The translations under genes and the position numbers were made by a program. Under the pieces are notes generated by a model. It was not told the origin of the DNA and made no database searches. It was given only the letters and a program-made list of their open reading frames with translations. Positions 1-64,000 of a stretch of DNA of 64,000 bases are shown in pieces. The DNA is from an uncultured Fodinibius sp. (lineage in GTDB: Bacteria > Bacteroidota > Rhodothermia > Balneolales > Balneolaceae). Location of the stretch: the NCBI GenBank assembly GCA_913056235.1, contig CAJXMW010000005.1, positions 310,001 to 374,000 on the forward strand, given 5' to 3'. The stretch's first letter is position 1. Each line of letters opens with the position of its first letter.

Positions 1-61
1 TTGATGAACGAGTCGGTTTATTAGATATTCAGGCAAGTGGTTGCGATAGGATTACCGTTTA

Positions 62-1162
62 TTACAATAGATTTTCAGGGTTCAATCCTTTAAGATCATC
101 GGCAACAAATTCACGTCCCTCACGGACTTTTTCGTCATCAAGATACACATCGGCGCCAATGCACACCAGATCCCAGTGGATATTACTCTCATTGCCGTTG
201 GGCGCAATTTCGTAATCATTGCCGAGTGTCAGGTGATTGGATCCGTAGATTTTCTCATCAAACAAGATATCGTACATCGGCTCTTCAATCACGGGATTGA
301 GTCCAAAGCTGAACTCTCCAAACTGACGCGCCCCGGCATCGGTATCCAGAATTTCTTCGAGCGCTTCGTTATTGGATGAGTCCGAATCAATAACAACCCC
401 ATCCCGTACTTCCAGTTTCACGTACTCAAACGGCTTGCCCTGATAGACAGTAGGCGCATATGTAATGTACCCGTTGACTGACGACAAGATCGGCGACGAA
501 AACAGTTCGCCATCGGGAATATTGCGCTTGCCAAAGCAGGGAATCCATGTTTGCCCCTCGACCGAAAACTCGATGTCGGTGCCCTCTCCTTCAAGGCGAA
601 TCATCTTGGTATCTTTGAGACGCTCGTGAAGTGGCTTCATCGCTTCGGCCAGCTCGCTGTAATCAAGCAGGCAGGCCTTGTAATAAAACTCCCGGAACCG
701 CTGGGTCGGCATCTTGGCGTTCATCGCAAAAGCCTCGGACGGATATCGAAGCACCACCCAGTTGGTATTGTTGACGCGCTCTTTAAAATGCACTGGATCC
801 GCGAAGTGGTCGGCATAGGCCTTATTGGCTTTTTTACTCGCATCTGCCTGCTCATAAATGTTGAGCGCCGCGCGAACACCCACAAACGCATCCATCTGTT
901 TCATGAGGGGTAGCTGGTCTACCTCAGCTTGGTTCTTCCAGAACTTTTTGTCGCCTTTCTCGACGAGCATCCGTTGAATTTCGGTATCTTCAATTTGCAC
1001 AAAGGGATGGGCATTCATCTCACGAGCATGCTCTACCAGCGCCCGCAACAGCCCAATGCCGTTGATCCCTACCAGCTGGAGCATCACGTTTTGTCCCTCT
1101 TTGAGCTCGCAGCTAAATTCTAAAATTTTCTTGGCCAGTTGTTTGTCTTCTTGGTTATACAT
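62..1162 (-). CDS. M29 family aminopeptidase
   Basis: A 366-residue protein without a signal peptide, so cytosolic, matching the M29 (AmpS/thermophilic aminopeptidase) family in length and layout. These enzymes use a two-metal centre to remove N-terminal residues from peptides. The C-terminal half carries the family landmarks GEFSFGLNP, IYGSNHLTLG and NESNIHWD, whose His, Tyr and Asp/Glu residues are expected to bind metal or act in catalysis. The ATG start gives MYNQEDKQLAK, typical of the family. The gene stands alone: a 700-bp stretch holding a pseudogene separates it from tamB. Substrate range cannot be read from the sequence. Confidence 0.9.
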   Translation of the reverse strand: MYNQEDKQLAKKILEFSCELKEGQNVMLQLVGINGIGLLRALVEHAREMNAHPFVQIEDTEIQRMLVEKGDKKFWKNQAEVDQLPLMKQMDAFVGVRAALNIYEQADASKKANKAYADHFADPVHFKERVNNTNWVVLRYPSEAFAMNAKMPTQRFREFYYKACLLDYSELAEAMKPLHERLKDTKMIRLEGEGTDIEFSVEGQTWIPCFGKRNIPDGELFSSPILSSVNGYITYAPTVYQGKPFEYVKLEVRDGVVIDSDSSNNEALEEILDTDAGARQFGEFSFGLNPVIEEPMYDILFDEKIYGSNHLTLGNDYEIAPNGNESNIHWDLVCIGADVYLDDEKVREGREFVADDLKGLNPENLL

Positions 1163-1196
1163 GTTAAACCTAATCGTTGAATTTTGAACTTTAATT

Positions 1197-1215
1197 ATTT
1201 CGTATCTCGTAGTAC
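1197..1215. repeat. heptad-like repeat, left flank of pseudogene
   Basis: The stretch reads ATTTCGT-ATCTCGT-AGTAC, two clear 7-bp units and part of a third. Read on the other strand it ends TACGAAAT, the same string that closes the tract on the other side of the four-helix-bundle pseudogene (1721-1736). The two tracts thus form imperfect inverted flanks of the pseudogene. Confidence 0.45.
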
Positions 1216-1225
1216 ATAATATGCT

Positions 1226-1698
1226 TTAGACAACAGTTGTAAAATCGTATTCTTCAAGGTCAACAGATAACTCTACATAATCTACTTCTGGTTCCTTTAT
1301 TCTAGCATTCCTAGTATTAGAAACTATCTTTAATAACAGTTAAATGATATGCGTTAGCAAGGCTAACATTGATTTCAGTATTTCTTCGGGGAGCTCATGT
1401 CTAGAGTTATAATACCACCCCCGACACTCTCGAGCAGATCCTAAAGCATACTCATAAAATCGCGCTTGATCCAACTTTGATTTCCTTGAATAACCTTCTG
1501 ATATATTTGCGCTTACAGAACAGGTAGATCGATAAAGCTAATCAGAAGATGAAACAAGTATATCATTTTTTGCTAACCTATTTACATTTTGCCAAGCAAT
1601 TTCTGATAAAACAGAGCATACCTGTAAACCTGCATTTTCCATAAAGGATCTTTTGTAATGCTCTTCGGCACTGTTTTTACCCATTCCTTATATATCAT
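1226..1698 (-). pseudogene. decayed four-helix-bundle (23S rRNA IVS/Avd-like) protein
   Basis: No long frame is open here, but the minus strand reads as a broken member of the four-helix-bundle family. From ATG at 1698 one frame gives MIYKEWVKTVP and DPLWKMQVYRYALF, then stops at 1582-1584. A shift of one base near 1606-1609, consistent with loss of a T in a T run, opens the frame LSEIAWQNVNRLAKND, then SANISEGYSRKSKLDQARF and YEYALGSARECRGWYYNSRH. That frame has a TAG where the family has Gln (SDQLYR becomes SD-stop-LYR) and a TAA at 1340-1342. Reading through reaches a last stop at 1226-1228. Family members occur as intervening sequences in 23S rRNA genes, as free-standing genes and as Avd in diversity-generating retroelements. 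One frameshift and two stops make a functional product unlikely. Confidence 0.8.
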
Positions 1699-1720
1699 AG
1701 CTCTCTTGGCTTATTGCAAC

Positions 1721-1736
1721 ATACGCACTACGAAAT
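1721..1736. repeat. heptad-like repeat, right flank of pseudogene
   Basis: ATACGCA-CTACGAA-AT, two 7-bp units 22 bases upstream of the pseudogene start. It shares TACGAAAT with the reverse complement of the 1197-1215 tract. Confidence 0.4.
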
Positions 1737-1830
1737 ATTAAATGTACCCAGATGCTGAAAAAGGCCTAATCGCCGAAGTAGCTACAGCTACATAGGCTTA
1801 ATTCAGGATTATCCTTTCAGAGAGCGCATT

Positions 1831-1865
1831 ACTCAAGACTCATAACTCAATACTCAAAACTATCA
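1831..1865. repeat. 7-bp tandem repeat at the tamB stop
   Basis: Four consecutive heptads ACTCAAG, ACTCATA, ACTCAAT, ACTCAAA followed by ACTATCA. All share ACTCA and a strict period of seven. The tract ends on the stop codon of tamB. The period equals that of the two tracts flanking the nearby pseudogene. Confidence 0.6.
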
Positions 1866-4800
1866 ATAATCATAATTCCACTTGACGTCCACCCCCTGGC
1901 GGATGCCGTTGCCCTGCTGCAAAATAAGCTTCAGATTTTTGCGCAACATGTATTCAAGTAAGAAACTAGTATCAGGTGTAGAGCCGGTTATCACGTTCTG
2001 AATCGCAAAAAATACTTTGGGATTAATGTACCAACCGGTGGTTATGGACGTACCCGTTTCGCCGCCGACGCGCGTATTGTCAATTTCCACCACATCGATG
2101 CCCAACCTTTGGGTGGCCAGCGCCTCCACACGATCCAGCAGCACATCCAGGGCCACATCGGCCGCCGTGGTATTTTGACCCGAGCTGGCTACCACCTGCT
2201 TCCATGAATTGAGCGCATAAAAAGGCTGCCCAAACAGTGTATAGCTGATGATATTTTCGAGTTCCATCGGTGGCTCACTCTCATATTTGAACTTTGGCTT
2301 TTCCACCGTACCCTCGATGATATACCAGATCACGATATCCTGTTGCGGTTGTGGCGGCTCGTAGCGCGTGCGGATCCTCAGCTGGGGATTAGCCGGCGGA
2401 CCACTAAAGGTTACCGTACCCTCTTCGAGTTTAAACTCTTTGCCCAAAGGACGAGCATAGCCACTAGGAGCACTCATTGATCCAAAAAGCTGTAAATCTT
2501 TGCCGGAATCTTTCAGCAGATCCAGCTGGCCGTCCAGCTCAATTTCCATATCCAGATACCGCTGATTACGGATAAAAAAGCGGCGTTTGAAGTTGATATC
2601 CATATCCAGTGACAGAGAATCGTAAATACTCATCGTGGACGCCTCCTCGTCCAGCGTATCGAGCTGCACGTTCTCGACTGATTTTTCCCCAAAATTCTGC
2701 AGCTTCAAAAATCCTCTTTCGAAGCCCAAGCTACCGGTAATCTTAGGCTTGGTAACGCTCCCCTGTGCTCGGGCATCCATATTGATAATCGCGCTGTACT
2801 GCGAGGTATTTGCCGCTCTGAAATTTTTCGCTTTTACCTTAATATCGATATCACCGGGAACCAGCTTCTCCATGCCCACCATACCACTGGCCGTAAGCTT
2901 ACCGCTACCGCTTCGGGCCGAAAAGTTCGTCAGCCGCACTTGATTGGGATCAAATGTGAACGTAGATTGAATGTTATCAACCCTGATACCGGCAGGAACA
3001 AACCGCAAAGCTGCATCCTTAAGTCTAAGCTGGCCATCAGTTTTCAGGTCCTCCATCATTCCCGTAACATGCACCATCCCATCCAACTGACCTGCAATAT
3101 CACGCAGTGTAAACCGGTCGATAAAATCGTTCAAAGCTTTCAGCTTAAAGTTATTAGTCGCAATATCTACATTGATACTGTCCTTCGCCTGAGGTACATC
3201 TACACGAAAAGTTTTCATATTGATGAAGAGCGGAAAACGGGCATCAATCTGTGCCGCTTTCTGCCCAAGCGACATCACAGAACCATCCAGACGCAACTCG
3301 GCATCTTCATGACGATAATTCAGTCCAGCCGTCACCGAATCCACTGAAACCCCTGACAGTGTTGCGGGTTTTAAAGACGCATTTGCCGTAAATTCCGGCT
3401 CACCAGCCATCCCTCGCAAGCGACCGCTAAATGAAAACACGCCGCTTGTTTGGGTCAATCCCGCTTCTGCAAATACCGACTGAAACCGTTCGATGGCAAT
3501 ATCATGGACCCGCATGCGGCCGTGGACCGGCTCCTTAAAAAATGATGTCGGCAACTGCTCAGGATCCCCCAGCCTGAAGGGTAGATCAGCCTTTCCATTA
3601 ACCAATTGCCGGCCTTCGTGACTGAGCAATAAACGACCCTGAAGCCGCTCATTGGCAATACCACCGGTGATATGCAATGTATCGAAGCTAGCTTCTTGAT
3701 AAACTACTTCGGACAAAATCATGTGCCCATCCGCTTCCAGATTAGTATCACGACGGGCAATTTCGAAATTGCCGGAAACCAATCCCTGAAAATACGTTTC
3801 CCCCAACAGGCAACTTTGTATTACCGCCGTGTTGAGCGCCTCACCGCGAACAAATCCCTGTTGCACATTCTCACTGATAAGAGGGATACCAATCTCAAGA
3901 AATGCCCCATCGCCCGACGAAACCCGCATTGTATCCATCCGCAAGGAGTCGTTTTGCACCAATAGCTCAAACGGCCGCTCCAATCTAAGGGTCCGGTAAT
4001 CACTGATGATATTAAAATCTATCGTCTGAACCTGAGCCGAATTCGGTTTTAAGGTATAATTGCCACTCTGTTCAATACGACCTTCATTAGGACTGGACAC
4101 TCGGAATTCAAATTTTCCCCGGGCGACGGAATCCGCATAGCTGCCTTGCGTCATGAGCGTTAGGTTTTGCAGCTGTACGCCCGAAAAGGCAGGGCTGCTG
4201 AGATCCAGGTCGGTAAGATATTCCAGGTTATTGACAGTTCTAATGTCCAGGGATCCCTGGGCGCGGTCTGCCGTAAACAAATCATTATATCTTATCTCAG
4301 AGAGATCCAACGTACCCAAAAAGCGCAGGTTTTCATTCTCCATAGGCACCAAGTTCCCCTCAATACGTCCTTCTGCACTCAAATCCTGCACACCGGCAAG
4401 CGGTGCCAGTGCCTCCAGATCTTTGAGATTCATATCAAACGAGAGTTGATTATCCGGATCGTAGCGACGAAGCAGATTCATCCGCAGGCTGAATCCACCG
4501 TCAGCGATAGTGCTTTTGAAGCTTGCATTGTCGACCACGGCAATAGAATCCCGGACCGAAGCCCCTGCCGATATATTGCGGATCAGCTCTCCATTAACGA
4601 TGGAGGAATCCACCGATATCGTAGTCTCTAGCCGCATCTTAGACGGACTAAACCCGCTACCCTTTCCCGAAATCTCGGTGTTCAAAGCCGTTTCAAAATC
4701 ATCTCTGCCCAGCAATTGACCGATGTTTAGATCCCGGGTTTTCAGGCTGTAATCATATGACGGATTGCCGTTCATATTCTGCAGGGCAGCTATCAGGCTG

Positions 4801-6326
4801 ATACTACTCTCTCTTATGTGAAGCCGTGCATCAAGGCCCACTTTCTCATCACTTAGTTTGCCTTCAGCCGAAAAGTCGGTGATAGGATGCCCCATAAACT
4901 GTCCCTTGCGCATTGACAAAGAATACTGCCATGGGCGCTGCTGTGGATACCATCCCCGCCCCTTCAGCTCTGTCCGGAAAGTTAGCTTTCCAGCATAGGT
5001 GGTATCCTGGGTCCAGTAAGCGGGATCGATATTCTGACCGCGAATAGTTGCCTTCACAGATGGAAGATCGGACCACAGCTGGTCAACTTGGACGTTTGAC
5101 ACTACCTGCTGTTTCTGCTGTTGTGCCCTCAGTTCGATTTGGGCTTTGGACCCATCCAGTGAGCCGGTGGCTGACATCTTATCCATATGGTAGGGCGACC
5201 GGCTGACCTCCCGGCCGTGAATACTCAAATCTCCGCTGGCTTTCTCGTAATTGTCAAAAGCAACATTACCATTAAACTCAACATTCAACGCCTGCAGACT
5301 CGGCATAGTACTATCGGCAAGAAGTATCTGGGGATTAATATACCCGGCGCTGGCTGTCAACTGCCGTAATACCAGGCTCGATTTCCATTGCAAACGAGTG
5401 GATAATGCAAAATTCTCCAGCCCATTGGCTTGGGCATTCAATGTAAACTCAAACTGCTCGGGCTGGCCCTGTAGCCCCACAGAAAGCTCAATATTTTCGC
5501 GCAGTGGAAAATCCCGGGCATAGCTGGCCACGTCCTTCCACGAGACAGGATTGGCTGAGAAGTCCAGCTTTACAGATGAATCTTCAGAGCTAACATAACC
5601 TGAGGAGCGGAGCATGGAATTGCCGGTAGCCAAGACCAGCTTTTCCAGCGTAATTTTATTCTGTTGCGCTTTTGCCGAGGACTGCACGCGGAGGGGCTGC
5701 TCCAGCTGTGTATTTTCTAACTGGAACGAAAGATTACAGAGGTCAATATTAAAGGTTTCATCATTATAATCCAGCTTACTGGATATTGCCAGTTCATCAA
5801 CAGCAAAGTTCGATTCAAGCGGCAGACTGTCCGACTGCACTGAAATATAGCCCCGATCAAGCTGGATATCATCAATCAAAATTGGAAACATAGCATCAGA
5901 CTCGGCAGGCTCATCCGATTCTCTCACAAGCGTCTGAACATTCCACAAGTTGCCACGTTGACGGAGGTTTAACAGTGGCCTGTAGATTCCTAGCTCGGAG
6001 ATCTTAAGACGACCGCCCAGCAGTGCCCAAATGTCGTAAGCCGCATGCACAGAATCGATCTGGGCTACGGTATCATCCTGCATCAGTTGGATGCCGGAAA
6101 CGGTTGCCTCGTTCCAAAGATCACCAGACAACTGATCGATAGATAGTCGGGCATTAAGTTGCTCATTGGCACTGTCCACAATAAAATCACGAGCCCAATT
6201 GTGGACCACGCTTGTTTTTAGCGACAGCCGCAACAGGATACCAATCATCAACACCGCCAGCAGTATCCAACCTATGCGACGGATCCATCTTCTTAAACCG
6301 CTATGTGTGTTCTTTTCACTCATCAA
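1863..6326 (-). CDS. tamB: TamB-like translocation/assembly module protein
   Basis: A 1487-residue AsmA/DUF490-type protein. An N-terminal membrane anchor (about residues 16-33) is followed by a very long beta-rich periplasmic region of repeating 'amphipathic strand' texture, as in bridge-like lipid-transfer proteins. The C-terminal 350 residues carry the TamB domain (GSMSAPSGYARPLGKEF, then YTLFGQPF, and a terminal beta signal ending KWNYDY). TamB spans the periplasm and works with an Omp85 partner in outer-membrane biogenesis, probably by moving phospholipids. Its start overlaps the stop of the tamA-like gene by 4 bases (ATGA), so the two are translationally coupled. Length is near that of other Bacteroidota homologues. 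Confidence 0.9.
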   Translation of the reverse strand: MMSEKNTHSGLRRWIRRIGWILLAVLMIGILLRLSLKTSVVHNWARDFIVDSANEQLNARLSIDQLSGDLWNEATVSGIQLMQDDTVAQIDSVHAAYDIWALLGGRLKISELGIYRPLLNLRQRGNLWNVQTLVRESDEPAESDAMFPILIDDIQLDRGYISVQSDSLPLESNFAVDELAISSKLDYNDETFNIDLCNLSFQLENTQLEQPLRVQSSAKAQQNKITLEKLVLATGNSMLRSSGYVSSEDSSVKLDFSANPVSWKDVASYARDFPLRENIELSVGLQGQPEQFEFTLNAQANGLENFALSTRLQWKSSLVLRQLTASAGYINPQILLADSTMPSLQALNVEFNGNVAFDNYEKASGDLSIHGREVSRSPYHMDKMSATGSLDGSKAQIELRAQQQKQQVVSNVQVDQLWSDLPSVKATIRGQNIDPAYWTQDTTYAGKLTFRTELKGRGWYPQQRPWQYSLSMRKGQFMGHPITDFSAEGKLSDEKVGLDARLHIRESSISLIAALQNMNGNPSYDYSLKTRDLNIGQLLGRDDFETALNTEISGKGSGFSPSKMRLETTISVDSSIVNGELIRNISAGASVRDSIAVVDNASFKSTIADGGFSLRMNLLRRYDPDNQLSFDMNLKDLEALAPLAGVQDLSAEGRIEGNLVPMENENLRFLGTLDLSEIRYNDLFTADRAQGSLDIRTVNNLEYLTDLDLSSPAFSGVQLQNLTLMTQGSYADSVARGKFEFRVSSPNEGRIEQSGNYTLKPNSAQVQTIDFNIISDYRTLRLERPFELLVQNDSLRMDTMRVSSGDGAFLEIGIPLISENVQQGFVRGEALNTAVIQSCLLGETYFQGLVSGNFEIARRDTNLEADGHMILSEVVYQEASFDTLHITGGIANERLQGRLLLSHEGRQLVNGKADLPFRLGDPEQLPTSFFKEPVHGRMRVHDIAIERFQSVFAEAGLTQTSGVFSFSGRLRGMAGEPEFTANASLKPATLSGVSVDSVTAGLNYRHEDAELRLDGSVMSLGQKAAQIDARFPLFINMKTFRVDVPQAKDSINVDIATNNFKLKALNDFIDRFTLRDIAGQLDGMVHVTGMMEDLKTDGQLRLKDAALRFVPAGIRVDNIQSTFTFDPNQVRLTNFSARSGSGKLTASGMVGMEKLVPGDIDIKVKAKNFRAANTSQYSAIINMDARAQGSVTKPKITGSLGFERGFLKLQNFGEKSVENVQLDTLDEEASTMSIYDSLSLDMDINFKRRFFIRNQRYLDMEIELDGQLDLLKDSGKDLQLFGSMSAPSGYARPLGKEFKLEEGTVTFSGPPANPQLRIRTRYEPPQPQQDIVIWYIIEGTVEKPKFKYESEPPMELENIISYTLFGQPFYALNSWKQVVASSGQNTTAADVALDVLLDRVEALATQRLGIDVVEIDNTRVGGETGTSITTGWYINPKVFFAIQNVITGSTPDTSFLLEYMLRKNLKLILQQGNGIRQGVDVKWNYDY

Positions 6327-8350
6327 AATGCCTGTCCTATACTAAAATGTATACCAACCCGATCCCAGGCACTACCATAGTCTTGTCCATTATACCTGCC
6401 TAAATCTTGGTCCGTGGGATTTATTTTATATCCGATATCCACCCTTACGGGACCGATGGGCGACTGGTAGCGAAAGCCCCCTCCCATGCCATATTGCAGG
6501 GGGCGCGTATCCAACTGGGCAAAGGTCTCCCAGATTTGTCCGCCGTCTAAGAAAACAGCCATCCCCAACCCATTAATCAAAAAGTTTAGCTCCTGACGCA
6601 GTTCGATATTAAATCCAAACATGGCACGACCGCCCAGTGGTACGTACTGGTCAAACCCCGAACTGTCCAGGCGAGCCCGCTTGGGTCCCAGCTGCTGACG
6701 ATACCACCCGCGCACCGAATTGGTGCCGCCCAGGTAAAACCGGATATTGTTCGGAAGCGAATCGGTCGGTGCATTAAAAAGACCGCCACTCTGCACTCGC
6801 GTGGCCAGCAAGGTCGAAGGGCTCAGTCGCGTGAATCGGCGCACATCAGCCGAGAGTTTTTGAAACCGGAATGTCGCCAATCCAAACAGGCCAGAAACCT
6901 CGGCATAGGGCTGCACCACCCATCCCTCCTGCTGACGTCCAAATCCCTGGCTGTAGTAACTGCTAAATTGAAATGAGGACAAATCATACTCTAGCGTAGT
7001 ATCTGGCATACTGGTATTGAACTGCTGCGAAAGCTCTTGGTTTTTGGTAAACTCGTAAGAAGCAGAGGCTGTCAACTTCTCGCTATACCGGTAAATAAAA
7101 CTGTTGGTGATACCTGCGCGAAGCAATTCATAATTATTCTGCAACAGATGTTGGCCAAAAGGAGAAATCACGATGCTGCTCTTGGTATTGTAGATATACG
7201 GAAACAGGTAGCTCATATTCATGTATTGCTCGATAAACGAGGCCCGCGCCGTAGTTGTAAAACGGTGCCCGAGATGTGCCACATTCCGATGCGTCCAGCT
7301 CACCTGTCCACGGAATTTTTCTTCGGTTCCGAAACCTGCTAAAAACTCTACTGACCGTTGCTCATGCTCGCGTACCCGCAGCAGCAAGTTGAGCGTTGAA
7401 TCTTGGGATTGTTCGGGAACACTAATCGTCGCAAACCGGAACAAATGGTGATTAAACAACTGCTGCTGTGCCTCCTGCAGCTTCTTAAGGCTATACCGTT
7501 CGCCATGCTCAATCGCCGCCTCACGCAACACATATTTTTTGGATATCGTCTCGATCCCTTCTACACGAACACTGTCGATATAGGCTCGCGGGCCGAGGTT
7601 GCATTCGATAGTCACTCTGGCCGCCAGCCGAGTGCTGTCTACATCAGCGTTGATATTTACCTTGGCATATGCAAAACCAAGATTCTTAAGCGCATCCGTA
7701 AACTGGCCCACTACTTCGGGTTCCCTGATCGTCTCATATCGGGCACCACGCTGATAGGCATGCTCTCGCTGGGCTTTTTCAAACAAACGACTGTCTAACA
7801 CCTCTTCGACATTTGCAGTGCCACTGTCAAGCGTATAATTCAACTCTCGAATCCGGATAGGAATATTTTCTTCAATTTCAAAAATCACACTCTTTTTCCA
7901 CTGCTTATTTCCCTGTTCAACCCGGTAACTGACCTCCACATTGATGTATCCGCGCCGGTTGTAGTAATTCCGCAGACGAATAACATCCTTCTTCAACTCA
8001 GTTTGATTAAGTTCATAGCCCATCCGATCCCAAAATTTAAGCTTTTCCCAAAAACCGGGATCTTCAGTCGCAATCTGCCGCTTCAAGACCACATCAGAAT
8101 ATTGCCTGTTGCCCTCAAAATTGATTTCCCAAACCTGCGGTAGAATATTGGAATCTCCGGCCCCATTTTTTGGAGCGGTTCCCTGCCCAGCTGCCGACGA
8201 CCACGGCAGAAACCCAAGCAGCAACATTAGTAAAGCATAATTAAACGGGATAGAAAGCCGCACGAACCTATTGCTATAAGTATTAAAATGAATTTTAACT
8301 AGGATATGATCGAAAACGCTTAAGAATAAGAAAATATTCGTTTCTGTCAT
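6323..8350 (-). CDS. tamA: TamA-like Omp85 outer-membrane protein
   Basis: A 675-residue Omp85-family protein with N-terminal POTRA repeats (about residues 70-330; EINFEGNRQYSD, RIRELNYTLDSG, YIDSVRVEGIE) and a C-terminal 16-strand barrel. The barrel holds the conserved loop-6 region (GGTNSVRGWYRQQLGP) and a final strand ending RVGIHFSIGQAF. It is expected to sit in the outer membrane and pair with the downstream TamB. The ATG at 8350 adds 29 residues that do not look like a signal peptide; an in-frame GTG at 8263 would give a cleaner one (RLSIPFNYALLMLLLGFLPW...). Both starts are possible. The first gene of a two-gene operon; a divergent M14 peptidase lies upstream. Confidence 0.88.
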   Translation of the reverse strand: MTETNIFLFLSVFDHILVKIHFNTYSNRFVRLSIPFNYALLMLLLGFLPWSSAAGQGTAPKNGAGDSNILPQVWEINFEGNRQYSDVVLKRQIATEDPGFWEKLKFWDRMGYELNQTELKKDVIRLRNYYNRRGYINVEVSYRVEQGNKQWKKSVIFEIEENIPIRIRELNYTLDSGTANVEEVLDSRLFEKAQREHAYQRGARYETIREPEVVGQFTDALKNLGFAYAKVNINADVDSTRLAARVTIECNLGPRAYIDSVRVEGIETISKKYVLREAAIEHGERYSLKKLQEAQQQLFNHHLFRFATISVPEQSQDSTLNLLLRVREHEQRSVEFLAGFGTEEKFRGQVSWTHRNVAHLGHRFTTTARASFIEQYMNMSYLFPYIYNTKSSIVISPFGQHLLQNNYELLRAGITNSFIYRYSEKLTASASYEFTKNQELSQQFNTSMPDTTLEYDLSSFQFSSYYSQGFGRQQEGWVVQPYAEVSGLFGLATFRFQKLSADVRRFTRLSPSTLLATRVQSGGLFNAPTDSLPNNIRFYLGGTNSVRGWYRQQLGPKRARLDSSGFDQYVPLGGRAMFGFNIELRQELNFLINGLGMAVFLDGGQIWETFAQLDTRPLQYGMGGGFRYQSPIGPVRVDIGYKINPTDQDLGRYNGQDYGSAWDRVGIHFSIGQAF

Positions 8351-8465
8351 GAAAAAAGTTTAGTTATTTCCAGCGGCTGATGAAAACCGTCAGCGGCCCG
8401 TGATTTTATGCTGTTTGAATTGTACTTTCACCCGTCAGAATTTAATACCAACAGAATTCATATCT

Positions 8466-9752
8466 GTGCTGATCAACAACTCATCCCTTTCGCGCTCACT
8501 GCTGCTCTTTGCCACACTTGTCTTAATAGGTATTAGCTGTTCGTCCTCCGATGAATTTACCGGCTTTTCCTACGATCCAGAAGGGGCTACCGTTACCACG
8601 GATAAAGAAATTCAGGATCAACACAAACGCATAATCGGCGTAAATGATCGCAGCATCTGGATCAGCAATGAATTTCTCGGAGCGCGTATGAGCAATTTCT
8701 ACCAGGTAAACGACACGCTCTATCGCGTGGTGATTGAACCCGAAAACCATCCCATCAACGGAAGTCCGTGGTATGCCTTTAAGATCTGGAGCGATACCAG
8801 CCGGACAATCGACCTTCAACTGAGCTACAAGCACGCCGACCACCGGTATGTTCCGAAACTGAGCACCAATGGCCAACAGTGGCGCACAATTGACACGACC
8901 AACTACCGGCCCGACACGCTCAACGGCACTGCCACCCTCTCACTCGAACTGCACCAAGATCCATTGTGGGTGTCGGCACAGGAGCTGTTCACCAACAAAG
9001 ATTTCAAACACTGGGCCGACTCCCTGGCCACCCGTTCGTGGGTCTCACTGGATACCGTGGGCTACTCGCATGACCGGCGACCTGTCACTAAAATAACCAT
9101 CAACCAGACAGATTCGACCGAAAAGCACGGCGTGCTGATTATTACCGGACGACTGCATCCGCCGGAAGTAACAGGTGGACTGGCCAGCAAGTTCTTCATC
9201 AATCAGTTGGTTTCTGACAGCAGTATCGCCGCGAAGTTTCGTCAGGAGTTTGAAATATGGGCATATCCTTTTGCCAATCCGGATGGCGTGCAGCGCGGGC
9301 ACTGGCGTCATAATGCAGCCGGCGTGGACCTGAATCGCGACTGGAAGGCGTTCAACCAGCCAGAAACGCAAGCCATCCGCGATGACCTGTTATCGCTCCA
9401 GGATGACAGTCTGCGCAAGGTCTACTACGGCATCGATTTTCACTCAACCAATGAGAATATCTTTTACCCCATCAAGAAAAATATCAGCACTTTTCCCGAA
9501 GATTTTACCTACGGCTGGATTGATTCGCTGAAGACGAAATTTCCAAATTATCCCATCGAGGTTGAGCCCTTCGATACGAGCTCACCCATCACTAAAAACT
9601 GGATATACCACACCTTTGGCGCTGATGCCGTCACCTACGAGATTAATGATGCTGCCAACCGCGACAGCCTACAAACAGTCACCAAGAAAAGTGCCCATAT
9701 TATCATGCAGCAACTGTTGAAAGCCAAACAGAAAGCAGAACGCGTTGAATAA
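8466..9752 (+). CDS. M14 zinc carboxypeptidase lipoprotein
   Basis: A secreted M14 metallopeptidase with a lipobox (LVLIGISC), so probably anchored in a membrane. The N-terminal 200 residues form a beta-rich domain like that before cytosolic-carboxypeptidase-type M14 domains. The zinc site is intact: HPPE in GRLHPPEVTGG, and DFHS in YYGIDFHSTNENIFY. The substrate arginine motif is DLNRDW, and the catalytic Glu lies in VTYEINDAANRD. It should remove C-terminal residues from peptides outside the cytoplasm. The frame is open from a GTG at 8400, but the GTG at 8466 puts a normal lipoprotein signal at the N terminus and is preferred. A strong hairpin follows at 9784. Confidence 0.85.
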   Translation: MLINNSSLSRSLLLFATLVLIGISCSSSDEFTGFSYDPEGATVTTDKEIQDQHKRIIGVNDRSIWISNEFLGARMSNFYQVNDTLYRVVIEPENHPINGSPWYAFKIWSDTSRTIDLQLSYKHADHRYVPKLSTNGQQWRTIDTTNYRPDTLNGTATLSLELHQDPLWVSAQELFTNKDFKHWADSLATRSWVSLDTVGYSHDRRPVTKITINQTDSTEKHGVLIITGRLHPPEVTGGLASKFFINQLVSDSSIAAKFRQEFEIWAYPFANPDGVQRGHWRHNAAGVDLNRDWKAFNQPETQAIRDDLLSLQDDSLRKVYYGIDFHSTNENIFYPIKKNISTFPEDFTYGWIDSLKTKFPNYPIEVEPFDTSSPITKNWIYHTFGADAVTYEINDAANRDSLQTVTKKSAHIIMQQLLKAKQKAERVE

Positions 9753-9783
9753 ACGGCGACTTCGTGTAAAATTCGATAACCTT

Positions 9784-9818
9784 CTTAAAGATCCTGAAAC
9801 AAGTTCAGGATCTTTAAG
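9784..9818 (+). terminator. hairpin after M14 gene
   Basis: Perfect 15-bp arms (CTTAAAGATCCTGAA and its complement) around the loop ACAAG, 31 bases after the stop codon. No long T run follows, so termination strength is uncertain. The remaining 170 bases before the CDF gene show only AT-rich promoter-like sequence. Confidence 0.6.
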
Positions 9819-9985
9819 CAATCACTTACGATTACATTATATCGACAAAATCGAGGGGCACAAATTCGCTCCTAACTTCATCATTACTTAATTTTTCTTT
9901 GATATCCTTACCTTTCTAAATTCCAGCGAAGGCAGAAACAGAACTAAAATATTGAACCTGAATTTCATTCTGGTCTGGTAGATAA

Positions 9986-10900
9986 ATGGCACATTCGCAC
10001 GATCACGGACATCACCACCATGGCGAAGGGCAGACCGAAGTACGCCTGTGGATTTCCATAGGCTTGAATTTCATGATCACTCTGGCCGAGTTTATCGGCG
10101 GAATCATCTCTGGCAGTTTGTCGCTGCTTTCGGATGCCCTGCACAACCTCAACGATACGGTCTCGCTGGGTATCAGCCTGCTGGCCCGGAAAATATCGAA
10201 GCGCGATGCCAACCGTGAGAAAACCTTTGGTTACCAGCGAGCGGAGATCATCGGCGCCTTCATCAACCTGATCACGCTTGTGATCATTGCCCTGTTTTTA
10301 ATTAAGGAAGGTATCGAGCGATTCTATAATCCCCAGCCCATCGATGGCACCGTGATGTTTATAGTGGCTATCATCGGCCTGCTCGGCAACGTTATCACAG
10401 CGGGCTTGCTGTTTCGAAGTTCTGGAGAAAATATCAACATCCGAAGCGCATATATCCATATTCTTTCTGATGCCCTATCTTCGGTAGGAGTCATCGTGGC
10501 CGGGGTTCTCATCCTGTGGTACAAGATCTATATCATCGATACCATCCTAACGCTCCTCATTGCCGGCTACATCTTGTGGCAAAGCTACTACATGCTTCGC
10601 GAAACTATCAACATACTGATGGAGAGCACCCCGGCAGAGCTGAAAGTACCCAACATCCAAACAGCCATGGCGGACGTCCAAGGCGTGCTGGATATTCACC
10701 ACCTGCACGTATGGCGGCTCGATGAAAACAATATTTTGCTCGAAAGTCATGTTGTGATTGATGAGAACGACCTCAACCAGATGGAATCCATTAAAACCTC
10801 GTTAAAAAATCTGCTGGGATCCCAGTTTAACATCCATCATTCAACACTTGAATTTGAGTTCGAACCGTGTGAGGAACACACCGAAAGCCCCTGTAACTAA
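9986..10900 (+). CDS. CDF-family zinc/cation exporter
   Basis: A 304-residue cation diffusion facilitator with six predicted membrane helices. A His-rich N terminus (HSHDHGHHHHG) is followed by the two transport-site motifs SDALHNLND in helix 2 and HILSDALSS in helix 5. The cytoplasmic C-terminal domain holds the usual HHLHVWRLDENNILLESHV region. CDF proteins exchange Zn2+ or related ions for protons at the inner membrane. His/Asp at both sites favours zinc. Its TAA stop shares one base with the ATG of the Sco1 gene, so it heads a metal-handling operon with two copper proteins. Confidence 0.93.
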   Translation: MAHSHDHGHHHHGEGQTEVRLWISIGLNFMITLAEFIGGIISGSLSLLSDALHNLNDTVSLGISLLARKISKRDANREKTFGYQRAEIIGAFINLITLVIIALFLIKEGIERFYNPQPIDGTVMFIVAIIGLLGNVITAGLLFRSSGENINIRSAYIHILSDALSSVGVIVAGVLILWYKIYIIDTILTLLIAGYILWQSYYMLRETINILMESTPAELKVPNIQTAMADVQGVLDIHHLHVWRLDENNILLESHVVIDENDLNQMESIKTSLKNLLGSQFNIHHSTLEFEFEPCEEHTESPCN

Positions 10901-11499
10901 TGTCTAACAATAGTTTTACTCCTACTCTACAAGCACTTTGTACAGCTCTTCTACTTTCCTTAGCAATACTAGCCTGCAGCAAGCCCGAAACTATCAAAGA
11001 TCTGAGTGATGCGTCGTATAAACTACTCAATACCGACAGCAGCACTGTTGACTTTCCGCAGGATTATAAGGGCAATATTTCGGTAGTCAGCTTTATCTAC
11101 ACGCATTGTCCTGATGTTTGCCCCGTCATTACCGCCAATATGAAGAACATCCAAAGCGGACTGGAAGACACTAGTGATATCCAATTTATTGAAATCAGTT
11201 TCGATCCGCAGCGGGACACGCCCCAAGTGCTGAAGGAGTACAAAAAGTTTTTCCAACTCAACAGCCAGTTTTCACTGCTCACCGGCGAACCGGCCCCCGT
11301 GGATTCCCTTCTCAGCCAGCTCAATATCGTGGCCAAAAAAATACAACCTGATTCGCTGCAGCAAGACAGCAGCAAGTATGATATGATACACTCCAACAAA
11401 ATTTACTTGATGGATAAAGCCGGAAAAATCCGCGCTGAGTATCCTGCCAGTAATGTGCCACCCAAAAACGTTATTGAAGACATTCAAAAATTGCGCTAG
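10900..11499 (+). CDS. SCO1/SenC/PrrC copper-chaperone lipoprotein
   Basis: A 199-residue thioredoxin-fold protein of the SCO family with a lipoprotein signal (SLAILAC). The copper-binding motif is present as YTHCPDVCPV (CxxxC) together with the distal His in YDMIHSNKIYL. SCO proteins deliver copper to, or reduce the Cu(A) site of, cytochrome c oxidase in the periplasm. It overlaps the CDF gene by one base and is followed after two bases by the PCu(A)C gene. Both copper chaperones therefore come from one message, fitting a role in oxidase assembly, though no oxidase gene is in the window. Confidence 0.93.
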   Translation: MSNNSFTPTLQALCTALLLSLAILACSKPETIKDLSDASYKLLNTDSSTVDFPQDYKGNISVVSFIYTHCPDVCPVITANMKNIQSGLEDTSDIQFIEISFDPQRDTPQVLKEYKKFFQLNSQFSLLTGEPAPVDSLLSQLNIVAKKIQPDSLQQDSSKYDMIHSNKIYLMDKAGKIRAEYPASNVPPKNVIEDIQKLR

Positions 11500-11501
11500 C
11501 T

Positions 11502-11972
11502 ATGACATTATTAAAACACTTTTTACTAGTCTTGATCGTCGGTTCTATTGCAATAGGATGCAGTTCGAAATCGAGCTCCCAAAAAGAAAATAAAAATGTT
11601 GTTCTGGGTAAGCTGGAGCTTTCAAACGGGTGGGCGCGTCCTGCTTCACAGGGACAAAATGGTGCCGTATATCTAACCATTGCCAATGGCACTGCTTCGG
11701 ATGATACGCTGCTGAACGTACAAAGTGATGCGGCGGACAGAGCTGAACTGCATGAATCCTATAAAGATGAAAATAGCACGGTAGGTATGCGTCCGGTAGA
11801 CCGACAACCGATTCCGGAAAGTGAGAAATTGTTGTTAAAACCGGGCGGACTGCATATCATGCTAATGAACCTGAAGCGGGACATTGCTGTGGGCGATTCG
11901 GTGTCGGTATCCCTCGAATTTGCTCAAGTGGGCACGAGAACCTTGCAAGTGCCGGTTAAAATTCAGGAGTGA
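11502..11972 (+). CDS. PCu(A)C periplasmic copper chaperone
   Basis: A 156-residue lipoprotein (signal ending IAIGC) with a PCu(A)C (DUF461) domain. The characteristic pieces are NGWARPA near the start, a His/Met set in ELHES, VGMRPV and GGLHIMLMNLKRD, and a final beta strand. This family hands Cu(I) to the Cu(A) centre together with SCO proteins, exactly its upstream neighbour here. Last gene of the CDF-SCO-PCu(A)C operon; a 28-nt perfect palindrome follows. Confidence 0.92.
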   Translation: MTLLKHFLLVLIVGSIAIGCSSKSSSQKENKNVVLGKLELSNGWARPASQGQNGAVYLTIANGTASDDTLLNVQSDAADRAELHESYKDENSTVGMRPVDRQPIPESEKLLLKPGGLHIMLMNLKRDIAVGDSVSVSLEFAQVGTRTLQVPVKIQE

Positions 11973-11985
11973 TAACGCAATTCAA

Positions 11986-12013
11986 GCAGGGATTTATCGC
12001 GATAAATCCCTGC
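11986..12013 (+). terminator. 28-nt perfect palindrome after the copper operon
   Basis: GCAGGGATTTATCG joined directly to its exact complement, 13 bases past the PCu(A)C stop, followed by AAAATGAAAAATAA rather than a T run. A second hairpin (12038-12060, arms GTTCCGTAGC/GCTGCGGAAC) follows. Likely the 3' end of the operon, by termination or processing. Confidence 0.5.
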
Positions 12014-12161
12014 AAAATGAAAAATAAACTACATCTCGTTCCGTAGCTCTGCTGCGGAACATCATTAACCCAGCCATAATTGACTAGTCTTCCCACTGTA
12101 GCACTCTCTAATCAGATTAGAAATTGCCCCTATAAAAACCTAGATTAGCCCACTCTGAAAT

Positions 12162-12214
12162 GGCGATGGAGTTCGCCTTTAACCGCTTCGATCTTCGGAG
12201 CTGATGACTCCTGC
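12162..12214 (+). promoter_or_regulatory. fluoride riboswitch aptamer (crcB motif)
   Basis: The segment matches the crcB RNA motif in sequence and order. First comes a hairpin GGCGA-TGGAGT-TCGCC (12162-12177), then the conserved TTTAACCGC, a second stem GCTTCG/CGGAGC (12185-12201), and the conserved TGATGACTCCTGC end. GGAG in the first loop can pair with CTCC of the last element, the expected pseudoknot. It lies 38 bases before the start codon of a crcB gene, the standard target. Fluoride binding to this RNA class is established; its activity here is inferred. Confidence 0.93.
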
Positions 12215-12248
12215 TTAAAAATTACATAACAATTTTTAAAACAGGAGT
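12207..12248 (+). promoter_or_regulatory. expression platform hiding the crcB ribosome binding site
   Basis: ACTCCTG (12207-12213) is the exact complement of CAGGAGT (12242-12248), which contains the AGGAG ribosome binding site four bases before the crcB ATG. The stem continues with TTAAAAATT (12215-12223) pairing to AATTTTTAA (12231-12239). The same ACTCC is needed for the aptamer pseudoknot, so the two pairings exclude each other. Without fluoride the hairpin would hide the binding site; with fluoride it would be freed. There is no T tract, so control looks translational. Confidence 0.85.
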
Positions 12249-12251
12249 TCT

Positions 12252-12620
12252 ATGTTACAATCCATGCTCATGGTAGGCTTCGGCGGATTTGCTGGAAGTG
12301 TACTGCGGTATCTCATCTCAAAATATGTGGCTTTGCACACGCAGTCTGTTTTCCCGCTGGGGACATTTAGCGTTAATTTAGTCGGATCATTTTTAATTGG
12401 GATGATTATCGCTGCATCGATCGGTGAAGATCTCACCCCATCACTCCGACTATTGTTAGCCACCGGCTTCTGCGGCGGATTTACCACGTTTTCATCGTTC
12501 TCATATGAGTTCTTTTCCCTGCTACAAAACGAACATACCGGCCACGCCTTCCTGTATGCCGCTGCCAGCTTAATCCTGGGACTCTTTTTCGTATGGCTGG
12601 GATTTTTACTGGTTAAGTAA
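12252..12620 (+). CDS. crcB: fluoride channel CrcB/Fluc
   Basis: A 122-residue, four-helix membrane protein of the Fluc family. The family signatures are GFGGFAGSVLRY, GTFSVNLVGSFLIG and GFCGGFTTFSSFSYE, covering the N-box Asn, the central sodium-site Gly-Phe-x-Gly region and the Phe pore residues. Fluc channels work as antiparallel dimers that let toxic fluoride leave the cytoplasm; a single copy is expected to have dual topology. It is controlled by the fluoride riboswitch directly upstream and appears to be a one-gene unit. Confidence 0.96.
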   Translation: MLQSMLMVGFGGFAGSVLRYLISKYVALHTQSVFPLGTFSVNLVGSFLIGMIIAASIGEDLTPSLRLLLATGFCGGFTTFSSFSYEFFSLLQNEHTGHAFLYAAASLILGLFFVWLGFLLVK

Positions 12621-12819
12621 AACTAAATTATTAGCTAATTCACACACCGAATGATAAACCCAATTGCCCGATGAGGAGTTACCTGACCTTCTTTATGCAG
12701 CAATTTAATGCAATAAATCCCTGTAATATTGAACCAACTGCCAGCCCGTCAAACCTCTTTTTCTCTATACTTACTCCGGCTGACTGTAGCCTTTCTTTAG
12801 TTTACCAAAAGATTTGAGA

Positions 12820-12853
12820 TTGCTGTATGAGGCATGAACGCTTCATACAGCAA
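12820..12853. other. inverted repeat between convergent genes
   Basis: TTGCTGTATGA and its exact complement (12843-12853), separated by 12 bases, lie between the ends of crcB and the PafA-like gene. It may end transcription from both sides, but no T run borders it. The rest of the 290-bp gap shows no gene. Confidence 0.35.
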
Positions 12854-12912
12854 AAGAACCGGAAAACTCATTCCCTGGTAACAAATCCACTTATCCGATA
12901 AGGATCGCGTTG

Positions 12913-14568
12913 TTACTCAAATTCCAACACCTCAGCCGGGGATCCGCTCGGAAAACCAATGTTCAATATGTTGGAAACAGTGGGAGCAATCTGTGGAATA
13001 ACGGTCCTTTCACTGCTCGATCCTTGTGGCACTTTCCATCCGTAAAAAAGTAATGGTACATGCGTGTCATAGTTATAGGTGGATCCATGGGAGGTGCCGG
13101 TCGGGTAATCCGAATCAAGCCAGCCAGACTTCAACTGAATGTACACGTCGCCAGAGCGCCCGTACTGAAAACCGCGCTGATACATCGCCTGTTGACCGCC
13201 GGTATAATCTTTGTTAGCAAAATTGTGGGCTGTATTCGTGGAGAGTACACCTTCGAATTTGAGCAAAAAATTCGCTGCTTTATCCTGCATCCCCTTCAGC
13301 GAAATACTCTTCTCCGCCACTAGATCACGATCCAGATAAATCTGCTGATTGGTATAACTCTCAATCCAGTCGGCTTCGCCATATTCCTTCTTCAAATAAT
13401 CACGCAAGGAAGCTACAACCGTATCGCTGTCGAAATATCCGCCGGGTAGTCCGCGATCCTTTAGCTCGGCCGGGACATCTACTGCACCGTGGTCGGAGGT
13501 CAGGAAAACCAAATATTCGCCTTTGCCCACTTTCTCATCAAGATAACTCAACAGGTCCGCCAAATTCCGATCCAAGCGAAGGTAGGTATCTTCAAGCTCC
13601 ATGGAGTGTGGACCAAATTGGTGGCCAACGTAATCGGTGGAAGAAAAGCTTACCGCCAAAAAGTCCGTCGTCTGATCATCACCGAGGGATTCACCGTCAA
13701 TCGCTTTTTTTGCCAACTCTTTGACCAGCGTGTTGCCAAAAGGAGAGGCTTTGACCGGCCAGTACGAATCCTTAGCATAATCGGCAAGCTTATGTGGAAA
13801 TACCGGCTGCTCTTCACCGGGAAAGGTACCTTCGTAAGGAGTGTCGTCGGCATTGCTTTCGGTATAACGGTCTTTATCAAGTAGCGTAGTCCACGTCTTC
13901 TGGCTTAAGTCACGGGCCAATCCTGAGTTGTTGAAATCCTGCAGCCAGCCGGGCAGTTCATCCCCATACCACGAACTGCTGATAAAGTTGCCCGTGGAAT
14001 CTTCGTACCAAAACGAGCCGTCGGAAAGATGACCACCGGGCAATACGGCTCCACGATCCTTAATTGAAACGGCAAGTACCTTGCTTCCTGAACTAGCAAG
14101 TTTGAGCTCATCAGTCACCGTGGTACTCAGCAAGTTTTTAGGCGACATTTTTCCTGCGCTGCCGCTGGTGCCTACAGGAGATACGGTCGAATCCGAAACC
14201 ACATACATGCTGCCATCGATAGAACGGTCGTACCAGGCATTTCCAACGATTCCATTCACCGAGGGCGTAGTACCCGTATAGATGGCCGCGTGCCCAGGGC
14301 CCGTGTACGTGGGGAAATAATTGAAATGGTTATTGGAGAAGTTATACCCCTCTCCGACCAAACGCTTAAATCCGCCATCCTGAAACTTGTCCCAGTACAA
14401 TGGCAGATAATCGTAACGCATCTGATCAATTACGATACCGACAACCAGCTTGGGGCGATCATAATTTTTAAGTTTACCAGGCACTTCGGAATCCGATTGA
14501 CCAAATCCTGCAACGGAAAGCAACAGAAAGAAAACAACTAATAAACAGCGCTTAAGCATATGGGACAT
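12913..14568 (-). CDS. PafA-like alkaline phosphatase-superfamily phosphatase
   Basis: A 551-residue exported protein (signal VVFFLLLSVAGFGQ) of the type I phosphodiesterase/alkaline-phosphatase superfamily. It keeps the bimetal site: IVIDQMRYDYL, STDYVGHQFGP, TSDHGA and a late His in HGSTYNYDTHVPLL. The nucleophile is the Thr of FPTYTGPGHA, as in PafA-type rather than Ser-type enzymes. The NAWYDR Asn and the K-x-R pair in SIKDRGAVLPGG match the PafA phosphomonoesterase signature. It should release phosphate from organic monoesters in the periplasm. A single gene, with a 225-bp divergent promoter region shared with the porin operon. Confidence 0.9.
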   Translation of the reverse strand: MSHMLKRCLLVVFFLLLSVAGFGQSDSEVPGKLKNYDRPKLVVGIVIDQMRYDYLPLYWDKFQDGGFKRLVGEGYNFSNNHFNYFPTYTGPGHAAIYTGTTPSVNGIVGNAWYDRSIDGSMYVVSDSTVSPVGTSGSAGKMSPKNLLSTTVTDELKLASSGSKVLAVSIKDRGAVLPGGHLSDGSFWYEDSTGNFISSSWYGDELPGWLQDFNNSGLARDLSQKTWTTLLDKDRYTESNADDTPYEGTFPGEEQPVFPHKLADYAKDSYWPVKASPFGNTLVKELAKKAIDGESLGDDQTTDFLAVSFSSTDYVGHQFGPHSMELEDTYLRLDRNLADLLSYLDEKVGKGEYLVFLTSDHGAVDVPAELKDRGLPGGYFDSDTVVASLRDYLKKEYGEADWIESYTNQQIYLDRDLVAEKSISLKGMQDKAANFLLKFEGVLSTNTAHNFANKDYTGGQQAMYQRGFQYGRSGDVYIQLKSGWLDSDYPTGTSHGSTYNYDTHVPLLFYGWKVPQGSSSERTVIPQIAPTVSNILNIGFPSGSPAEVLEFE

Positions 14569-14729
14569 AACTCCAAAAATTTTGTTTTGTGTTAGGCCAA
14601 AGGTAAGCTTCTTAATGTTTTTTGGCGAATTACCTTTCCATTAATTCTGCTGCTGAGAACCCTCGATCTTTGATCTATTTGTCAACGCTATTTGGGGAAA
14701 CAGAAATCTTAACCCAAATTATCTTGAAT

Positions 14730-14746
14730 TAGTCTAAATAAGACTA
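14730..14746 (+). promoter_or_regulatory. 17-bp palindromic operator, probably DtxR/IdeR-like
   Basis: TAGTCT-AAATA-AGACTA, a perfect 6-bp inverted repeat, 47 bases before the porin start. It lies between a TTG (14724) and a TATACCTTTT (14745) that resemble a Bacteroidota promoter, so a bound protein would block RNA polymerase. TTAGTCTAA at its left matches the TTAG-N-CTAA core of DtxR-family boxes. Fourteen of 17 bases recur before the TonB-receptor operon (47839-47855). Confidence 0.6.
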
Positions 14747-14793
14747 TACCTTTTCGCTCCTTATTAAGATTTAATTTAAATAATAAACTTGCA

Positions 14794-16038
14794 GTGAAAC
14801 GCACCTACTACCTCCTTATCCTCATTTTTGTACTTGTCATCAGTTCAGCTGCACAAGCACAGGAAGAGGAAGCAGAACACGACAGCCCCATCTCCCTGGA
14901 GCACTTTCGATTGAACGGATACGGAAGTCTCAACTACTTTAATTTTGACTGGCAGACCGATCCCTCTCGCCGCGACGTGGTTGATTTAGAACGCTTCGTG
15001 CTGTATCCAGGCTACGTATACAACGACAAATTCCAGATAAGGGGCGAAATTGAATTTGAGCACGGCGGCACCGGTATCACCAAAGAATTTGATCGTTTTG
15101 AGGAATTCGGTGAATTTGAAACCGAGGTGGAAGCCGGGGGCGAAGTACTGCTGGAACAGCTGCATATTGTCTACTCTCCTTCCTCCAGGCTGAACTTCCG
15201 ATTCGGAAAATTTAAGCTCCCCTTTGGAATCGTTTCTGTTGAGGACGAGCCAACCGAATACTTTACCACGACTCGATCACCCTCAATGTCGGCCTTGATC
15301 CCCACCAACTGGTATGAAATCGGCCTGCAGGTATTCGGTCATCTGGGCAACGATGAGCGATTCTCGTATGCAGTATCGCTGGTCAACGGCCTCGACGCTA
15401 CAGAATTTAGTTCGGCCAATTGGGTGATGCGTGGGCAACAGGGCAAGTTTGAAACGATCAATGCTGAAAATATGGCCCTGGCCCTGCGCCTCGACTATGA
15501 GCTCCGGGAAGAATGGACCGTGGGGCTGTCTGGGTATTTTGGCAATTCCAGTGACAATCGTCCCAAGCCCGATCTTGAGGCCGATGCCTACGTATCCATT
15601 ATCGACGGACACCTGATGATTGAGGAAGGACCGATAACGTTTCGCGCAATGGGACTTTATGGCCATCTACAGAACTCGGATCTCGTATCCCAGGCGAACC
15701 GAAATCTCTCAAACAATCTAAACGTCAAACGTACCCCGGTGGGATCCGATGCTTTAGCCTACTATGGCGAACTAGCTTACGACCTCTCAAAACCTATTGG
15801 TATCCAAGATCGTCTGGACGTATTTGGACGCTACGAATTTTATGACTCGATGTACAAAACGGTTGCGGGCGTCATCAGCAACAATCCCCGGTGGGAGCGC
15901 ACTGCCTACACGGCAGGTGTAAACTATAAACCCATCGAGGAAATCGTGTTCAAAGCGCAATATACTCACCGTGTACTTGGCATTTCGGAAGACAACATTG
16001 AAAACACCTTCTCTGCCGGAGTAGGATTTGAATTTTAA
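14794..16038 (+). CDS. OprP/OprO-like outer-membrane porin
   Basis: A 414-residue beta-barrel protein with a signal peptide (ILIFVLVISSAAQAQ). It resembles the phosphate-selective porin O/P fold: RLNGYGSLNYFNFDW, FQIRGEIEFEHGG, and RFGKFKLPFGIVS, which is the usual 'GKFKLPFG' strand. The last residue is Phe (SAGVGFEF), a normal barrel end. The start is GTG; no ATG is available. Transported solute is unknown; the operon partners (imelysin and a di-heme enzyme) and the palindromic operator suggest a metal-related rather than phosphate-related job. First gene of a three-gene operon. Confidence 0.85.
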   Translation: MKRTYYLLILIFVLVISSAAQAQEEEAEHDSPISLEHFRLNGYGSLNYFNFDWQTDPSRRDVVDLERFVLYPGYVYNDKFQIRGEIEFEHGGTGITKEFDRFEEFGEFETEVEAGGEVLLEQLHIVYSPSSRLNFRFGKFKLPFGIVSVEDEPTEYFTTTRSPSMSALIPTNWYEIGLQVFGHLGNDERFSYAVSLVNGLDATEFSSANWVMRGQQGKFETINAENMALALRLDYELREEWTVGLSGYFGNSSDNRPKPDLEADAYVSIIDGHLMIEEGPITFRAMGLYGHLQNSDLVSQANRNLSNNLNVKRTPVGSDALAYYGELAYDLSKPIGIQDRLDVFGRYEFYDSMYKTVAGVISNNPRWERTAYTAGVNYKPIEEIVFKAQYTHRVLGISEDNIENTFSAGVGFEF

Positions 16039-16073
16039 CACACTAATCTAAACCTGACCACAAAGATATATTC

Positions 16074-17138
16074 ATGAATCGACTCAACAAACTTCTCGTA
16101 TTTCCTGCACTGCTTATGCTTGCTGTAGCAGGATGCTCAGACAACGGCACCGGAGCGGATGAATTAAATTTTGATGCATCTCCGATGCTCGAAAATGAAT
16201 CCAACAACATCATTCTCCAGACCTATGTGAACCTGGATACCGAAGCCGGACTTCTGGTTGATGCTGTAAATGAGCTCCAGCAAAATACCACGCAACAAAA
16301 TCTTGAGGCTGCTCGTCAGCAGTGGCGTAACACCCGCAAACCGTGGGAGAACTCCGAAAGTTTTCTCTTTGGTCCGGTGGCAAGCGAAGGTATCGATCCT
16401 GCTATCGACGACTGGCCGGTGAACAAAACTGATCTCGATAACGTGTTGGCCAGCAATGACGAACTTACCAAGGAATACGTTGATGGCCTTGAAACAGGTC
16501 TGAAAGGCTTCCATACTATTGAGTACCTGCTCTTTGGGGAAAGCAACGACAAAGCCATCGATGATTTTACGAATCGCGAATTTGACTACCTGACTTCGGC
16601 TTCAGCCAGCCTCAAAGGGGAAACAGCCAAGTTGGTTGCGGCCTGGAATCCTGAAGAAGGAAATTATGTGAACGCAATTGTAAGCGCGGGTAGTAGCAGC
16701 CAGATTTATCCAAGTAAAAAATCGGCCGTGGAGGAGTTAATCAACGGTATGGAAGTAATTGCCGACGAAGTGGCCAACGGTAAAATTGCTGATCCGCTTT
16801 CGCAGCAGGATCCCACGCTGGTTGAGTCGCAGTTTAGCTTTAACTCTAAAGTGGACTTCCAGAATAACATCCGCAGCATCATGCACATCTATACCGGCAA
16901 CTATAAGGATAGCTCGGGTCCTGGAATAAGCGATTTTGTGACCGAACTTGATGCCGATCTCGACAGTCGATTCCGCGCTGAAATGGATGCTGCAATTACA
17001 GCTATCGACAATATTCCGGGCAATTTCCGCGATGCCATCACCGAGAATCCTGATGACGTTGAGAATGCGCAAGAAGCCGTTCGGACAATCCTGTCCACCA
17101 TCCAAGAAGATATCAAGCCGCTACTGAATGAGCTGTAA
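16074..17138 (+). CDS. imelysin-family (EfeO/IrpA-like, M75) lipoprotein
   Basis: A 354-residue lipoprotein (LMLAVAGC) with the imelysin/M75 fold, a duplicated helical bundle. The family GxHxxE motif is visible as GFHTIEYLLFG. Imelysin-like proteins are periplasmic or surface proteins repeatedly found under iron control; they are thought to bind or help import iron, and peptidase activity is doubtful. It lies 35 bases after the porin, and its end overlaps the di-heme gene by 11 bases, so the two are translated together. An imelysin next to a DUF1111 protein is a recurring bacterial gene pair. Confidence 0.9.
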   Translation: MNRLNKLLVFPALLMLAVAGCSDNGTGADELNFDASPMLENESNNIILQTYVNLDTEAGLLVDAVNELQQNTTQQNLEAARQQWRNTRKPWENSESFLFGPVASEGIDPAIDDWPVNKTDLDNVLASNDELTKEYVDGLETGLKGFHTIEYLLFGESNDKAIDDFTNREFDYLTSASASLKGETAKLVAAWNPEEGNYVNAIVSAGSSSQIYPSKKSAVEELINGMEVIADEVANGKIADPLSQQDPTLVESQFSFNSKVDFQNNIRSIMHIYTGNYKDSSGPGISDFVTELDADLDSRFRAEMDAAITAIDNIPGNFRDAITENPDDVENAQEAVRTILSTIQEDIKPLLNEL

Positions 17139-18525
17139 GAAGTATAGCTTTCTCTTTCTAGTTACATCGCTGGCCGTGATTTTTCACGGCTGCGATGTTT
17201 TTTCATCCGGCGACGAGGATGTCGGGGCCGCTTTCTCGGAGCAGGAAATTAACAGCGGCGGTGCCACAACGGTATATGATGCGGGCACCAACGCTTTTTC
17301 TCGTCCCGCTCCCAATTTAAGTGATGCCGCCTTGGAAAAGCATAATGCCGGCGATGCCGAATTTGAGGCCTCTTTTGTGACAGCACCGGCAGAGGTAAAC
17401 GGCGGACTTGGTCCCCTGTTCAATAACTCGAATTGTTCATCATGTCACGTTAACGACGGGCGCGGCAAGCCGTTTTTTGATGATGGCAGTATATCCTCAG
17501 TTCTGGTTCGCATCAGTCTCAATGGTGATGAACCCGGAGATCCTATCCCTGTGGATGGATTTGGACTACAAATACAAAACAAGGCGGTATATAGCAAAGT
17601 GCCAGAAGCCGATGTAGAAGCCATTTACGACTACATCACCGAACAACTGGACGACGGCACAGAAGTGGAGCTTCGCGATCCAACCTACCAAGTACTAAAT
17701 CCTTACAAGCCCATTCCATCGAATGCGAATACCTCTGTTCGCACGGCCCCTCCCGTATTTGGATTGGGACTCCTCGAAGCCATCCCCGAGCAACAAATCA
17801 TGGCCAACGCTGACCCCAACGATACGGATGACGACGGTATTTCGGGCAAGGCCAATTATGTGATGAACGATTCTACCAATCAGCGGGAGCTGGGTCGTTT
17901 CGGATGGAAGGCCAATCAGCCTACGGTCATACAACAGGTGGCCAGGGCATATCAGCAGGATATGGGGGTAACTACGCCGTACTATCCCCATGATAATGAC
18001 TATGGTTACCCCGAGGCAGAGGACGGATTAGATGACGATCCGGAACTTTCGCAGCAAATTTTGGAGCAGACGACTTTTTACGTGCAGACGCTGGGCGTAC
18101 CGGCCAAGCGCAATGCCGAAAATCCTATCGTAAAACAGGGCCGTGAACTGTTCCAGCAGGCTGGTTGCCAGTCGTGCCATACGCCGCAGTTTACAACCTC
18201 GACAAATACTGATATCGATGCTCTTGCCGGGCAGACGATCTTTCCGTACACCGATCTCCTGCTGCATGATATGGGCGAAGGATTGGCCGATCACCGCTCT
18301 GACTTTAAAGCCAGTGGCCGTGAATGGCGTACGCCTCCGCTCTGGGGTATTGGGCTGGTGGAAGTGGTCAACGGGCATCAAAGTTTTCTCCATGATGGAC
18401 GAGCGCAAAGCATCCTGGAGGCTATTCTATGGCACGGCGGGGAGGCTCAAAAGTCCAAGGAATTTGTGAAGCAACTCTCCGAAAATGAGCGCAAAGCGTT
18501 GGTCAAATTTGTCAAATCAATTTAG
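17128..18525 (+). CDS. di-heme oxidoreductase (DUF1111) lipoprotein
   Basis: A 465-residue lipoprotein (SLAVIFHGC) of the di-heme oxidoredictase/'thiol oxidoreductase' family, related to di-heme peroxidases such as MauG. Two c-type heme motifs are visible: NCSSCHVNDG at about residue 105 and GCQSCHTPQF near 350. Downstream sequence FPYTDLLLHDMGEGLADHR and FLHDGRAQSILEAILWHGGEA is diagnostic of DUF1111. It acts in the periplasm or on the surface; the substrate is unproven. The tight overlap with the imelysin gene suggests the two products work on the same metal, perhaps by changing its redox state before uptake. Confidence 0.9.
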   Translation: MSCKKYSFLFLVTSLAVIFHGCDVFSSGDEDVGAAFSEQEINSGGATTVYDAGTNAFSRPAPNLSDAALEKHNAGDAEFEASFVTAPAEVNGGLGPLFNNSNCSSCHVNDGRGKPFFDDGSISSVLVRISLNGDEPGDPIPVDGFGLQIQNKAVYSKVPEADVEAIYDYITEQLDDGTEVELRDPTYQVLNPYKPIPSNANTSVRTAPPVFGLGLLEAIPEQQIMANADPNDTDDDGISGKANYVMNDSTNQRELGRFGWKANQPTVIQQVARAYQQDMGVTTPYYPHDNDYGYPEAEDGLDDDPELSQQILEQTTFYVQTLGVPAKRNAENPIVKQGRELFQQAGCQSCHTPQFTTSTNTDIDALAGQTIFPYTDLLLHDMGEGLADHRSDFKASGREWRTPPLWGIGLVEVVNGHQSFLHDGRAQSILEAILWHGGEAQKSKEFVKQLSENERKALVKFVKSI

Positions 18526-18668
18526 TAAATTCGTTATCCTCAAAATAACCCCTTTTACCTATCCCCTTGGCAAGGAGAGAATTCGTTGCGTGCAAACATA
18601 TTCCGCAATAATGAGTCGTAATACCCGTTTTATTACGTGAATGTAGAACCAGTTATTTCCCAACTTTT

Positions 18669-19064
18669 TTGACAACCTTTGCTCAATATATCGTCCTTGG
18701 TTTAGGGATTGCAATAATGATCCTCTCTGCTTCTCAATCCGGAAGTATGAAATACGAGTTACAATCCCATACGTATCAGGAAACCTATCAGACCCAATGC
18801 CAGTCGAGAGCTCCGTTCCTCAACAATGTGGACAGCAACAACCACAATCAAAGCTCTCCTGATGTGAGATCAGAAAACAAAGAAAGCGGGAAAATGGCTC
18901 ATGCAACAACCAGCTGCAATTCAACAAATACCTTTCTTGCCGATGAAAAATCGCTAACCTTACCGCCCCTGTCTGCCATCACCACTATTGGCGACCGCTA
19001 TTCCATGGATACCTCCCACCCTTTTGATGATCGCATATCTGATCCGCCACAATGGATTGGCTAA
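18669..19064 (+). CDS. small exported hypothetical protein
   Basis: A 131-residue frame with a TTG start, or a shorter form from ATG at 18717. The N terminus is hydrophobic (QYIVLGLGIAIMILS); the rest is polar, Asn/Ser/His-rich, with only two Cys, and ends in DPPQWIG. No family is recognised. It sits 143 bases after the di-heme gene and 78 before a TlpA gene, on the same strand, and may be a small periplasmic protein of that locus. Low sequence complexity and the rare start codon keep confidence moderate. Confidence 0.5.
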   Translation: MTTFAQYIVLGLGIAIMILSASQSGSMKYELQSHTYQETYQTQCQSRAPFLNNVDSNNHNQSSPDVRSENKESGKMAHATTSCNSTNTFLADEKSLTLPPLSAITTIGDRYSMDTSHPFDDRISDPPQWIG

Positions 19065-19142
19065 CAATCCCATCACAACCTAATCTATTTGGGGTAACCA
19101 CGACTGGATACCCTATTATTACCTTTAAAAAACTATACTAGT

Positions 19143-19658
19143 ATGCGATTATTAAAATATACTTTATCTCTTACAGTCATAATCACTCTATTCGTTTGCC
19201 CAAAAACCAAAGCTCAACAATCAGAGCGTAAGCCTGATAGTTATAAAAATGCTCCCAACTTCAGTCTGGAAACAATGGCAGGTGACACCTTTACGCTGGA
19301 GGAACACGAAGGCAAAGTAGTGGTCCTTAACATCTGGGCCACTTGGTGCGGCCCCTGCCGAAAAGAGATTCCCGACTTTATTGAACTCTACAAGGAGATG
19401 AAAAATAAAGATGTCCTGTTAGCCGGGGTCTCTGTTGATAAAAAAGGGTGGTCAGCCGTGCGGCCCTATGCGAAGAAAATGAAAATCAACTATCCCATCA
19501 TGGTGGCTGACCAATCATTTTCAAGGCAATATGGGCCGTTTCGTGCCATTCCAACCACTTTTATCATCAATAAGCTGGGCAAAGTCGAGTATATTGGTGC
19601 GGGCATGCTTACCAAAGAAAAACTGAAGCCCATACTCCAAAAACTTGCCCAACGCTAA
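19143..19658 (+). CDS. TlpA/ResA-family exported thioredoxin
   Basis: A 171-residue protein with a signal peptide (LTVIITLFVCPKTKAQ) and a single AhpC/TSA-type thioredoxin domain. The redox motif is ATWCGPCRKEIPDF, and the cis-Pro loop is AIPTTFIIN. TlpA/ResA proteins reduce disulfides in the periplasm, often during cytochrome c or Cu(A) assembly. It is followed 30 bases later by a second TlpA gene. With the di-heme cytochrome-type enzyme upstream, a role in keeping heme-binding cysteines reduced is plausible but inferred. Confidence 0.9.
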   Translation: MRLLKYTLSLTVIITLFVCPKTKAQQSERKPDSYKNAPNFSLETMAGDTFTLEEHEGKVVVLNIWATWCGPCRKEIPDFIELYKEMKNKDVLLAGVSVDKKGWSAVRPYAKKMKINYPIMVADQSFSRQYGPFRAIPTTFIINKLGKVEYIGAGMLTKEKLKPILQKLAQR

Positions 19659-19688
19659 CCACTCAATTCTTAGTTATTTTCCAAAGCT

Positions 19689-20309
19689 ATGGATACCTCA
19701 ACAAAAGACTCAACATCATCCTGGAAACGAACTTTTATCGAATGGGGCGTGATTGGGGGCCTTGCCCTGCTGCTTTACCTCACCGGGCTCCACACCGAAG
19801 TTATAGGCACGATGCAACGCGCTATGTTATGGACCGGCTTGTTTGATGCCGATACGTCTCAAATTGCCACTACCAAGGGCCCCCATCTTAATAGTAGGGA
19901 CTTCAACTTTGCACTCCAGGTTTCCGATGGCAACCGTACCACCCTTGGAAACCTTAAAGGACAGGTGCTGTTTGTCAACGTCTGGGCTTCGTGGTGCCCG
20001 CCCTGTATCGCCGAGATGCCTACCATCGAAAAGTTGTACGAAGCAGTAGGCGATAACAGCAACATTAAGTTTATCCTACTCTCGATGGATCAAAACCGGG
20101 AAAAGGCCGTCAACTTCATGGAAAACAAAAATTTTTCCATGCCCTATTATTTTCCCCGATCCCAACTGCCCAACAAGCTGCAAAGCCAGTTTCTTCCCAC
20201 GAGCTATGTGATCTCCAAAGAGGGCCAGATTGTATACAAAAAGGAAGGTATTGCCGACTATAGTTCACCAAACTTTGCGCAGTGGATGCGGGATCTGGCG
20301 GAAAAATAG
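19689..20309 (+). CDS. membrane-anchored TlpA-family thioredoxin
   Basis: A 206-residue protein with one N-terminal transmembrane segment (about residues 19-35, not cleaved by appearance) and a periplasmic thioredoxin domain. The motif is ASWCPPCIAEMPT (CPPC), with the cis-Pro in FLPTSYVIS. CPPC differs from the CGPC of its neighbour and should give a different redox potential. The two TlpA genes form an apparent two-gene unit ended by the hairpin at 20331. Confidence 0.9.
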   Translation: MDTSTKDSTSSWKRTFIEWGVIGGLALLLYLTGLHTEVIGTMQRAMLWTGLFDADTSQIATTKGPHLNSRDFNFALQVSDGNRTTLGNLKGQVLFVNVWASWCPPCIAEMPTIEKLYEAVGDNSNIKFILLSMDQNREKAVNFMENKNFSMPYYFPRSQLPNKLQSQFLPTSYVISKEGQIVYKKEGIADYSSPNFAQWMRDLAEK

Positions 20310-20330
20310 CACCTAGATCAATTCCAAATG

Positions 20331-20353
20331 TAGTCCACTTCCAAAGTGGACTA
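20331..20353. terminator. bidirectional terminator hairpin
   Basis: TAGTCCACTT-CCA-AAGTGGACTA, perfect 10-bp arms with a three-base loop, between convergent genes. T-rich sequence follows on the plus side (TACTTTATACATTTT). Confidence 0.7.
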
Positions 20354-20371
20354 TACTTTATACATTTTAAA

Positions 20372-20860
20372 TTACAACCAGCGGTGCACCTTGGATTTGT
20401 ACTCACGGTATTCCTCCGCAAACTTTTCTTCCATTACTTCCTCCTCAGGAATAATCTGGTACCGGTTGATATACCATATAAATACCGGGAAAAGGAAAAG
20501 ATTCAACACATTCTGCAAAAGGGAAGCGTAAGCGATCAGCAGAAAAAACAACGCAAGATACATCGGATTTCGGGAATACTGGTAGATCCCGCCTGTCACC
20601 AGTGCAGTGGTTTTTTGTGGTTTATGGGGATCAATTGATGTACCATTGGAATAAAATTGAAATAATCCCATTAGGCCAAACACTCCGCTCAAAACCAGCA
20701 GAATGGCAGACACCCATGTTGCTCCCGGTAAAACCAAACTTCCGATTGACATATACTCTGCCACAAGCCTCATTAATCCAGCAATTATTGCAGCAATCAG
20801 CACAGGGGGGATTTTAAGCTTCATCAAATCCAGTTTGAATTGGTATTCATTGTCAGACAA
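20372..20860 (-). CDS. ICMT/PEMT-type membrane methyltransferase
   Basis: A 162-residue membrane protein with about four helices and the C-terminal signature of isoprenylcysteine/phospholipid methyltransferases: GGIYQYSRNPMYLALFF followed by EEEVMEEKFAEEYREYKSKVHRWL. Members use S-adenosylmethionine to methylate lipids or prenyl-type substrates at the membrane. The bacterial substrate is not known. It lies 53 bases downstream of the fatty-acid-hydroxylase gene, so joint action in lipid modification is possible. Confidence 0.8.
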   Translation of the reverse strand: MSDNEYQFKLDLMKLKIPPVLIAAIIAGLMRLVAEYMSIGSLVLPGATWVSAILLVLSGVFGLMGLFQFYSNGTSIDPHKPQKTTALVTGGIYQYSRNPMYLALFFLLIAYASLLQNVLNLFLFPVFIWYINRYQIIPEEEVMEEKFAEEYREYKSKVHRWL

Positions 20861-20913
20861 GCTGTCCGACCTACATCTTTTAGATTTTACAGAATGGCAA
20901 AGGAGCTCGCAAG

Positions 20914-21768
20914 CTAATTGTTTTCTCTGTTTTGTCGATTTTTATCACCATCAGTTTTGTCTCTAAATGGCATGGTAAACAATCCTTTCACCTTGCGATC
21001 CTCTTCGGAATCAAATTCATCGAGACCAATGCGTAATGTTTTAAGCGGGTTATGTAACCTAAATGTTTTACCGATGCGATCCCAAAATGAAAATAGTGAG
21101 CTATAATTGGAATCGGTCTCGGGCTGCCAGCGCGAATGGTGTACTTTATGCATCGCCGGAGTCACAATTACGGCACGTAATATCCGATCCACCTTTTCTG
21201 GCAGGGCAATATCCGCATGATGAAATTGCACTACGGCAAACATCACTGTCTCATAGAGCAGCAGCTCCCAGAGATATATGCCCGTTATCAACAAAACACC
21301 AATCCGTAGTAGAGACGAAAGAATAATTTCGCCGGTATGAAACCGGCTGGCCGTGGTCACATCCATATTGGGATCGGCGTGGTGGACCCGGTGGAAACGC
21401 CATAAGAACGGAATTTTGTGATTGATCAGGTGCCAGAGGTACATCCAGAGATCCATCAACAAGACCGCACCCAGCGTGTGTCCCCAGCCCGGCATCCCGT
21501 TTGTCTGCAGCCAGTTGAGTATCCCAAACTGATGCTCATACGCCCAGTTGGAGGCCCAGAGCCAAGTGCCTACAAAAAAAATGGAAATCAGCAGTGCGTT
21601 AGTCAGCCCTAGCACCATATTGGCCAGCAAGTGCTTGCCCTTTTCTTTAATGGAACCCTTAAAGAAATCAAAAAATGGATGGGCCTGCTCAACCATCATC
21701 AGGATGATTAAACCGATAACCGCGGCCAACACCTGCGTTTGTTCCATTAGATTGATTAATGCTTGCAT
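20914..21768 (-). CDS. sterol desaturase/fatty acid hydroxylase-family protein
   Basis: A 284-residue integral membrane protein with the His clusters of the di-iron hydroxylase superfamily: HLINH, HRVHH, FHTGE, FHHAD and HKVHHSRWQPETDSNYSS. The iron ligands appear complete. Such enzymes hydroxylate or desaturate lipid chains, sterols, carotenoids or ether lipids; which one cannot be told here. It is the first gene of a two-gene minus-strand unit with a membrane methyltransferase. The start is preceded by a terminator for the decayed gene upstream. Confidence 0.85.
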   Translation of the reverse strand: MQALINLMEQTQVLAAVIGLIILMMVEQAHPFFDFFKGSIKEKGKHLLANMVLGLTNALLISIFFVGTWLWASNWAYEHQFGILNWLQTNGMPGWGHTLGAVLLMDLWMYLWHLINHKIPFLWRFHRVHHADPNMDVTTASRFHTGEIILSSLLRIGVLLITGIYLWELLLYETVMFAVVQFHHADIALPEKVDRILRAVIVTPAMHKVHHSRWQPETDSNYSSLFSFWDRIGKTFRLHNPLKTLRIGLDEFDSEEDRKVKGLFTMPFRDKTDGDKNRQNRENN

Positions 21769-21813
21769 AAATACTATCGCGTGTCGTTAAATTTGATCTA
21801 GCTCTTAAATACA

Positions 21814-21847
21814 AAAACCACTACAGAGAAATTCCTATAGTGGTTTT
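21814..21847 (-). terminator. hairpin terminator after the rhodanese pseudogene
   Basis: AAAACCACTA and its complement enclose a 14-base loop. In the minus direction the stem is followed by TTTGTATTTAAG. It lies 44 bases past the stop of the decayed rhodanese gene. Confidence 0.6.
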
Positions 21848-21890
21848 AAAATTTATGTATGCGGCAGCGTGGACGCCCAGCCCGCGCTAC

Positions 21891-22281
21891 CTACTTGCTC
21901 AATTCCAGGCCAGCATTCACCAAGTCCCGATACCCTCCAATGTTGTTCACCTTTTCAAACCCATTTTGCTTCATTATTCTGGTAGCTTTTCCACTGCGAT
22001 TTCCAGATCTGCAATAGCGAAAATAGGTTTTGTCTTTATCAAGGCTATCCAGTTTTGACTCAAATTCGCCCGATATAATATCAAAATTGTGATTAACTTG
22101 CTGTAGTAGATGTCCCTCCGCAAATTCCTCGGATGTATGGTATCTTTTATAGTCAGAAAAATAAAAATTGGTACTGGATTCCCTACTCTCTTTGCAGAAT
22201 GACTTTTCGGAATATTTTGTGACTTAAGATCTTCCAATAATACTCCGACAAATAGTATAGCGAATAGAAAAGGCAATTCAT
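21891..22281 (-). pseudogene. decayed exported rhodanese-like protein
   Basis: The minus strand encodes a recognisable rhodanese C-terminal two-thirds in one frame: HTSEEFAEGHL, then YFRYCRSGNRSGKA with the active-site Cys loop, then NGFEKVNNIGGYRDLVNAGLELSK and a stop at 21891. The N-terminal signal-like part (LPFLFAILFVGVLLEDLKSQNI) is in a different frame, joined near 22150. A ribosome-binding-like AAAGGAAA and an ATG at 22281 sit in a third register. At least one, probably two, frameshifts are needed. The motif before EEF, normally DVRTPEEF, is also eroded (KRYHTSEEF). Probably dead; sequencing error cannot be excluded from one sequence. The stretch 22282-22427 shows only promoter-like AT-rich DNA. 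Confidence 0.7.
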
Positions 22282-22427
22282 TTATTTTCCTTTGAGCTGC
22301 CCTGTATCATTTAAAGATAACTGTAGTGATATTGAGAATTGGCCTCAAAATATTGTGAAATTTTACTTATAACGCAGATCCTTCTGATATTTTTCAGGGC
22401 GATTATTAATCCAATTACTAGTTTCGC

Positions 22428-23948
22428 ATGAAGTTAACTAAAAATGAGAAAGCAAGATTAGAAGCACTAAAATCGTATTCCATCTTAGATACTCCGGAAG
22501 AGCAGGAGTTTGAAGCATTAGTGAAGTTGGCTTCCAAAATTTGCGGAGCCGCTATCTCACAAATAAACTTTTTGGATGCTGATCGACAATGGAATAAAGC
22601 AAGTTTTCCACCTACTCCTAAAGAGATAAAACGGGGAGGAACTTTCTGCAGTACGACCATTCACAAGGACGAATGGATGATTGTTGAAGATGCCGGTAAA
22701 GACCAGCGCTTTAATGATTTACCGTATGTTAAGAATGACCCAAACGTTAAATTTTATGCTGGTGTAAATCTTAAAAGCAGTAATGGTTATAATATTGGTA
22801 CGATCTGCGTACTGGGATTTGAATCAAAAGAACTGAAGGATTGGCAGCTTGAAAGTCTTAAAACACTTGCACAAGAAGTTGAGGCCAGGTTAGAACTTAG
22901 ACAGAAGCAGAACCAGCTTAAGAAGAAAACAGGAGAATTGGAACGCCAAAAAACGTTTTTGGAAAATGCAACCGACCTGATTTTAACGCTCAATCCCAGT
23001 AATTACAATGTTACTGACATTAATAGTGAAATAGAGAATATTTTGGGCTACAAACCTGAAAGTATTACGGGTAGGTCCTTAATTGGTTTTTCTGATACCA
23101 ATGAGCTTAAAAAGCGACTTGATAACTGGTTGCAGAATTCAAGTCGAGTTTTTACGGGTGAATTCAAATTTCTAAACGAGAATGGACAACCAGTATGGCT
23201 GGAAATTCATATAACAAAAAGAATGGATGAATTATATGCGACAGCCAAAGATATTACCCAGCGAAAGCTTCAGAAAATAAAGATTGAAGAATCACTCGAG
23301 GAAAAAAATACTTTGTTAGCTGAGATCCATCACCGTGTAAAAAATAATCTAGCCATTATCTCAGGTATGTTACTTTTAGAGTTATTCAACACAGAAAACA
23401 AGCAGGCCCGGAGTATTTTACAAAATAACCAACTACGAATTCAGTCAATGGCAGAAGTGCATGAAATGCTTTATAAGACGGGTAGTTTTACAAATGTAAA
23501 CCTGAAGAAGTTTATTCATAAGCTCGTTGATAATATCAGAAGTGTTTACAAAACCGAAGAACAACAGGTTGAGCTGCACTCAAGTATCGATGACACAACT
23601 ATTAATATTAATCAAGCTATTCCAGCTGCACTGATAATAAATGAATTAACCACAAATGCATACAAGCACGCATTTGTCGGAAAAAAGACAGGTCAAATAG
23701 ACATAAATGTTAGTCAAACGGGAGATGTTATTGATTTACAAATCTTTGACAACGGTGTTGGCATGCCGGAAGATTTCACCCTTCAGGATCAGAGTACAAT
23801 TGGCTTTTCATTAGTTTGGCAACTGGTACAACAATTAGAAGCTGACATTGGACTAAAAAATGACAACGGTTCCTTATTTGAAATTAGTTTTGAAAGGAAC
23901 CAATTAAAGGGGTCAAGCAGCTCAGCAAACTTGGAAAGTGTACGATAG
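22428..23948 (+). CDS. GAF-PAS-HisKA_2 sensor histidine kinase
   Basis: A 506-residue soluble kinase without membrane segments. It has a GAF domain (about 20-160, GTFCSTTIH, VKFYAGVNLKSSNGYNIGTICVL), a short coiled coil, a PAS domain (about 180-285) and a HisKA_2 domain with EIHHRVKNNLAIISG; the expected phospho-acceptor is His302. The HATPase domain is intact, with NELTTNAYKHAF and DNGVGMP. HisKA_2 kinases often sense light, redox or small ligands and may pass phosphate to a stand-alone receiver. No response regulator is adjacent, so the partner is unknown. AT-rich and flanked by two decayed genes. Confidence 0.93.
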   Translation: MKLTKNEKARLEALKSYSILDTPEEQEFEALVKLASKICGAAISQINFLDADRQWNKASFPPTPKEIKRGGTFCSTTIHKDEWMIVEDAGKDQRFNDLPYVKNDPNVKFYAGVNLKSSNGYNIGTICVLGFESKELKDWQLESLKTLAQEVEARLELRQKQNQLKKKTGELERQKTFLENATDLILTLNPSNYNVTDINSEIENILGYKPESITGRSLIGFSDTNELKKRLDNWLQNSSRVFTGEFKFLNENGQPVWLEIHITKRMDELYATAKDITQRKLQKIKIEESLEEKNTLLAEIHHRVKNNLAIISGMLLLELFNTENKQARSILQNNQLRIQSMAEVHEMLYKTGSFTNVNLKKFIHKLVDNIRSVYKTEEQQVELHSSIDDTTININQAIPAALIINELTTNAYKHAFVGKKTGQIDINVSQTGDVIDLQIFDNGVGMPEDFTLQDQSTIGFSLVWQLVQQLEADIGLKNDNGSLFEISFERNQLKGSSSSANLESVR

Positions 23949-24065
23949 CAAACTTAGTAGACCTTTACCGTTACCCAAAATTGCAGGTAATAGATTATAT
24001 TACCTCTACTGACGGTAGTGTAAACTAAAATTGCCAGGATCCCTACTTCATCCCCTGTTTTATCA

Positions 24066-24164
24066 TTATTCTTCGGGCGCTAAAGAAAGCGAAAACGTTA
24101 TCCCTGAATCAGCATTATTTTCCGTAAGTACTATCGACCCCCGAAGCTGCTTGGCATAAAGTAT
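24066..24164 (-). pseudogene. remnant of a histidine kinase C terminus
   Basis: Within the 428-bp gap 23949-24376 the minus strand reads YAKQLRGSIVLTEN and SGITFSLSLAPEE, then a stop at 24066. This is the usual last G-box/strand pair of a HisKA_2-type HATPase domain (LAKQLxGSI...GTTFSLTF). No matching upstream kinase sequence remains in frame. A 31-codon plus-strand frame at 24194 looks random. Nothing else is seen in the gap. Confidence 0.5.
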
Positions 24165-24376
24165 ACTAGGTCATAGCAATATAAATAATACCATGATTTA
24201 CGCTAAGATTATAGACGAAAAATCCAAGAACGCTTTCGAAACTGCCTACAATAGAACGACTAAGATTCATAGAATAAATAGGAAGTGAAATCCCATTTGT
24301 GGTAAAATAGTGGTATAGCCTAAAATAATATAGACGTTAAGTCCTTGTGATCTAACGCCTTTGTTTGTTATGATGT

Positions 24377-25141
24377 TCAAATGTTCATGTAGAGGATATA
24401 ACTTCCCATCAGAATAAGGAAAACAGCAAATCCCTTTTTGAGTTTATCGTTGGATATTTTTGAGCCCACTGATTTGCCAACCAAACTGCCCACAGCTCCG
24501 ATGAGGCTAAAAACCAACACAAGTTGCCAGTTTATCGACAGCTCTATTCCGGCCAGTACATCCAGATATTTATAAAACCCGCTGAAACTTTTTAGAGCGA
24601 TAATCATCAAGCTTGTCCCTACAGCCAGGCTCATTGGCAACCCGCCAAGCAACACCAAGGCCGGCACGATCAGGAATCCCCCGCCAACACCTACCAATCC
24701 GGTAAGGATGCCCACGGCAAGCCCTTCGAGCACAATTTTCCACCAGGCTTGTACTTCCTGCAACGCCCCTGTTTCAACTTTCATCTGTTTCTTGTCATCG
24801 CGGAACATCATAATGGCTGCAGCAATCATCACCCCAGCAAACAGCATCAGCTGGAAAGTGCCCGATACATAACCGGCAATCATGGCTCCGCCGTAGGTTC
24901 CGGCCATGCCGGGAATCCCAAACAGGATGACGCTCCGCCAGTGCACCTGATTCTTGAGGGCATAGGGGACAAAGCCCGCCAAGCTAATCGCACCGACAAT
25001 GCCGAGTGATTCAGCAATTGCTACTTTCTCCTGTTCGCCGGCCAAATAAATAAGCACCGGCACGGTCAATATAGATCCCCCGGATCCCAACAATCCCAAC
25101 GAAAGCCCAACAAGTAGTGCTCCAATCCATGGTAAAATCAT
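24377..25141 (-). CDS. TauE/SafE-family sulfite/sulfur-compound exporter
   Basis: A membrane protein of about 254 residues with eight helices and the TauE/SafE repeats (GLLGSGGSILTVPVLIYL and GLVGVGGGFLIVPALVLLGG). The family moves small sulfur-containing anions such as sulfite across the inner membrane. The frame opens at a GTG at 25192, but the ATG at 25141 gives a normal membrane start (MILPWIGALLVG). It follows the CstB-like gene on the same strand; tauE and cstB also share an operon in Staphylococcus aureus. Here it would export sulfite made by persulfide oxidation. Confidence 0.9.
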   Translation of the reverse strand: MILPWIGALLVGLSLGLLGSGGSILTVPVLIYLAGEQEKVAIAESLGIVGAISLAGFVPYALKNQVHWRSVILFGIPGMAGTYGGAMIAGYVSGTFQLMLFAGVMIAAAIMMFRDDKKQMKVETGALQEVQAWWKIVLEGLAVGILTGLVGVGGGFLIVPALVLLGGLPMSLAVGTSLMIIALKSFSGFYKYLDVLAGIELSINWQLVLVFSLIGAVGSLVGKSVGSKISNDKLKKGFAVFLILMGSYILYMNI

Positions 25142-25206
25142 ATTATCCCGTAGTTCAATAATTTTGCCTATGGCTGTATATCCCAGCCACAAACTTGATT
25201 TGAATA

Positions 25207-26622
25207 TTACTGGCCAAGCTTCTCATTTGAGTTCTTCCCATAATTTGTCCACCAGTTATCAAAATCATCATCAATCCACTGTACCTTGAACCCATTACGC
25301 TCCAGCAATCCACTGGCATAGGATGCGCGCGTGGCACCTTCGCAGTGGACAAGCAGTGTCTTATCACGTGGCAATTCCTCCAATTGATCAGCCAAGCGCG
25401 TATGGGCGATGTTGATGGCGCCGGGAATATGCCCTTCGGCAAATTCGGTAGCCTTGCGTACATCCAGTACTTGCATATCCTTTTGCTTTCGAAGCTTTTC
25501 AACATCGTCGAAAGCAATGGTCTTTGTTACCTGAAGGTCATGATCCCAGTTGCTGAGCATCTGCGGTGTGGCATACCCCTTTATATTGTCTATACCTACA
25601 CGTACAAGATCGCGAATAGCTTCATCCAGATGCTGTTCGTCAATGATCAGGTAGATGTCCTGCTCTGCATCGGCATAAGAACCTACGATAGTATTAAAGT
25701 TGTTGTCCATCGTGGCCAGCAGCGATCCCTTGAGATGGCCGTTCATATAATGTACTGCTTCACGGGTGTCCACAACGAGATTATCGCTTTCCGCTATATC
25801 CGTAACACTTATTTTTTGTGGCTGCGGAAGCGTGCCCAGTACCGCCGGACCTTCTCTGTTGACCTTCTTCATGCGTCCGAAGTAGAGCGGCGGTTCCGGT
25901 TGCCCGTCCAGGATAAAATCTACAAATTCGTTCTCGCTGGTCGCTGCCCGAAAAGCAGGGCTAAATCGCAATTCATACCCTACCGTTGATTCCGGCACGG
26001 CGCCGAGTGCTTTTCCACAGGCACTTCCTGAACCGTGCGCCGGCCACACTTGCAGGTACTCAGGTAGATCTTTGAATGCTTCTACAGACTGATACAGCTC
26101 TTTGGCGGCCGGCTTCATCGCTCCTTTCTGTCCAGCGGCCGTCTCCAGCAGGTCGGGCCGACCAACATCACCAACAAAGACAAAATCTCCAGACAAAATA
26201 CCCATGGGCTGATCGGTCATGGCCCCATCTGTGACCAAGAAACTCACTGATTCCGGAGTATGCCCTGGCGTATGTATCACATCAAATTTGATGTTGCCGA
26301 GGCTAAAAGAATCACCGTCATTGATGAGTTCATAGTCGTAATCGCTGTTGAGCAACCACTTATATTTCCAATCTTTGCCGCCTTCGTCAGAAGCATAGAC
26401 TTTCACGCCGCGCTCGGCAAATTCACGCAATCCCGATACATAATCGGCGTGGATGTGGGTATCGGTAGCGGCTGTAATTTCTAAATTTTCCTCCGCCGCT
26501 AAATCGATGTACTGGTCGATATCCCGCATGGGATCTACGACGATTGCCTCTCCCGTAGCCTGACATCCAATCAGGTAGGCATACTGCGCTAGTTTTTTGT
26601 CAAAAATCTGTTTGAAATACAT
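25207..26622 (-). CDS. CstB-like persulfide dioxygenase-sulfurtransferase (MBL + two rhodanese domains)
   Basis: A 471-residue cytosolic protein with three parts. Residues about 1-240 are an ETHE1-type metallo-beta-lactamase dioxygenase (THIHADYVSGL, HTPGHTPES, GDFVFVGDVGRPDLL). Residues about 260-350 form a rhodanese fold without catalytic Cys (YLIIDEQHLDEA). Residues about 365-465 form an active-type rhodanese with LLVHCEGATRASYASG. The order and length match CstB, which oxidises low-molecular-weight persulfides and yields sulfite and thiosulfate. Encoded between two YeeE genes and tauE, it is the enzymatic core of a reactive-sulfur operon. The usual second-His of THxHADH is Tyr here, seen also as Phe in relatives. 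Confidence 0.9.
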   Translation of the reverse strand: MYFKQIFDKKLAQYAYLIGCQATGEAIVVDPMRDIDQYIDLAAEENLEITAATDTHIHADYVSGLREFAERGVKVYASDEGGKDWKYKWLLNSDYDYELINDGDSFSLGNIKFDVIHTPGHTPESVSFLVTDGAMTDQPMGILSGDFVFVGDVGRPDLLETAAGQKGAMKPAAKELYQSVEAFKDLPEYLQVWPAHGSGSACGKALGAVPESTVGYELRFSPAFRAATSENEFVDFILDGQPEPPLYFGRMKKVNREGPAVLGTLPQPQKISVTDIAESDNLVVDTREAVHYMNGHLKGSLLATMDNNFNTIVGSYADAEQDIYLIIDEQHLDEAIRDLVRVGIDNIKGYATPQMLSNWDHDLQVTKTIAFDDVEKLRKQKDMQVLDVRKATEFAEGHIPGAINIAHTRLADQLEELPRDKTLLVHCEGATRASYASGLLERNGFKVQWIDDDFDNWWTNYGKNSNEKLGQ

Positions 26623-26676
26623 AATAGTTCCTCTTTTAAATCATTCAGTTATTGAAAATTCTGTTTTATGCATTGA

Positions 26677-27096
26677 TTAGTGCGGTAGCTTAGGTCTGAG
26701 AAGTCCATAAACCCAGGTTCCTACCATGGCACTTGCGATAGGCACTACGATAATTCCGTATCCAGCTCCAGCAAGAGTAAACAACGGACCCGGGCAAGCG
26801 CCGGTGAGCGCCCATCCAAAACCAAAAAGCACACCTCCCAGTAAATAACGTGTCACCTGGGATGAATCTTTGGATGAAATCGTAATTTTATTTCCATTGA
26901 AATCTGTTAGATTCAACTTTTGGATCACCTCAATGGATCCCATTGCCACAATAACGGCCAAACCGATGATGCCGTACATGTGGAAGGCATCGAATCGAAA
27001 CATTTCCTGAATTCGAAACCAGGAGATCACTTCTGATTTTACGAGCACAAATCCAAAGAACAAACCCGCAATCAAATATTTTAGATAATCCTTCAT
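26677..27096 (-). CDS. YeeE/YedE-family sulfur transporter, small subunit (DUF6691-type)
   Basis: A 139-residue, four-helix membrane protein with the family Cys motif LTGACPGPLFTLAGAG, repeated after the GVLFGFGWA signature. YeeE/YedE (TsuA-like) proteins carry thiosulfate or related sulfur through a path lined by conserved cysteines. In many bacteria two half-length genes replace the single full-length transporter, and here it lies 27 bases after the other half. It is expected to import or exchange sulfur substrate for the CstB-like enzyme downstream. Confidence 0.88.
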   Translation of the reverse strand: MKDYLKYLIAGLFFGFVLVKSEVISWFRIQEMFRFDAFHMYGIIGLAVIVAMGSIEVIQKLNLTDFNGNKITISSKDSSQVTRYLLGGVLFGFGWALTGACPGPLFTLAGAGYGIIVVPIASAMVGTWVYGLLRPKLPH

Positions 27097-27123
27097 ACTA
27101 TTGCACCTGTTTATGTTTCTTGA

Positions 27124-27684
27124 TTACAGTATTAAAGGATAAACAAAATGTGTGATAATAAGACCGCCAATAAAAAAGCCGATCACCGCAAGCAGTGATG
27201 CCAGCTGCAAATTAGCCAGCCCGCTTATAGCATGACCCGACGTGCATCCACCGGCATAACGGGCACCGAATCCAACGAAGAATCCTCCAACTATCAAAAC
27301 GATTATTCCTGAAGGATCAGCCAAATTCTGCCAGCTAAACAGGCCGTCTGGCATCATGCCTTTAAAGTCTGTAATCCCCAGTGCCTGCAGTTCTGTAACC
27401 GTTTGCTGCGACAGATCGATGGGTTCAGGATTATTCAGGTACCATCCGGCTAAAAAACCACCAAGGACCGTTCCGCCAATGAAAACTAGATTCCAGAGTC
27501 CATTTTCTTTCCAGTCGTACTGGAAAAATTCCACGCGTCCCGGCATACAGGCAGCGCAGGCATGTCTCAGATTTGATGACACCCCAAATTGCTTACTGCC
27601 AATTAAAAGAAGTAAGGGAACAACAAGTCCAATTAGCGGCCCGGAAACATACCACGGCCACGGTTGCTGCAACAATTCTGTCAT
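27124..27684 (-). CDS. YeeE/YedE-family sulfur transporter, large subunit
   Basis: A membrane protein of 186 residues with five or six helices. Conserved cysteine motifs are present: HACAACMPGRVEFF and GFGARYAGGCTSGHAISGLANLQ. The second is the thiosulfate-path signature of the family. ATG at 27684 is preferred over GTG at 27687. It is the first gene of the operon YeeE-YeeE-CstB-TauE. The promoter region carries a copy of the 20-bp element also found at the GntR gene and the efflux operon. Confidence 0.88.
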   Translation of the reverse strand: MTELLQQPWPWYVSGPLIGLVVPLLLLIGSKQFGVSSNLRHACAACMPGRVEFFQYDWKENGLWNLVFIGGTVLGGFLAGWYLNNPEPIDLSQQTVTELQALGITDFKGMMPDGLFSWQNLADPSGIIVLIVGGFFVGFGARYAGGCTSGHAISGLANLQLASLLAVIGFFIGGLIITHFVYPLIL

Positions 27685-27743
27685 CACCTACATATTTTTC
27701 CTACGGATTTTTCAACCCTGAAAGTAGGAGTTTAGCTCCTCCC

Positions 27744-27763
27744 TATCAATACAAGTAACTACA
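27744..27763 (-). promoter_or_regulatory. putative GntR operator, site C
   Basis: TATCAATACAAGTAACTACA matches site A (34759-34778) at 17 of 20 positions, and lies 60 bases before the start of the YeeE-CstB-TauE operon. The core TCAATACAAGTAA is identical to site A. The small hairpin AGGAG-TTTAG-CTCCT (27727-27741) lies between it and the gene. Confidence 0.6.
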
Positions 27764-27806
27764 AATAAGCTTTGAATTAAATTCGGCAAATAGGTGATTT
27801 ATATTT

Positions 27807-28121
27807 CTATCCTTTAGAAGGTTTGGGAGTTTTAGGTGCATCTTCTTCAACCCCAATCCCAAATTTAGATAAAATCTGTTCAGCCAGGCACCATCCGGTC
27901 AGCGAAGACTGGAATAGATTCAGGCCAACAAACAGGGTGAATAAAAACCAATAGGGACTTACGAAATAGCCCAAGATCACACTAATAGTGACAAAAGTGC
28001 CGGCCAGCATACGTATAGCCTTTTCCATGGGCCGCATTGTAGAACAACTTGGATTTTGATTATTCATAATATTGCTTTGTTGATTATTGAAATTTAAATC
28101 GTTGTTATGCTGATTCTTCAA
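27807..28121 (-). CDS. DUF2892 membrane protein
   Basis: A 104-residue protein with two close membrane helices and the DUF2892 (YgaP-like membrane hairpin) pattern: MEKAIRMLAGTFVTISVILG, then NLFQSSLTGWCLAEQILSKFG. The polar 34-residue N terminus may be shorter in reality (an internal ATG gives MNNQNPSC). DUF2892 hairpins often accompany rhodanese and sulfur-transfer genes. It overlaps the PII-like gene by 17 bases and closes the efflux operon. Confidence 0.85.
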   Translation of the reverse strand: MKNQHNNDLNFNNQQSNIMNNQNPSCSTMRPMEKAIRMLAGTFVTISVILGYFVSPYWFLFTLFVGLNLFQSSLTGWCLAEQILSKFGIGVEEDAPKTPKPSKG

Positions 28122-28416
28122 CGCTCAGTGAATAGGCATGCAGCGGGTTTTGTTTTTCAGCGCCGGTTTCTTTGTTATAGGCTTTTACTTCCTTGATAAA
28201 TCGCTTTACGCACTCTTCATCTTGAATGGAAAAAAACAGTGAGGAATAAACGCCATGATCTTCCCCCGTAAACCAGTTAGAGATCTCCGGTTGATGTTTA
28301 TCGGTCCTAAAACCGTGCACTTCCGTTTCACTGTAAATGGGCACCTTCTGGCGTGATAAAATCTTTCGCACGTCATTGGTGTATTCTTCAATACTGAGTA
28401 TGATTAATAGCTTCAT
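28105..28416 (-). CDS. PII-like small protein of the efflux operon
   Basis: A 103-residue soluble protein whose pattern (MKLLIILSIEEYTNDVRKIL, VPIYSETEVHGF, SSLFFSIQDEECVKRFIKEV) fits the ferredoxin-like PII/CutA/DUF3240 fold. The PII T-loop position holds a short segment (RTDKHQPEISNWFTGED). Such proteins form trimers and regulate membrane partners by direct contact. It lies 75 bases after the RND pump gene, across a strong hairpin, and overlaps the DUF2892 gene. Control of the pump is inferred from position only. Confidence 0.65.
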   Translation of the reverse strand: MKLLIILSIEEYTNDVRKILSRQKVPIYSETEVHGFRTDKHQPEISNWFTGEDHGVYSSLFFSIQDEECVKRFIKEVKAYNKETGAEKQNPLHAYSLSVEESA

Positions 28417-28441
28417 AATATGATGTTTTTAATTAGTGATA

Positions 28442-28479
28442 ATCACGACCGGGTTCACAATCCAAGACCCGGCCGTGAT
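28442..28479 (-). other. intercistronic hairpin between RND and PII-like genes
   Basis: ATCACGACCGGGT and ACCCGGCCGTGAT pair over 13 positions with one mismatch, around a 12-base loop, in the 75-bp gap. The minus-side exit has TATCACTAATTAAAAAC, not a T run. It could partly end transcription or protect the upstream message. Confidence 0.5.
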
Positions 28480-28491
28480 ACATGCTTAACC

Positions 28492-31400
28492 TTACGCTTG
28501 CTCTCCTTTAAGCTCCTTTACTTTGTTCTCTACCATAAAGTAAATCAACGGTATCATAATCAGGGTCAATGCTGTGGATGCTACCGCGCCGCCCATCAGT
28601 GAAATTGCCAGACCCTGGAATATTGGATCGAACAGTATTACGACTGCGCCAATAACCACGGTACCGGCCGTCAACAGAATAGGCATGCTACGCACGGCCC
28701 CGGCTTCGATCACGGCCTGCTTGAGCGACTCCCCGTCATCAAGCCGTATGTTGATAAAGTCAATCAGTAAGACGGAGTTTCGCACCATAATACCGGCCAG
28801 GGCAATCATCCCGATCATGGATGTGGCCGTAAAGAAAGCGCCCAGCACCCAGTGCCCTACCAGAATACCAATCAATGAAAGCGGGATAGCGATCATCATG
28901 ATTATGGGCACTTTGAAATCCTGGAACCACCCGATGATCAGCATGTAGATGATCACCAGCACAACAGCAAAGGCAATACCCAGATCGCGAAATACCTCGT
29001 AGGTAATCTGCCATTCGCCGTCCCACTTAAGGGTATAGTCGTCCGTCATAAACGGCTGACCAGCAAAGATCTGCGACAGGTTATAACCTTTGGGCATTTT
29101 AATATTATCGATCTCCCCACCGGTATCGAGCAAAGCATACACCGGGCTTTCGATTTCCCCGGCTACCTCAGCCAGCACATACGTTACGCGCCGCTGATTT
29201 TTACGGTGGATACTTGATTCGAGCGTATCCTCGCTTACCGTCACCAGATCGGCTACGGGGATCATCGCTCCTGATGCCGACTTCATATGCAACTGCTTCA
29301 GCTTTTGGATATCAGAGCGACCCGCCTTGGGTAACTTGACTGTAATGGGCACATCATTTAATTCTTTCTCACTGTATAGGCGCGATACGTCTTTACCTCG
29401 CAGCGCCATAGTTACGGTCTGCACCACCTGTTTGGATGAGATGCCCGACATCATTGCCTTTTCGGTATTCACATCCAGCTTATACTTGGTCTGCGGTGCT
29501 TCCACCATCCAGTCTACATCAACGATACCTTCCGTTTTTTCGAAAATACCTTTTACCTGACGACCCACCCGCTTACGCTCATCGGAATCAGGACCGTAAA
29601 CTTCGGCTACGATTGTAGATTGTACCGGAGGTCCAGGCGGCACCTCTACCACTTTAACATTAGCATTGTACTTTTTGCCCACCTTTTGAACCATGGGACG
29701 AAGGCGTTTGGCAATAGCGTGACTTTGATCACTGCGCTCTCCCTTATCGATCAGGTTCAGCTGGATATCCGCCACATTAGGGCCTTTTCGCAAGTCGTAA
29801 TGACGAACGAGCCCGTTAAAGTTAATAGGTGCATTGTTACCGGCATAGATTTGATAATCCTTGATTTCCGGTACATCCTTCAAACTCAATCCTACTTCAC
29901 GAGCAACCGCATTGGTGCGTTCCAGCGTAGTACCTTCGGGCATGTCAATTATCAGTTGTACCTCATTTTTATTATCAAATGGAAGCATTTTTACCTCAAC
30001 CATTCGAAACACAAACAACAGGGTTGAGGCCAGTAGTAATACCGTTACCCCGATAATAAATGTCCACCGTTTGAACGTATTTTCGAGCAACGGTTCCATG
30101 ATACGCTGGTACCACTTATAGATAATCGTTTCTTTAAGATCATATTGCTTCTCTTCTCCGTCTTCATCCTTCTCAGAATTACCGTGTGGAAGTAGAATGT
30201 ATGCCAGCCAGGGAGTAATAATAAGGGCAACAATCAGCGAGAAAATCATGGCCAGCGAAGCACCGATCGGCATGGGACTCATATATGGGCCCATCAGTCC
30301 CGATACAAAAGCCATCGGCAATACCGCCGAAATTACGGTAAATGTCGCCAAGATAGTCGGATTTCCAACCTCACTGATCGAGGCGATGGCCGCCTGCTTG
30401 AGCGGCAGTTTCTTCATCTTAAAGTGCCTGTGCATGTTCTCGGCAATAATAATCGAATCATCAACCACAATACCTGTCACAAAAACCAGCGCAAAAAGCG
30501 TAATTCGGTTTAGGGTATAACCGAACATGTAGTACAAAAAGAGAGTCAATGCAAAAGTCACCGGTACCGATAAGAATACAACCAGTCCACCGCGCCAACC
30601 CAGAGCAAGAGCGACTACAAAGGTCACAGCTAGTATGGCAACCAGCAAGTGCTCAAGGAGCGAAAATACCTTTGCTGAGGCCGTCTCCCCATAATTACGG
30701 GTAGTTGTCACATTTACATCGTTTGGAATAAGACTGCCATCGAGCTTATCAACCTTGCGTTGGATTTGCTCAGCAATTGCCATCGCATCAGCCCCGGAGC
30801 GCTTTGCTACCGAAATCGTTACTGCAGGATATGATTCACCCGCATTCAAACCGGTTTCCTGTGCTTTTTGATGGCCGACACCATATGAAACATACTCGGA
30901 AGGCTCCTCCGGACCATCGCGAATTTCAGCGATACTGTGCAAGTAAACGGGATCTCCATTTTTTACATCTACAACGACGTTCCGCACCTCTTCAGCAGAT
31001 TTAAAAAAGTCGCCGGTATTTACCAAGTACTCCGTATCGTTATTGCTGAATGATCCCGATGAAAGTTCTTGATTCGACGCCTGTATTTGGCCGACCACCT
31101 GCATGGGATCAATGCCATAAGAGGCCATTTTGTTCTTATCCAGATTCACCGAAACCTGTCGGGTTCGCCCGCCGTGGATATCAGTCTGCGCCACGTCTTC
31201 AATCTGCTTAATATCTAATGCCATCTCGTCAGCCACGCGACGCAACTCAAAATCGCTGTATTTATCGCTCCATAACGTCAATGTCATAATCGGAACGTCA
31301 TCAATAGAGCGCGTTTTTACCATGGGTTGGGTCGCCCCCTCGGGAAACCGGTCCATATTTTTCATGATCTCGTTATAGAGCCGAACCAGACTACGCTCCA

Positions 31401-31716
31401 CATCTTCGCCAACGTAAAAACGAGCAGAGACCATCGCCTGGTCAGGCATGGAGGTGGAGTACACATATTCGACCCCTTCAATATTTGAGAGCACTTTCTC
31501 CAGCGGGATTGCAATATTCTTTTCCACCTCGTCGGGCGTAGCCCCGGGATAACCGACAAAAATATCGGCCATCGGCACATCAATTTGTGGCTCTTCTTCA
31601 CGCGGAGTCAAATATGTTCCGTAAAAACCCAGCGCCAGAAACACAATCATCAACAAGGGTGTCAACTTCGAGTCGATAAACCCTTGCGCTATTTTTCCTG
31701 CAATTCCAGTCTTCAT
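28492..31716 (-). CDS. RND-family efflux pump permease
   Basis: A 1074-residue inner-membrane pump of the AcrB/HAE type with twelve helices and two large periplasmic loops. Key features are the N-terminal helix, the porter-domain signature GYPGATPDEVEKNIAIPLEK, and the proton-relay pair in helix 4, GIVVDDSIIIAEN (Asp-Asp as in AcrB, not the heavy-metal-type DGAV). The C-terminal repeat IGMIALAGIMVRNSVLLIDF is complete. It exports a substrate with proton influx through MFP and TolC partners encoded just upstream. Substrate unknown; linkage to sulfur genes through a shared operator suggests a sulfur-related or thiol-toxic compound. Confidence 0.95.
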   Translation of the reverse strand: MKTGIAGKIAQGFIDSKLTPLLMIVFLALGFYGTYLTPREEEPQIDVPMADIFVGYPGATPDEVEKNIAIPLEKVLSNIEGVEYVYSTSMPDQAMVSARFYVGEDVERSLVRLYNEIMKNMDRFPEGATQPMVKTRSIDDVPIMTLTLWSDKYSDFELRRVADEMALDIKQIEDVAQTDIHGGRTRQVSVNLDKNKMASYGIDPMQVVGQIQASNQELSSGSFSNNDTEYLVNTGDFFKSAEEVRNVVVDVKNGDPVYLHSIAEIRDGPEEPSEYVSYGVGHQKAQETGLNAGESYPAVTISVAKRSGADAMAIAEQIQRKVDKLDGSLIPNDVNVTTTRNYGETASAKVFSLLEHLLVAILAVTFVVALALGWRGGLVVFLSVPVTFALTLFLYYMFGYTLNRITLFALVFVTGIVVDDSIIIAENMHRHFKMKKLPLKQAAIASISEVGNPTILATFTVISAVLPMAFVSGLMGPYMSPMPIGASLAMIFSLIVALIITPWLAYILLPHGNSEKDEDGEEKQYDLKETIIYKWYQRIMEPLLENTFKRWTFIIGVTVLLLASTLLFVFRMVEVKMLPFDNKNEVQLIIDMPEGTTLERTNAVAREVGLSLKDVPEIKDYQIYAGNNAPINFNGLVRHYDLRKGPNVADIQLNLIDKGERSDQSHAIAKRLRPMVQKVGKKYNANVKVVEVPPGPPVQSTIVAEVYGPDSDERKRVGRQVKGIFEKTEGIVDVDWMVEAPQTKYKLDVNTEKAMMSGISSKQVVQTVTMALRGKDVSRLYSEKELNDVPITVKLPKAGRSDIQKLKQLHMKSASGAMIPVADLVTVSEDTLESSIHRKNQRRVTYVLAEVAGEIESPVYALLDTGGEIDNIKMPKGYNLSQIFAGQPFMTDDYTLKWDGEWQITYEVFRDLGIAFAVVLVIIYMLIIGWFQDFKVPIIMMIAIPLSLIGILVGHWVLGAFFTATSMIGMIALAGIMVRNSVLLIDFINIRLDDGESLKQAVIEAGAVRSMPILLTAGTVVIGAVVILFDPIFQGLAISLMGGAVASTALTLIMIPLIYFMVENKVKELKGEQA

Positions 31717-31741
31717 AATGGTATATCTAAATAATTTCTAT

Positions 31742-32836
31742 TTACTGCGTATTTACTTTGCGACCTTCGCGTAGCGGCTGATCAACCGAAGCTACAAATG
31801 ATTCGCCTTGCGATAATCCCGATAAGATCTCTACCCCATCGGCACTTTCATCACCAAGACGAACCCAGCGAAGCACAATTTCAGAGTTATCATTTAATGT
31901 ATATAAACCGGTCAACTGTCCGCGCTCAATAATGGCAGACTTGGGCACGACAATCGAACGATCACTCTCTGTGACCAATCCGACCTGAGCGAACATGCCC
32001 GATTTTACGCCGGAATCCTTCTCCAGCTCGGGCAGCATTACTTCAACAGCAAACTGTCGACTCCCGCGATTACCAGCCTGATTAATATTCTTAACAATGC
32101 CAACGCCATCACTATAACCTGCCGCTTTTATGTCTACCGAAACGGTATCATTATAATGGAACAGCGAAATGTTACTCTCGGGAACTGTTAGGTTCACCTT
32201 CATAATACTTTCCTGTTCAAGCGCAATAATAGGCTGTCCCGGGTTGGCCATATCTCCTTCGGTAGCCCTCTTTGACACCACATATCCGTTAAAAGGAGCC
32301 GTCAACCGGGTGTAATCGAGCATATCTTCCACTTCCTGAAGCTTGCTCTCCAAGGTCTTTACTTTGGCTTTGGCCATCTCATACTGCGTAGAAATATCAT
32401 CCAGTTCTTTTTGCGTAGCGCTTTTCTGCTCATGTAAATTCTTAATGCGGTTATAATTGGTCTCTACATTTTTCAGTGCCGCCTTGGCTTCAATCAGGCT
32501 TGATTCAACCTGACTTTTCTGCGCCTGCAGGTTATCATCTTTAATCTGAATCAACACGTCACCCTTGCTTACGTAGTCGCCTTCTTCAAGATCAAGCTGG
32601 GTTATACGTCCCATCACTTTGGTACTCATGTTGACGGTGCGATCGCTGCTTACCGTACCCGAAAAGCGGTGCGATATAGTTCCCCTCACATATTCTGCAG
32701 TCTGCGTATCTACCGTTATAGACTGATCTTGTGCGGACTTCTCGCTGTCAGAAGAGCTGCATGAGATCCCCACCAACATTAGCACTGCAAGTGCAGATAA
32801 TAGTCTTCCTGATATGTTCATGATGCTATATTTCAT
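31742..32836 (-). CDS. RND periplasmic adaptor (MFP) lipoprotein
   Basis: A 364-residue adaptor with a lipobox (LMLVGISC). It has the lipoyl/barrel-sandwich halves (GRITQLDLEEGDYVSKGDVL and LTAPFNGYVVSKRATEGDMANPGQP) split by a coiled-coil hairpin of about 80 residues rich in Lys/Glu/Gln. A beta-barrel and membrane-proximal domain follow. It links the RND permease to TolC. Spacing is 25 bases to the permease and 38 to TolC, all on the minus strand. Confidence 0.94.
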   Translation of the reverse strand: MKYSIMNISGRLLSALAVLMLVGISCSSSDSEKSAQDQSITVDTQTAEYVRGTISHRFSGTVSSDRTVNMSTKVMGRITQLDLEEGDYVSKGDVLIQIKDDNLQAQKSQVESSLIEAKAALKNVETNYNRIKNLHEQKSATQKELDDISTQYEMAKAKVKTLESKLQEVEDMLDYTRLTAPFNGYVVSKRATEGDMANPGQPIIALEQESIMKVNLTVPESNISLFHYNDTVSVDIKAAGYSDGVGIVKNINQAGNRGSRQFAVEVMLPELEKDSGVKSGMFAQVGLVTESDRSIVVPKSAIIERGQLTGLYTLNDNSEIVLRWVRLGDESADGVEILSGLSQGESFVASVDQPLREGRKVNTQ

Positions 32837-32874
32837 TGTTCTATTTGTTTAGTTATTAAAATCGTTTGGAAAAA

Positions 32875-34245
32875 TTAGTAAGGCATTTCACGCTCAACCA
32901 GCAACTCCAGTGTTGCCACACTCAAATTGTATTGATAGAGCGCATTTAATCGCTTCAGCTTACTTTGCAGCAACTTAGTTTCGGCCTGCAGCAGATCTGT
33001 CGTTTTTTCCATGCCTTGCTCATAGCGATTATTGCGGATACGGAAATCTTCTTCCGCCTGCTCTACGGAGGCCTCGGCAAACTGAAGTTGTTCTTGGGCC
33101 TGATCAAGCGAACGTTGTGCCTGCTGTATCTCCATCTTGTTCTTAAAAAGACTACTTTCGTAAGCCAACTCTGCCTTTTTCAACTGGGCTTTGGACTCCA
33201 TCACCTTGCCCACATTTTTAAATCCTTTAAACAGATCCCACTTGAGCGTTGCCCCTATCATATAACTGTCGCCCTGCGTTCCGAAGGGCACCTCGTCATT
33301 AAATTCGTAGCTGCCAAACAGGTTTATGCTGGGAATAAAATTAAATTTCGAAGACCGTTGCATCTCTTTCGCCGCCGACATTCGGTATTTCATCGCCTCT
33401 AATTTGGCATTCGTGGAATTCTCGGCATCAATCATTTCGTCCGAAATACCGGGACGCATCTGCAGACTGTCTGTAGCCTCAATGGCGATATCCTCATCGA
33501 TATTCAGCAGATAGCGGAAATTATCCTGCACTGTTTCTCGTTGGTCACGAACTTTTGACTGTCTACTTTTGAGCTCCAATACACGAACTTTCGCCGCCAG
33601 ATAATCGGCCTTGTTGATCATATCCTGCTCGTAATAGTTCTTGGCCTGACGTTTATTTTCACGCGCAACCTCGAGCGACTTCGTAATAACCTGTTCCTGC
33701 TTAGCCATCAGCTGGAGCTGATAATACGTATCTTTCACTTGGTAGCGGACGTGCTGAATAGTCCCCTCCATCTGTTTCTTAGCCGCTTCCAACTGGTTTT
33801 TTACCGCTCGGCGCTGAAAAATCGCATCCGCATTAAACAGTGGCTGCTGCGCCTTAAAGGTAGTGGTAAAGTTATCATAGGCATCCGGATCATTTAACCG
33901 CGTTGGATTAAAATCGGCTTGCGTTACCGCTTCCTGCTTGAGCTTAAAGCCAAAAACATTAAGTGGATCATTAGTTGAGACGCCCGTCTCTTCAATCGAA
34001 AGCTGTGGCAAAAATGTGGCATTGGTCTGTCGATACTGTGATCGAGCTTTCTCCATGTCCGCCTCGGCCATCCGAATTTCGAAACTAGCTTCTTCGGTAA
34101 TCGCAAGCGCTTCTTGCAGGCTCATCTCCCGAACGTCTGTGGTATCAGTTGCATTAGACTGTGCTAATATCGGCTGGAACGAGAATACCATTATCCCGGC
34201 CAGCAGCACAAACATCTTGTCGTTTATCTTCTTAATAGTTCGCAT
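32875..34245 (-). CDS. TolC-family outer-membrane efflux protein
   Basis: A 456-residue protein with a signal peptide (VLLAGIMVFSFQPILAQ) and two long Glu/Gln/Lys-rich coiled-coil repeats typical of TolC (MSLQEALAITEEASFEIRMA and the later RYEQGMEKTTDLLQAETKLL). A trimer would make the outer-membrane channel for the pump. It precedes the adaptor gene, so the order is DUF302, TolC, MFP, RND, PII-like, DUF2892. Confidence 0.93.
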   Translation of the reverse strand: MRTIKKINDKMFVLLAGIMVFSFQPILAQSNATDTTDVREMSLQEALAITEEASFEIRMAEADMEKARSQYRQTNATFLPQLSIEETGVSTNDPLNVFGFKLKQEAVTQADFNPTRLNDPDAYDNFTTTFKAQQPLFNADAIFQRRAVKNQLEAAKKQMEGTIQHVRYQVKDTYYQLQLMAKQEQVITKSLEVARENKRQAKNYYEQDMINKADYLAAKVRVLELKSRQSKVRDQRETVQDNFRYLLNIDEDIAIEATDSLQMRPGISDEMIDAENSTNAKLEAMKYRMSAAKEMQRSSKFNFIPSINLFGSYEFNDEVPFGTQGDSYMIGATLKWDLFKGFKNVGKVMESKAQLKKAELAYESSLFKNKMEIQQAQRSLDQAQEQLQFAEASVEQAEEDFRIRNNRYEQGMEKTTDLLQAETKLLQSKLKRLNALYQYNLSVATLELLVEREMPY

Positions 34246-34313
34246 TGTATTCGATCTTATTTAATGATTTCTATCCCTGCCTGTTGTCGTAAAATTTCTT
34301 TCAGGGTGTTGGA

Positions 34314-34730
34314 TTACAGCCGATCAATCACTTTTTGCAACTTTGATCGCACTTCATCTGCAATGGGATGCAACTCGTCATTCTCAACGGCCTGCATCGA
34401 AGTCACCGGATCTACGGCCGAAATCTCTACCTGGCCGTCCTCATGCTCTTCAACAATTACATTGCAAGGCAACATTATTCCTATTTTATCTTCAGATGTA
34501 AGCGCCTTGTGTGCAAAATGCGGATTACATGCTCCCAGAATCCGATACTTCTTAAAATCCACATCAAGCTTTTCCTTAAGCGTATCTTTGACATCAATTT
34601 CAGTCAGCACCCCAAAACCTTCATCTTTAAGCAGGGCTGTAACCGTTTCAATAGCTTCCTCAAATGATTGATCGGTTGTAGCAGAGTAAAAGTAATTCAT
34701 AACACTTTGGGTTTGATTGTTTTTTGTCAT
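34314..34730 (-). CDS. DUF302 domain protein
   Basis: A 138-residue cytosolic protein of the DUF302 family. Typical elements are SFEEAIETVTALLKDEGFGVL, DVKDTLKEKLDVDF, LGACNPHFAHKAL and IGIMLPCNVIVEE. The two cysteines in GACNP and LPCN are conserved in the family and may bind metal or sulfur. Function is not established; DUF302 genes recur beside sulfur-transfer and thiosulfate-transport genes. It is the first gene of the efflux operon, and operator site A lies 29 bases before its ATG. Confidence 0.85.
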   Translation of the reverse strand: MTKNNQTQSVMNYFYSATTDQSFEEAIETVTALLKDEGFGVLTEIDVKDTLKEKLDVDFKKYRILGACNPHFAHKALTSEDKIGIMLPCNVIVEEHEDGQVEISAVDPVTSMQAVENDELHPIADEVRSKLQKVIDRL

Positions 34731-34758
34731 GCATGAATATAGGGACAGAAAATATAGT

Positions 34759-34778
34759 TGTCAATACAAGTAAATACA
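34759..34778 (-). promoter_or_regulatory. putative GntR operator, site A
   Basis: TGTCAATACAAGTAAATACA shows outer TGT/ACA and inner TAC/GTA dyad symmetry around AA. It lies 29 bases before the DUF302 start, directly against a TATATTTT that resembles a -7 box, so binding would repress the efflux operon. The best of three copies. Confidence 0.65.
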
Positions 34779-34868
34779 TATATTCAATTATCCCGATATA
34801 TTTCCTCTATAAGCCCATATAAAAGCCCTAAAACACCCCTTAACCCTATATATAGACAACAATACAAT

Positions 34869-34888
34869 TAAAATTACTTGTATTAACA
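34869..34888 (+). promoter_or_regulatory. putative GntR operator, site B
   Basis: On the plus strand TAAAATTACTTGTATTAACA matches the reverse complement of site A at 16 of 20 positions. It lies 63 bases before the GntR start and two bases before a TATTTG box, the same phase as site A. Suggests autoregulation. An inverted repeat AATTAACC/GGTTAATT (34897-34920, eight-base loop) lies between it and the gene. Confidence 0.6.
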
Positions 34889-34951
34889 GGTATTTGAATT
34901 AACCCTAATTTTGGTTAATTTAAAAGATGAATTTTTAACAATTATGCAGCT

Positions 34952-35758
34952 ATGGACTTAAAAGACGGAATACCACTCCATAAACAGATCAGCGACTGGC
35001 TGAAACAGAAAATTGAAACAGGGGCATTGGCATCAGATGAAAAACTGCCCTCAGAGAATGAGTTGAGCAAAAAGTTTGATGTGAGTCGAGTAACGGTTCG
35101 ACGGGCTCTGCAAACGCTTGAAAACGATCAGCTGATCTACCGCTGTCAGGGTTTGGGATCGTTTGTCACCGACCAGCGTACCCACCAGTCCTTTTCGATT
35201 CTTAATGACTTTTCCGAAGAGCTTGAAGGTTCGGGCATGAAGGCTAGCTCAAAGCTCATCTCTTTCGAGCAAGTGAATATCAGTGACAGAAAAGATTTAC
35301 TTTCCTATCTCGGCATTGAAAGTAAAAAAGTGGCTGTAAAAATTGAACGTGTTCGTCTGGGTGACGGAGCTCCTGTTGCCTATGATGTCACTTGGATGCC
35401 TGTTTTTTATGGTCAGCTCATTGAAGGATATGACCTTGAAAAGACTACGATATTCAAGATTTTGGAAGGAGAGTTCGACATCCCCATTGAACGGGGATGC
35501 TACCGATTTGAAGCCACAGTCGCCGACCGAAATTTGGCAAATCATTTAAACGTAGAACCACACACTCCTCTTTTACAGATAAATCGTATATCTTATACTA
35601 TTGGGGACAAACCCATATATTTCCAGAAACGGTATTATAGAAATGATAAAATAGTTTTTGAACTGATGGCGGAACGTCCCTCAAATACAGGAAAAAATGA
35701 AGAAAAAATGCCATTTAAAGAGTTTACACCCGTATTCAGAGACAAAAAACAATCCTAA
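34952..35758 (+). CDS. GntR-family (HutC subfamily) transcription regulator
   Basis: A 268-residue regulator with an N-terminal winged helix (LPSENELSKKFDVSRVTVRRAL) and a C-terminal UTRA ligand domain (about 85-235; DFSEELEGSG, ATVADRNLANHLNVEP, TPLLQINRISY). HutC-type proteins are dimers released from DNA by a small ligand. Only two cysteines occur, Cys65 in the wing (where Arg or Lys is usual) and Cys183 in the UTRA pocket region. That would permit a persulfide- or thiol-type response, which is speculation. It is divergent from the efflux operon and shares an operon with a DUF2892 gene 19 bases on. Three matching DNA elements suggest it governs both sulfur and efflux operons and itself. 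Confidence 0.92.
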   Translation: MDLKDGIPLHKQISDWLKQKIETGALASDEKLPSENELSKKFDVSRVTVRRALQTLENDQLIYRCQGLGSFVTDQRTHQSFSILNDFSEELEGSGMKASSKLISFEQVNISDRKDLLSYLGIESKKVAVKIERVRLGDGAPVAYDVTWMPVFYGQLIEGYDLEKTTIFKILEGEFDIPIERGCYRFEATVADRNLANHLNVEPHTPLLQINRISYTIGDKPIYFQKRYYRNDKIVFELMAERPSNTGKNEEKMPFKEFTPVFRDKKQS

Positions 35759-35777
35759 AAAATTATGAGGTAGTGCT

Positions 35778-35978
35778 ATGACAAAGAACATGGGAACTGT
35801 TGATCAACTAATCAGAACACTCTTGGCTTTGCTGGTTGGCGTGCTGTATTATGCTGGGGTAATTTCGGGAACAACCGCTGTAATACTGGGCGTCATAGCA
35901 GTCGTATTTTTACTGACGAGTCTTATCAGTACGTGTCCACTGTACATGCCGTTTGGTCTGTCGACTCGTAATAAATAA
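35778..35978 (+). CDS. DUF2892 (YgaP-like) membrane protein
   Basis: A 66-residue membrane hairpin: MGTVDQLIRTLLALLVGVLY, GTTAVILGVIAVVFLLTSLI and the ending STCPLYMPFGLSTRN, a standard DUF2892 layout with its Cys-Pro. It has an AGGTAG-like ribosome site after GATTATGAGGTAGTGCT. Second DUF2892 gene of the region, directly behind the GntR gene. Likely a sulfur-related membrane partner; exact role unknown. Confidence 0.88.
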   Translation: MTKNMGTVDQLIRTLLALLVGVLYYAGVISGTTAVILGVIAVVFLLTSLISTCPLYMPFGLSTRNK

Positions 35979-36003
35979 CTCTTGCCCGTAGTTATAATTT
36001 TCA

Positions 36004-36034
36004 AACAGGCGATCAGCAGGTCGCCTGTTTTTTT
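36004..36034 (+). terminator. intrinsic terminator of the gntR unit
   Basis: AACAGGCGA and its complement with an eight-base loop, followed by seven Ts, 26 bases after the DUF2892 stop. Confidence 0.9.
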
Positions 36035-36148
36035 ATTGCAATATAAATTAAGTACAGCCTTACCCGTTACTTAGAAAAAATTTTGTTCAACGATTATTAA
36101 TCAATAAAATACATTCCGTCGGTTTGCTAATATGATAGCAGGGGTTCC

Positions 36149-38965
36149 GTGGCTGATCAAAGAAATAACATCTCGCTCTCCGCTCTAAAAATCACCTTGA
36201 TATACTTGGTAGTGGCAGCTCTCTGGATTGCTTTTACCGACCAGCTACTCAATTCATTAGTTCCCGATCCTGAATACCTTTCTACTCTCCAAACCTACAA
36301 GGGCTGGATCTATGTATTTCTCACGTCACTAGGGCTGTTTTACCTGATAAAAAAACATGGTCAGCAAGTTTCTGAGAAAGAGAAAAAGATCAGCGAATTA
36401 TCCGAAAAGTTTTTTCTGGAAAAAGAACTATCCGACATCCTCTTTGAGCGTATCCCCGTTTTGATCAATATTTATGATCCGGACCTGGAGGAGTTCCGTA
36501 TCAACAAGGAATTTGAGAAAGTGACGGGTTGGACCAACGAAGAAATTCAGGATACACATTTCATGGAAGCTTGCTTCCCTGATCTCGAACTTCGAAAGAA
36601 AGTCGCTGAATTTATGAAAAAACCCGGGATCGGCTGGAAAGAGTTTCCTCTCACAACCAAATCAGGCGAAGAAGTCCCCACCTCCTGGACAAATATCAAG
36701 CTTACCGACAACACCTCAGTGGGTATCGGCATTGATATGTCAGAAATCAAGGCATCCCAAACAAAAATAAGGGAATCAAGAGAGTTATTGGAAAAAGTTT
36801 TTGAGAGCCTGGAATCCAGCCTGATTATTCTTGACTACGAGAGCCGTACCATTGTGGACTGTAATAAAAGCACCGAAGAACTATTTGGTTACAGTAAAGA
36901 AGAGCTCAAAGGGAGGTCAACCCGCATACTCCATGTCAGCGAAAAAAAATTCGAGGAGTTTGATGAGATAGGTGAAAATGCTCTTGCAGAAAAAGGAGTA
37001 TTCAAAACGGAGTATAAAATGCAAAAGAAGGATGGAACTATTTTTCATTCTGATCATACTGTATCGCTGGTTTATGACGAGGAAGGAAAAATTGATAAGG
37101 TCGTAAGTGTCGTACGTGATATCACTGATCAAAAAGAATACCAACAAAAACTCAAAAAACGACAAGAAAGACTCCAGCGCTCACAGGAAATCGGCAAAAT
37201 TGGAGACTGGGAATTTGATCTCCAAACTGAAGAAATCTACTGGTCAGAAATGCTGTACAGAATCTTTGAGCGCGATCCCGAATTAGGACCTCCCAGCTTT
37301 GACCAAGTACAGCAAAGCTATTATGGTGAAGACAGTAAAAAACACAATATAGCCGTAGAAAGGGCGGCACGAGAGGGACAGCCCTATGATATTGATCTCA
37401 GGTTACAAACTGAGAAAGGAAATGAAAAATATATACGAGCAATCGGTATCCCCGAAAAAGACGAATCTGGAGATGTCATCAAATTGAGGGGCATTGTACA
37501 AGATATAACCCAGCGAAAACAGTCCGAAAAAGAACTCGAACAACGTAACGTGTTCATCGAAAAAACTCTTGAAAATCTGCCCATTGGTGTAGCCATAAAC
37601 ACCATCGATGATGGCGAAGTAACCCTGATGAATGAACAGTTCACCAACATATACAGCTGGCCCCGGGAGATATTGAAAGATGTGGACAGCTTTTTTGAAC
37701 ATGTGTACCAAGATGAAGAGTACCGGGCTATGATCAAAGAGCGAGTCATGACTGACATGCAAAGCGGGAATCCCGAACAGATGCAGTGGAAGCGAATTCC
37801 TGTGACTACGCAAGATGGGGAAGAACGAATTGTCAACAATCGAGCTATCCCCCTTTATGATCAGAATTTAATGATCTCTATAGTAGTCGACGTCACTGAA
37901 CAACACGAACTGGAAGAAGAACTTAAGCTACAAAACCGAAAGCTGGAAGAAGCCCAGGAAATTGCCCAAATGGGGTACTGGGAATATGATATTGGATCCA
38001 GTGATCCACCCAAATGGTCAGAAAACCTCTACTATATATATGGACTAAATCCTAATGAGCATGAGATTACAATCGAGTCTTTTCTGAAGAGGGTGCATCC
38101 CGATGACAAACCCAACTTTGATGGGTTTATAAGCAAGGTAATCAAAGAAAAAAGCACCAATTTCACCTTTCGACTGAGAAAACAAAATGGCCAAATTGGG
38201 CATTATCATGGCCGCAGTGAGCTTATCACCGACAGTGAAGGGAACCCTGCTCAAATCCTGGGCATCATCCACGACATTACTGACATAAAGCGTATGGAAG
38301 AAAAGGTCATTCAGTCTGTTATTGAGGCTGAAGATCGCGAACGCAAGCGTATTGCGCTTGAACTGCATGACGGCCTTGGCCAGTATTTAGTGGCGGCCAA
38401 CATGAATTTCCAGTCAGTCGAGGATGAAGTAGCAAAACTGCCTGAAAAACGAGAAAAACAGTTTGCAAAAGGACTTTCTCATCTCAAGAAAGCTCTCTCA
38501 GAAACACGGAGTATAGCGTATGATCTCATGCCCAAGGCCATTACCGACTACGGACTTATCGTGGCACTCAAAAATCTGATTCAGGACTTGCGAGAAAGCA
38601 CTGATATCATATTTTCATTCAACTATAACTGTGAAAACCTGCAGTTGGGTAGCAGAGCTGAAGTCAATATCTATAGGATACTACAGGAAACTATTTCAAA
38701 TGCTGTCCAGCACTCTGGATGTTCCCATATATCTGTAAGTATAGAGAAAACAAATGAAACCTTGCTACTATCTGTTAAAGACGATGGCAAAGGGGTTGAG
38801 CTCGACAGCGAACTTGAAACACAAGGATTGGGGCTTCGCAGTATTAAGACACGAGTAAAAAGTTTAAATGGCTCTCTTAACATAGAATCCGAACCAGAGA
38901 AAGGAATGGAAACAGTAATTAGTATTCCCGACATCGATTCGCTTAAACAAAATGGAGAGATCTGA
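36149..38965 (+). CDS. membrane sensor kinase with five PAS domains (HisKA_3)
   Basis: A 938-residue NarL-type sensor kinase. Two N-terminal helices (about 13-33 and 50-68) flank a short exterior loop, with the KGWIYVFLTSLG pattern seen in many PAS sensors. Five PAS/PAC units follow (roughly 98-205, 212-332, 345-455, 460-585, 595-712). The HisKA_3 domain has RKRIALELHDGLGQ with phospho-His740, and the HATPase domain keeps NAVQHSG and DDGKGV. Start is GTG; the nearby ATG at 36132 is out of frame. Its stop overlaps the response-regulator ATG by one base, a classic two-component pair. Signal unknown; PAS domains suggest redox, light or small-molecule input. Confidence 0.93.
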   Translation: MADQRNNISLSALKITLIYLVVAALWIAFTDQLLNSLVPDPEYLSTLQTYKGWIYVFLTSLGLFYLIKKHGQQVSEKEKKISELSEKFFLEKELSDILFERIPVLINIYDPDLEEFRINKEFEKVTGWTNEEIQDTHFMEACFPDLELRKKVAEFMKKPGIGWKEFPLTTKSGEEVPTSWTNIKLTDNTSVGIGIDMSEIKASQTKIRESRELLEKVFESLESSLIILDYESRTIVDCNKSTEELFGYSKEELKGRSTRILHVSEKKFEEFDEIGENALAEKGVFKTEYKMQKKDGTIFHSDHTVSLVYDEEGKIDKVVSVVRDITDQKEYQQKLKKRQERLQRSQEIGKIGDWEFDLQTEEIYWSEMLYRIFERDPELGPPSFDQVQQSYYGEDSKKHNIAVERAAREGQPYDIDLRLQTEKGNEKYIRAIGIPEKDESGDVIKLRGIVQDITQRKQSEKELEQRNVFIEKTLENLPIGVAINTIDDGEVTLMNEQFTNIYSWPREILKDVDSFFEHVYQDEEYRAMIKERVMTDMQSGNPEQMQWKRIPVTTQDGEERIVNNRAIPLYDQNLMISIVVDVTEQHELEEELKLQNRKLEEAQEIAQMGYWEYDIGSSDPPKWSENLYYIYGLNPNEHEITIESFLKRVHPDDKPNFDGFISKVIKEKSTNFTFRLRKQNGQIGHYHGRSELITDSEGNPAQILGIIHDITDIKRMEEKVIQSVIEAEDRERKRIALELHDGLGQYLVAANMNFQSVEDEVAKLPEKREKQFAKGLSHLKKALSETRSIAYDLMPKAITDYGLIVALKNLIQDLRESTDIIFSFNYNCENLQLGSRAEVNIYRILQETISNAVQHSGCSHISVSIEKTNETLLLSVKDDGKGVELDSELETQGLGLRSIKTRVKSLNGSLNIESEPEKGMETVISIPDIDSLKQNGEI

Positions 38966-39618
38966 TGAGTGATGTTAAAATATTACTGGTTGATGACCAT
39001 GATATCGTACGCGACGGAATACGAGCATTGCTGGATAACGAAGTAGGCTTCAACATAGTCGCAGAAGCAGAAAATGGTGTTGAGGCCCTGGAAGCTTGTG
39101 ATAAGCACGATGTTCAACTTGTGGTCATGGATATAAACATGCCGGAAATGGACGGGATTGAAGCAACAGAAAAAATCAAAGAAAAACATCCCGACATTAA
39201 ATTTTTGGCTCTTACCATGATGGATGAGGACGAACATATCCGGAAGATGATAAAAGCGGGCGCTTCGGGATATATTCTCAAAAGCTCAGACAAAGATGAG
39301 TTTGTTGACGCCATTACCGCTATTCTGAATGGCCGGCACTATTTCAGTGAGGATACCACGAAACGAGTCATGATGGATCTGGTGCAAAGCAGCGCTCCAA
39401 AAGATGAACCAGATCCAAGCCAGATTACCCCACGTGAAAGAGAAGTATTGAAGCTAATTGTTGATCAATATACCAACCAACAAATCGCTGATGAACTAAA
39501 TATTAGCATTCGCACGGTTGATGCGCACCGGCGGAATCTGCTGGACAAAACAGAAGCCAAGAACACGGCCGGACTTGTCACTTATGCAATCAAGCATGAT
39601 CTGGTAGATATCGAATAG
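38965..39618 (+). CDS. NarL/FixJ-family response regulator
   Basis: A 217-residue regulator. The receiver domain (1-125) has the acid pair LVDDHD, phospho-acceptor Asp56 in VVMDINMPEMDG, and the Lys of ILKSSDKDEF. The C-terminal LuxR-type helix-turn-helix (about 150-217) reads TPREREVLKLI, then NQQIADELNISIRTVDAHRRNLLDKT. It is translationally coupled to the kinase (TGATG). It should activate or repress genes in response to the kinase; targets are not visible. Confidence 0.95.
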   Translation: MSDVKILLVDDHDIVRDGIRALLDNEVGFNIVAEAENGVEALEACDKHDVQLVVMDINMPEMDGIEATEKIKEKHPDIKFLALTMMDEDEHIRKMIKAGASGYILKSSDKDEFVDAITAILNGRHYFSEDTTKRVMMDLVQSSAPKDEPDPSQITPREREVLKLIVDQYTNQQIADELNISIRTVDAHRRNLLDKTEAKNTAGLVTYAIKHDLVDIE

Positions 39619-39731
39619 CAACATTAGCCTACCTCGTAATAGCGTAAAACACCTATAAAAAATTAAGCCTTTCGCGCTGTATCGCTACTGCCCGAGATAT
39701 TTTAGATTACTTTGAATCTAAAATCGGTTGT

Positions 39732-40133
39732 ATGAATATTTTACTTTTCGGGCGGAATAATTCCATTACACATACCATTCATGAAATGTTGGATTCAGCA
39801 CCGGGTTGGATCGCAACTAAAATTTGCGACCTTGATCCAGACTGGACAGCAACCATTGAATATACTGCCGAAGAACAGGATTACAACATTGTAGTAGCAA
39901 ATTTGAGCGGCTTTGTCCAGTCACCCACAATTGTCGTTAAACAAATATCGGAAACCATACCTTCAATTCCACTGCTGGTGCTTCATTCGTATAGCCAGCA
40001 AGTTCTGATTCAACCACTCATTTGGTCTGGTGCCGATGGGTACCTGCAAGTAGGATTAGGAGAGCGTAAATTATTTGAAGGCGTCAAAAAAGTTGCAGAC
40101 GGCCAAAAAACTATCTTCACAGAAAACACCTAG
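39732..40133 (+). CDS. degenerate stand-alone receiver-like protein
   Basis: A 133-residue protein with a receiver-like alternating fold (MNILLFGRNNSITHTIHEML, NIVVANLSGF, IPLLVLHSYSQ, GADGYLQVGLGERKLFEGVKKV). The acidic pair is replaced by GRNN, the phospho-Asp position by Asn (VVANLSGF), and the conserved Lys is absent (GYLQVG), so it should not be phosphorylated. It lies between a true response regulator and a PAS-HisKA_2 protein on the same strand, 108 bases before the latter. It may act by binding, for example as an adaptor for the next protein. Homology is inferred from pattern, not strong identity. Confidence 0.6.
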   Translation: MNILLFGRNNSITHTIHEMLDSAPGWIATKICDLDPDWTATIEYTAEEQDYNIVVANLSGFVQSPTIVVKQISETIPSIPLLVLHSYSQQVLIQPLIWSGADGYLQVGLGERKLFEGVKKVADGQKTIFTENT

Positions 40134-40241
40134 CAAGTGTTAGGTAGTTCCCATGGGAGAAATTTTAGCTTTTTCAGCTATTATCTTTTGCCCTGAAAAT
40201 GATGATTATATCTCATCGAAATAATTACAACCATTAACACC

Positions 40242-42425
40242 ATGACGAGCCAACACTCCGATACTAAATTCAGCTCCACTCTCCTTGACGCCCTGACTGC
40301 TCACGTTGCAGTAATTGCCGAAGAAGGACAAATCATCACGACCAACGAAGCATGGGAGTCATTCAACGATGGCAGCGCTGAGATTAAACGCCCCTCCATT
40401 GGAGAAAACTTTTTTAGAAACCTGCAACAGGCTATTGAAGTTGGCAATGATTATGCTTTGAAAATGTTGCTGGGCATCAAAAAAGTCATTCAAGGAGAAA
40501 AATCATCCTATAGCCTTACCTATCCCCTGCAGACCCAATCAGATACCTATTGGTTTAAACTAACGGTGAAGCCTTGTAACGAAGGACATCGTTTTCTGAT
40601 TATGCATGAAGATATCAGCACATCTATTGAAGCGAAACATCAGCTGAAAGAGAGTCAGAATCGCTACCAAATTCAATTCGAGCAGAGCCTGGATGGCATC
40701 CTAATTACTGACACTAAAGGGAATATCATTGATGCCAATCCTGCCGCTAGTAGTATTTTGGGATATAATCGCCGTAATCTCATTGCCTGTACACGAGAAG
40801 ATATTATAGACGTCACCGATCCAAACTACCAACAGGCTCTTGCCGAACGCAAAACCTCCGGCACTTATCAGATCGAAACAAATTTAATCCATAAAGAAGG
40901 ATACAATATTCCCGCAGAAATTTCGTCGCGGGCATACCGAACTCCCTCCGGTAAACTGCGTGCCATCGCAAGTTTTCGGGATATCAGCCAGCGCAAAGAA
41001 GCTGAAAATAACCTTATCAAGAATAAGCACTTTACCGAGTCAGCACTTAACAGCATTCCCGGGGTGTTCCTTGTCCTTGACCGCGAAGGCAACATCATTC
41101 GCTGGAACGAGCATATGGTAAAGGACCTAGGATACAGCGCCGAAGAACTAAGTAGTAAGAATGCCCTCGAGTTTATCGAGGAAGGAGACAAAGAAAGAAT
41201 CCGCCGGAAAATTCAGGAGTGTATTCAAGATGGTGAACTTTCGGTAGAAACGAAGGTATGTTCCAAAAAAGACGATATTAAAGACTACTTTTTGTATGCC
41301 AAACGATTTGTAGAAGACGGAGAAACCTATCTTGTAGGGGCGGGCATCGATATAAGCGAGAGTAAAAAGAACGAACGCGAAAACCGAAAGAGCCAATTAA
41401 AACTGCAACAACTATTCGACAACGCCCCCGTTGGCATCACAATGGTCGACACCAATAAACAAATCATTCAAGCCAATCGTAGCTTTGAAAACATGTTCGG
41501 CTTTGAGGCAAGGGAATTAAATGGCCAGAATATCAATGAACTGATTGTGCCCGACGACATGCGAGATGAGGCTGAGTCTATTTCTCGTGCCACACAAACT
41601 GGTCAAAGTTTGCAAACAAAGTCTATCAGGAAAACCAACAGTGGCAAAGAAGTACCCGTGCTCATCGGTACTGTTCCGGTGGAACTGAAGGATGAAATTA
41701 TTGCTATTTACGGCATATATGTTGATATCACACGACAACAGGAATATCAGCAAAAAATTGAAGACGCTCTCTATGAAAAAGAGATATTACTGGCGGAACT
41801 GCATCACAGAGTTAAAAACAACCTGGCACTTATAAATAGCTTGTTAGAACTTCAGCTTTTTGAAGCTAATGATGACACATGTTCCAAGCAGCTTAGCCAA
41901 ATCAAAAACCGTATTCTTACAATTGCGTCAATACACGAGGCGCTGTACCGCCAGGGAAATTTATACGATATCCTATTTTCCGACTTCCTGAACGAGTTTT
42001 TTACCAGCGGTGGCTTTAAAAATGAAAGTAAGAGTAAGGCGATTACCCTGAAGAATAACGCTGGGCAAATCTGTTTGGATATCGATCAGTCCATACCCTG
42101 TGGATTGCTTCTGAATGAAGTACTTTCACTAATTTTCGAATTCACCGATCCCAACAAGGAAAATGATATTTATATCAGACTGCGTGAATATGGTCGGCAA
42201 ATTCATCTCATCATTGAAGGCATTGACATGGTCAATTGTCCTAAAAAAGTACGAGAACAACGTTCGATGCATAACATCCTGATTGATCCCCTGGTGAAAC
42301 AACTGCAGGGTAATTTCTTGTGGCCTTCCAGCGATGGCGATTACCAAAAATTTGAGCTTATCTTTACCAAACAGAACGGTAATGGACCGGGCCGTAAACT
42401 GCTTGAAAACTCTGAGCTCAGCTAG
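40242..42425 (+). CDS. PAS-rich HisKA_2 protein with degenerate ATPase domain
   Basis: A 727-residue soluble protein with four PAS-type domains (roughly 12-130, 137-255, 262-375, 385-500) and a clear HisKA_2 dimerisation segment, ILLAELHHRVKNNLALINSL, including the expected His522. The HATPase part is eroded. The N-box NELxTNAxKHAF of the related kinase at 22428 reads NEVLSLIFEFTD, losing the Mg-binding Asn. The G1 box DNGVGMP reads EGIDMVNCPKK. It may therefore be a pseudokinase that accepts phosphate or relays shape change. Its neighbour is a receiver-like protein that has also lost its key residues. Confidence 0.85.
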   Translation: MTSQHSDTKFSSTLLDALTAHVAVIAEEGQIITTNEAWESFNDGSAEIKRPSIGENFFRNLQQAIEVGNDYALKMLLGIKKVIQGEKSSYSLTYPLQTQSDTYWFKLTVKPCNEGHRFLIMHEDISTSIEAKHQLKESQNRYQIQFEQSLDGILITDTKGNIIDANPAASSILGYNRRNLIACTREDIIDVTDPNYQQALAERKTSGTYQIETNLIHKEGYNIPAEISSRAYRTPSGKLRAIASFRDISQRKEAENNLIKNKHFTESALNSIPGVFLVLDREGNIIRWNEHMVKDLGYSAEELSSKNALEFIEEGDKERIRRKIQECIQDGELSVETKVCSKKDDIKDYFLYAKRFVEDGETYLVGAGIDISESKKNERENRKSQLKLQQLFDNAPVGITMVDTNKQIIQANRSFENMFGFEARELNGQNINELIVPDDMRDEAESISRATQTGQSLQTKSIRKTNSGKEVPVLIGTVPVELKDEIIAIYGIYVDITRQQEYQQKIEDALYEKEILLAELHHRVKNNLALINSLLELQLFEANDDTCSKQLSQIKNRILTIASIHEALYRQGNLYDILFSDFLNEFFTSGGFKNESKSKAITLKNNAGQICLDIDQSIPCGLLLNEVLSLIFEFTDPNKENDIYIRLREYGRQIHLIIEGIDMVNCPKKVREQRSMHNILIDPLVKQLQGNFLWPSSDGDYQKFELIFTKQNGNGPGRKLLENSELS

Positions 42426-42502
42426 CCCAACAACGATAGTAACCCGAGCAATTCATTTTTAGATGAATGACTTGTCGGTACTAACTATACTAACCATTAA
42501 AA

Positions 42503-42528
42503 AAGCCCTCTGATTGCTCAGAGGGCTT
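42503..42528. terminator. bidirectional intrinsic terminator
   Basis: AAGCCCTCTGA-TTGC-TCAGAGGGCTT, perfect 11-bp arms. On the minus side six Ts follow, ending the DUF7282 gene; it also lies 78 bases after the kinase stop. Confidence 0.85.
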
Positions 42529-42569
42529 AGTTCAGCAGGTTGAGGGGATTAGCCGTTTATCTACTACTG

Positions 42570-44090
42570 TTAGTTCACCGTAAACTTAACCATTACAATA
42601 TCACTGTTGGAATCGGTTACCGGTGGGTCTTCAGGATTCTCATCACTGACATCAAAATCATAGGTGCCATTGTTATTGCTGTCGATATGCAACATCGCCC
42701 AGAGTTTATCGCCGGACTCCACGCTATTATCACCCAGATCAACCATCAAGTCACCATTGGTACCGGTATAGATATCCGCCTTACCAATGATACCAGATAC
42801 ATCGGGGGCATCGTTGCCGTTACCATCCTGCGTATTGCGGTGTATAACCACGAAGCCGCGCTGCAGGGCATTTGCTTCGCCCACAGCAATATCACTGTCT
42901 GCAGACTGATCGTTTGTTACCACACTTGGTGTGGCACCTGATACTTTAATCTGTTTCATCAGGATATTTCCTTCAACAAGCATAGGCTGATCGAGACCAT
43001 TCTGCCCATCGAACTCATATTCGCCCATTGTACCGGTATCATAATGCACCATCGGCCAGAGCTGTTCGCCATCAGTTACAACAGAATCTCCAAAGGATAT
43101 TTGTACGTCGGTGTTCATACCTTTTTCTACCGGCGCTTTTCCGATAATTGGAGGGACGTTGGGTCCATTACCAGCATCGCGGTGCACCACTACCCAACCA
43201 GCGGCATCAGCATCAACATCCACGGTAATACTGTTATCCATCACCATCTGGTCAGTAGCTGTTAACGTTGATTGGTTGGCTTCTACAGTGAAATTGCTTA
43301 GTACAATGTCTCCATCAAACACAACAGGCTGGTCGAGGCCACTGTTGCCGTCGAATTCATATTTGCCGTCGGTACCGGTATCGTAATGCAACATAGGCCA
43401 CAATTGTTCGCCGGTTTCTACAGATTCACCGTCGTTCAGTGAAATCTGGACCGTACCATTTTCGCCGGCTTCAACGGGCGCTTTCCCAATAATATCCGGC
43501 ACCATGGGACCATCACCGGCGGAGTTTGAGCGGTGAATCACAATCCAGCCCTCTTCGGCAGCATTCACATTTACATTGAATACACCGCCGCTGTTCGCCT
43601 TGTTTACCTGGCTGGGTGAGCTAATAGCTGGATCGGTCTGAGAAATTCCAAATGGCTTGGTGAAAACATCCCCATCTACCGTGATCGGCTGATCGGGCGA
43701 ATCGGAGCCGGTAAACTCATATTCCCCTTCGGTTCCGGTATCCTCATGGAGCATGGCCCAAAGCTGTTCACCGTCGGAGACACTTTCTTGGAGCTGAATG
43801 CTCACATCTGTGTTCGTGCCGGACTCAAGCATGGCCTTTCCGATAATATCGGGTACCATCGGTCCGTCACCACTTTCGGATGAACGGTGAATAACAACCC
43901 AAGCACCCTCAGCAACTTTGGCCTCTGGAATATTTACCTGGTTCCCGTTCATCGTTCCTTGATCTTCAACAGACAAGGTGGCGGGATTTTCTTCCATATC
44001 GGGTTCGTTGCCCATACCATCGTCTTTGCATGACATGAGTGGAAGAGTCAACAGTATTATACCTACAACTAACTTATTTTTTATAAACAT
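42570..44090 (-). CDS. lipoprotein with four DUF7282 repeats
   Basis: A 506-residue exported lipoprotein (IILLTLPLMSC) made of four repeats of about 115 residues (roughly 40-150, 152-268, 270-385, 390-506). Each repeat carries W/F-V-V-I/V-H-R near its start, GPMVPDIIGKA or a variant, GEQLWxMLHxDTGTxGEYEF, and a DQPI/V-x-x-x-GD segment. This is the DUF7282 beta-sandwich, best known from haloarchaeal surface proteins. Composition is strongly acidic. Function is not known; a surface or periplasmic structural or adhesive role is possible. Single gene with its own terminator. Confidence 0.85.
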   Translation of the reverse strand: MFIKNKLVVGIILLTLPLMSCKDDGMGNEPDMEENPATLSVEDQGTMNGNQVNIPEAKVAEGAWVVIHRSSESGDGPMVPDIIGKAMLESGTNTDVSIQLQESVSDGEQLWAMLHEDTGTEGEYEFTGSDSPDQPITVDGDVFTKPFGISQTDPAISSPSQVNKANSGGVFNVNVNAAEEGWIVIHRSNSAGDGPMVPDIIGKAPVEAGENGTVQISLNDGESVETGEQLWPMLHYDTGTDGKYEFDGNSGLDQPVVFDGDIVLSNFTVEANQSTLTATDQMVMDNSITVDVDADAAGWVVVHRDAGNGPNVPPIIGKAPVEKGMNTDVQISFGDSVVTDGEQLWPMVHYDTGTMGEYEFDGQNGLDQPMLVEGNILMKQIKVSGATPSVVTNDQSADSDIAVGEANALQRGFVVIHRNTQDGNGNDAPDVSGIIGKADIYTGTNGDLMVDLGDNSVESGDKLWAMLHIDSNNNGTYDFDVSDENPEDPPVTDSNSDIVMVKFTVN

Positions 44091-44322
44091 AACTAGATAT
44101 TTTATTTGAGATTAAATTCCGTCTGACGTCAGGTATACAACACGTAATAAAACCGAAAGCAGATTTAAATTTTCTCAAATGATTTCGTTTCAGCTATTTT
44201 TTCTTGCAATATCTCTCATACTCGTTACTTTAAACATTGAACAATAAGCCGCCTTAAAAACAGCAGGGCGGCAATTCCAGACTATTCCATCAATTTGTCC
44301 GGAACACAAAAACACACTCCGA

Positions 44323-47300
44323 ATGAAGAAACTCTGCCTACTCACGAACTGTCTTCTTTTTGTACTTTGCTTTAACCTCAAGGCCCAGAGCGACCAGCCT
44401 TTTGCACGGTTCCCCACTATTAGCCCTGATGGATCTACTATAGCATTTTCTTATCAGGGAGACATCTGGAGTGTGCCCACAGAAGGGGGACGCGCCTGGC
44501 GCATGACCGTGCACGAGGGTCATGAAACACGACCACAATGGGGACCAAACGGAGAAAAAATTGCTTTTATCAGCGACCGTCACGGCAACGACGATGTCTT
44601 TGTGATGAACGCCAACGGCAGCCAGATAAACCGGCTGACCTACCATTCCACTGATGACGAACTTACGGGCTGGACCCCAACCCAGGAAGTAATCTTCAAT
44701 ACCGAGCGGCTGTTTAACCAAGTGGAGTGGGAGCCGGAAATCCACACGGTATCGGCTGAGGGCGGAACACCTGTCCGATTTTTTGATTCCTTTGGGCTGA
44801 TGGCCACCATGTCGCCCAACGGACGCTTTTTGGCATTTGTACGGGGATACAACAAAGAGTATCGCAAAAATTACCGTGGCCCGGCCAACAAGGATATTTG
44901 GATTTATGATACTCAAAACAATACCTACCAACAGCTAACTGATTTCAAGGGCAACGACATGTATCCCACTTTTGTAGGGAATGACGCGCTCTATTTTGTC
45001 AGCGAGCGCAATAATGTCCACAATATTTTCAAGATGATGCTCAATTCCGATGGCACGCTTACTGCATCCCCCCAAGCGCTGACTGATTTTACACAAGACG
45101 GCGTTCGCTATTTTGATATTAGCAAAAATGGCGACCATATTGTGTTTGAGCGAAAAACCGGGCTGTATACCCTGAATACCGAAGATGGCAGATCCAAGCG
45201 GCTGCCGCTGGATGTGTCACAAGACGAGCGCTTTTATAATGTTGAACGCAAATCGTTTACTGCTGATGCCGAAGAATTTGCGGTCTCTCCCAATGGCGAT
45301 TACTTGGCCTATGTAGTGCGCGGTGAAATTTTTATAAAGAAAAATGATCCCACCAAGTCTCGATCCGTAAAGGTTACTGATCATGCATACCGCGATCGGG
45401 ATGTGGCTTTTCTTACTGATTCCAAACTCATTTTTGCCAGCGATCGCGATGGGCAGTATGATCTGTACACAGTCCAACCTGCCAAAGAGGAAAATGATCT
45501 CTTTGAGAGCCTGCAATTTAATATCTCCCGACTTACGTCTACGCAGGCAGGCGAACGAAATCCGGTTGTTTCTCCCGATGGCAAAAAGGTTGCCTTCAAC
45601 CGTGGGCGCGGTCAACTGATCGTATCCACCGTAGAAGATTCCGGGGGCATTTCTGATGGAACTACACTGCTGGATACCGGATGGGCCTCGGCCAGCGACG
45701 TAGCCTGGAGTCCCGATAACCAGTGGCTGGCCTACTCGATGCCCGATCTCGACTTCAATCATGAAATCTACATCCAGCCCATTGATAAATCCAAAGAACC
45801 AATTAATATCAGCAAACATCCCCGACCCGATACCGATCCGGTCTGGAGCCCCGACGGCAGCAAAGTGGGATTCCTTTCGAATCGCAATAACGGCAATGAT
45901 GATGTCTGGTTTGCCTGGTTAAACAAGCGCGACTGGCAGCGAACCGAACTTGATTGGGATAAAAGCGAAACCCCCGAAGTAGTCTCTGCGGAAGATACGA
46001 CCGGCTCGAATGTCGACATTGATTTTGACGGCTTGTACAAACGATTGCGACAGGTAACGTCAATGCCCGGTGATGAATCGAATGTCGTAATCTCTAAAGA
46101 CGGGCAAACCTTTTACTTCGTCGCAGAAAATGCAGATGAGGATCTTTATCAGATCAATTGGGATGGCAAAGGGTTGAAGCCCCTTACCGAAGGTGGACAA
46201 AATCCAGACGACGTTCGGCTCAACAAAAAACTCAATGCCCTTTACATGATGCAGCAGGGCGGTAAGATTAGCCGGTATAAGTTGGACGACGATAAGTTCG
46301 AAAACATGCCGTTTTCGGCCAAGATGAAAATCAACCATAAAAAGCAGCGCGAACAGATCTTTGAAGAGACATGGCGAAAACTGAACGTCAACTTTTATGA
46401 TCCCGACTTTCACGGCCGCAACTGGCAACAACTTCACGACCATTACAAGCCCTGGGCGCTGCATACATCCTCTAAACGAGATTTTGCCGATGTGATGAAT
46501 ATGATGCTCGGCGAACTCAATGCCAGCCACATGGGCTTTTATACCTCGGACCGTGCCGAAACCCAGGAAATGGAAACCGGTCTGCTGGGCGTGGAAGTCA
46601 CTCCTGTATCCAATGGCGTGCAGGTGAAGCGAGTAATCCCAAATTCGCCAGCGGATCGCGAAGTCAGCACGCTACGTACTGGCGATGTCATCACAGCTGT
46701 TGACGGTCAATCGGTAGCGAAAGTTGATAACTTCTACAGCCTGCTGGCCGATAAGGTGAATACACCTACCCTGCTGCAAGTAGAAAACAGTAAAGGAGAA
46801 AGCCGTGAAGTAATTATTGAACCAACCGACGACCTTGGCGATGAACTGTACAACCAGTGGGTTGAAAAACGTAAAGAACTCACCGAAAAATACTCAGACG
46901 GTCAGCTCGGTTATATCCATGTCCAAGGTATGAACTGGCCCAGCTTTGAGCGTTTTGAGCGAGAGCTTGTAGCTACCGGGAAAGGCAAAAAAGGCATTGT
47001 CATTGACGTGCGCTACAACGGCGGCGGCTGGACAACTGACTACCTGCTGACAGTGCTGCAATATCAACAACACGCCTACACCATCCCTCGTGGGGCCACC
47101 TCCAACCTGCAAAAAAACAAGACAAAATTTCGCGAACACTATCCGTATGGCGAACGACTGCCACTCTCCAGCTGGACACGCAACTCAATTACCCTGGCTA
47201 ACCAAAACAGTTACTCCAATGCAGAAATTTTCTCCCATGCCTATAAACACCTTGATCTTGGTACACTCGTCGGCGAACCAACCTTTGGAGCAGTTATCTC

Positions 47301-47508
47301 CACCGGTGGAGCTGGGCTGATGGGAGATTCCTATGTTCGACTGCCATTCCGAGGCTGGTTTGTGAAAGCTACAGACAAAAATATGGAGCATGGCCCGGCG
47401 GTTCCCGACATTGAAATAGCAAACGCCCCGAACTATCGGAGTGAAGAAGATGCCCAGCTCAAGCGCGCAGTAAATGAATTACTTGACCAGATAGAAAACA
47501 GCAAGTAA
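44323..47508 (+). CDS. tricorn-like S41 protease with beta-propeller
   Basis: A 1061-residue exported protein (signal LLFVLCFNLKAQ). The N-terminal part is a WD40/PD40-type propeller (PTISPDGSTIAFSYQGDIW, RPQWGPNGEKIAFISDRHGNDDV, WSPDGSKVGFLSNRNNGNDD). A C1-type helical region, a PDZ domain (about 770-840, GLLGVEVTPV) and a C-terminal S41 domain follow. The tricorn catalytic set is present: Ser-His in NASHMGFY, the nucleophile in QNSYSNAEIF and a late Glu in NYRSEEDAQL. Such enzymes trim peptides. Secretion sets it apart from the cytosolic archaeal tricorn. Single gene ended by a strong hairpin. Confidence 0.93.
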   Translation: MKKLCLLTNCLLFVLCFNLKAQSDQPFARFPTISPDGSTIAFSYQGDIWSVPTEGGRAWRMTVHEGHETRPQWGPNGEKIAFISDRHGNDDVFVMNANGSQINRLTYHSTDDELTGWTPTQEVIFNTERLFNQVEWEPEIHTVSAEGGTPVRFFDSFGLMATMSPNGRFLAFVRGYNKEYRKNYRGPANKDIWIYDTQNNTYQQLTDFKGNDMYPTFVGNDALYFVSERNNVHNIFKMMLNSDGTLTASPQALTDFTQDGVRYFDISKNGDHIVFERKTGLYTLNTEDGRSKRLPLDVSQDERFYNVERKSFTADAEEFAVSPNGDYLAYVVRGEIFIKKNDPTKSRSVKVTDHAYRDRDVAFLTDSKLIFASDRDGQYDLYTVQPAKEENDLFESLQFNISRLTSTQAGERNPVVSPDGKKVAFNRGRGQLIVSTVEDSGGISDGTTLLDTGWASASDVAWSPDNQWLAYSMPDLDFNHEIYIQPIDKSKEPINISKHPRPDTDPVWSPDGSKVGFLSNRNNGNDDVWFAWLNKRDWQRTELDWDKSETPEVVSAEDTTGSNVDIDFDGLYKRLRQVTSMPGDESNVVISKDGQTFYFVAENADEDLYQINWDGKGLKPLTEGGQNPDDVRLNKKLNALYMMQQGGKISRYKLDDDKFENMPFSAKMKINHKKQREQIFEETWRKLNVNFYDPDFHGRNWQQLHDHYKPWALHTSSKRDFADVMNMMLGELNASHMGFYTSDRAETQEMETGLLGVEVTPVSNGVQVKRVIPNSPADREVSTLRTGDVITAVDGQSVAKVDNFYSLLADKVNTPTLLQVENSKGESREVIIEPTDDLGDELYNQWVEKRKELTEKYSDGQLGYIHVQGMNWPSFERFERELVATGKGKKGIVIDVRYNGGGWTTDYLLTVLQYQQHAYTIPRGATSNLQKNKTKFREHYPYGERLPLSSWTRNSITLANQNSYSNAEIFSHAYKHLDLGTLVGEPTFGAVISTGGAGLMGDSYVRLPFRGWFVKATDKNMEHGPAVPDIEIANAPNYRSEEDAQLKRAVNELLDQIENSK

Positions 47509-47535
47509 TCTTTATTTAGCTATTAGACTTCATCC

Positions 47536-47571
47536 AACCCTGAAAGGATTTCGATCCCTTTCAGGGTTTTT
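47536..47571 (+). terminator. intrinsic terminator of the tricorn gene
   Basis: AACCCTGAAAGG and its complement with a nine-base loop, then TTTTT, 28 bases after the stop. From here to 47838 no gene is seen; the stretch is AT-rich with a palindrome CTATTTAAAAATAG at 47828-47841 that abuts the operator below. Confidence 0.85.
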
Positions 47572-47838
47572 AGCTACAACTCCACTCTTTCAATTCTCTC
47601 CATCCCCCTATCTTCTTCCACGGTAGTTTGCACCCTCCCGCACTGCCAAATTCTATTTTTTAATTGGATACGAGCATCACCTCCGATGAGCTATAGTGTG
47701 CTAAAAACCTACGTTTCTTTTAAATAAGGTTAGTTCAATGGGTTACAGCATTCCTCCATAATAACCAGCGGTTAATAAAGCTCGATCACCCGTTGCTATT
47801 TAGATCAATTCTACATAGTATTACGGCCTATTTAAAAA

Positions 47839-47855
47839 TAGTCTAAATAGTATTA
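47839..47855 (+). promoter_or_regulatory. 17-bp operator shared with the porin/imelysin operon
   Basis: TAGTCTAAATAGTATTA, identical over its first 11 bases and 14 of 17 overall to the palindrome at 14730-14746, and 52 bases before the TonB-receptor start (47 there). The right half-site is weaker. Probable DtxR- or Fur-type iron operator. Confidence 0.55.
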
Positions 47856-47907
47856 GGCGATCTTTCAAATATTCACTAATCACGATCCCAAAACTTTAAC
47901 CTTCAAC

Positions 47908-50295
47908 ATGAATCCAGCAACAAAGTTAACCTACGGTATCCTTTCAGGCTTGTTTTTCGTTTTCGCTGCTCTGGGCAGTGCAAACGCACAAAATGCACAA
48001 ATAAAAGGACAAGTCACGAACACGAATCAAAAGCCCATTCCCGATATTAATATCAGTCTCCAGAACACCCGCTTTGGGGATGCCAGCAACATCGACGGCT
48101 ATTATACCATTTCCAATATCCCCGCCGGCGATTACACGCTGGTTGTTTCTGGCGTTGGCTACACAAACCAGCGTAAGTCGATCTCCATTGAAAGCAATGA
48201 ATCACTATCCATAAACGTGACGCTTTCCACTTCGGATGAAAAGCTCCAGGAAATCACGGTAGAGGGAAGTCAAATTAACAAGTTCTCTACGCAAATCAGC
48301 GAATACGTTGCCAAGGTACCTGTGCCGGATATGCAGAATCCACAGGTCTATAATACAGTGAACGCCAACATGATTGATGACCAGGTGATCACCGAGTTTG
48401 ACGACATCATGAACAGCGCACCGGGCGTGTTTAAACTTTGGGAATCCACCGGCCGCGGCGGTGACGGATCCGGCTATTATTCTATTCGAGGGTTTGCCGT
48501 CCAACCCAACATGATGAACGGACTGCCTTCGCTCACCAATGGCTCATTGGATCCCGCTAATGTAGAACGCGTGGAATTCATCAAAGGGCCATCGGCCACA
48601 CTCTTTGGCACCAGCGTCACATCCTATGGCGGACTCATCAACGTGGTGACGAAAAAGCCGTACAACGATTTTGGTGGCGATATTTCCTATAAAACCGGCA
48701 GCTTTGGGCTCAACCGCGTTACGGCTGATATCAACACTCCCATTGCTGGCGAAGAAGATATTTCCCTTCGCATCAATGGCGCTTATACCAAGCAAAACAG
48801 CTTCCAGGATGCCGGTTTTTCTGAATCTTATTTCCTGGCTCCCTCGTTGTCGTACCAGGTTAATGAAGATCTTTCATTCCTGATTAACGCTGAGCTGTAT
48901 CAGTCTGAACACACCAACCAGACAATGCTGTTCCTTAACCGCAGCCAGCCGTTGGATGTGAACAATATTGAAGATTACAATTACGATCCCAACAACTCGT
49001 ACACTACCAACGATCTGACGATCGAAAACCCGGTGTTTCGCCTTCAGGGTAAAATGATATATGATCTCTCAGAGAACTGGACGTCTGAAACGGTGCTCTC
49101 CAGAAGCTCGGCCAAATCCGAAGGATATTATAGCTACATTTCCACAATTGGCATTCCCGGACAAAACTACGGGCGCTACATCAGCGACCAGAACTCGACG
49201 ACCATCGGCACCGATATCCAACAGAATTTCAAAGGCGACTTTGAGCTGGGTGGCATGCGCAACCGCATGGTCATTGGCCTGGATTTCTTTCAGGAGGAAG
49301 CTATCAGCAACAGTACCGGATACATTGCTTATGATTCATTCAACCTGAACGGCCCAGCCCCTGCTGCCATCAGCAAAGCCGCTGTGGATACAATGTTGGC
49401 CAATACCCCGGTCTATAAAAGCCGTACCGAGCAGCAGGTATACAGTACCTATGTGTCTGATGTAGTTGATATTACCAGTCAACTCTCGGCCATGGCCAGC
49501 GTGCGGCTGGATCATTTTGTGAATAACGGCAGCCCTGCTACGGAAGATGACGATTACGAACAGACGACACTGTCGCCCAAATTCGGGTTGGTCTTTCAGC
49601 CGATTGATGAGAAAGTATCGCTGTTTGCCAACTACATGAACAGCTTCAACAACGTGGCACCTGTCACGCAGGGCGACGGCTCCATAGAAAGCTTTGAACC
49701 TGAGCGTGCCAATCAATGGGAATTCGGGGCCAAGACAAGCCTGATGAACGACCGCATCATTGCTTCGGCCAGCTACTACAACATCACGGTATCCAACATT
49801 GTACGACAGGATCCCGACCGTCCACAGTATTCCATCCAGGATGGTGAACAGTACAGCCGCGGCGTGGAATTCAGCCTTAAAGCAGCACCTGTAAACGGAC
49901 TCAACATCTCGGCCGGATACAGCCATAACGTGAGCGAATATACGGTGACCAGCACGGCCGGGCTGGAAGGACGGCGTCCCGAAGAAGCCGGACCCTCCGA
50001 CTTGTTCAACGGCTGGATCAGCTATCGATTCACCAGCGGTTCTGTCAAAGGATTTGGTCTTGGCTTCGGTGGAAACTATTCCAGTGAAAATCACATCATT
50101 AACCGCTCCACAACAGGACGTTTTACGCTGCCGGCATACACCATCCTCAACGCCTCTTTATTCTATGATGCAAAAACATACCGCATCGACTTGAAGATGA
50201 ACAACCTTACCGACGAAGAGTACTACAAAGGATGGTCAACAGTGAATCCGCAACAACCCCGTGCAGTCACTGCAGGGTTTACCTACAAATTTTAA
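47908..50295 (+). CDS. TonB-dependent siderophore-type receptor
   Basis: A 795-residue outer-membrane receptor. After the signal peptide come a CarboxypepD_reg-like domain (about 30-110; IKGQVTNTNQKPIPDINISL), a plug (about 130-250; GGDGSGYYSIRGFAVQPNMMNGLPS, NVERVEFIKGPSATLFG) and a 22-strand barrel ending VTAGFTYKF. The plug sequence resembles FhuA/FpvA-type siderophore receptors. It imports an iron chelate or porphyrin using TonB energy. It leads an operon with two PepSY proteins, DUF6686 and an exported chelatase, with six bases to the next gene. The operator upstream supports iron control. Confidence 0.92.
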   Translation: MNPATKLTYGILSGLFFVFAALGSANAQNAQIKGQVTNTNQKPIPDINISLQNTRFGDASNIDGYYTISNIPAGDYTLVVSGVGYTNQRKSISIESNESLSINVTLSTSDEKLQEITVEGSQINKFSTQISEYVAKVPVPDMQNPQVYNTVNANMIDDQVITEFDDIMNSAPGVFKLWESTGRGGDGSGYYSIRGFAVQPNMMNGLPSLTNGSLDPANVERVEFIKGPSATLFGTSVTSYGGLINVVTKKPYNDFGGDISYKTGSFGLNRVTADINTPIAGEEDISLRINGAYTKQNSFQDAGFSESYFLAPSLSYQVNEDLSFLINAELYQSEHTNQTMLFLNRSQPLDVNNIEDYNYDPNNSYTTNDLTIENPVFRLQGKMIYDLSENWTSETVLSRSSAKSEGYYSYISTIGIPGQNYGRYISDQNSTTIGTDIQQNFKGDFELGGMRNRMVIGLDFFQEEAISNSTGYIAYDSFNLNGPAPAAISKAAVDTMLANTPVYKSRTEQQVYSTYVSDVVDITSQLSAMASVRLDHFVNNGSPATEDDDYEQTTLSPKFGLVFQPIDEKVSLFANYMNSFNNVAPVTQGDGSIESFEPERANQWEFGAKTSLMNDRIIASASYYNITVSNIVRQDPDRPQYSIQDGEQYSRGVEFSLKAAPVNGLNISAGYSHNVSEYTVTSTAGLEGRRPEEAGPSDLFNGWISYRFTSGSVKGFGLGFGGNYSSENHIINRSTTGRFTLPAYTILNASLFYDAKTYRIDLKMNNLTDEEYYKGWSTVNPQQPRAVTAGFTYKF

Positions 50296-50301
50296 CCACT
50301 T

Positions 50302-51528
50302 ATGTCATCATTTAAATTTAAAGACATCGTCTTATTCCTCCATCGCTGGCTCGGTATTATCACCGGGCTGGTGGTGGTTATCTTAAGTCTCACCGGCTGC
50401 CTGTTCGTTTTCCATCAGGAGATTTCGAACTTGGTGCGCCACGATACTTTTTATGCCGATGAAGTACAGGAACAACAAGCCCCCCTCCCGATCACCGAAC
50501 TCCAGGATAAAGCAGCCAACGCCCTAAATACCAACCGCTTGCCCTATGGGCTGACCACATACAAAAATCCCGAGCGTAACTGGTCGGCTATGTTATACAA
50601 AGGTGGACAGCAGTCGTGGACCTATTTCGGTTCTATGGAGATCTATAAAACAGCTTACATCAATCCCTATTCCGGAGAAATTGAAGGGATCGTAAACGAG
50701 AAACACGATTTCTTCCAAATCATGAAGGGCATCCATTGGAGCCTGTTGCTGGCTACCCCTATCGGTCAACCGATTGTGGTCTGGAGTACCGTAATCTTTC
50801 TCTTTTTGATGATCAGTGGTATGATCTTATGGTGGCCCAAAAAGTGGAACCGCGCTGGCAAACAGAAAAGCTTTAAAATTAAGTGGGGATCCACCTGGCG
50901 CCGCGTCAATTACGACCTGCACAATGTGCTGGGCTTTTACTTTTTGACCATTAGTATCATTATTGCCTTTACTGGTCTCTACTGGTATTTCCCATTTGCC
51001 AAGAAGAGTCTGCATTTTTTAGGGACGGGGGAATACAAGTTACCGCCCGAGGAACATCAACAGCACGTATCAACGACCTCTCCGGAGGATAGAACCGACT
51101 CCCCCCTGCAGATTACATACCGGAAAGCCTGGAATCAACATCCTGAGGCAAACCGCATCACCTTTGTAACACCTGCTGATAGCAACGGAACAATTACAGC
51201 CACGGTATATCCGGACGGGCAAACGTACTACGAACATTTCCACATGAATTATGACCAATATACCGGAGAACTGATCGCGGAAGAAAATTACGAATCCAAG
51301 AATGCCGGCGAAAAGCTGCTGGCCATGAACTATGATATTCATGTAGGAGCTATCGGTGGCTTACCGGGCAAAATCATTGCCTTCCTGGCCAGCCTGGTGT
51401 GTGCCAGCTTGCCTATTACGGGATTTATCATTTGGTGGGATCGCAAAAAACGCGAGTGGAAACGAGAAAAACGACTGGCTGAGCGACGGAAGAAAGCAGA
51501 TACCCCCACGGAACGAATTCCAGCATAA
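50302..51528 (+). CDS. PepSY-associated membrane protein (putative ferric reductase)
   Basis: A 408-residue inner-membrane protein of the PepSY_TM family: HRWLGIITGLVVVILSLTGCLFVFHQEI at the N terminus, two PepSY-like periplasmic parts, and four helices in all, ending CASLPITGFIIWWDRKKREWK. Conserved His residues in helices (LHRWLG, GIHWSLLL, YDLHNVLGFY, IHVGAIGG) fit heme binding. Proteins next to siderophore receptors such as FoxB/FpvG reduce ferric siderophores in the periplasm. Six bases after the receptor gene, it is almost surely cotranslated with it. Confidence 0.9.
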   Translation: MSSFKFKDIVLFLHRWLGIITGLVVVILSLTGCLFVFHQEISNLVRHDTFYADEVQEQQAPLPITELQDKAANALNTNRLPYGLTTYKNPERNWSAMLYKGGQQSWTYFGSMEIYKTAYINPYSGEIEGIVNEKHDFFQIMKGIHWSLLLATPIGQPIVVWSTVIFLFLMISGMILWWPKKWNRAGKQKSFKIKWGSTWRRVNYDLHNVLGFYFLTISIIIAFTGLYWYFPFAKKSLHFLGTGEYKLPPEEHQQHVSTTSPEDRTDSPLQITYRKAWNQHPEANRITFVTPADSNGTITATVYPDGQTYYEHFHMNYDQYTGELIAEENYESKNAGEKLLAMNYDIHVGAIGGLPGKIIAFLASLVCASLPITGFIIWWDRKKREWKREKRLAERRKKADTPTERIPA

Positions 51529-51530
51529 TC

Positions 51531-51863
51531 ATGAGCCCCGAAACTAATACCGTATTAACGCAGCGAGCTGATCTCAGTATCGAACAGTGCAGCTGCTGTG
51601 ATACTATTTCTCTGTTTTATCAAAACCTGCTTCTGAAGTTTAGTCCCAAAAGCTTTCTCAAGTTCAGTAGTTCCTTTCGGGAGCTTGACTTTCACAAACG
51701 GGCGCTCATCTTTGCGGATGGAAAAGAAAAGCTGGTGGTAAATACGAATCAGAAAGAAATCCAGCTCTGCTTTGAAAAAGAAGAATTTGAGATGGTGTGT
51801 CATGCCCTCAAAGAAGCGGCCGTCATGCTGGAGATCAAGGATATTCTCAACACAGAATCCTAA
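51531..51863 (+). CDS. DUF6686 family protein
   Basis: A 110-residue soluble protein with the DUF6686 pattern of Bacteroidota: CSCCDTISLFYQNLLLKFSP near residue 20, SFRELDFHKRALIFADGKEKLVV, and a helical end. The CSCC cysteines may bind metal or a cofactor. It lies between the two PepSY genes of the iron-type operon, two bases after the first. Its function is unknown; the fixed position suggests a cytosolic helper in iron or heme metabolism. Confidence 0.8.
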   Translation: MSPETNTVLTQRADLSIEQCSCCDTISLFYQNLLLKFSPKSFLKFSSSFRELDFHKRALIFADGKEKLVVNTNQKEIQLCFEKEEFEMVCHALKEAAVMLEIKDILNTES

Positions 51864-51873
51864 TCGAATTCTG

Positions 51874-53013
51874 ATGTCAGTTTCAAAGAAAAATCTGCTC
51901 GGTATTCACAAATGGCTTGGCCTCGTTGCTGGGCTTTTTGTATTGCTGATGGGACTGTCGGGATCACTACTTGTCTTCGATGACGAGATCGACCACTACC
52001 TTAATCGCGATGTAATTGACCTGTCGGCAACAGATGGAACTGTCAATATTGACGCCGCCTATCGTTCGGTGCAGCATAAGTATCCCAATTGGAGCGTTAG
52101 AATCACTCATATCCCCGAAGAAGCTGATCGCTCCATCCAGGCCCAGGTGCGTCGTCCCCATGATCAACGACGCATTTTATACGTACATCCCAGCTCGGGT
52201 ACTATCCTTCGGGATCTGGACAGCAACGAAACTTTTTCGTACTGGATGCTCAATTTTCATTACAATCTGCATTCCGGTTTTTGGGGTGAGATCCTTCTAT
52301 TCTTAGCAGGATTCTGTTTTCTGGGCTCCCTTATCACAGGCTTTTGGTTTTATCGCAAATCGATCTGGCGGGTGATGACGTTCAAAATACGCCCGCGCTT
52401 TCGAAGTTGGCAGAGTGGCTCTTCGGAGTTACATCGGTTTGTGGGTGTCTGGGCGCTGCTGATGAACTTCCTAATGGCTCTAACCGGCATCATTCTGATG
52501 CTGATCGTGGTCGGCACCAACACAATGCATCTCCTCAAAGGAAATGCCGACCCCATACCCAATCTCCCACCGGTTACTATTTCGATAGATAATCTACTTA
52601 ACAAAGCACAAACCGATATGCCCGGTTTTGTCCCCTCTTACATCGAAATGCCGGAAACAGCCGAGGATCAAATTACCATCTATGGACACATGAATACTGA
52701 CTGGCCGATTCATTACGAATTTTCCAATCACATCAAATATGGCCCCCAAACGGGGACCGAGACAAGTCACTTTCTGATCCGCAACAACCACTGGAGCTAC
52801 GATATTTTGAGCGTGGCTTATCCCCTTCATTTTGGTGACTGGGACGGCCTTCTGATTAAAATAATCTACTGCCTGGCCGGACTAGCCCCGCCTCTGCTTT
52901 CGATCACCGGATTTATCATCTGGCGAAACCGTTGGAAAAAACGTACACGCATTCAACAGTCGCACGATGTTAAAAACCAATCAATTAAAAACAAACCCGA
53001 ACTAAAAAAGTAA
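51874..53013 (+). CDS. second PepSY-associated membrane protein
   Basis: A 379-residue PepSY_TM protein from ATG at 51874 (MSVSKKNLLGIHKWLGLVAG). The frame stays open 102 bases further upstream, but that part overlaps DUF6686 and reads as out-of-frame coding. Four helices and conserved His residues (GIHKWLG, FHYNLHSGFWGE, SELHRFVGVWALLMN, HFGDWDGLLIKI) match heme-linked reductases. With the first PepSY protein it could form a two-part periplasmic reductase. Ten bases after DUF6686 and four before the chelatase gene. Confidence 0.88.
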   Translation: MSVSKKNLLGIHKWLGLVAGLFVLLMGLSGSLLVFDDEIDHYLNRDVIDLSATDGTVNIDAAYRSVQHKYPNWSVRITHIPEEADRSIQAQVRRPHDQRRILYVHPSSGTILRDLDSNETFSYWMLNFHYNLHSGFWGEILLFLAGFCFLGSLITGFWFYRKSIWRVMTFKIRPRFRSWQSGSSELHRFVGVWALLMNFLMALTGIILMLIVVGTNTMHLLKGNADPIPNLPPVTISIDNLLNKAQTDMPGFVPSYIEMPETAEDQITIYGHMNTDWPIHYEFSNHIKYGPQTGTETSHFLIRNNHWSYDILSVAYPLHFGDWDGLLIKIIYCLAGLAPPLLSITGFIIWRNRWKKRTRIQQSHDVKNQSIKNKPELKK

Positions 53014-53017
53014 TAGG

Positions 53018-54007
53018 ATGAGATCTTATTTAACGTCATTTTTACTAAAAGTTGCAGCCTGTTTCTCACTTCTAATCTGTTTTACTGTGTCGCAAGCCCA
53101 ATCACAGTCAACAGGTGTGCTGGTAATGGCCCACGGCGGCAGCAAGGAATGGAATCAACATGTTCGAGATGCTACTGAAACACTGAAAGAGAAATATCCT
53201 GTGGAGTTTGCTTGGGGGATGGCCAATTATGTAACGCTTCAGCAAGGCATCCAACGACTTGAAAAACAGGGTGTGGATCATATCGTGGCCGTGCCGCTGT
53301 TTATCTCCAGTCACAGCCCCATTATTCGTCAAAGCGAGTACCTCTTTGGGATACGCGACTCACTTGCCGACCGTGCCATGCCTCTGATGCATCACACCGA
53401 AGAATACGTGGAGATGACTGGTGCCGAAGTAGATTCGACGGATTACATGCGCGGAATGCTGATGCCACCAAACCTGCAACAGCTTGATATTAATGCCAAA
53501 ATTACGATGACGAATGCTCTGGACGATCATGATGTGGTAGCGCAAATTCTGCATGATCGTATTATGGCACTTAGCGACGATCCGGCAAATGAAACGGTGC
53601 TGCTGGCTGCTCACGGTCCTGGCCAAGAAAGCGATAACGTAAAGTGGATCGAAAATATGGAATCGCTATCACGTAAAGTTCAAAATATTCAGCAGAATAA
53701 GGGAAAAGGATTTAAACAGATTTTTTCGCTCACAGTTCGAGATGATACTGAAGAGCGGATCTTTAATCAAGCTAAACAGCAGTTGCGGGCTATGGTACGT
53801 CAGGCCAACCAGTTTGGGGATGTAATTGTGGTGCCCCTGTTTCTCTCCTCCGGCGGACGCGAAGATGCTATTGCCAAACGTCTCTCGGGACTCGACTTTA
53901 AATGGAGCGGCAGAACGCTGCTGCCTGATTCCAAGATTAGCGACTTCTTAGTCAATTCGGTGGAACAAGCACTTGGCGAATCCTCTGGACAATCAAAATC
54001 AGAGTAG
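53018..54007 (+). CDS. exported CbiX/SirB-like class II chelatase
   Basis: A 329-residue protein with a signal peptide (ACFSLLICFTVSQAQSQ) and two CbiX-like halves. The first half has VLVMAHGGSKEWNQH and VAVPLFISSHSP; the second has VLLAAHGPGQESDN and VVVPLFLSSGG. Class II chelatases insert or remove Fe or Co in tetrapyrroles using such His residues, and normally act in the cytoplasm. Export is unusual and fits work on an imported chelate in the periplasm. It is the last gene of the TonB-receptor/PepSY operon, followed by a strong terminator. Confidence 0.85.
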   Translation: MRSYLTSFLLKVAACFSLLICFTVSQAQSQSTGVLVMAHGGSKEWNQHVRDATETLKEKYPVEFAWGMANYVTLQQGIQRLEKQGVDHIVAVPLFISSHSPIIRQSEYLFGIRDSLADRAMPLMHHTEEYVEMTGAEVDSTDYMRGMLMPPNLQQLDINAKITMTNALDDHDVVAQILHDRIMALSDDPANETVLLAAHGPGQESDNVKWIENMESLSRKVQNIQQNKGKGFKQIFSLTVRDDTEERIFNQAKQQLRAMVRQANQFGDVIVVPLFLSSGGREDAIAKRLSGLDFKWSGRTLLPDSKISDFLVNSVEQALGESSGQSKSE

Positions 54008-54031
54008 AATTAAGCCAGAAAAAAGCACTTT

Positions 54032-54065
54032 AAACCTGACAGGTTTCATACCTGTCAGGTTTTGG
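54032..54065 (+). terminator. intrinsic terminator of the receptor operon
   Basis: AAACCTGACAGGT-TTCAT-ACCTGTCAGGTTT, perfect 13-bp arms and a short T run, 25 bases after the chelatase stop. Confidence 0.85.
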
Positions 54066-54234
54066 TAATTGCAAATTACCGGAACCAGATAAAACCGAAC
54101 ATTTGTATACTACTGCATCGTACATTCCCTACATAAAATCCTGAAGCTTACAGTGGGAAAGGTATGCTTAAAAAACTAAGGCAGGAAAAGTACTACTATT
54201 TTGCTGTTCCTTTTCAGCTAAGCTTGCACAATAA

Positions 54235-54891
54235 TTACATCTCAGCAATAAAAATATTACGGGATACCTCATTACCAATTACCTGCTCATTTTTCTCGAT
54301 CAATAAGGTAATCGGTCCCTGGAATGGTGCCTTCTCTTTCACCTTGATTTTAATGCCGGGCAACAGACCAATCTTTTCGAGATAGCGAAGCAGTTCCGGA
54401 TCCTGATCTTTTACCCTACTGACAATATACTCTTGATCCAGCTCGGCCTCATTCAGCGGCTGGGCATCCATCTCAGGCATCAGTCCTTCCTTGGTTGGGA
54501 TGGGATCGCCATGCGGATCATGGGTGGGATCATCCAGCAAGTTGGCAATCTTTTCCTCGAAGCGCTCCGAAATATGATGCTCCAGCTTCTCGGCTTCTTC
54601 GTGCACCTCATCCCACGAATACCCCATAACTTCCAGCAGGTAAAGCTCCAGCAGACGGTGATGGCGAATAATCTCGAGTGCAATCTTCCTGCCTGAATCA
54701 GTGAGCGAGGCCCCTTTGTATGATTGATAATCAACAAGCCCCATTTCAGAAAGACGTTTTACCATATTGGTTGCCGATGCAGAAGACACTTCAAGTGAAT
54801 TGGCAATTTTGGTAGTTGTTGCCTTATCGCCCTCGGCTTCAAGGGTGTATATTGTTTTCAAATAATCTTCAACTGCCTGACTCAATACCAT
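54235..54891 (-). CDS. DtxR/MntR-family metal-dependent regulator
   Basis: A 218-residue regulator. The winged helix (TTKIANSLEVSSASATNMVKRL) is followed by the metal-binding dimerisation domain (HHRLLELYLLEVMGYSWDEVHEEAEKLEHH, with the usual Glu/His ligands), and by a C-terminal FeoA-like SH3 domain (about 145-218; LLPGIKIKVKEKAPFQGP). It binds DNA when loaded with Fe2+ or Mn2+. It lies convergent to the receptor operon and is the obvious candidate for the 17-bp element at 14730 and 47839. No such element is seen at its own promoter. Confidence 0.93.
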   Translation of the reverse strand: MVLSQAVEDYLKTIYTLEAEGDKATTTKIANSLEVSSASATNMVKRLSEMGLVDYQSYKGASLTDSGRKIALEIIRHHRLLELYLLEVMGYSWDEVHEEAEKLEHHISERFEEKIANLLDDPTHDPHGDPIPTKEGLMPEMDAQPLNEAELDQEYIVSRVKDQDPELLRYLEKIGLLPGIKIKVKEKAPFQGPITLLIEKNEQVIGNEVSRNIFIAEM

Positions 54892-54962
54892 TGGCGGAAC
54901 AATTTATCGTTTCTTAATCAGTGCAAATATATCAATAAGTACAGTCGTTTACAGCCAAAATA

Positions 54963-55469
54963 TTACTGGCTGACATCGATACCATGGCTTTTTAAATACT
55001 CATTGAATGTTCTCTTGCCAACCAAATCTCCTCCCACAAAACTCAATAACTTATCGAAAATTTTGGCTGGTAAGAAGCCCGGCTGGGTGCCAATAATACT
55101 ACCCTCGGAGTTTACAAAAATGGTAGTAGGGGTTCGTGATGCCCGGAATTTATGCGACAAACTCTGCTCGGTGTATTCCTTGCCGTTAAATACTACCTTT
55201 TCACCAGATTCAATATCTATCCGAACAGGATAAAAGTATTTGTGCAGGCTATCTTGCACCGTTTGTTTAGGAAATACTTTCTGATGCATTTTTTGGCAAT
55301 ACCCGCACCATTCAGCTTCAGCAAACAGCATCACCTTTTTGTTATTCTGAGCAGCCAGCTTCTGCGCCTTGGAAAGAGAAACCCAGTTTACCGACTGTGC
55401 TTGCGCGGTAACTGCAGTAGTCAGAAGTATTGCTATAACTAAAAATTTCTGCATCGGTTTTATCAACAA
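54963..55469 (-). CDS. exported thioredoxin-fold protein
   Basis: A 168-residue protein with a signal peptide (VIAILLTTAVTAQAQ) and a thioredoxin_7/DUF255-like domain with EAEWCGYCQKMHQKVF (CGYC) and the cis-Pro in SRTPTTIFVNSEG. It should reduce or exchange disulfides in the periplasm, similar to DsbD gamma-domain partners. It lies 16 bases after the SpoIIE phosphatase gene and may share its message. Confidence 0.9.
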   Translation of the reverse strand: MLIKPMQKFLVIAILLTTAVTAQAQSVNWVSLSKAQKLAAQNNKKVMLFAEAEWCGYCQKMHQKVFPKQTVQDSLHKYFYPVRIDIESGEKVVFNGKEYTEQSLSHKFRASRTPTTIFVNSEGSIIGTQPGFLPAKIFDKLLSFVGGDLVGKRTFNEYLKSHGIDVSQ

Positions 55470-55485
55470 CCAATCAAATTTGGGA

Positions 55486-58140
55486 TTAGTGCTTTTTTAA
55501 CTTCATGATCAGCATGGTCATATCATCGTGCTGTTCGGCTTTACCTACAAAAGTTTTCACATCCTGCGACAAGAGCTCCAGTATCTGTTTAGCCGACTTC
55601 TTCTTATTACGCTTTAAGATATTGTTCAATCGCTTTGTGCCATAAAAAGTTTGATGCTCGTTTAGGGCTTCCACGATACCATCAGTGTACAACACAAGCA
55701 GATCATCTCCTGAAAGTGGTATTTCCACCTCTTCGATATGCTTTTCAAACGATTCACCTTTGGCCAGGCCAATACCAATACCATTCGGCTGCAATTCCTC
55801 CAAAGACCCGTTACCCGAAGTAATACGAAGAATGGGATTATGCCCGGCCCGGGCAAAGTGAAAAGTTTTCTTATCCAGGTCAACGATGCCATACACTAGC
55901 GAGATAAACGTCCCACGAGGGGCGTTATCGCAAAACAAGCGGTTGGTCTTTTTGAGCACCTCTGCAGGAGAATCAATCTCATGACATAAGCTATGAATAA
56001 CACCTTTCACGAAGGTCATGTAAAAGGCGGCCTGTATTCCTTTTCCGCTAACATCACCGATCATTACAGCCACCCTGTTATCATCGAGCTGAACAAAATC
56101 GTAGTAATCACCTCCCGTTTCGTAAGCTGGCTTACAGATAGCGGCAAGCTCAAGATCTTCGAACTCAGGCGTACGTACCGGCAAAAATGATTGCTGCACC
56201 TCACGAGCAATTTGCAACTCCTGCTTGATACGTTCTTCCTGGGCCAGCTCCTCAACATATTGTGGTACATATCGCGGAAGCATTTTCTCCTCGGTACCGC
56301 GCCCAATAGCTGCCAACCCCACGCCAAAGAAAATGGCCATTAACACCAGCAACAGTATAAATATGGTCGAATCCAATGATCCGGGCACAATCCAACCGGT
56401 GGTCGTCCATATCAGGCTCAAGAAAAAGAAATGGGAAAATAACAGTGTTAAAAAATCCCATTGCATATAAATGACAAGCATCGCCCCTCCCACGACAATA
56501 CCAGCAATAACTTTATACAATTGCGGACCAAAGTAACCTGAAAACGGCACAAAAACTCCACAGGCAACAACTAATACCAGGGCTGTGACGATTTTGCTAC
56601 TCGTTTTAGCTAATACCTGGCTACCTATCACTAAAAAGATTCCCAAGACAAAGCAAAATGAGTAAATACCGTTGCTTAAGGCCACGAAAAGTGGGGGCCA
56701 AATTGCTTGATGACTTAGGAATACTGCGTTCTTAATATCAAAAAAGAATTGCGGCATCCCCCACAAAAGCAATGTCCATAGCCCGCTGAGAATAAATCCC
56801 AACGTCACCGCTCGGACCAACATAAAACCCACGGGTTTATTGAAAATCATGCCCTGACGCAGATAGTCATATACTTTCAACTTCTGCGGCCAGTGCTGAC
56901 GTGTTATGGAATCGGCCACAGAAAAAAGCATGAAAAAGCCCAGTGACGCTGCCGCACCAGAGAGTCCGGTTCCCAGTAAGAGCTGAAGATTCTGAGTCCA
57001 ATCCACTCCATTATTTAGAAAAGCTGCCTGCTGGAAAAGATAGAGACCTGCAAGTAATGAAACTGCCAACCCGGCTAAAATAGAAACTACAAGGGCAGGC
57101 TGGGTATCAATGGCACGTACCCGAATCCTGAAAAAGAATAACACAACAACTCCAAGACAGAAAATTAATAAGACCATGTCTTGGATCACTGACCATAGTC
57201 CACCGTTTGTTCTTACGCTTTTTTGATCAGGATTATACTTGGATTCAAGACTCATCAGGCCACCCGTAGAAGTCAGGCGAACGGCAAGCGACAACTGTTG
57301 ATCAAGGGATGGATCGGAGGCCAAAAACTTTGCTGTCACGGTGTTACTGCCATTTACACGTCCCAGATAAACAGTATCCTGGGCAAGCTCCGTTGTACCC
57401 CATCCTGTATCCTGCAAATAGTATGAGGCCATTTTAAATACATCGTGGGCTGACAATCGGAAAGGCCTCTTCAGATCTTTTGCCTTTTTTAGTCTTTCTA
57501 ACTGTTCGGTATCAGATTGATTAAATTGACCCCAGCTTCGTTGCAAATCGATCAGAAGCTGATTGGTCAATGCCGTATCGCTATAGGTAGAAAGTAATGT
57601 GGCGGCTGAGTCGGCATGCGTTCCAAAGGTAGATGCCAAAGCCCGCCGGTTCACAGTCTCTCGATGAACTGCATTCTTGGGGTTGAGCAACTCAAGAAAC
57701 TTGCCAGACTGATTGAAATGTATTTTGATATCAGCTTCAGTAGGTCCGCGATTGTCCGATGACTCATCCTGATTTCCCCCAACTATAATTTCACCTCTTT
57801 TCTTGCCAGCGGTGTAAAATCGGACCTCCCAGTAAAAAAGAACAATATTAGAAAAGTTCTTTTGCTGGAACTGAGCAACCAGCTTGTCGCGTCCCATCTT
57901 TTGTTGCAGGCTATCCAAAAGCCTTCTATTACTCAGAAAGCGTATTTCAGTATTAAAATTATCGGGATTGTATCCGATTGACTCAAGTTTCTGCTTCGCC
58001 TTCTGTTCGATCGTCTCCGCATCAAAATTGGTTAAATTGATGAGACTACGCGGATCCTGCGACGGGTAACCTACAAAAAACCAGACGGCGGCTAACAGCC
58101 CCAGTGCAAAAAATAAGTTTCGCTTAAATGTCGGACTCAC
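55486..58140 (-). CDS. membrane SpoIIE/RsbU-type PP2C phosphatase
   Basis: An 884-residue protein. An N-terminal helix leads to a periplasmic region (about 30-330), then eight or more helices (about 335-640), and a C-terminal PP2C/SpoIIE domain (about 690-884). The domain has GGDYYDFVQLDDNRVAVMIGDVSGKG, with metal-binding Asp residues, and ends HDDMTMLIMKL. RsbU-type phosphatases dephosphorylate anti-sigma-factor antagonists in stress pathways. No antagonist or anti-sigma kinase is near. A short coiled coil (EELAQEERIKQELQIAREVQQSFLP) precedes the domain. First gene of a two-gene unit. Confidence 0.92.
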   Translation of the reverse strand: MSPTFKRNLFFALGLLAAVWFFVGYPSQDPRSLINLTNFDAETIEQKAKQKLESIGYNPDNFNTEIRFLSNRRLLDSLQQKMGRDKLVAQFQQKNFSNIVLFYWEVRFYTAGKKRGEIIVGGNQDESSDNRGPTEADIKIHFNQSGKFLELLNPKNAVHRETVNRRALASTFGTHADSAATLLSTYSDTALTNQLLIDLQRSWGQFNQSDTEQLERLKKAKDLKRPFRLSAHDVFKMASYYLQDTGWGTTELAQDTVYLGRVNGSNTVTAKFLASDPSLDQQLSLAVRLTSTGGLMSLESKYNPDQKSVRTNGGLWSVIQDMVLLIFCLGVVVLFFFRIRVRAIDTQPALVVSILAGLAVSLLAGLYLFQQAAFLNNGVDWTQNLQLLLGTGLSGAAASLGFFMLFSVADSITRQHWPQKLKVYDYLRQGMIFNKPVGFMLVRAVTLGFILSGLWTLLLWGMPQFFFDIKNAVFLSHQAIWPPLFVALSNGIYSFCFVLGIFLVIGSQVLAKTSSKIVTALVLVVACGVFVPFSGYFGPQLYKVIAGIVVGGAMLVIYMQWDFLTLLFSHFFFLSLIWTTTGWIVPGSLDSTIFILLLVLMAIFFGVGLAAIGRGTEEKMLPRYVPQYVEELAQEERIKQELQIAREVQQSFLPVRTPEFEDLELAAICKPAYETGGDYYDFVQLDDNRVAVMIGDVSGKGIQAAFYMTFVKGVIHSLCHEIDSPAEVLKKTNRLFCDNAPRGTFISLVYGIVDLDKKTFHFARAGHNPILRITSGNGSLEELQPNGIGIGLAKGESFEKHIEEVEIPLSGDDLLVLYTDGIVEALNEHQTFYGTKRLNNILKRNKKKSAKQILELLSQDVKTFVGKAEQHDDMTMLIMKLKKH

Positions 58141-58270
58141 AAAAATATTATGCTAATTTCCATTTTTTGTTATATATGGGACACGTAGAATATGTGAAAA
58201 TGTTTAGAGAATTAATATTTGCCTCTTATTGTTAAAAATAAGCTTAGAATAATCAATAAAATGCACCGCA

Positions 58271-59056
58271 ATGTGCCTTATCACATTCTCATATAAACAG
58301 CATCCCCGGTACCAGCTGATCTTTGCCGCCAACCGGGATGAAAAATATGATCGGCCTACGCGCGAGGCACAATTTTGGGATGAAAACCCTGAAATTCTGG
58401 CGGGTAAGGATTTACAAGCCGGCGGCACGTGGATGGGGATCACGAAAAGCGGCACTTGGGGAGCTATCACTAACTTTCGCAACCCAAGTATCCGTCGGGA
58501 TGATCCCCCGAGTCGTGGTCACCTGGTACTTGATTACTTAAAAAACGGGGAGCAACCGGTGACCTATTTACAGAACCTGCACCCAAAAGCCGATCAGTAT
58601 ATGGGCTTTAATTTATTGGTGGGGTCCCCGAATCAGCTTGGCTACTATTCCAATCAACAAAATGAGATTCAACTTTTGGATTCAGGACTCTATGGACTCA
58701 GCAATCATCTGCTGGATACCTCCTGGCCGAAAGTAGAACGTGCCAAAGACAGGTTAAGCGAACTTATCCAAAACAACTCCATTGCTGAAGAAACCCTTTT
58801 TGCATTACTGGCCGATGACCATGAGGCCCCGGAAGATCAACTGCCCAGCACCGGTATTCCGTTGGAAATTGAGCGCAAAGTTTCTCCTGTCTTCATTAAA
58901 GGTGAAGATTATGGCACCCGCTGTTCAACGGTTCTGCTGGTTGACGTAGAGGGGCAGGTAACATATGTGGAGCGACGATTCAGGCCGGGCACGATGGAGG
59001 TTATTGATGAGAACAGATATCAGTTTGAGGTTAACCAATGTCAGGCCTCACGTTAA
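58271..59056 (+). CDS. NRDE/TANGO2-like protein
   Basis: A 261-residue protein of the NRDE family. The defining start MCLITFSYKQHPRYQLIFAANRDE is at the very N terminus, so Cys2 may act as an Ntn-type nucleophile. Other family marks are AGGTWMGITKSGTWGAITNFR, RGHLVLDYL, GLSNHLLDTSWPKV and TRCSTVLLVDVEG. Eukaryotic TANGO2 is linked to heme transport and lipid metabolism; the bacterial role is unsettled. Single gene. Confidence 0.9.
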   Translation: MCLITFSYKQHPRYQLIFAANRDEKYDRPTREAQFWDENPEILAGKDLQAGGTWMGITKSGTWGAITNFRNPSIRRDDPPSRGHLVLDYLKNGEQPVTYLQNLHPKADQYMGFNLLVGSPNQLGYYSNQQNEIQLLDSGLYGLSNHLLDTSWPKVERAKDRLSELIQNNSIAEETLFALLADDHEAPEDQLPSTGIPLEIERKVSPVFIKGEDYGTRCSTVLLVDVEGQVTYVERRFRPGTMEVIDENRYQFEVNQCQASR

Positions 59057-59138
59057 ATTATGTGACCCCGTAAGCGCCTTGTACAATGGTTAGTCATTTG
59101 TAAAATGACAGCGTGATCTGTACGCTATAAGACAATTA

Positions 59139-60872
59139 CTAGTCCAAACTAGTCATTGCCGCTTCTTTACCTTCCGGTGCGTACTCTTCGGGATCGGGTA
59201 TCTTGCCAAACTTAAAGATGATGGCGACAATAATGACCACCCCTGCCGGGTATATAATCCACCATGGAATGCCTAAAACCAGCATTCCAATCATACTTGC
59301 GATACTGATCGTACCCACGGTCATGGCATAGGGCAGTTGTGTATTAACGTGTTCCACATGATCGCATTGCGTTGCAATCGAACTGAGGATTGTTGTATCC
59401 GATATGGGAGAACAGTGATCTCCCCACACTGATCCGGCTAAAACTGAACTTACACTGGCGTAAATAATTTCATGTGTAATCTCGAAAGGCAATCCTGTAT
59501 TATTACCAATTTCCCAGGCCAGCGGCACCACCAGTGGCATAAGAATCCCCATGGTACCCCAACTCGAGCCGGTAGCAAAAGCTGTGAGAGCTGAAAGCAG
59601 AAGTACAATAGACGGCAGCCAATAGGCATTGATCGTCTCACCGAAAACCGACATCAAATAATCGGCCGTACCAAGTTCTACCGTTATCGCACTCAAGGCC
59701 CATGCCATTACCAAAATCAACAAGCCGTCAAACATGGTATGCATACCTTCCATCATGCCCTCAAGCATATCCTCAATCTCCAGCAGTTTTTTGCTGAGTG
59801 TCATTACAATGGCCACCGCAATCGATATCAGAGATCCCCAAAGCAATGCCTTGTAGGAATCAGCTGTCTCAATGATAGATTGAATGGAGTCGCCCGATCC
59901 GGTGATAACCAACCCGGCTACAGTGCCAAAAATAAGTGTTAAAATAGGAAGCGCCGCATTTGACCAGTGCGTCACTTTCTTCGTCTCTTCATCATCCTTG
60001 ATCTTATCTTTCCAAAGATTGTAGGTATCAAGTTCGGGATTGTGCTTGGCTTTGTACAGGTTGATGCGTGCTGTGAGCATAGTCGCAAAATCACGTCCCG
60101 ACCATGCAATCAAAATCACAAATAAGATGGTAAAGAAGGCATAGAAGTTATACGGCAGTGAGTTGACAAACACTGCATATGCCGACTCGTTAAAATTGGG
60201 CATCTTAGCTTCGGCATCGGCAATAAAACCAACCATAGCCCCAATCCAAGTACTTACCAAGGCAACAGTGGCTACCGGTGCGGCAGTGGCATCTACTAGG
60301 TAAGCCAATTTTGCCCGTGAAATACGCAGCTTATCCGTAAGGGGACGCATGGTATTGCCAACAACCATGGTATTGGCGTAGTCATCAAAAAAGACTATGA
60401 ATCCCATCAGTGAGGTCATGAGTTGTCCATGCACTTTAGTGCGCACAAATCGTGTGATTGCCTTGATAACTCCGCGCGTGCCTCCATTGTCGGTAATGAT
60501 TCCCACCATACCGCCAATTAACAACGTAAACACGACAATGCTCATATGACTGGTGTCAGCGATGGCCGGCACGATATATCCGCTCAACGCCGTAAAGAAA
60601 CTAGTGAAGGCACCGCCAAAACTGAGATCTCCGGCCAAAAAAGCACCTGACCATATCCCTAAAAACAGTGCAAATAATACCTGCCGAAAGATAAGAGCGA
60701 TACCGATAGCCACGAGTGGTGGCACGATACTCCACCAACTGCCCGTCTCGATACCAGTCTTAGCCGTCTCCTGAGCCGCAGCAGCCGTGTCGGGAGAGGC
60801 ATAACCAAGATTTATGAATAAGAATAACGTAAAAAAGCTTGCTACCAGGAAAAGTGTTTTACGCTTCATCAA
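59139..60872 (-). CDS. NhaC-family Na+/H+ antiporter
   Basis: A 577-residue membrane protein with about twelve helices and the NhaC-family signatures: FALFLGIWSGAFLAGDLSFGG, GFIVFFDDYANTMVVGN, the transport-site TAFATGSSWGTMGILMPLV, and GSVWGDHCSPISDTTILSS. It exchanges sodium (or organic cations) for protons, in line with salt exposure. The N terminus looks like a cleavable signal before the first helix. Single gene with a large inverted repeat 25 bases before its start. Confidence 0.92.
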   Translation of the reverse strand: MMKRKTLFLVASFFTLFLFINLGYASPDTAAAAQETAKTGIETGSWWSIVPPLVAIGIALIFRQVLFALFLGIWSGAFLAGDLSFGGAFTSFFTALSGYIVPAIADTSHMSIVVFTLLIGGMVGIITDNGGTRGVIKAITRFVRTKVHGQLMTSLMGFIVFFDDYANTMVVGNTMRPLTDKLRISRAKLAYLVDATAAPVATVALVSTWIGAMVGFIADAEAKMPNFNESAYAVFVNSLPYNFYAFFTILFVILIAWSGRDFATMLTARINLYKAKHNPELDTYNLWKDKIKDDEETKKVTHWSNAALPILTLIFGTVAGLVITGSGDSIQSIIETADSYKALLWGSLISIAVAIVMTLSKKLLEIEDMLEGMMEGMHTMFDGLLILVMAWALSAITVELGTADYLMSVFGETINAYWLPSIVLLLSALTAFATGSSWGTMGILMPLVVPLAWEIGNNTGLPFEITHEIIYASVSSVLAGSVWGDHCSPISDTTILSSIATQCDHVEHVNTQLPYAMTVGTISIASMIGMLVLGIPWWIIYPAGVVIIVAIIFKFGKIPDPEEYAPEGKEAAMTSLD

Positions 60873-60896
60873 TATTTCCTTTGATAGAGTTTCGAC

Positions 60897-60923
60897 TGAT
60901 CAACAATGGTACCATTTTGATCA
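60897..60923 (-). promoter_or_regulatory. 27-nt palindrome upstream of the antiporter gene
   Basis: TGATCAA, a single C, AATGGTACCATT, TTGATCA: 13-bp arms with one bulged base and no loop. It lies 25 bases before the NhaC start, in the divergent 226-bp region. No loop favours a protein-binding site over an RNA hairpin. The rest of the region holds only an AT-rich promoter-like stretch. Confidence 0.5.
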
Positions 60924-61098
60924 AAGAAAATACAATCTCTAGATTAATATGCCAGAAAGTTTTTGACTACCCGTTTCTTCGATGATAAAATATTGACAAA
61001 ACAACTTTATATTTTTTTACAGATATGATTTTGAAATCAACGCAGAGTCAATAACATTTGAAAACAGTAAACTCTTCAACATCAATCAAACCAATCTC

Positions 61099-62751
61099 AT
61101 GAAAGCTATCGGAAAGTTACTGCTCTCGCTTTCCGTTTTGGGGATGTTCGTGCTCTGCCAGCCCCGGCAGGCTGATGCCCAAGACGGTTACAGCACTTAT
61201 GAAGAACTCACCAATCAACTGCAGGATTTGGAGTCCAGCTACTCCAGCTACGCCAACCTTCAGTCGCTTACCACCACGCTCGGCGACCGCAAGGTGTGGA
61301 TGCTGACGCTCGGCTCGGGCGATGTCAAGAACCATCCCGCCGTAGCCGTTATCGGCGGTGCCAAAGGATCGCACCTGCTGGGTAGTGAACTGGCGTTGAA
61401 GTTTGCCGAGAACCTGTTGAACCAAACCTCACAGGATAGCATTCAGCAACTCCTGGAATCGACAACTTTTTACGTGGTTCCGCGACTTAATCCCGATGCG
61501 GCTGAACAGCTTTTTGCAGATCTGAAATATGCCCGCGATGGCAACGCTAAGGCCACCGATGACGACCGCGACGGACCGGTCAATGAGGATGGCTTTGAGG
61601 ATCTGAACGGCGACGGCCTTATCACCATGATGCGCGTGAAAGATCAGGCAGGAAAGTGGATGCCCTATTCCAACGACGAACGTGTGATGGTCAAGGCCGA
61701 CATCAACGACGGACAGAGAGGTTCGTATCAATATTACAGCGAGGGTCGTGACAATGATCAGGATGGCAAATACAATGAAGATGGCGAAGGCGGCGTCAAT
61801 CTGAATAAGAACTTTACCTACGATTATCCCAACTTTACGCCCGGCGCAGGAGAGCATATGGCCTCGGAAAAGGAGAACCGCGCGCTGATGAATTTCCTTT
61901 ATGAAAAAGGCAAGAATGTATTTGCCGTAATGTCCTTTGGTCCGGCCAACAATCTTTCTAAACCGGTAAAATTCAACAAAGGCGGTGTGGAAAAGCGCGT
62001 GATTTCCAGCTGGTTTAAAGAGGATGTTGCTCTCAACAAGTACATCTCCAAGATGTATAAAGATGAACTTTCGCTGAAGGATGCGCCCAGCGCTCCCGCC
62101 CAGCCCGGCGACCTGTTCCAGTGGGCCTATTTCCACTACGGGCGATTTAGTTTTAGTACGCCCGGCTGGTGGACGCCCGTGGTCACAGATTCGGCCGATG
62201 AGAAGCAATCCTTTAAAAACAACAAGGCAGAGTACCTGGCGTGGGCTGATCAACATGATGTGGATGCTTTTGTGGAGTGGACCGAAGTCGATCATCCTGA
62301 CTTCCCCAACAAGAAAGTGGAGGTCGGCGGCATCAAACCGGGATATATGCTGAATCCACCTTACGAAAAAGTAGATTCCCTGGCACAACAGCATACTGAT
62401 TTTATAACGAAGCTGGCTGAAGACCATCCTGATGTAAAACTGATCAACTTTGAAACGGAATCAGCCGGTGACAATCTCACGCGCATTTCGGTGGATGTCT
62501 ATAATGACGGTGTCTTTCCCACGGCATCGAAGCTGGGCGAACGCAACCGCTGGGTGCGCAAAGTGAAACTGAGTTTAACACTCGGTGATGGCCTATCGCT
62601 GGTCAGTGGCGACCGTATGCGCATGATCGATTCTATTGCCGGCGATGATGATGTAAAAGCAAGCTGGCTGGTGCGCGGCGACGGCGATTTTACTATTGAA
62701 GCCGGTGCTCCTATCACAGGATTTTCAACTATTGAACAGACGATCAACTAG
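61099..62751 (+). CDS. M14-like pseudopeptidase, exported
   Basis: A 550-residue exported protein (signal LLSLSVLGMFVLCQPRQADAQ) homologous to the M14 peptidase encoded just after it. Every catalytic position is altered. The zinc motif HSNE aligns with KGSH in GGAKGSHLLGSELA, the third zinc His (SYHNSGG) with Gly in SFGPANN, the substrate Arg in DPNRDW with Lys in NLNKNF, and the catalytic Glu (FSNELW) with Gly in FSTPGWW. Two Asp-rich calcium-type loops remain (DGFEDLNGDGLIT and DNDQDGKYNEDG). The gene is intact and six bases from its partner, so the product is likely made, probably as a binding or partner subunit. Confidence 0.85.
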   Translation: MKAIGKLLLSLSVLGMFVLCQPRQADAQDGYSTYEELTNQLQDLESSYSSYANLQSLTTTLGDRKVWMLTLGSGDVKNHPAVAVIGGAKGSHLLGSELALKFAENLLNQTSQDSIQQLLESTTFYVVPRLNPDAAEQLFADLKYARDGNAKATDDDRDGPVNEDGFEDLNGDGLITMMRVKDQAGKWMPYSNDERVMVKADINDGQRGSYQYYSEGRDNDQDGKYNEDGEGGVNLNKNFTYDYPNFTPGAGEHMASEKENRALMNFLYEKGKNVFAVMSFGPANNLSKPVKFNKGGVEKRVISSWFKEDVALNKYISKMYKDELSLKDAPSAPAQPGDLFQWAYFHYGRFSFSTPGWWTPVVTDSADEKQSFKNNKAEYLAWADQHDVDAFVEWTEVDHPDFPNKKVEVGGIKPGYMLNPPYEKVDSLAQQHTDFITKLAEDHPDVKLINFETESAGDNLTRISVDVYNDGVFPTASKLGERNRWVRKVKLSLTLGDGLSLVSGDRMRMIDSIAGDDDVKASWLVRGDGDFTIEAGAPITGFSTIEQTIN

Positions 62752-62757
62752 AATACC

Positions 62758-64000
62758 ATGAAGAATTTAACACAACTTTTTACTGCTTTTTTAGCGATTG
62801 GCTTACTCATTGGCGGCCTTTCTACCTCGGCCCGGGCACAGTCTGGTGATGGATTTTTCCCGGCTATTGGCACGCCGCCCAACCCCGAGGTCGATGCCCG
62901 CTGGGATCACTATTATAACTATAAGGGCATCACTGACTTGACCAAAGAGTTGGCCGAAGCACATCCCGATTTGATTAAGCGTCAGTCGATCGGCCAATCC
63001 GTTAATGGACGTGAAATTTGGGCACTTACCGTAACCAACTTCCAGAACGGAAACCCCGATAATAAACCGGGCATTTATATTGACGGAAATATCCACTCCA
63101 ACGAGATTCAAGGTGCAGAAATGTCGCTCTATACGGCTTGGTACCTGGCAGAAACCTTTGGGGATATCGACTATATCACCAATCTGCTGGACCAGAAAGT
63201 GTTCTACATCGTGCCGACGATCAATCCCGATGCGCGGGAGCACTATATGCAGGAGCCAAACACACCGCACACGCCGCGATCCGGCCTCAAGCCAGTGGAT
63301 GACGACGGGGACGGCCGCTACGATGAAGATGGATTCGACGATCTCGACGGTAATGGACATATCACGCTAATGCGCCGCAAAACCGACCGCGGCAACTATC
63401 GGGTAGATCCGAAGTATCCCAACAAGATGAATCGTGTGGAAGACGATGAGTTTGGCAATTACGAAATCCTGGGGTACGAAGGTAAAGACAATGATGGCGA
63501 CGGGGAAGTCAACGAAGATCGCGTTGGCTATTACGATCCCAACCGCGACTGGGCCTGGAACTGGCAACCGGACTATATACAGCGTGGTGCCTATAAGTAT
63601 CCCTTTTCACTGCCAGAAAATCGCGCCGTGGCCGATTTTGTGTTGGATCATCCCAACATTGCAGCGGCCCAGAGCTACCACAATAGTGGGGGCATGATTT
63701 TGCGCGGCCCGGGCGCCCGCGAAGATGTCGATACCTACAATGACCAGGATGTGGAGGTCTACAATCAGCTCGGCAACAAGGGCGAAAAACTGCTTCCCGG
63801 TTATGACTATTTAGTCGTCTATAAAGACTTGTACAGTGTCTTTGGCGGTGAGCTCGACTGGTTTTACGGGGGCCGCGGAATCTTCACCTTCTCCAATGAG
63901 CTGTGGACCTCCTACCTGATGTTCAATGAGGAAGAAAACAGCTCGGAGGACCGCTACCAGTTTAACAAGAATCTGCTGTTCGGCAGCGCCTTCGTGGACT
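62758..64000 (+). CDS. M14 zinc metallopeptidase, cut by window end
   Basis: The frame opens at ATG 62758 and is open to the last base (414 codons seen; C terminus missing). A signal peptide (LIGGLSTSARAQ) precedes an M14 domain with an intact zinc site: GNIHSNEIQGAE, then SYHNSGG. The Arg of YYDPNRDW and the catalytic Glu in FTFSNELWT are present. Asp-rich loops (DDDGDGRYDEDGFDDLDGNG and DNDGDGEVNED) interrupt the domain at the same places as in the upstream paralogue and look calcium-binding. It would remove C-terminal residues from peptides outside the cytoplasm. Confidence 0.9.
   Translation, partial: MKNLTQLFTAFLAIGLLIGGLSTSARAQSGDGFFPAIGTPPNPEVDARWDHYYNYKGITDLTKELAEAHPDLIKRQSIGQSVNGREIWALTVTNFQNGNPDNKPGIYIDGNIHSNEIQGAEMSLYTAWYLAETFGDIDYITNLLDQKVFYIVPTINPDAREHYMQEPNTPHTPRSGLKPVDDDGDGRYDEDGFDDLDGNGHITLMRRKTDRGNYRVDPKYPNKMNRVEDDEFGNYEILGYEGKDNDGDGEVNEDRVGYYDPNRDWAWNWQPDYIQRGAYKYPFSLPENRAVADFVLDHPNIAAAQSYHNSGGMILRGPGAREDVDTYNDQDVEVYNQLGNKGEKLLPGYDYLVVYKDLYSVFGGELDWFYGGRGIFTFSNELWTSYLMFNEEENSSEDRYQFNKNLLFGSAFVD

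Follow-up and report, generated by a model that had tools for sequence, protein, structure and literature searches.

The question raised by this locus is what two proteins that have lost the catalytic residues of their families may do next to an intact two-component pair. The window analysed, a stretch of 64,000 nucleotides, comes from an uncultured Fodinibius sp. of the Balneolaceae, a salt-loving bacterium, and the four genes concerned lie on its plus strand. The first encodes a membrane sensor kinase with PAS and HisKA_3 domains (36149..38965; Pfam HisKA_3 and HATPase_c), with two hydrophobic segments at the N-terminus and intact HDGLG, DDGKG and GLG motifs. It is followed by an intact NarL/LuxR response regulator (38965..39618; Pfam Response_reg, E 1e-30, and GerE), in which D10, D11, D56 and K106 are invariant and T84 nearly so among 33 orthologues. 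The next two genes encode a stand-alone receiver-like protein of 133 aa (39732..40133), here called REC*, and a PAS/HisKA_2 protein of 727 aa (40242..42425), here called pHK. A first-pass annotation, made from the sequence alone, had given their coordinates and lengths and placed both beside an intact pair, correctly in each respect. Terminator-like hairpins, each a consensus match only, were found upstream of the unit (36003..36030, plus strand) and just downstream of pHK (42503..42528, minus strand); from gene order, spacing and these two hairpins we infer that the four genes form an operon. The gene that follows (42570-44090, minus strand) encodes a 506-aa protein of four DUF7282 repeats and adjoins pHK at loci L039 and L040 as well. 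Elsewhere in the window (25207-27687, minus strand), a Metallo-beta-lactamase/rhodanese protein lies beside two Sulf_transp sulphur-transport proteins, and these probably take part in sulfide handling. A search of the literature for histidine kinases and response regulators of Balneolaceae returned no paper. Pseudo-receivers and pseudo-histidine kinases are common, and their mechanisms are largely unknown (PMC12632262).

In the REC* of the window all five receiver catalytic residues are replaced, as judged from its predicted model and the alignment. The acidic-pair positions after β1 are G7 and R8, as the first pass had noticed, together with the missing phospho-Asp, whose position at the end of predicted β3 is N57; H85 occupies the Thr/Ser position at the end of β4, and V107 that of the Lys. 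Pfam Response_reg did not match REC* even at E<=1, nor did any other Pfam family, and a PDB search with its sequence gave weak matches alone (E at least 0.22). The AlphaFold model (pLDDT 91) has the (βα)5 receiver fold, and its closest structures are the NarL/LuxR receivers VraR, DesR and LiaR (E 1e-7); a profile built from REC* orthologues matches NarL receivers at E about 1e-19. On the evidence of this model, the REC* of the window is a pseudo-receiver, or aspartate-less receiver, with a receiver fold and no catalytic residues.

The orthologues qualify this picture. Outside the genus of the window the phospho-Asp position holds Asp in 29 of 29 REC* proteins, and within the genus it is Asn in seven of eight and His in one, so the degeneracy is ancestral only in part. 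None of the 37 aligned sequences has the first acidic residue or the Lys, and their Thr position is mostly His; the second acidic residue is kept in 13 of the 29 from outside the genus. Keeping the Asp while losing the first acidic residue, the Lys and the Thr is the reverse of what is usual in aspartate-less receivers (PMC4395418). Described pseudo-receivers (ALR/PsR), such as CmrT beside CmrS/CmrR and WhiI with BldM, resemble REC* in their NarL-type receiver fold and in lying in one operon with a pair that is otherwise normal, but REC* has no output domain. For pseudo-receivers in such operons, a review names two possible roles, heterodimerising with the partner receiver and competing for the kinase (PMC12632262). 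By analogy, a part as heterodimer partner or competitor is probably the most economical reading of REC*.

The second protein, pHK, carries a sensory part (40242..41753), a HisKA_2 (DHp) domain with the H-box ELHHRVKNNLA (41796..41955; Pfam HisKA_2, E 1e-20) and a pseudo-CA domain (42072..42380), and no transmembrane or hydrophobic segment was found in it. The first pass had counted four PAS domains. Pfam finds three in the window protein; the N-terminal region alone gave no match, and the probable fourth, a divergent PAS, is weakly supported by a PAS_4 match that falls short of the gathering score in a single homologue (L101, E 1.6e-4). No Pfam HATPase domain was matched in the pseudo-CA domain. 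At the N-box, NE (625-626) is followed by VLSL, with Leu at the Asn position, and G1 reads EGIDMVN, as had been proposed; G2 (SMHNIL) is gone too. HisKA_2 was matched in all 33 aligned orthologues and HATPase_c in none of them at E<=1; not one retains N-box, G1 or G2, so that no pHK with intact motifs was found in this set. The expectation that both losses would be conserved in orthologues therefore held for pHK, but not for the phospho-Asp of REC*. In some distant pHK proteins (NELMN) a one-residue register shift would put an Asn at E+3 instead of E+4; we rejected this as a restored N-box, since G1 and G2 are absent regardless. In the model of the DHp-CA region (pLDDT 82) the best structural match was the HWE/HisKA_2 kinase EL346 (Z 16.8), so this fold is preserved. 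The claim that both proteins keep their folds thus agrees with the two models.

What the first pass had missed is the histidine. The H-box HHRVKNNLA is invariant across the 33 pHK proteins (E19 and H21-A29 in the domain alignment), with a mean entropy of 0.09 bits vs 1.2-2.5 in the rest of DHp-CA, and the phospho-acceptor is most likely H522, as the HRxxN motif indicates. It had been suggested that the two proteins may act by protein contact; the invariance of the phospho-accepting His points beyond mere contact, to phosphotransfer.

We then have to ask whether such proteins are working at all. Of 92 Balneolaceae genomes, 48 carry REC* (8 of 21 genera) and 42 carry pHK (8 genera). The order HisKA_3 kinase, NarL regulator, REC*, pHK recurs in the family, the named relatives being uncultured Aliifodinibius, Gracilimonas, Rhodohalobacter and other Balneolaceae. 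In a 394-genome sample of the phylum the REC* profile gave E values below 1e-24 only in Balneolaceae, the next matches being mostly full NarL regulators; more distant REC* proteins follow a NarL regulator in a few other Bacteroidota (L102, L103 and L105). That the genes are merely on their way to loss would fit a REC* that is broken in one genome (G012) and a pHK that is deleted or truncated in five others. We hold this for highly improbable, since some 40 genomes from 8 genera share open frames, gene order and an invariant H-box, a conservation that rules out random decay. Inherited across much of the Balneolaceae, REC* and pHK look like working non-catalytic regulators.

They are not, however, the obligate pair that the earlier proposal implied, because each occurs without the other. 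REC* is kept where pHK is gone (G050, G051 and G063) or broken (G067), and in G061 pHK is reduced to a PAS-only open frame of 505 aa (L201:840-2357), which lacks the DHp-CA part and has neither the receiver nor the kinase downstream; all these genomes are draft assemblies, in which single gene losses may include assembly error. Outside the Balneolaceae, REC* stands without pHK in L102 and L105. Conversely, pHK is kept in G012, where REC* is broken, and is present without REC* in L100 and L101. REC* tracks the HisKA_3/NarL pair better than it tracks pHK, and from this separable occurrence it probably belongs with that pair.

The genome of the window (G000) is rich in relatives of pHK. A DHp-CA profile matched 28 places, 26 of them strongly and two as small fragments. 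A HisKA_2 CA-domain fragment with internal stops, G000:C7:134504-134919, is a probable kinase pseudogene. Among the 25 HisKA_2 proteins in which an HRxKN-type motif allowed comparison, 24 keep the N-box Asn and the G1 D, and pHK alone has lost all ATP motifs; in the 26th (G000:C1:28332) IHDRVRDN replaces the motif and DNGHPLP stands at G1. In an effectively unrooted tree, 35 pHK proteins fall on one side of a single branch from 26 intact HisKA_2 proteins, most of which come from one genome (all columns, 100/98). The pHK branch is again single on the DHp columns alone, although these are few (SH-aLRT 90), and independent losses of the ATP site among pHK proteins are accordingly disfavoured.

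With 24 compared paralogues that have intact N-box and G1 and a near-identical H-box, one of them could phosphorylate pHK in trans within a mixed dimer. We consider this very unlikely, as the cassettes contain no linked or co-inherited intact HisKA_2 partner. A hetero-oligomer with the kinase at 36149 or at 22428 had also been suggested; nothing singles either out, the former being a HisKA_3 kinase and the latter one among two dozen HisKA_2 kinases of the genome whose N-box and G1 are intact. The same genome holds a paralogous module (L195:5487-11278, i.e. G000:C7:117486-123277) composed of a NarL regulator with a degenerate acidic pocket, a KaiC-like double ATPase and a PAS HisKA_2 kinase whose HATPase_c is intact. 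In another genome (G019, locus L073) a stand-alone REC*-like protein lies between regulator and KaiC, so relatives of REC* occur in the KaiC setting too.

A protein with the histidine of a kinase and no ATP site has a precedent in PhyT of Sphingomonas, an HRxxN-family protein with a degenerate ATPase domain, whose His relays phosphoryl groups to PhyR from SdrG, a FATGUY receiver (PMC5898713). PhyT (PhyP) of Sphingomonas melonis, a member of the alphaproteobacterial general stress response, shares with pHK the HWE/HisKA_2 DHp with HRxxN and the degenerate ATPase domain; it too is thought to have evolved from a kinase, and its exchange partner is a FATGUY single-domain receiver. In contrast to pHK, which is a soluble protein with PAS domains, found in Bacteroidota beside a NarL/HisKA_3 pair and putative as to transfer, PhyT has a membrane anchor and lies at the phyR locus. 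The dimeric histidine phosphotransferases ChpT and Spo0B likewise keep the DHp and a CA fold without ATP function, but they have no PAS sensor. They are not known to belong to the HisKA_2 family, and the Pfam models do not clearly place pHK among them: SPOB_a matched weakly in 5 of the 33 pHK proteins (E 0.028), and no ChpT-type model is among the Pfam families listed. Neither protein is among the fold matches listed for pHK, which does not count against them.

As pHK cannot be expected to use ATP and has an invariant phospho-accepting His, phosphate exchange with receivers is the simplest reading. The H-box could also be kept for packing or for phosphatase activity, and either would weaken this reading. 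Were pHK a dedicated phosphatase, acting on the NarL regulator or on FATGUY-like receivers, it would need no ATP; the conserved DHp adjoins the regulator, and PhyT, as PhyP, was itself first proposed as a phosphatase (PMC5898713). In vitro, however, PhyT was inactive as a phosphatase on PhyR (PMC5898713), and the NarL regulator and REC* are kept in genomes without pHK; we regard such a role as rather improbable.

Alternatively, and in line with the first pass, pHK may be a pure scaffold or inhibitor, in which the PAS domains sense and the DHp joins an active kinase, as a heterodimer or by docking, in the manner of RetS/GacS or DivL, no phosphate being passed. The CA domain is dead in all members, and the transmitters of DivL and RetS are among the structural matches listed for the pHK DHp-CA model. 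The Caulobacter pseudokinase DivL has Tyr at the phospho-His position, whereas pHK keeps the His and loses the CA motifs. Like pHK, it joins a PAS array to a transmitter of histidine kinase fold without a kinase role, and PAS-only forms of DivL are described in Rhodobacterales (PMC9430884), which the PAS-only pHK of G061 resembles. The latter cannot transfer phosphate, and its retention speaks against phosphotransfer. The invariant phospho-accepting His, on the other hand, is not needed in a scaffold, the neighbouring kinase at 36149 belongs to another DHp family (HisKA_3), and the one at 22428 is, as noted, one among many. Such a role seems possible though unlikely.

If pHK exchanges phosphate, its partners may be found among receivers linked to it. 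In 16 relatives pHK is closely followed, with spacings between an overlap of 28 bp and a gap of 97 bp, by a single-domain receiver with conserved catalytic residues and the motif [VA]-[IL]-Y-[IV]-[TS]-G-N or close to it, and in most of the 16 a GAF-HisKA kinase comes next. Compared with the FATGUY motif PFxFATG[G/Y], sequences such as PVIYITGN in the same place have only P, T and G in common. FATGUY receivers have been characterised as promiscuous hubs (PMC5964349). In the genus of the window the linked receiver and the GAF-HisKA kinase are both absent; the window's genome has three unlinked single-domain receivers with a FATGUY-like VIYI[TS]GN (G000:C5:23667, C3:100753 and C5:200982), which are candidate partners of pHK by their motif. 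Three genomes in which pHK is lost or broken (G051, G063 and G067) keep the linked receiver and kinase, so pHK is not indispensable to a relay in these; in G050 and G061 neither a pHK transmitter nor the linked receiver nor the GAF-HisKA kinase lies near REC*.

Taken together, the sequences suggest a two-component system with two non-catalytic attachments, pHK acting by phosphotransfer and REC* by binding, a reading to which we give about an even chance. According to it, pHK would not autophosphorylate and would be a dimeric, PAS-controlled, ATP-independent histidine phosphotransfer protein, donor or drain, along the lines of PhyT, ChpT and Spo0B. Its His would take phosphoryl from intact receivers and return it to them. 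The partners would be single-domain receivers of FATGUY-like type that other kinases have charged, and perhaps the adjacent NarL regulator, and the PAS array would govern which way, or how fast, the transfer runs. REC* would probably bind, competing or forming heterodimers in the exchange between kinase and NarL regulator. Transfer between pHK and the NarL regulator has against it that a HisKA_2 DHp and the partners of NarL/HisKA_3 systems normally belong to different specificity groups. The fuller scheme, a Bacteroidota pseudo-enzyme phosphorelay running from many HisKA_2/HisKA kinases through FATGUY-like receivers to a PAS-gated pHK that feeds phosphate to, or drains it from, a NarL regulator that has its own HisKA_3 kinase and is gated by REC*, remains doubtful.

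The unit holds both pseudo-proteins in one conserved operon-like arrangement, and nature supplies its variants, with REC* having or lacking the Asp, with or without pHK, and with a PAS-only pHK; partners and functions should therefore be separable by genetics. If phosphotransfer by pHK is true, a PhyT-like solution known from alphaproteobacterial stress signalling would reach a distant phylum, with the NarL regulator as its likely client.
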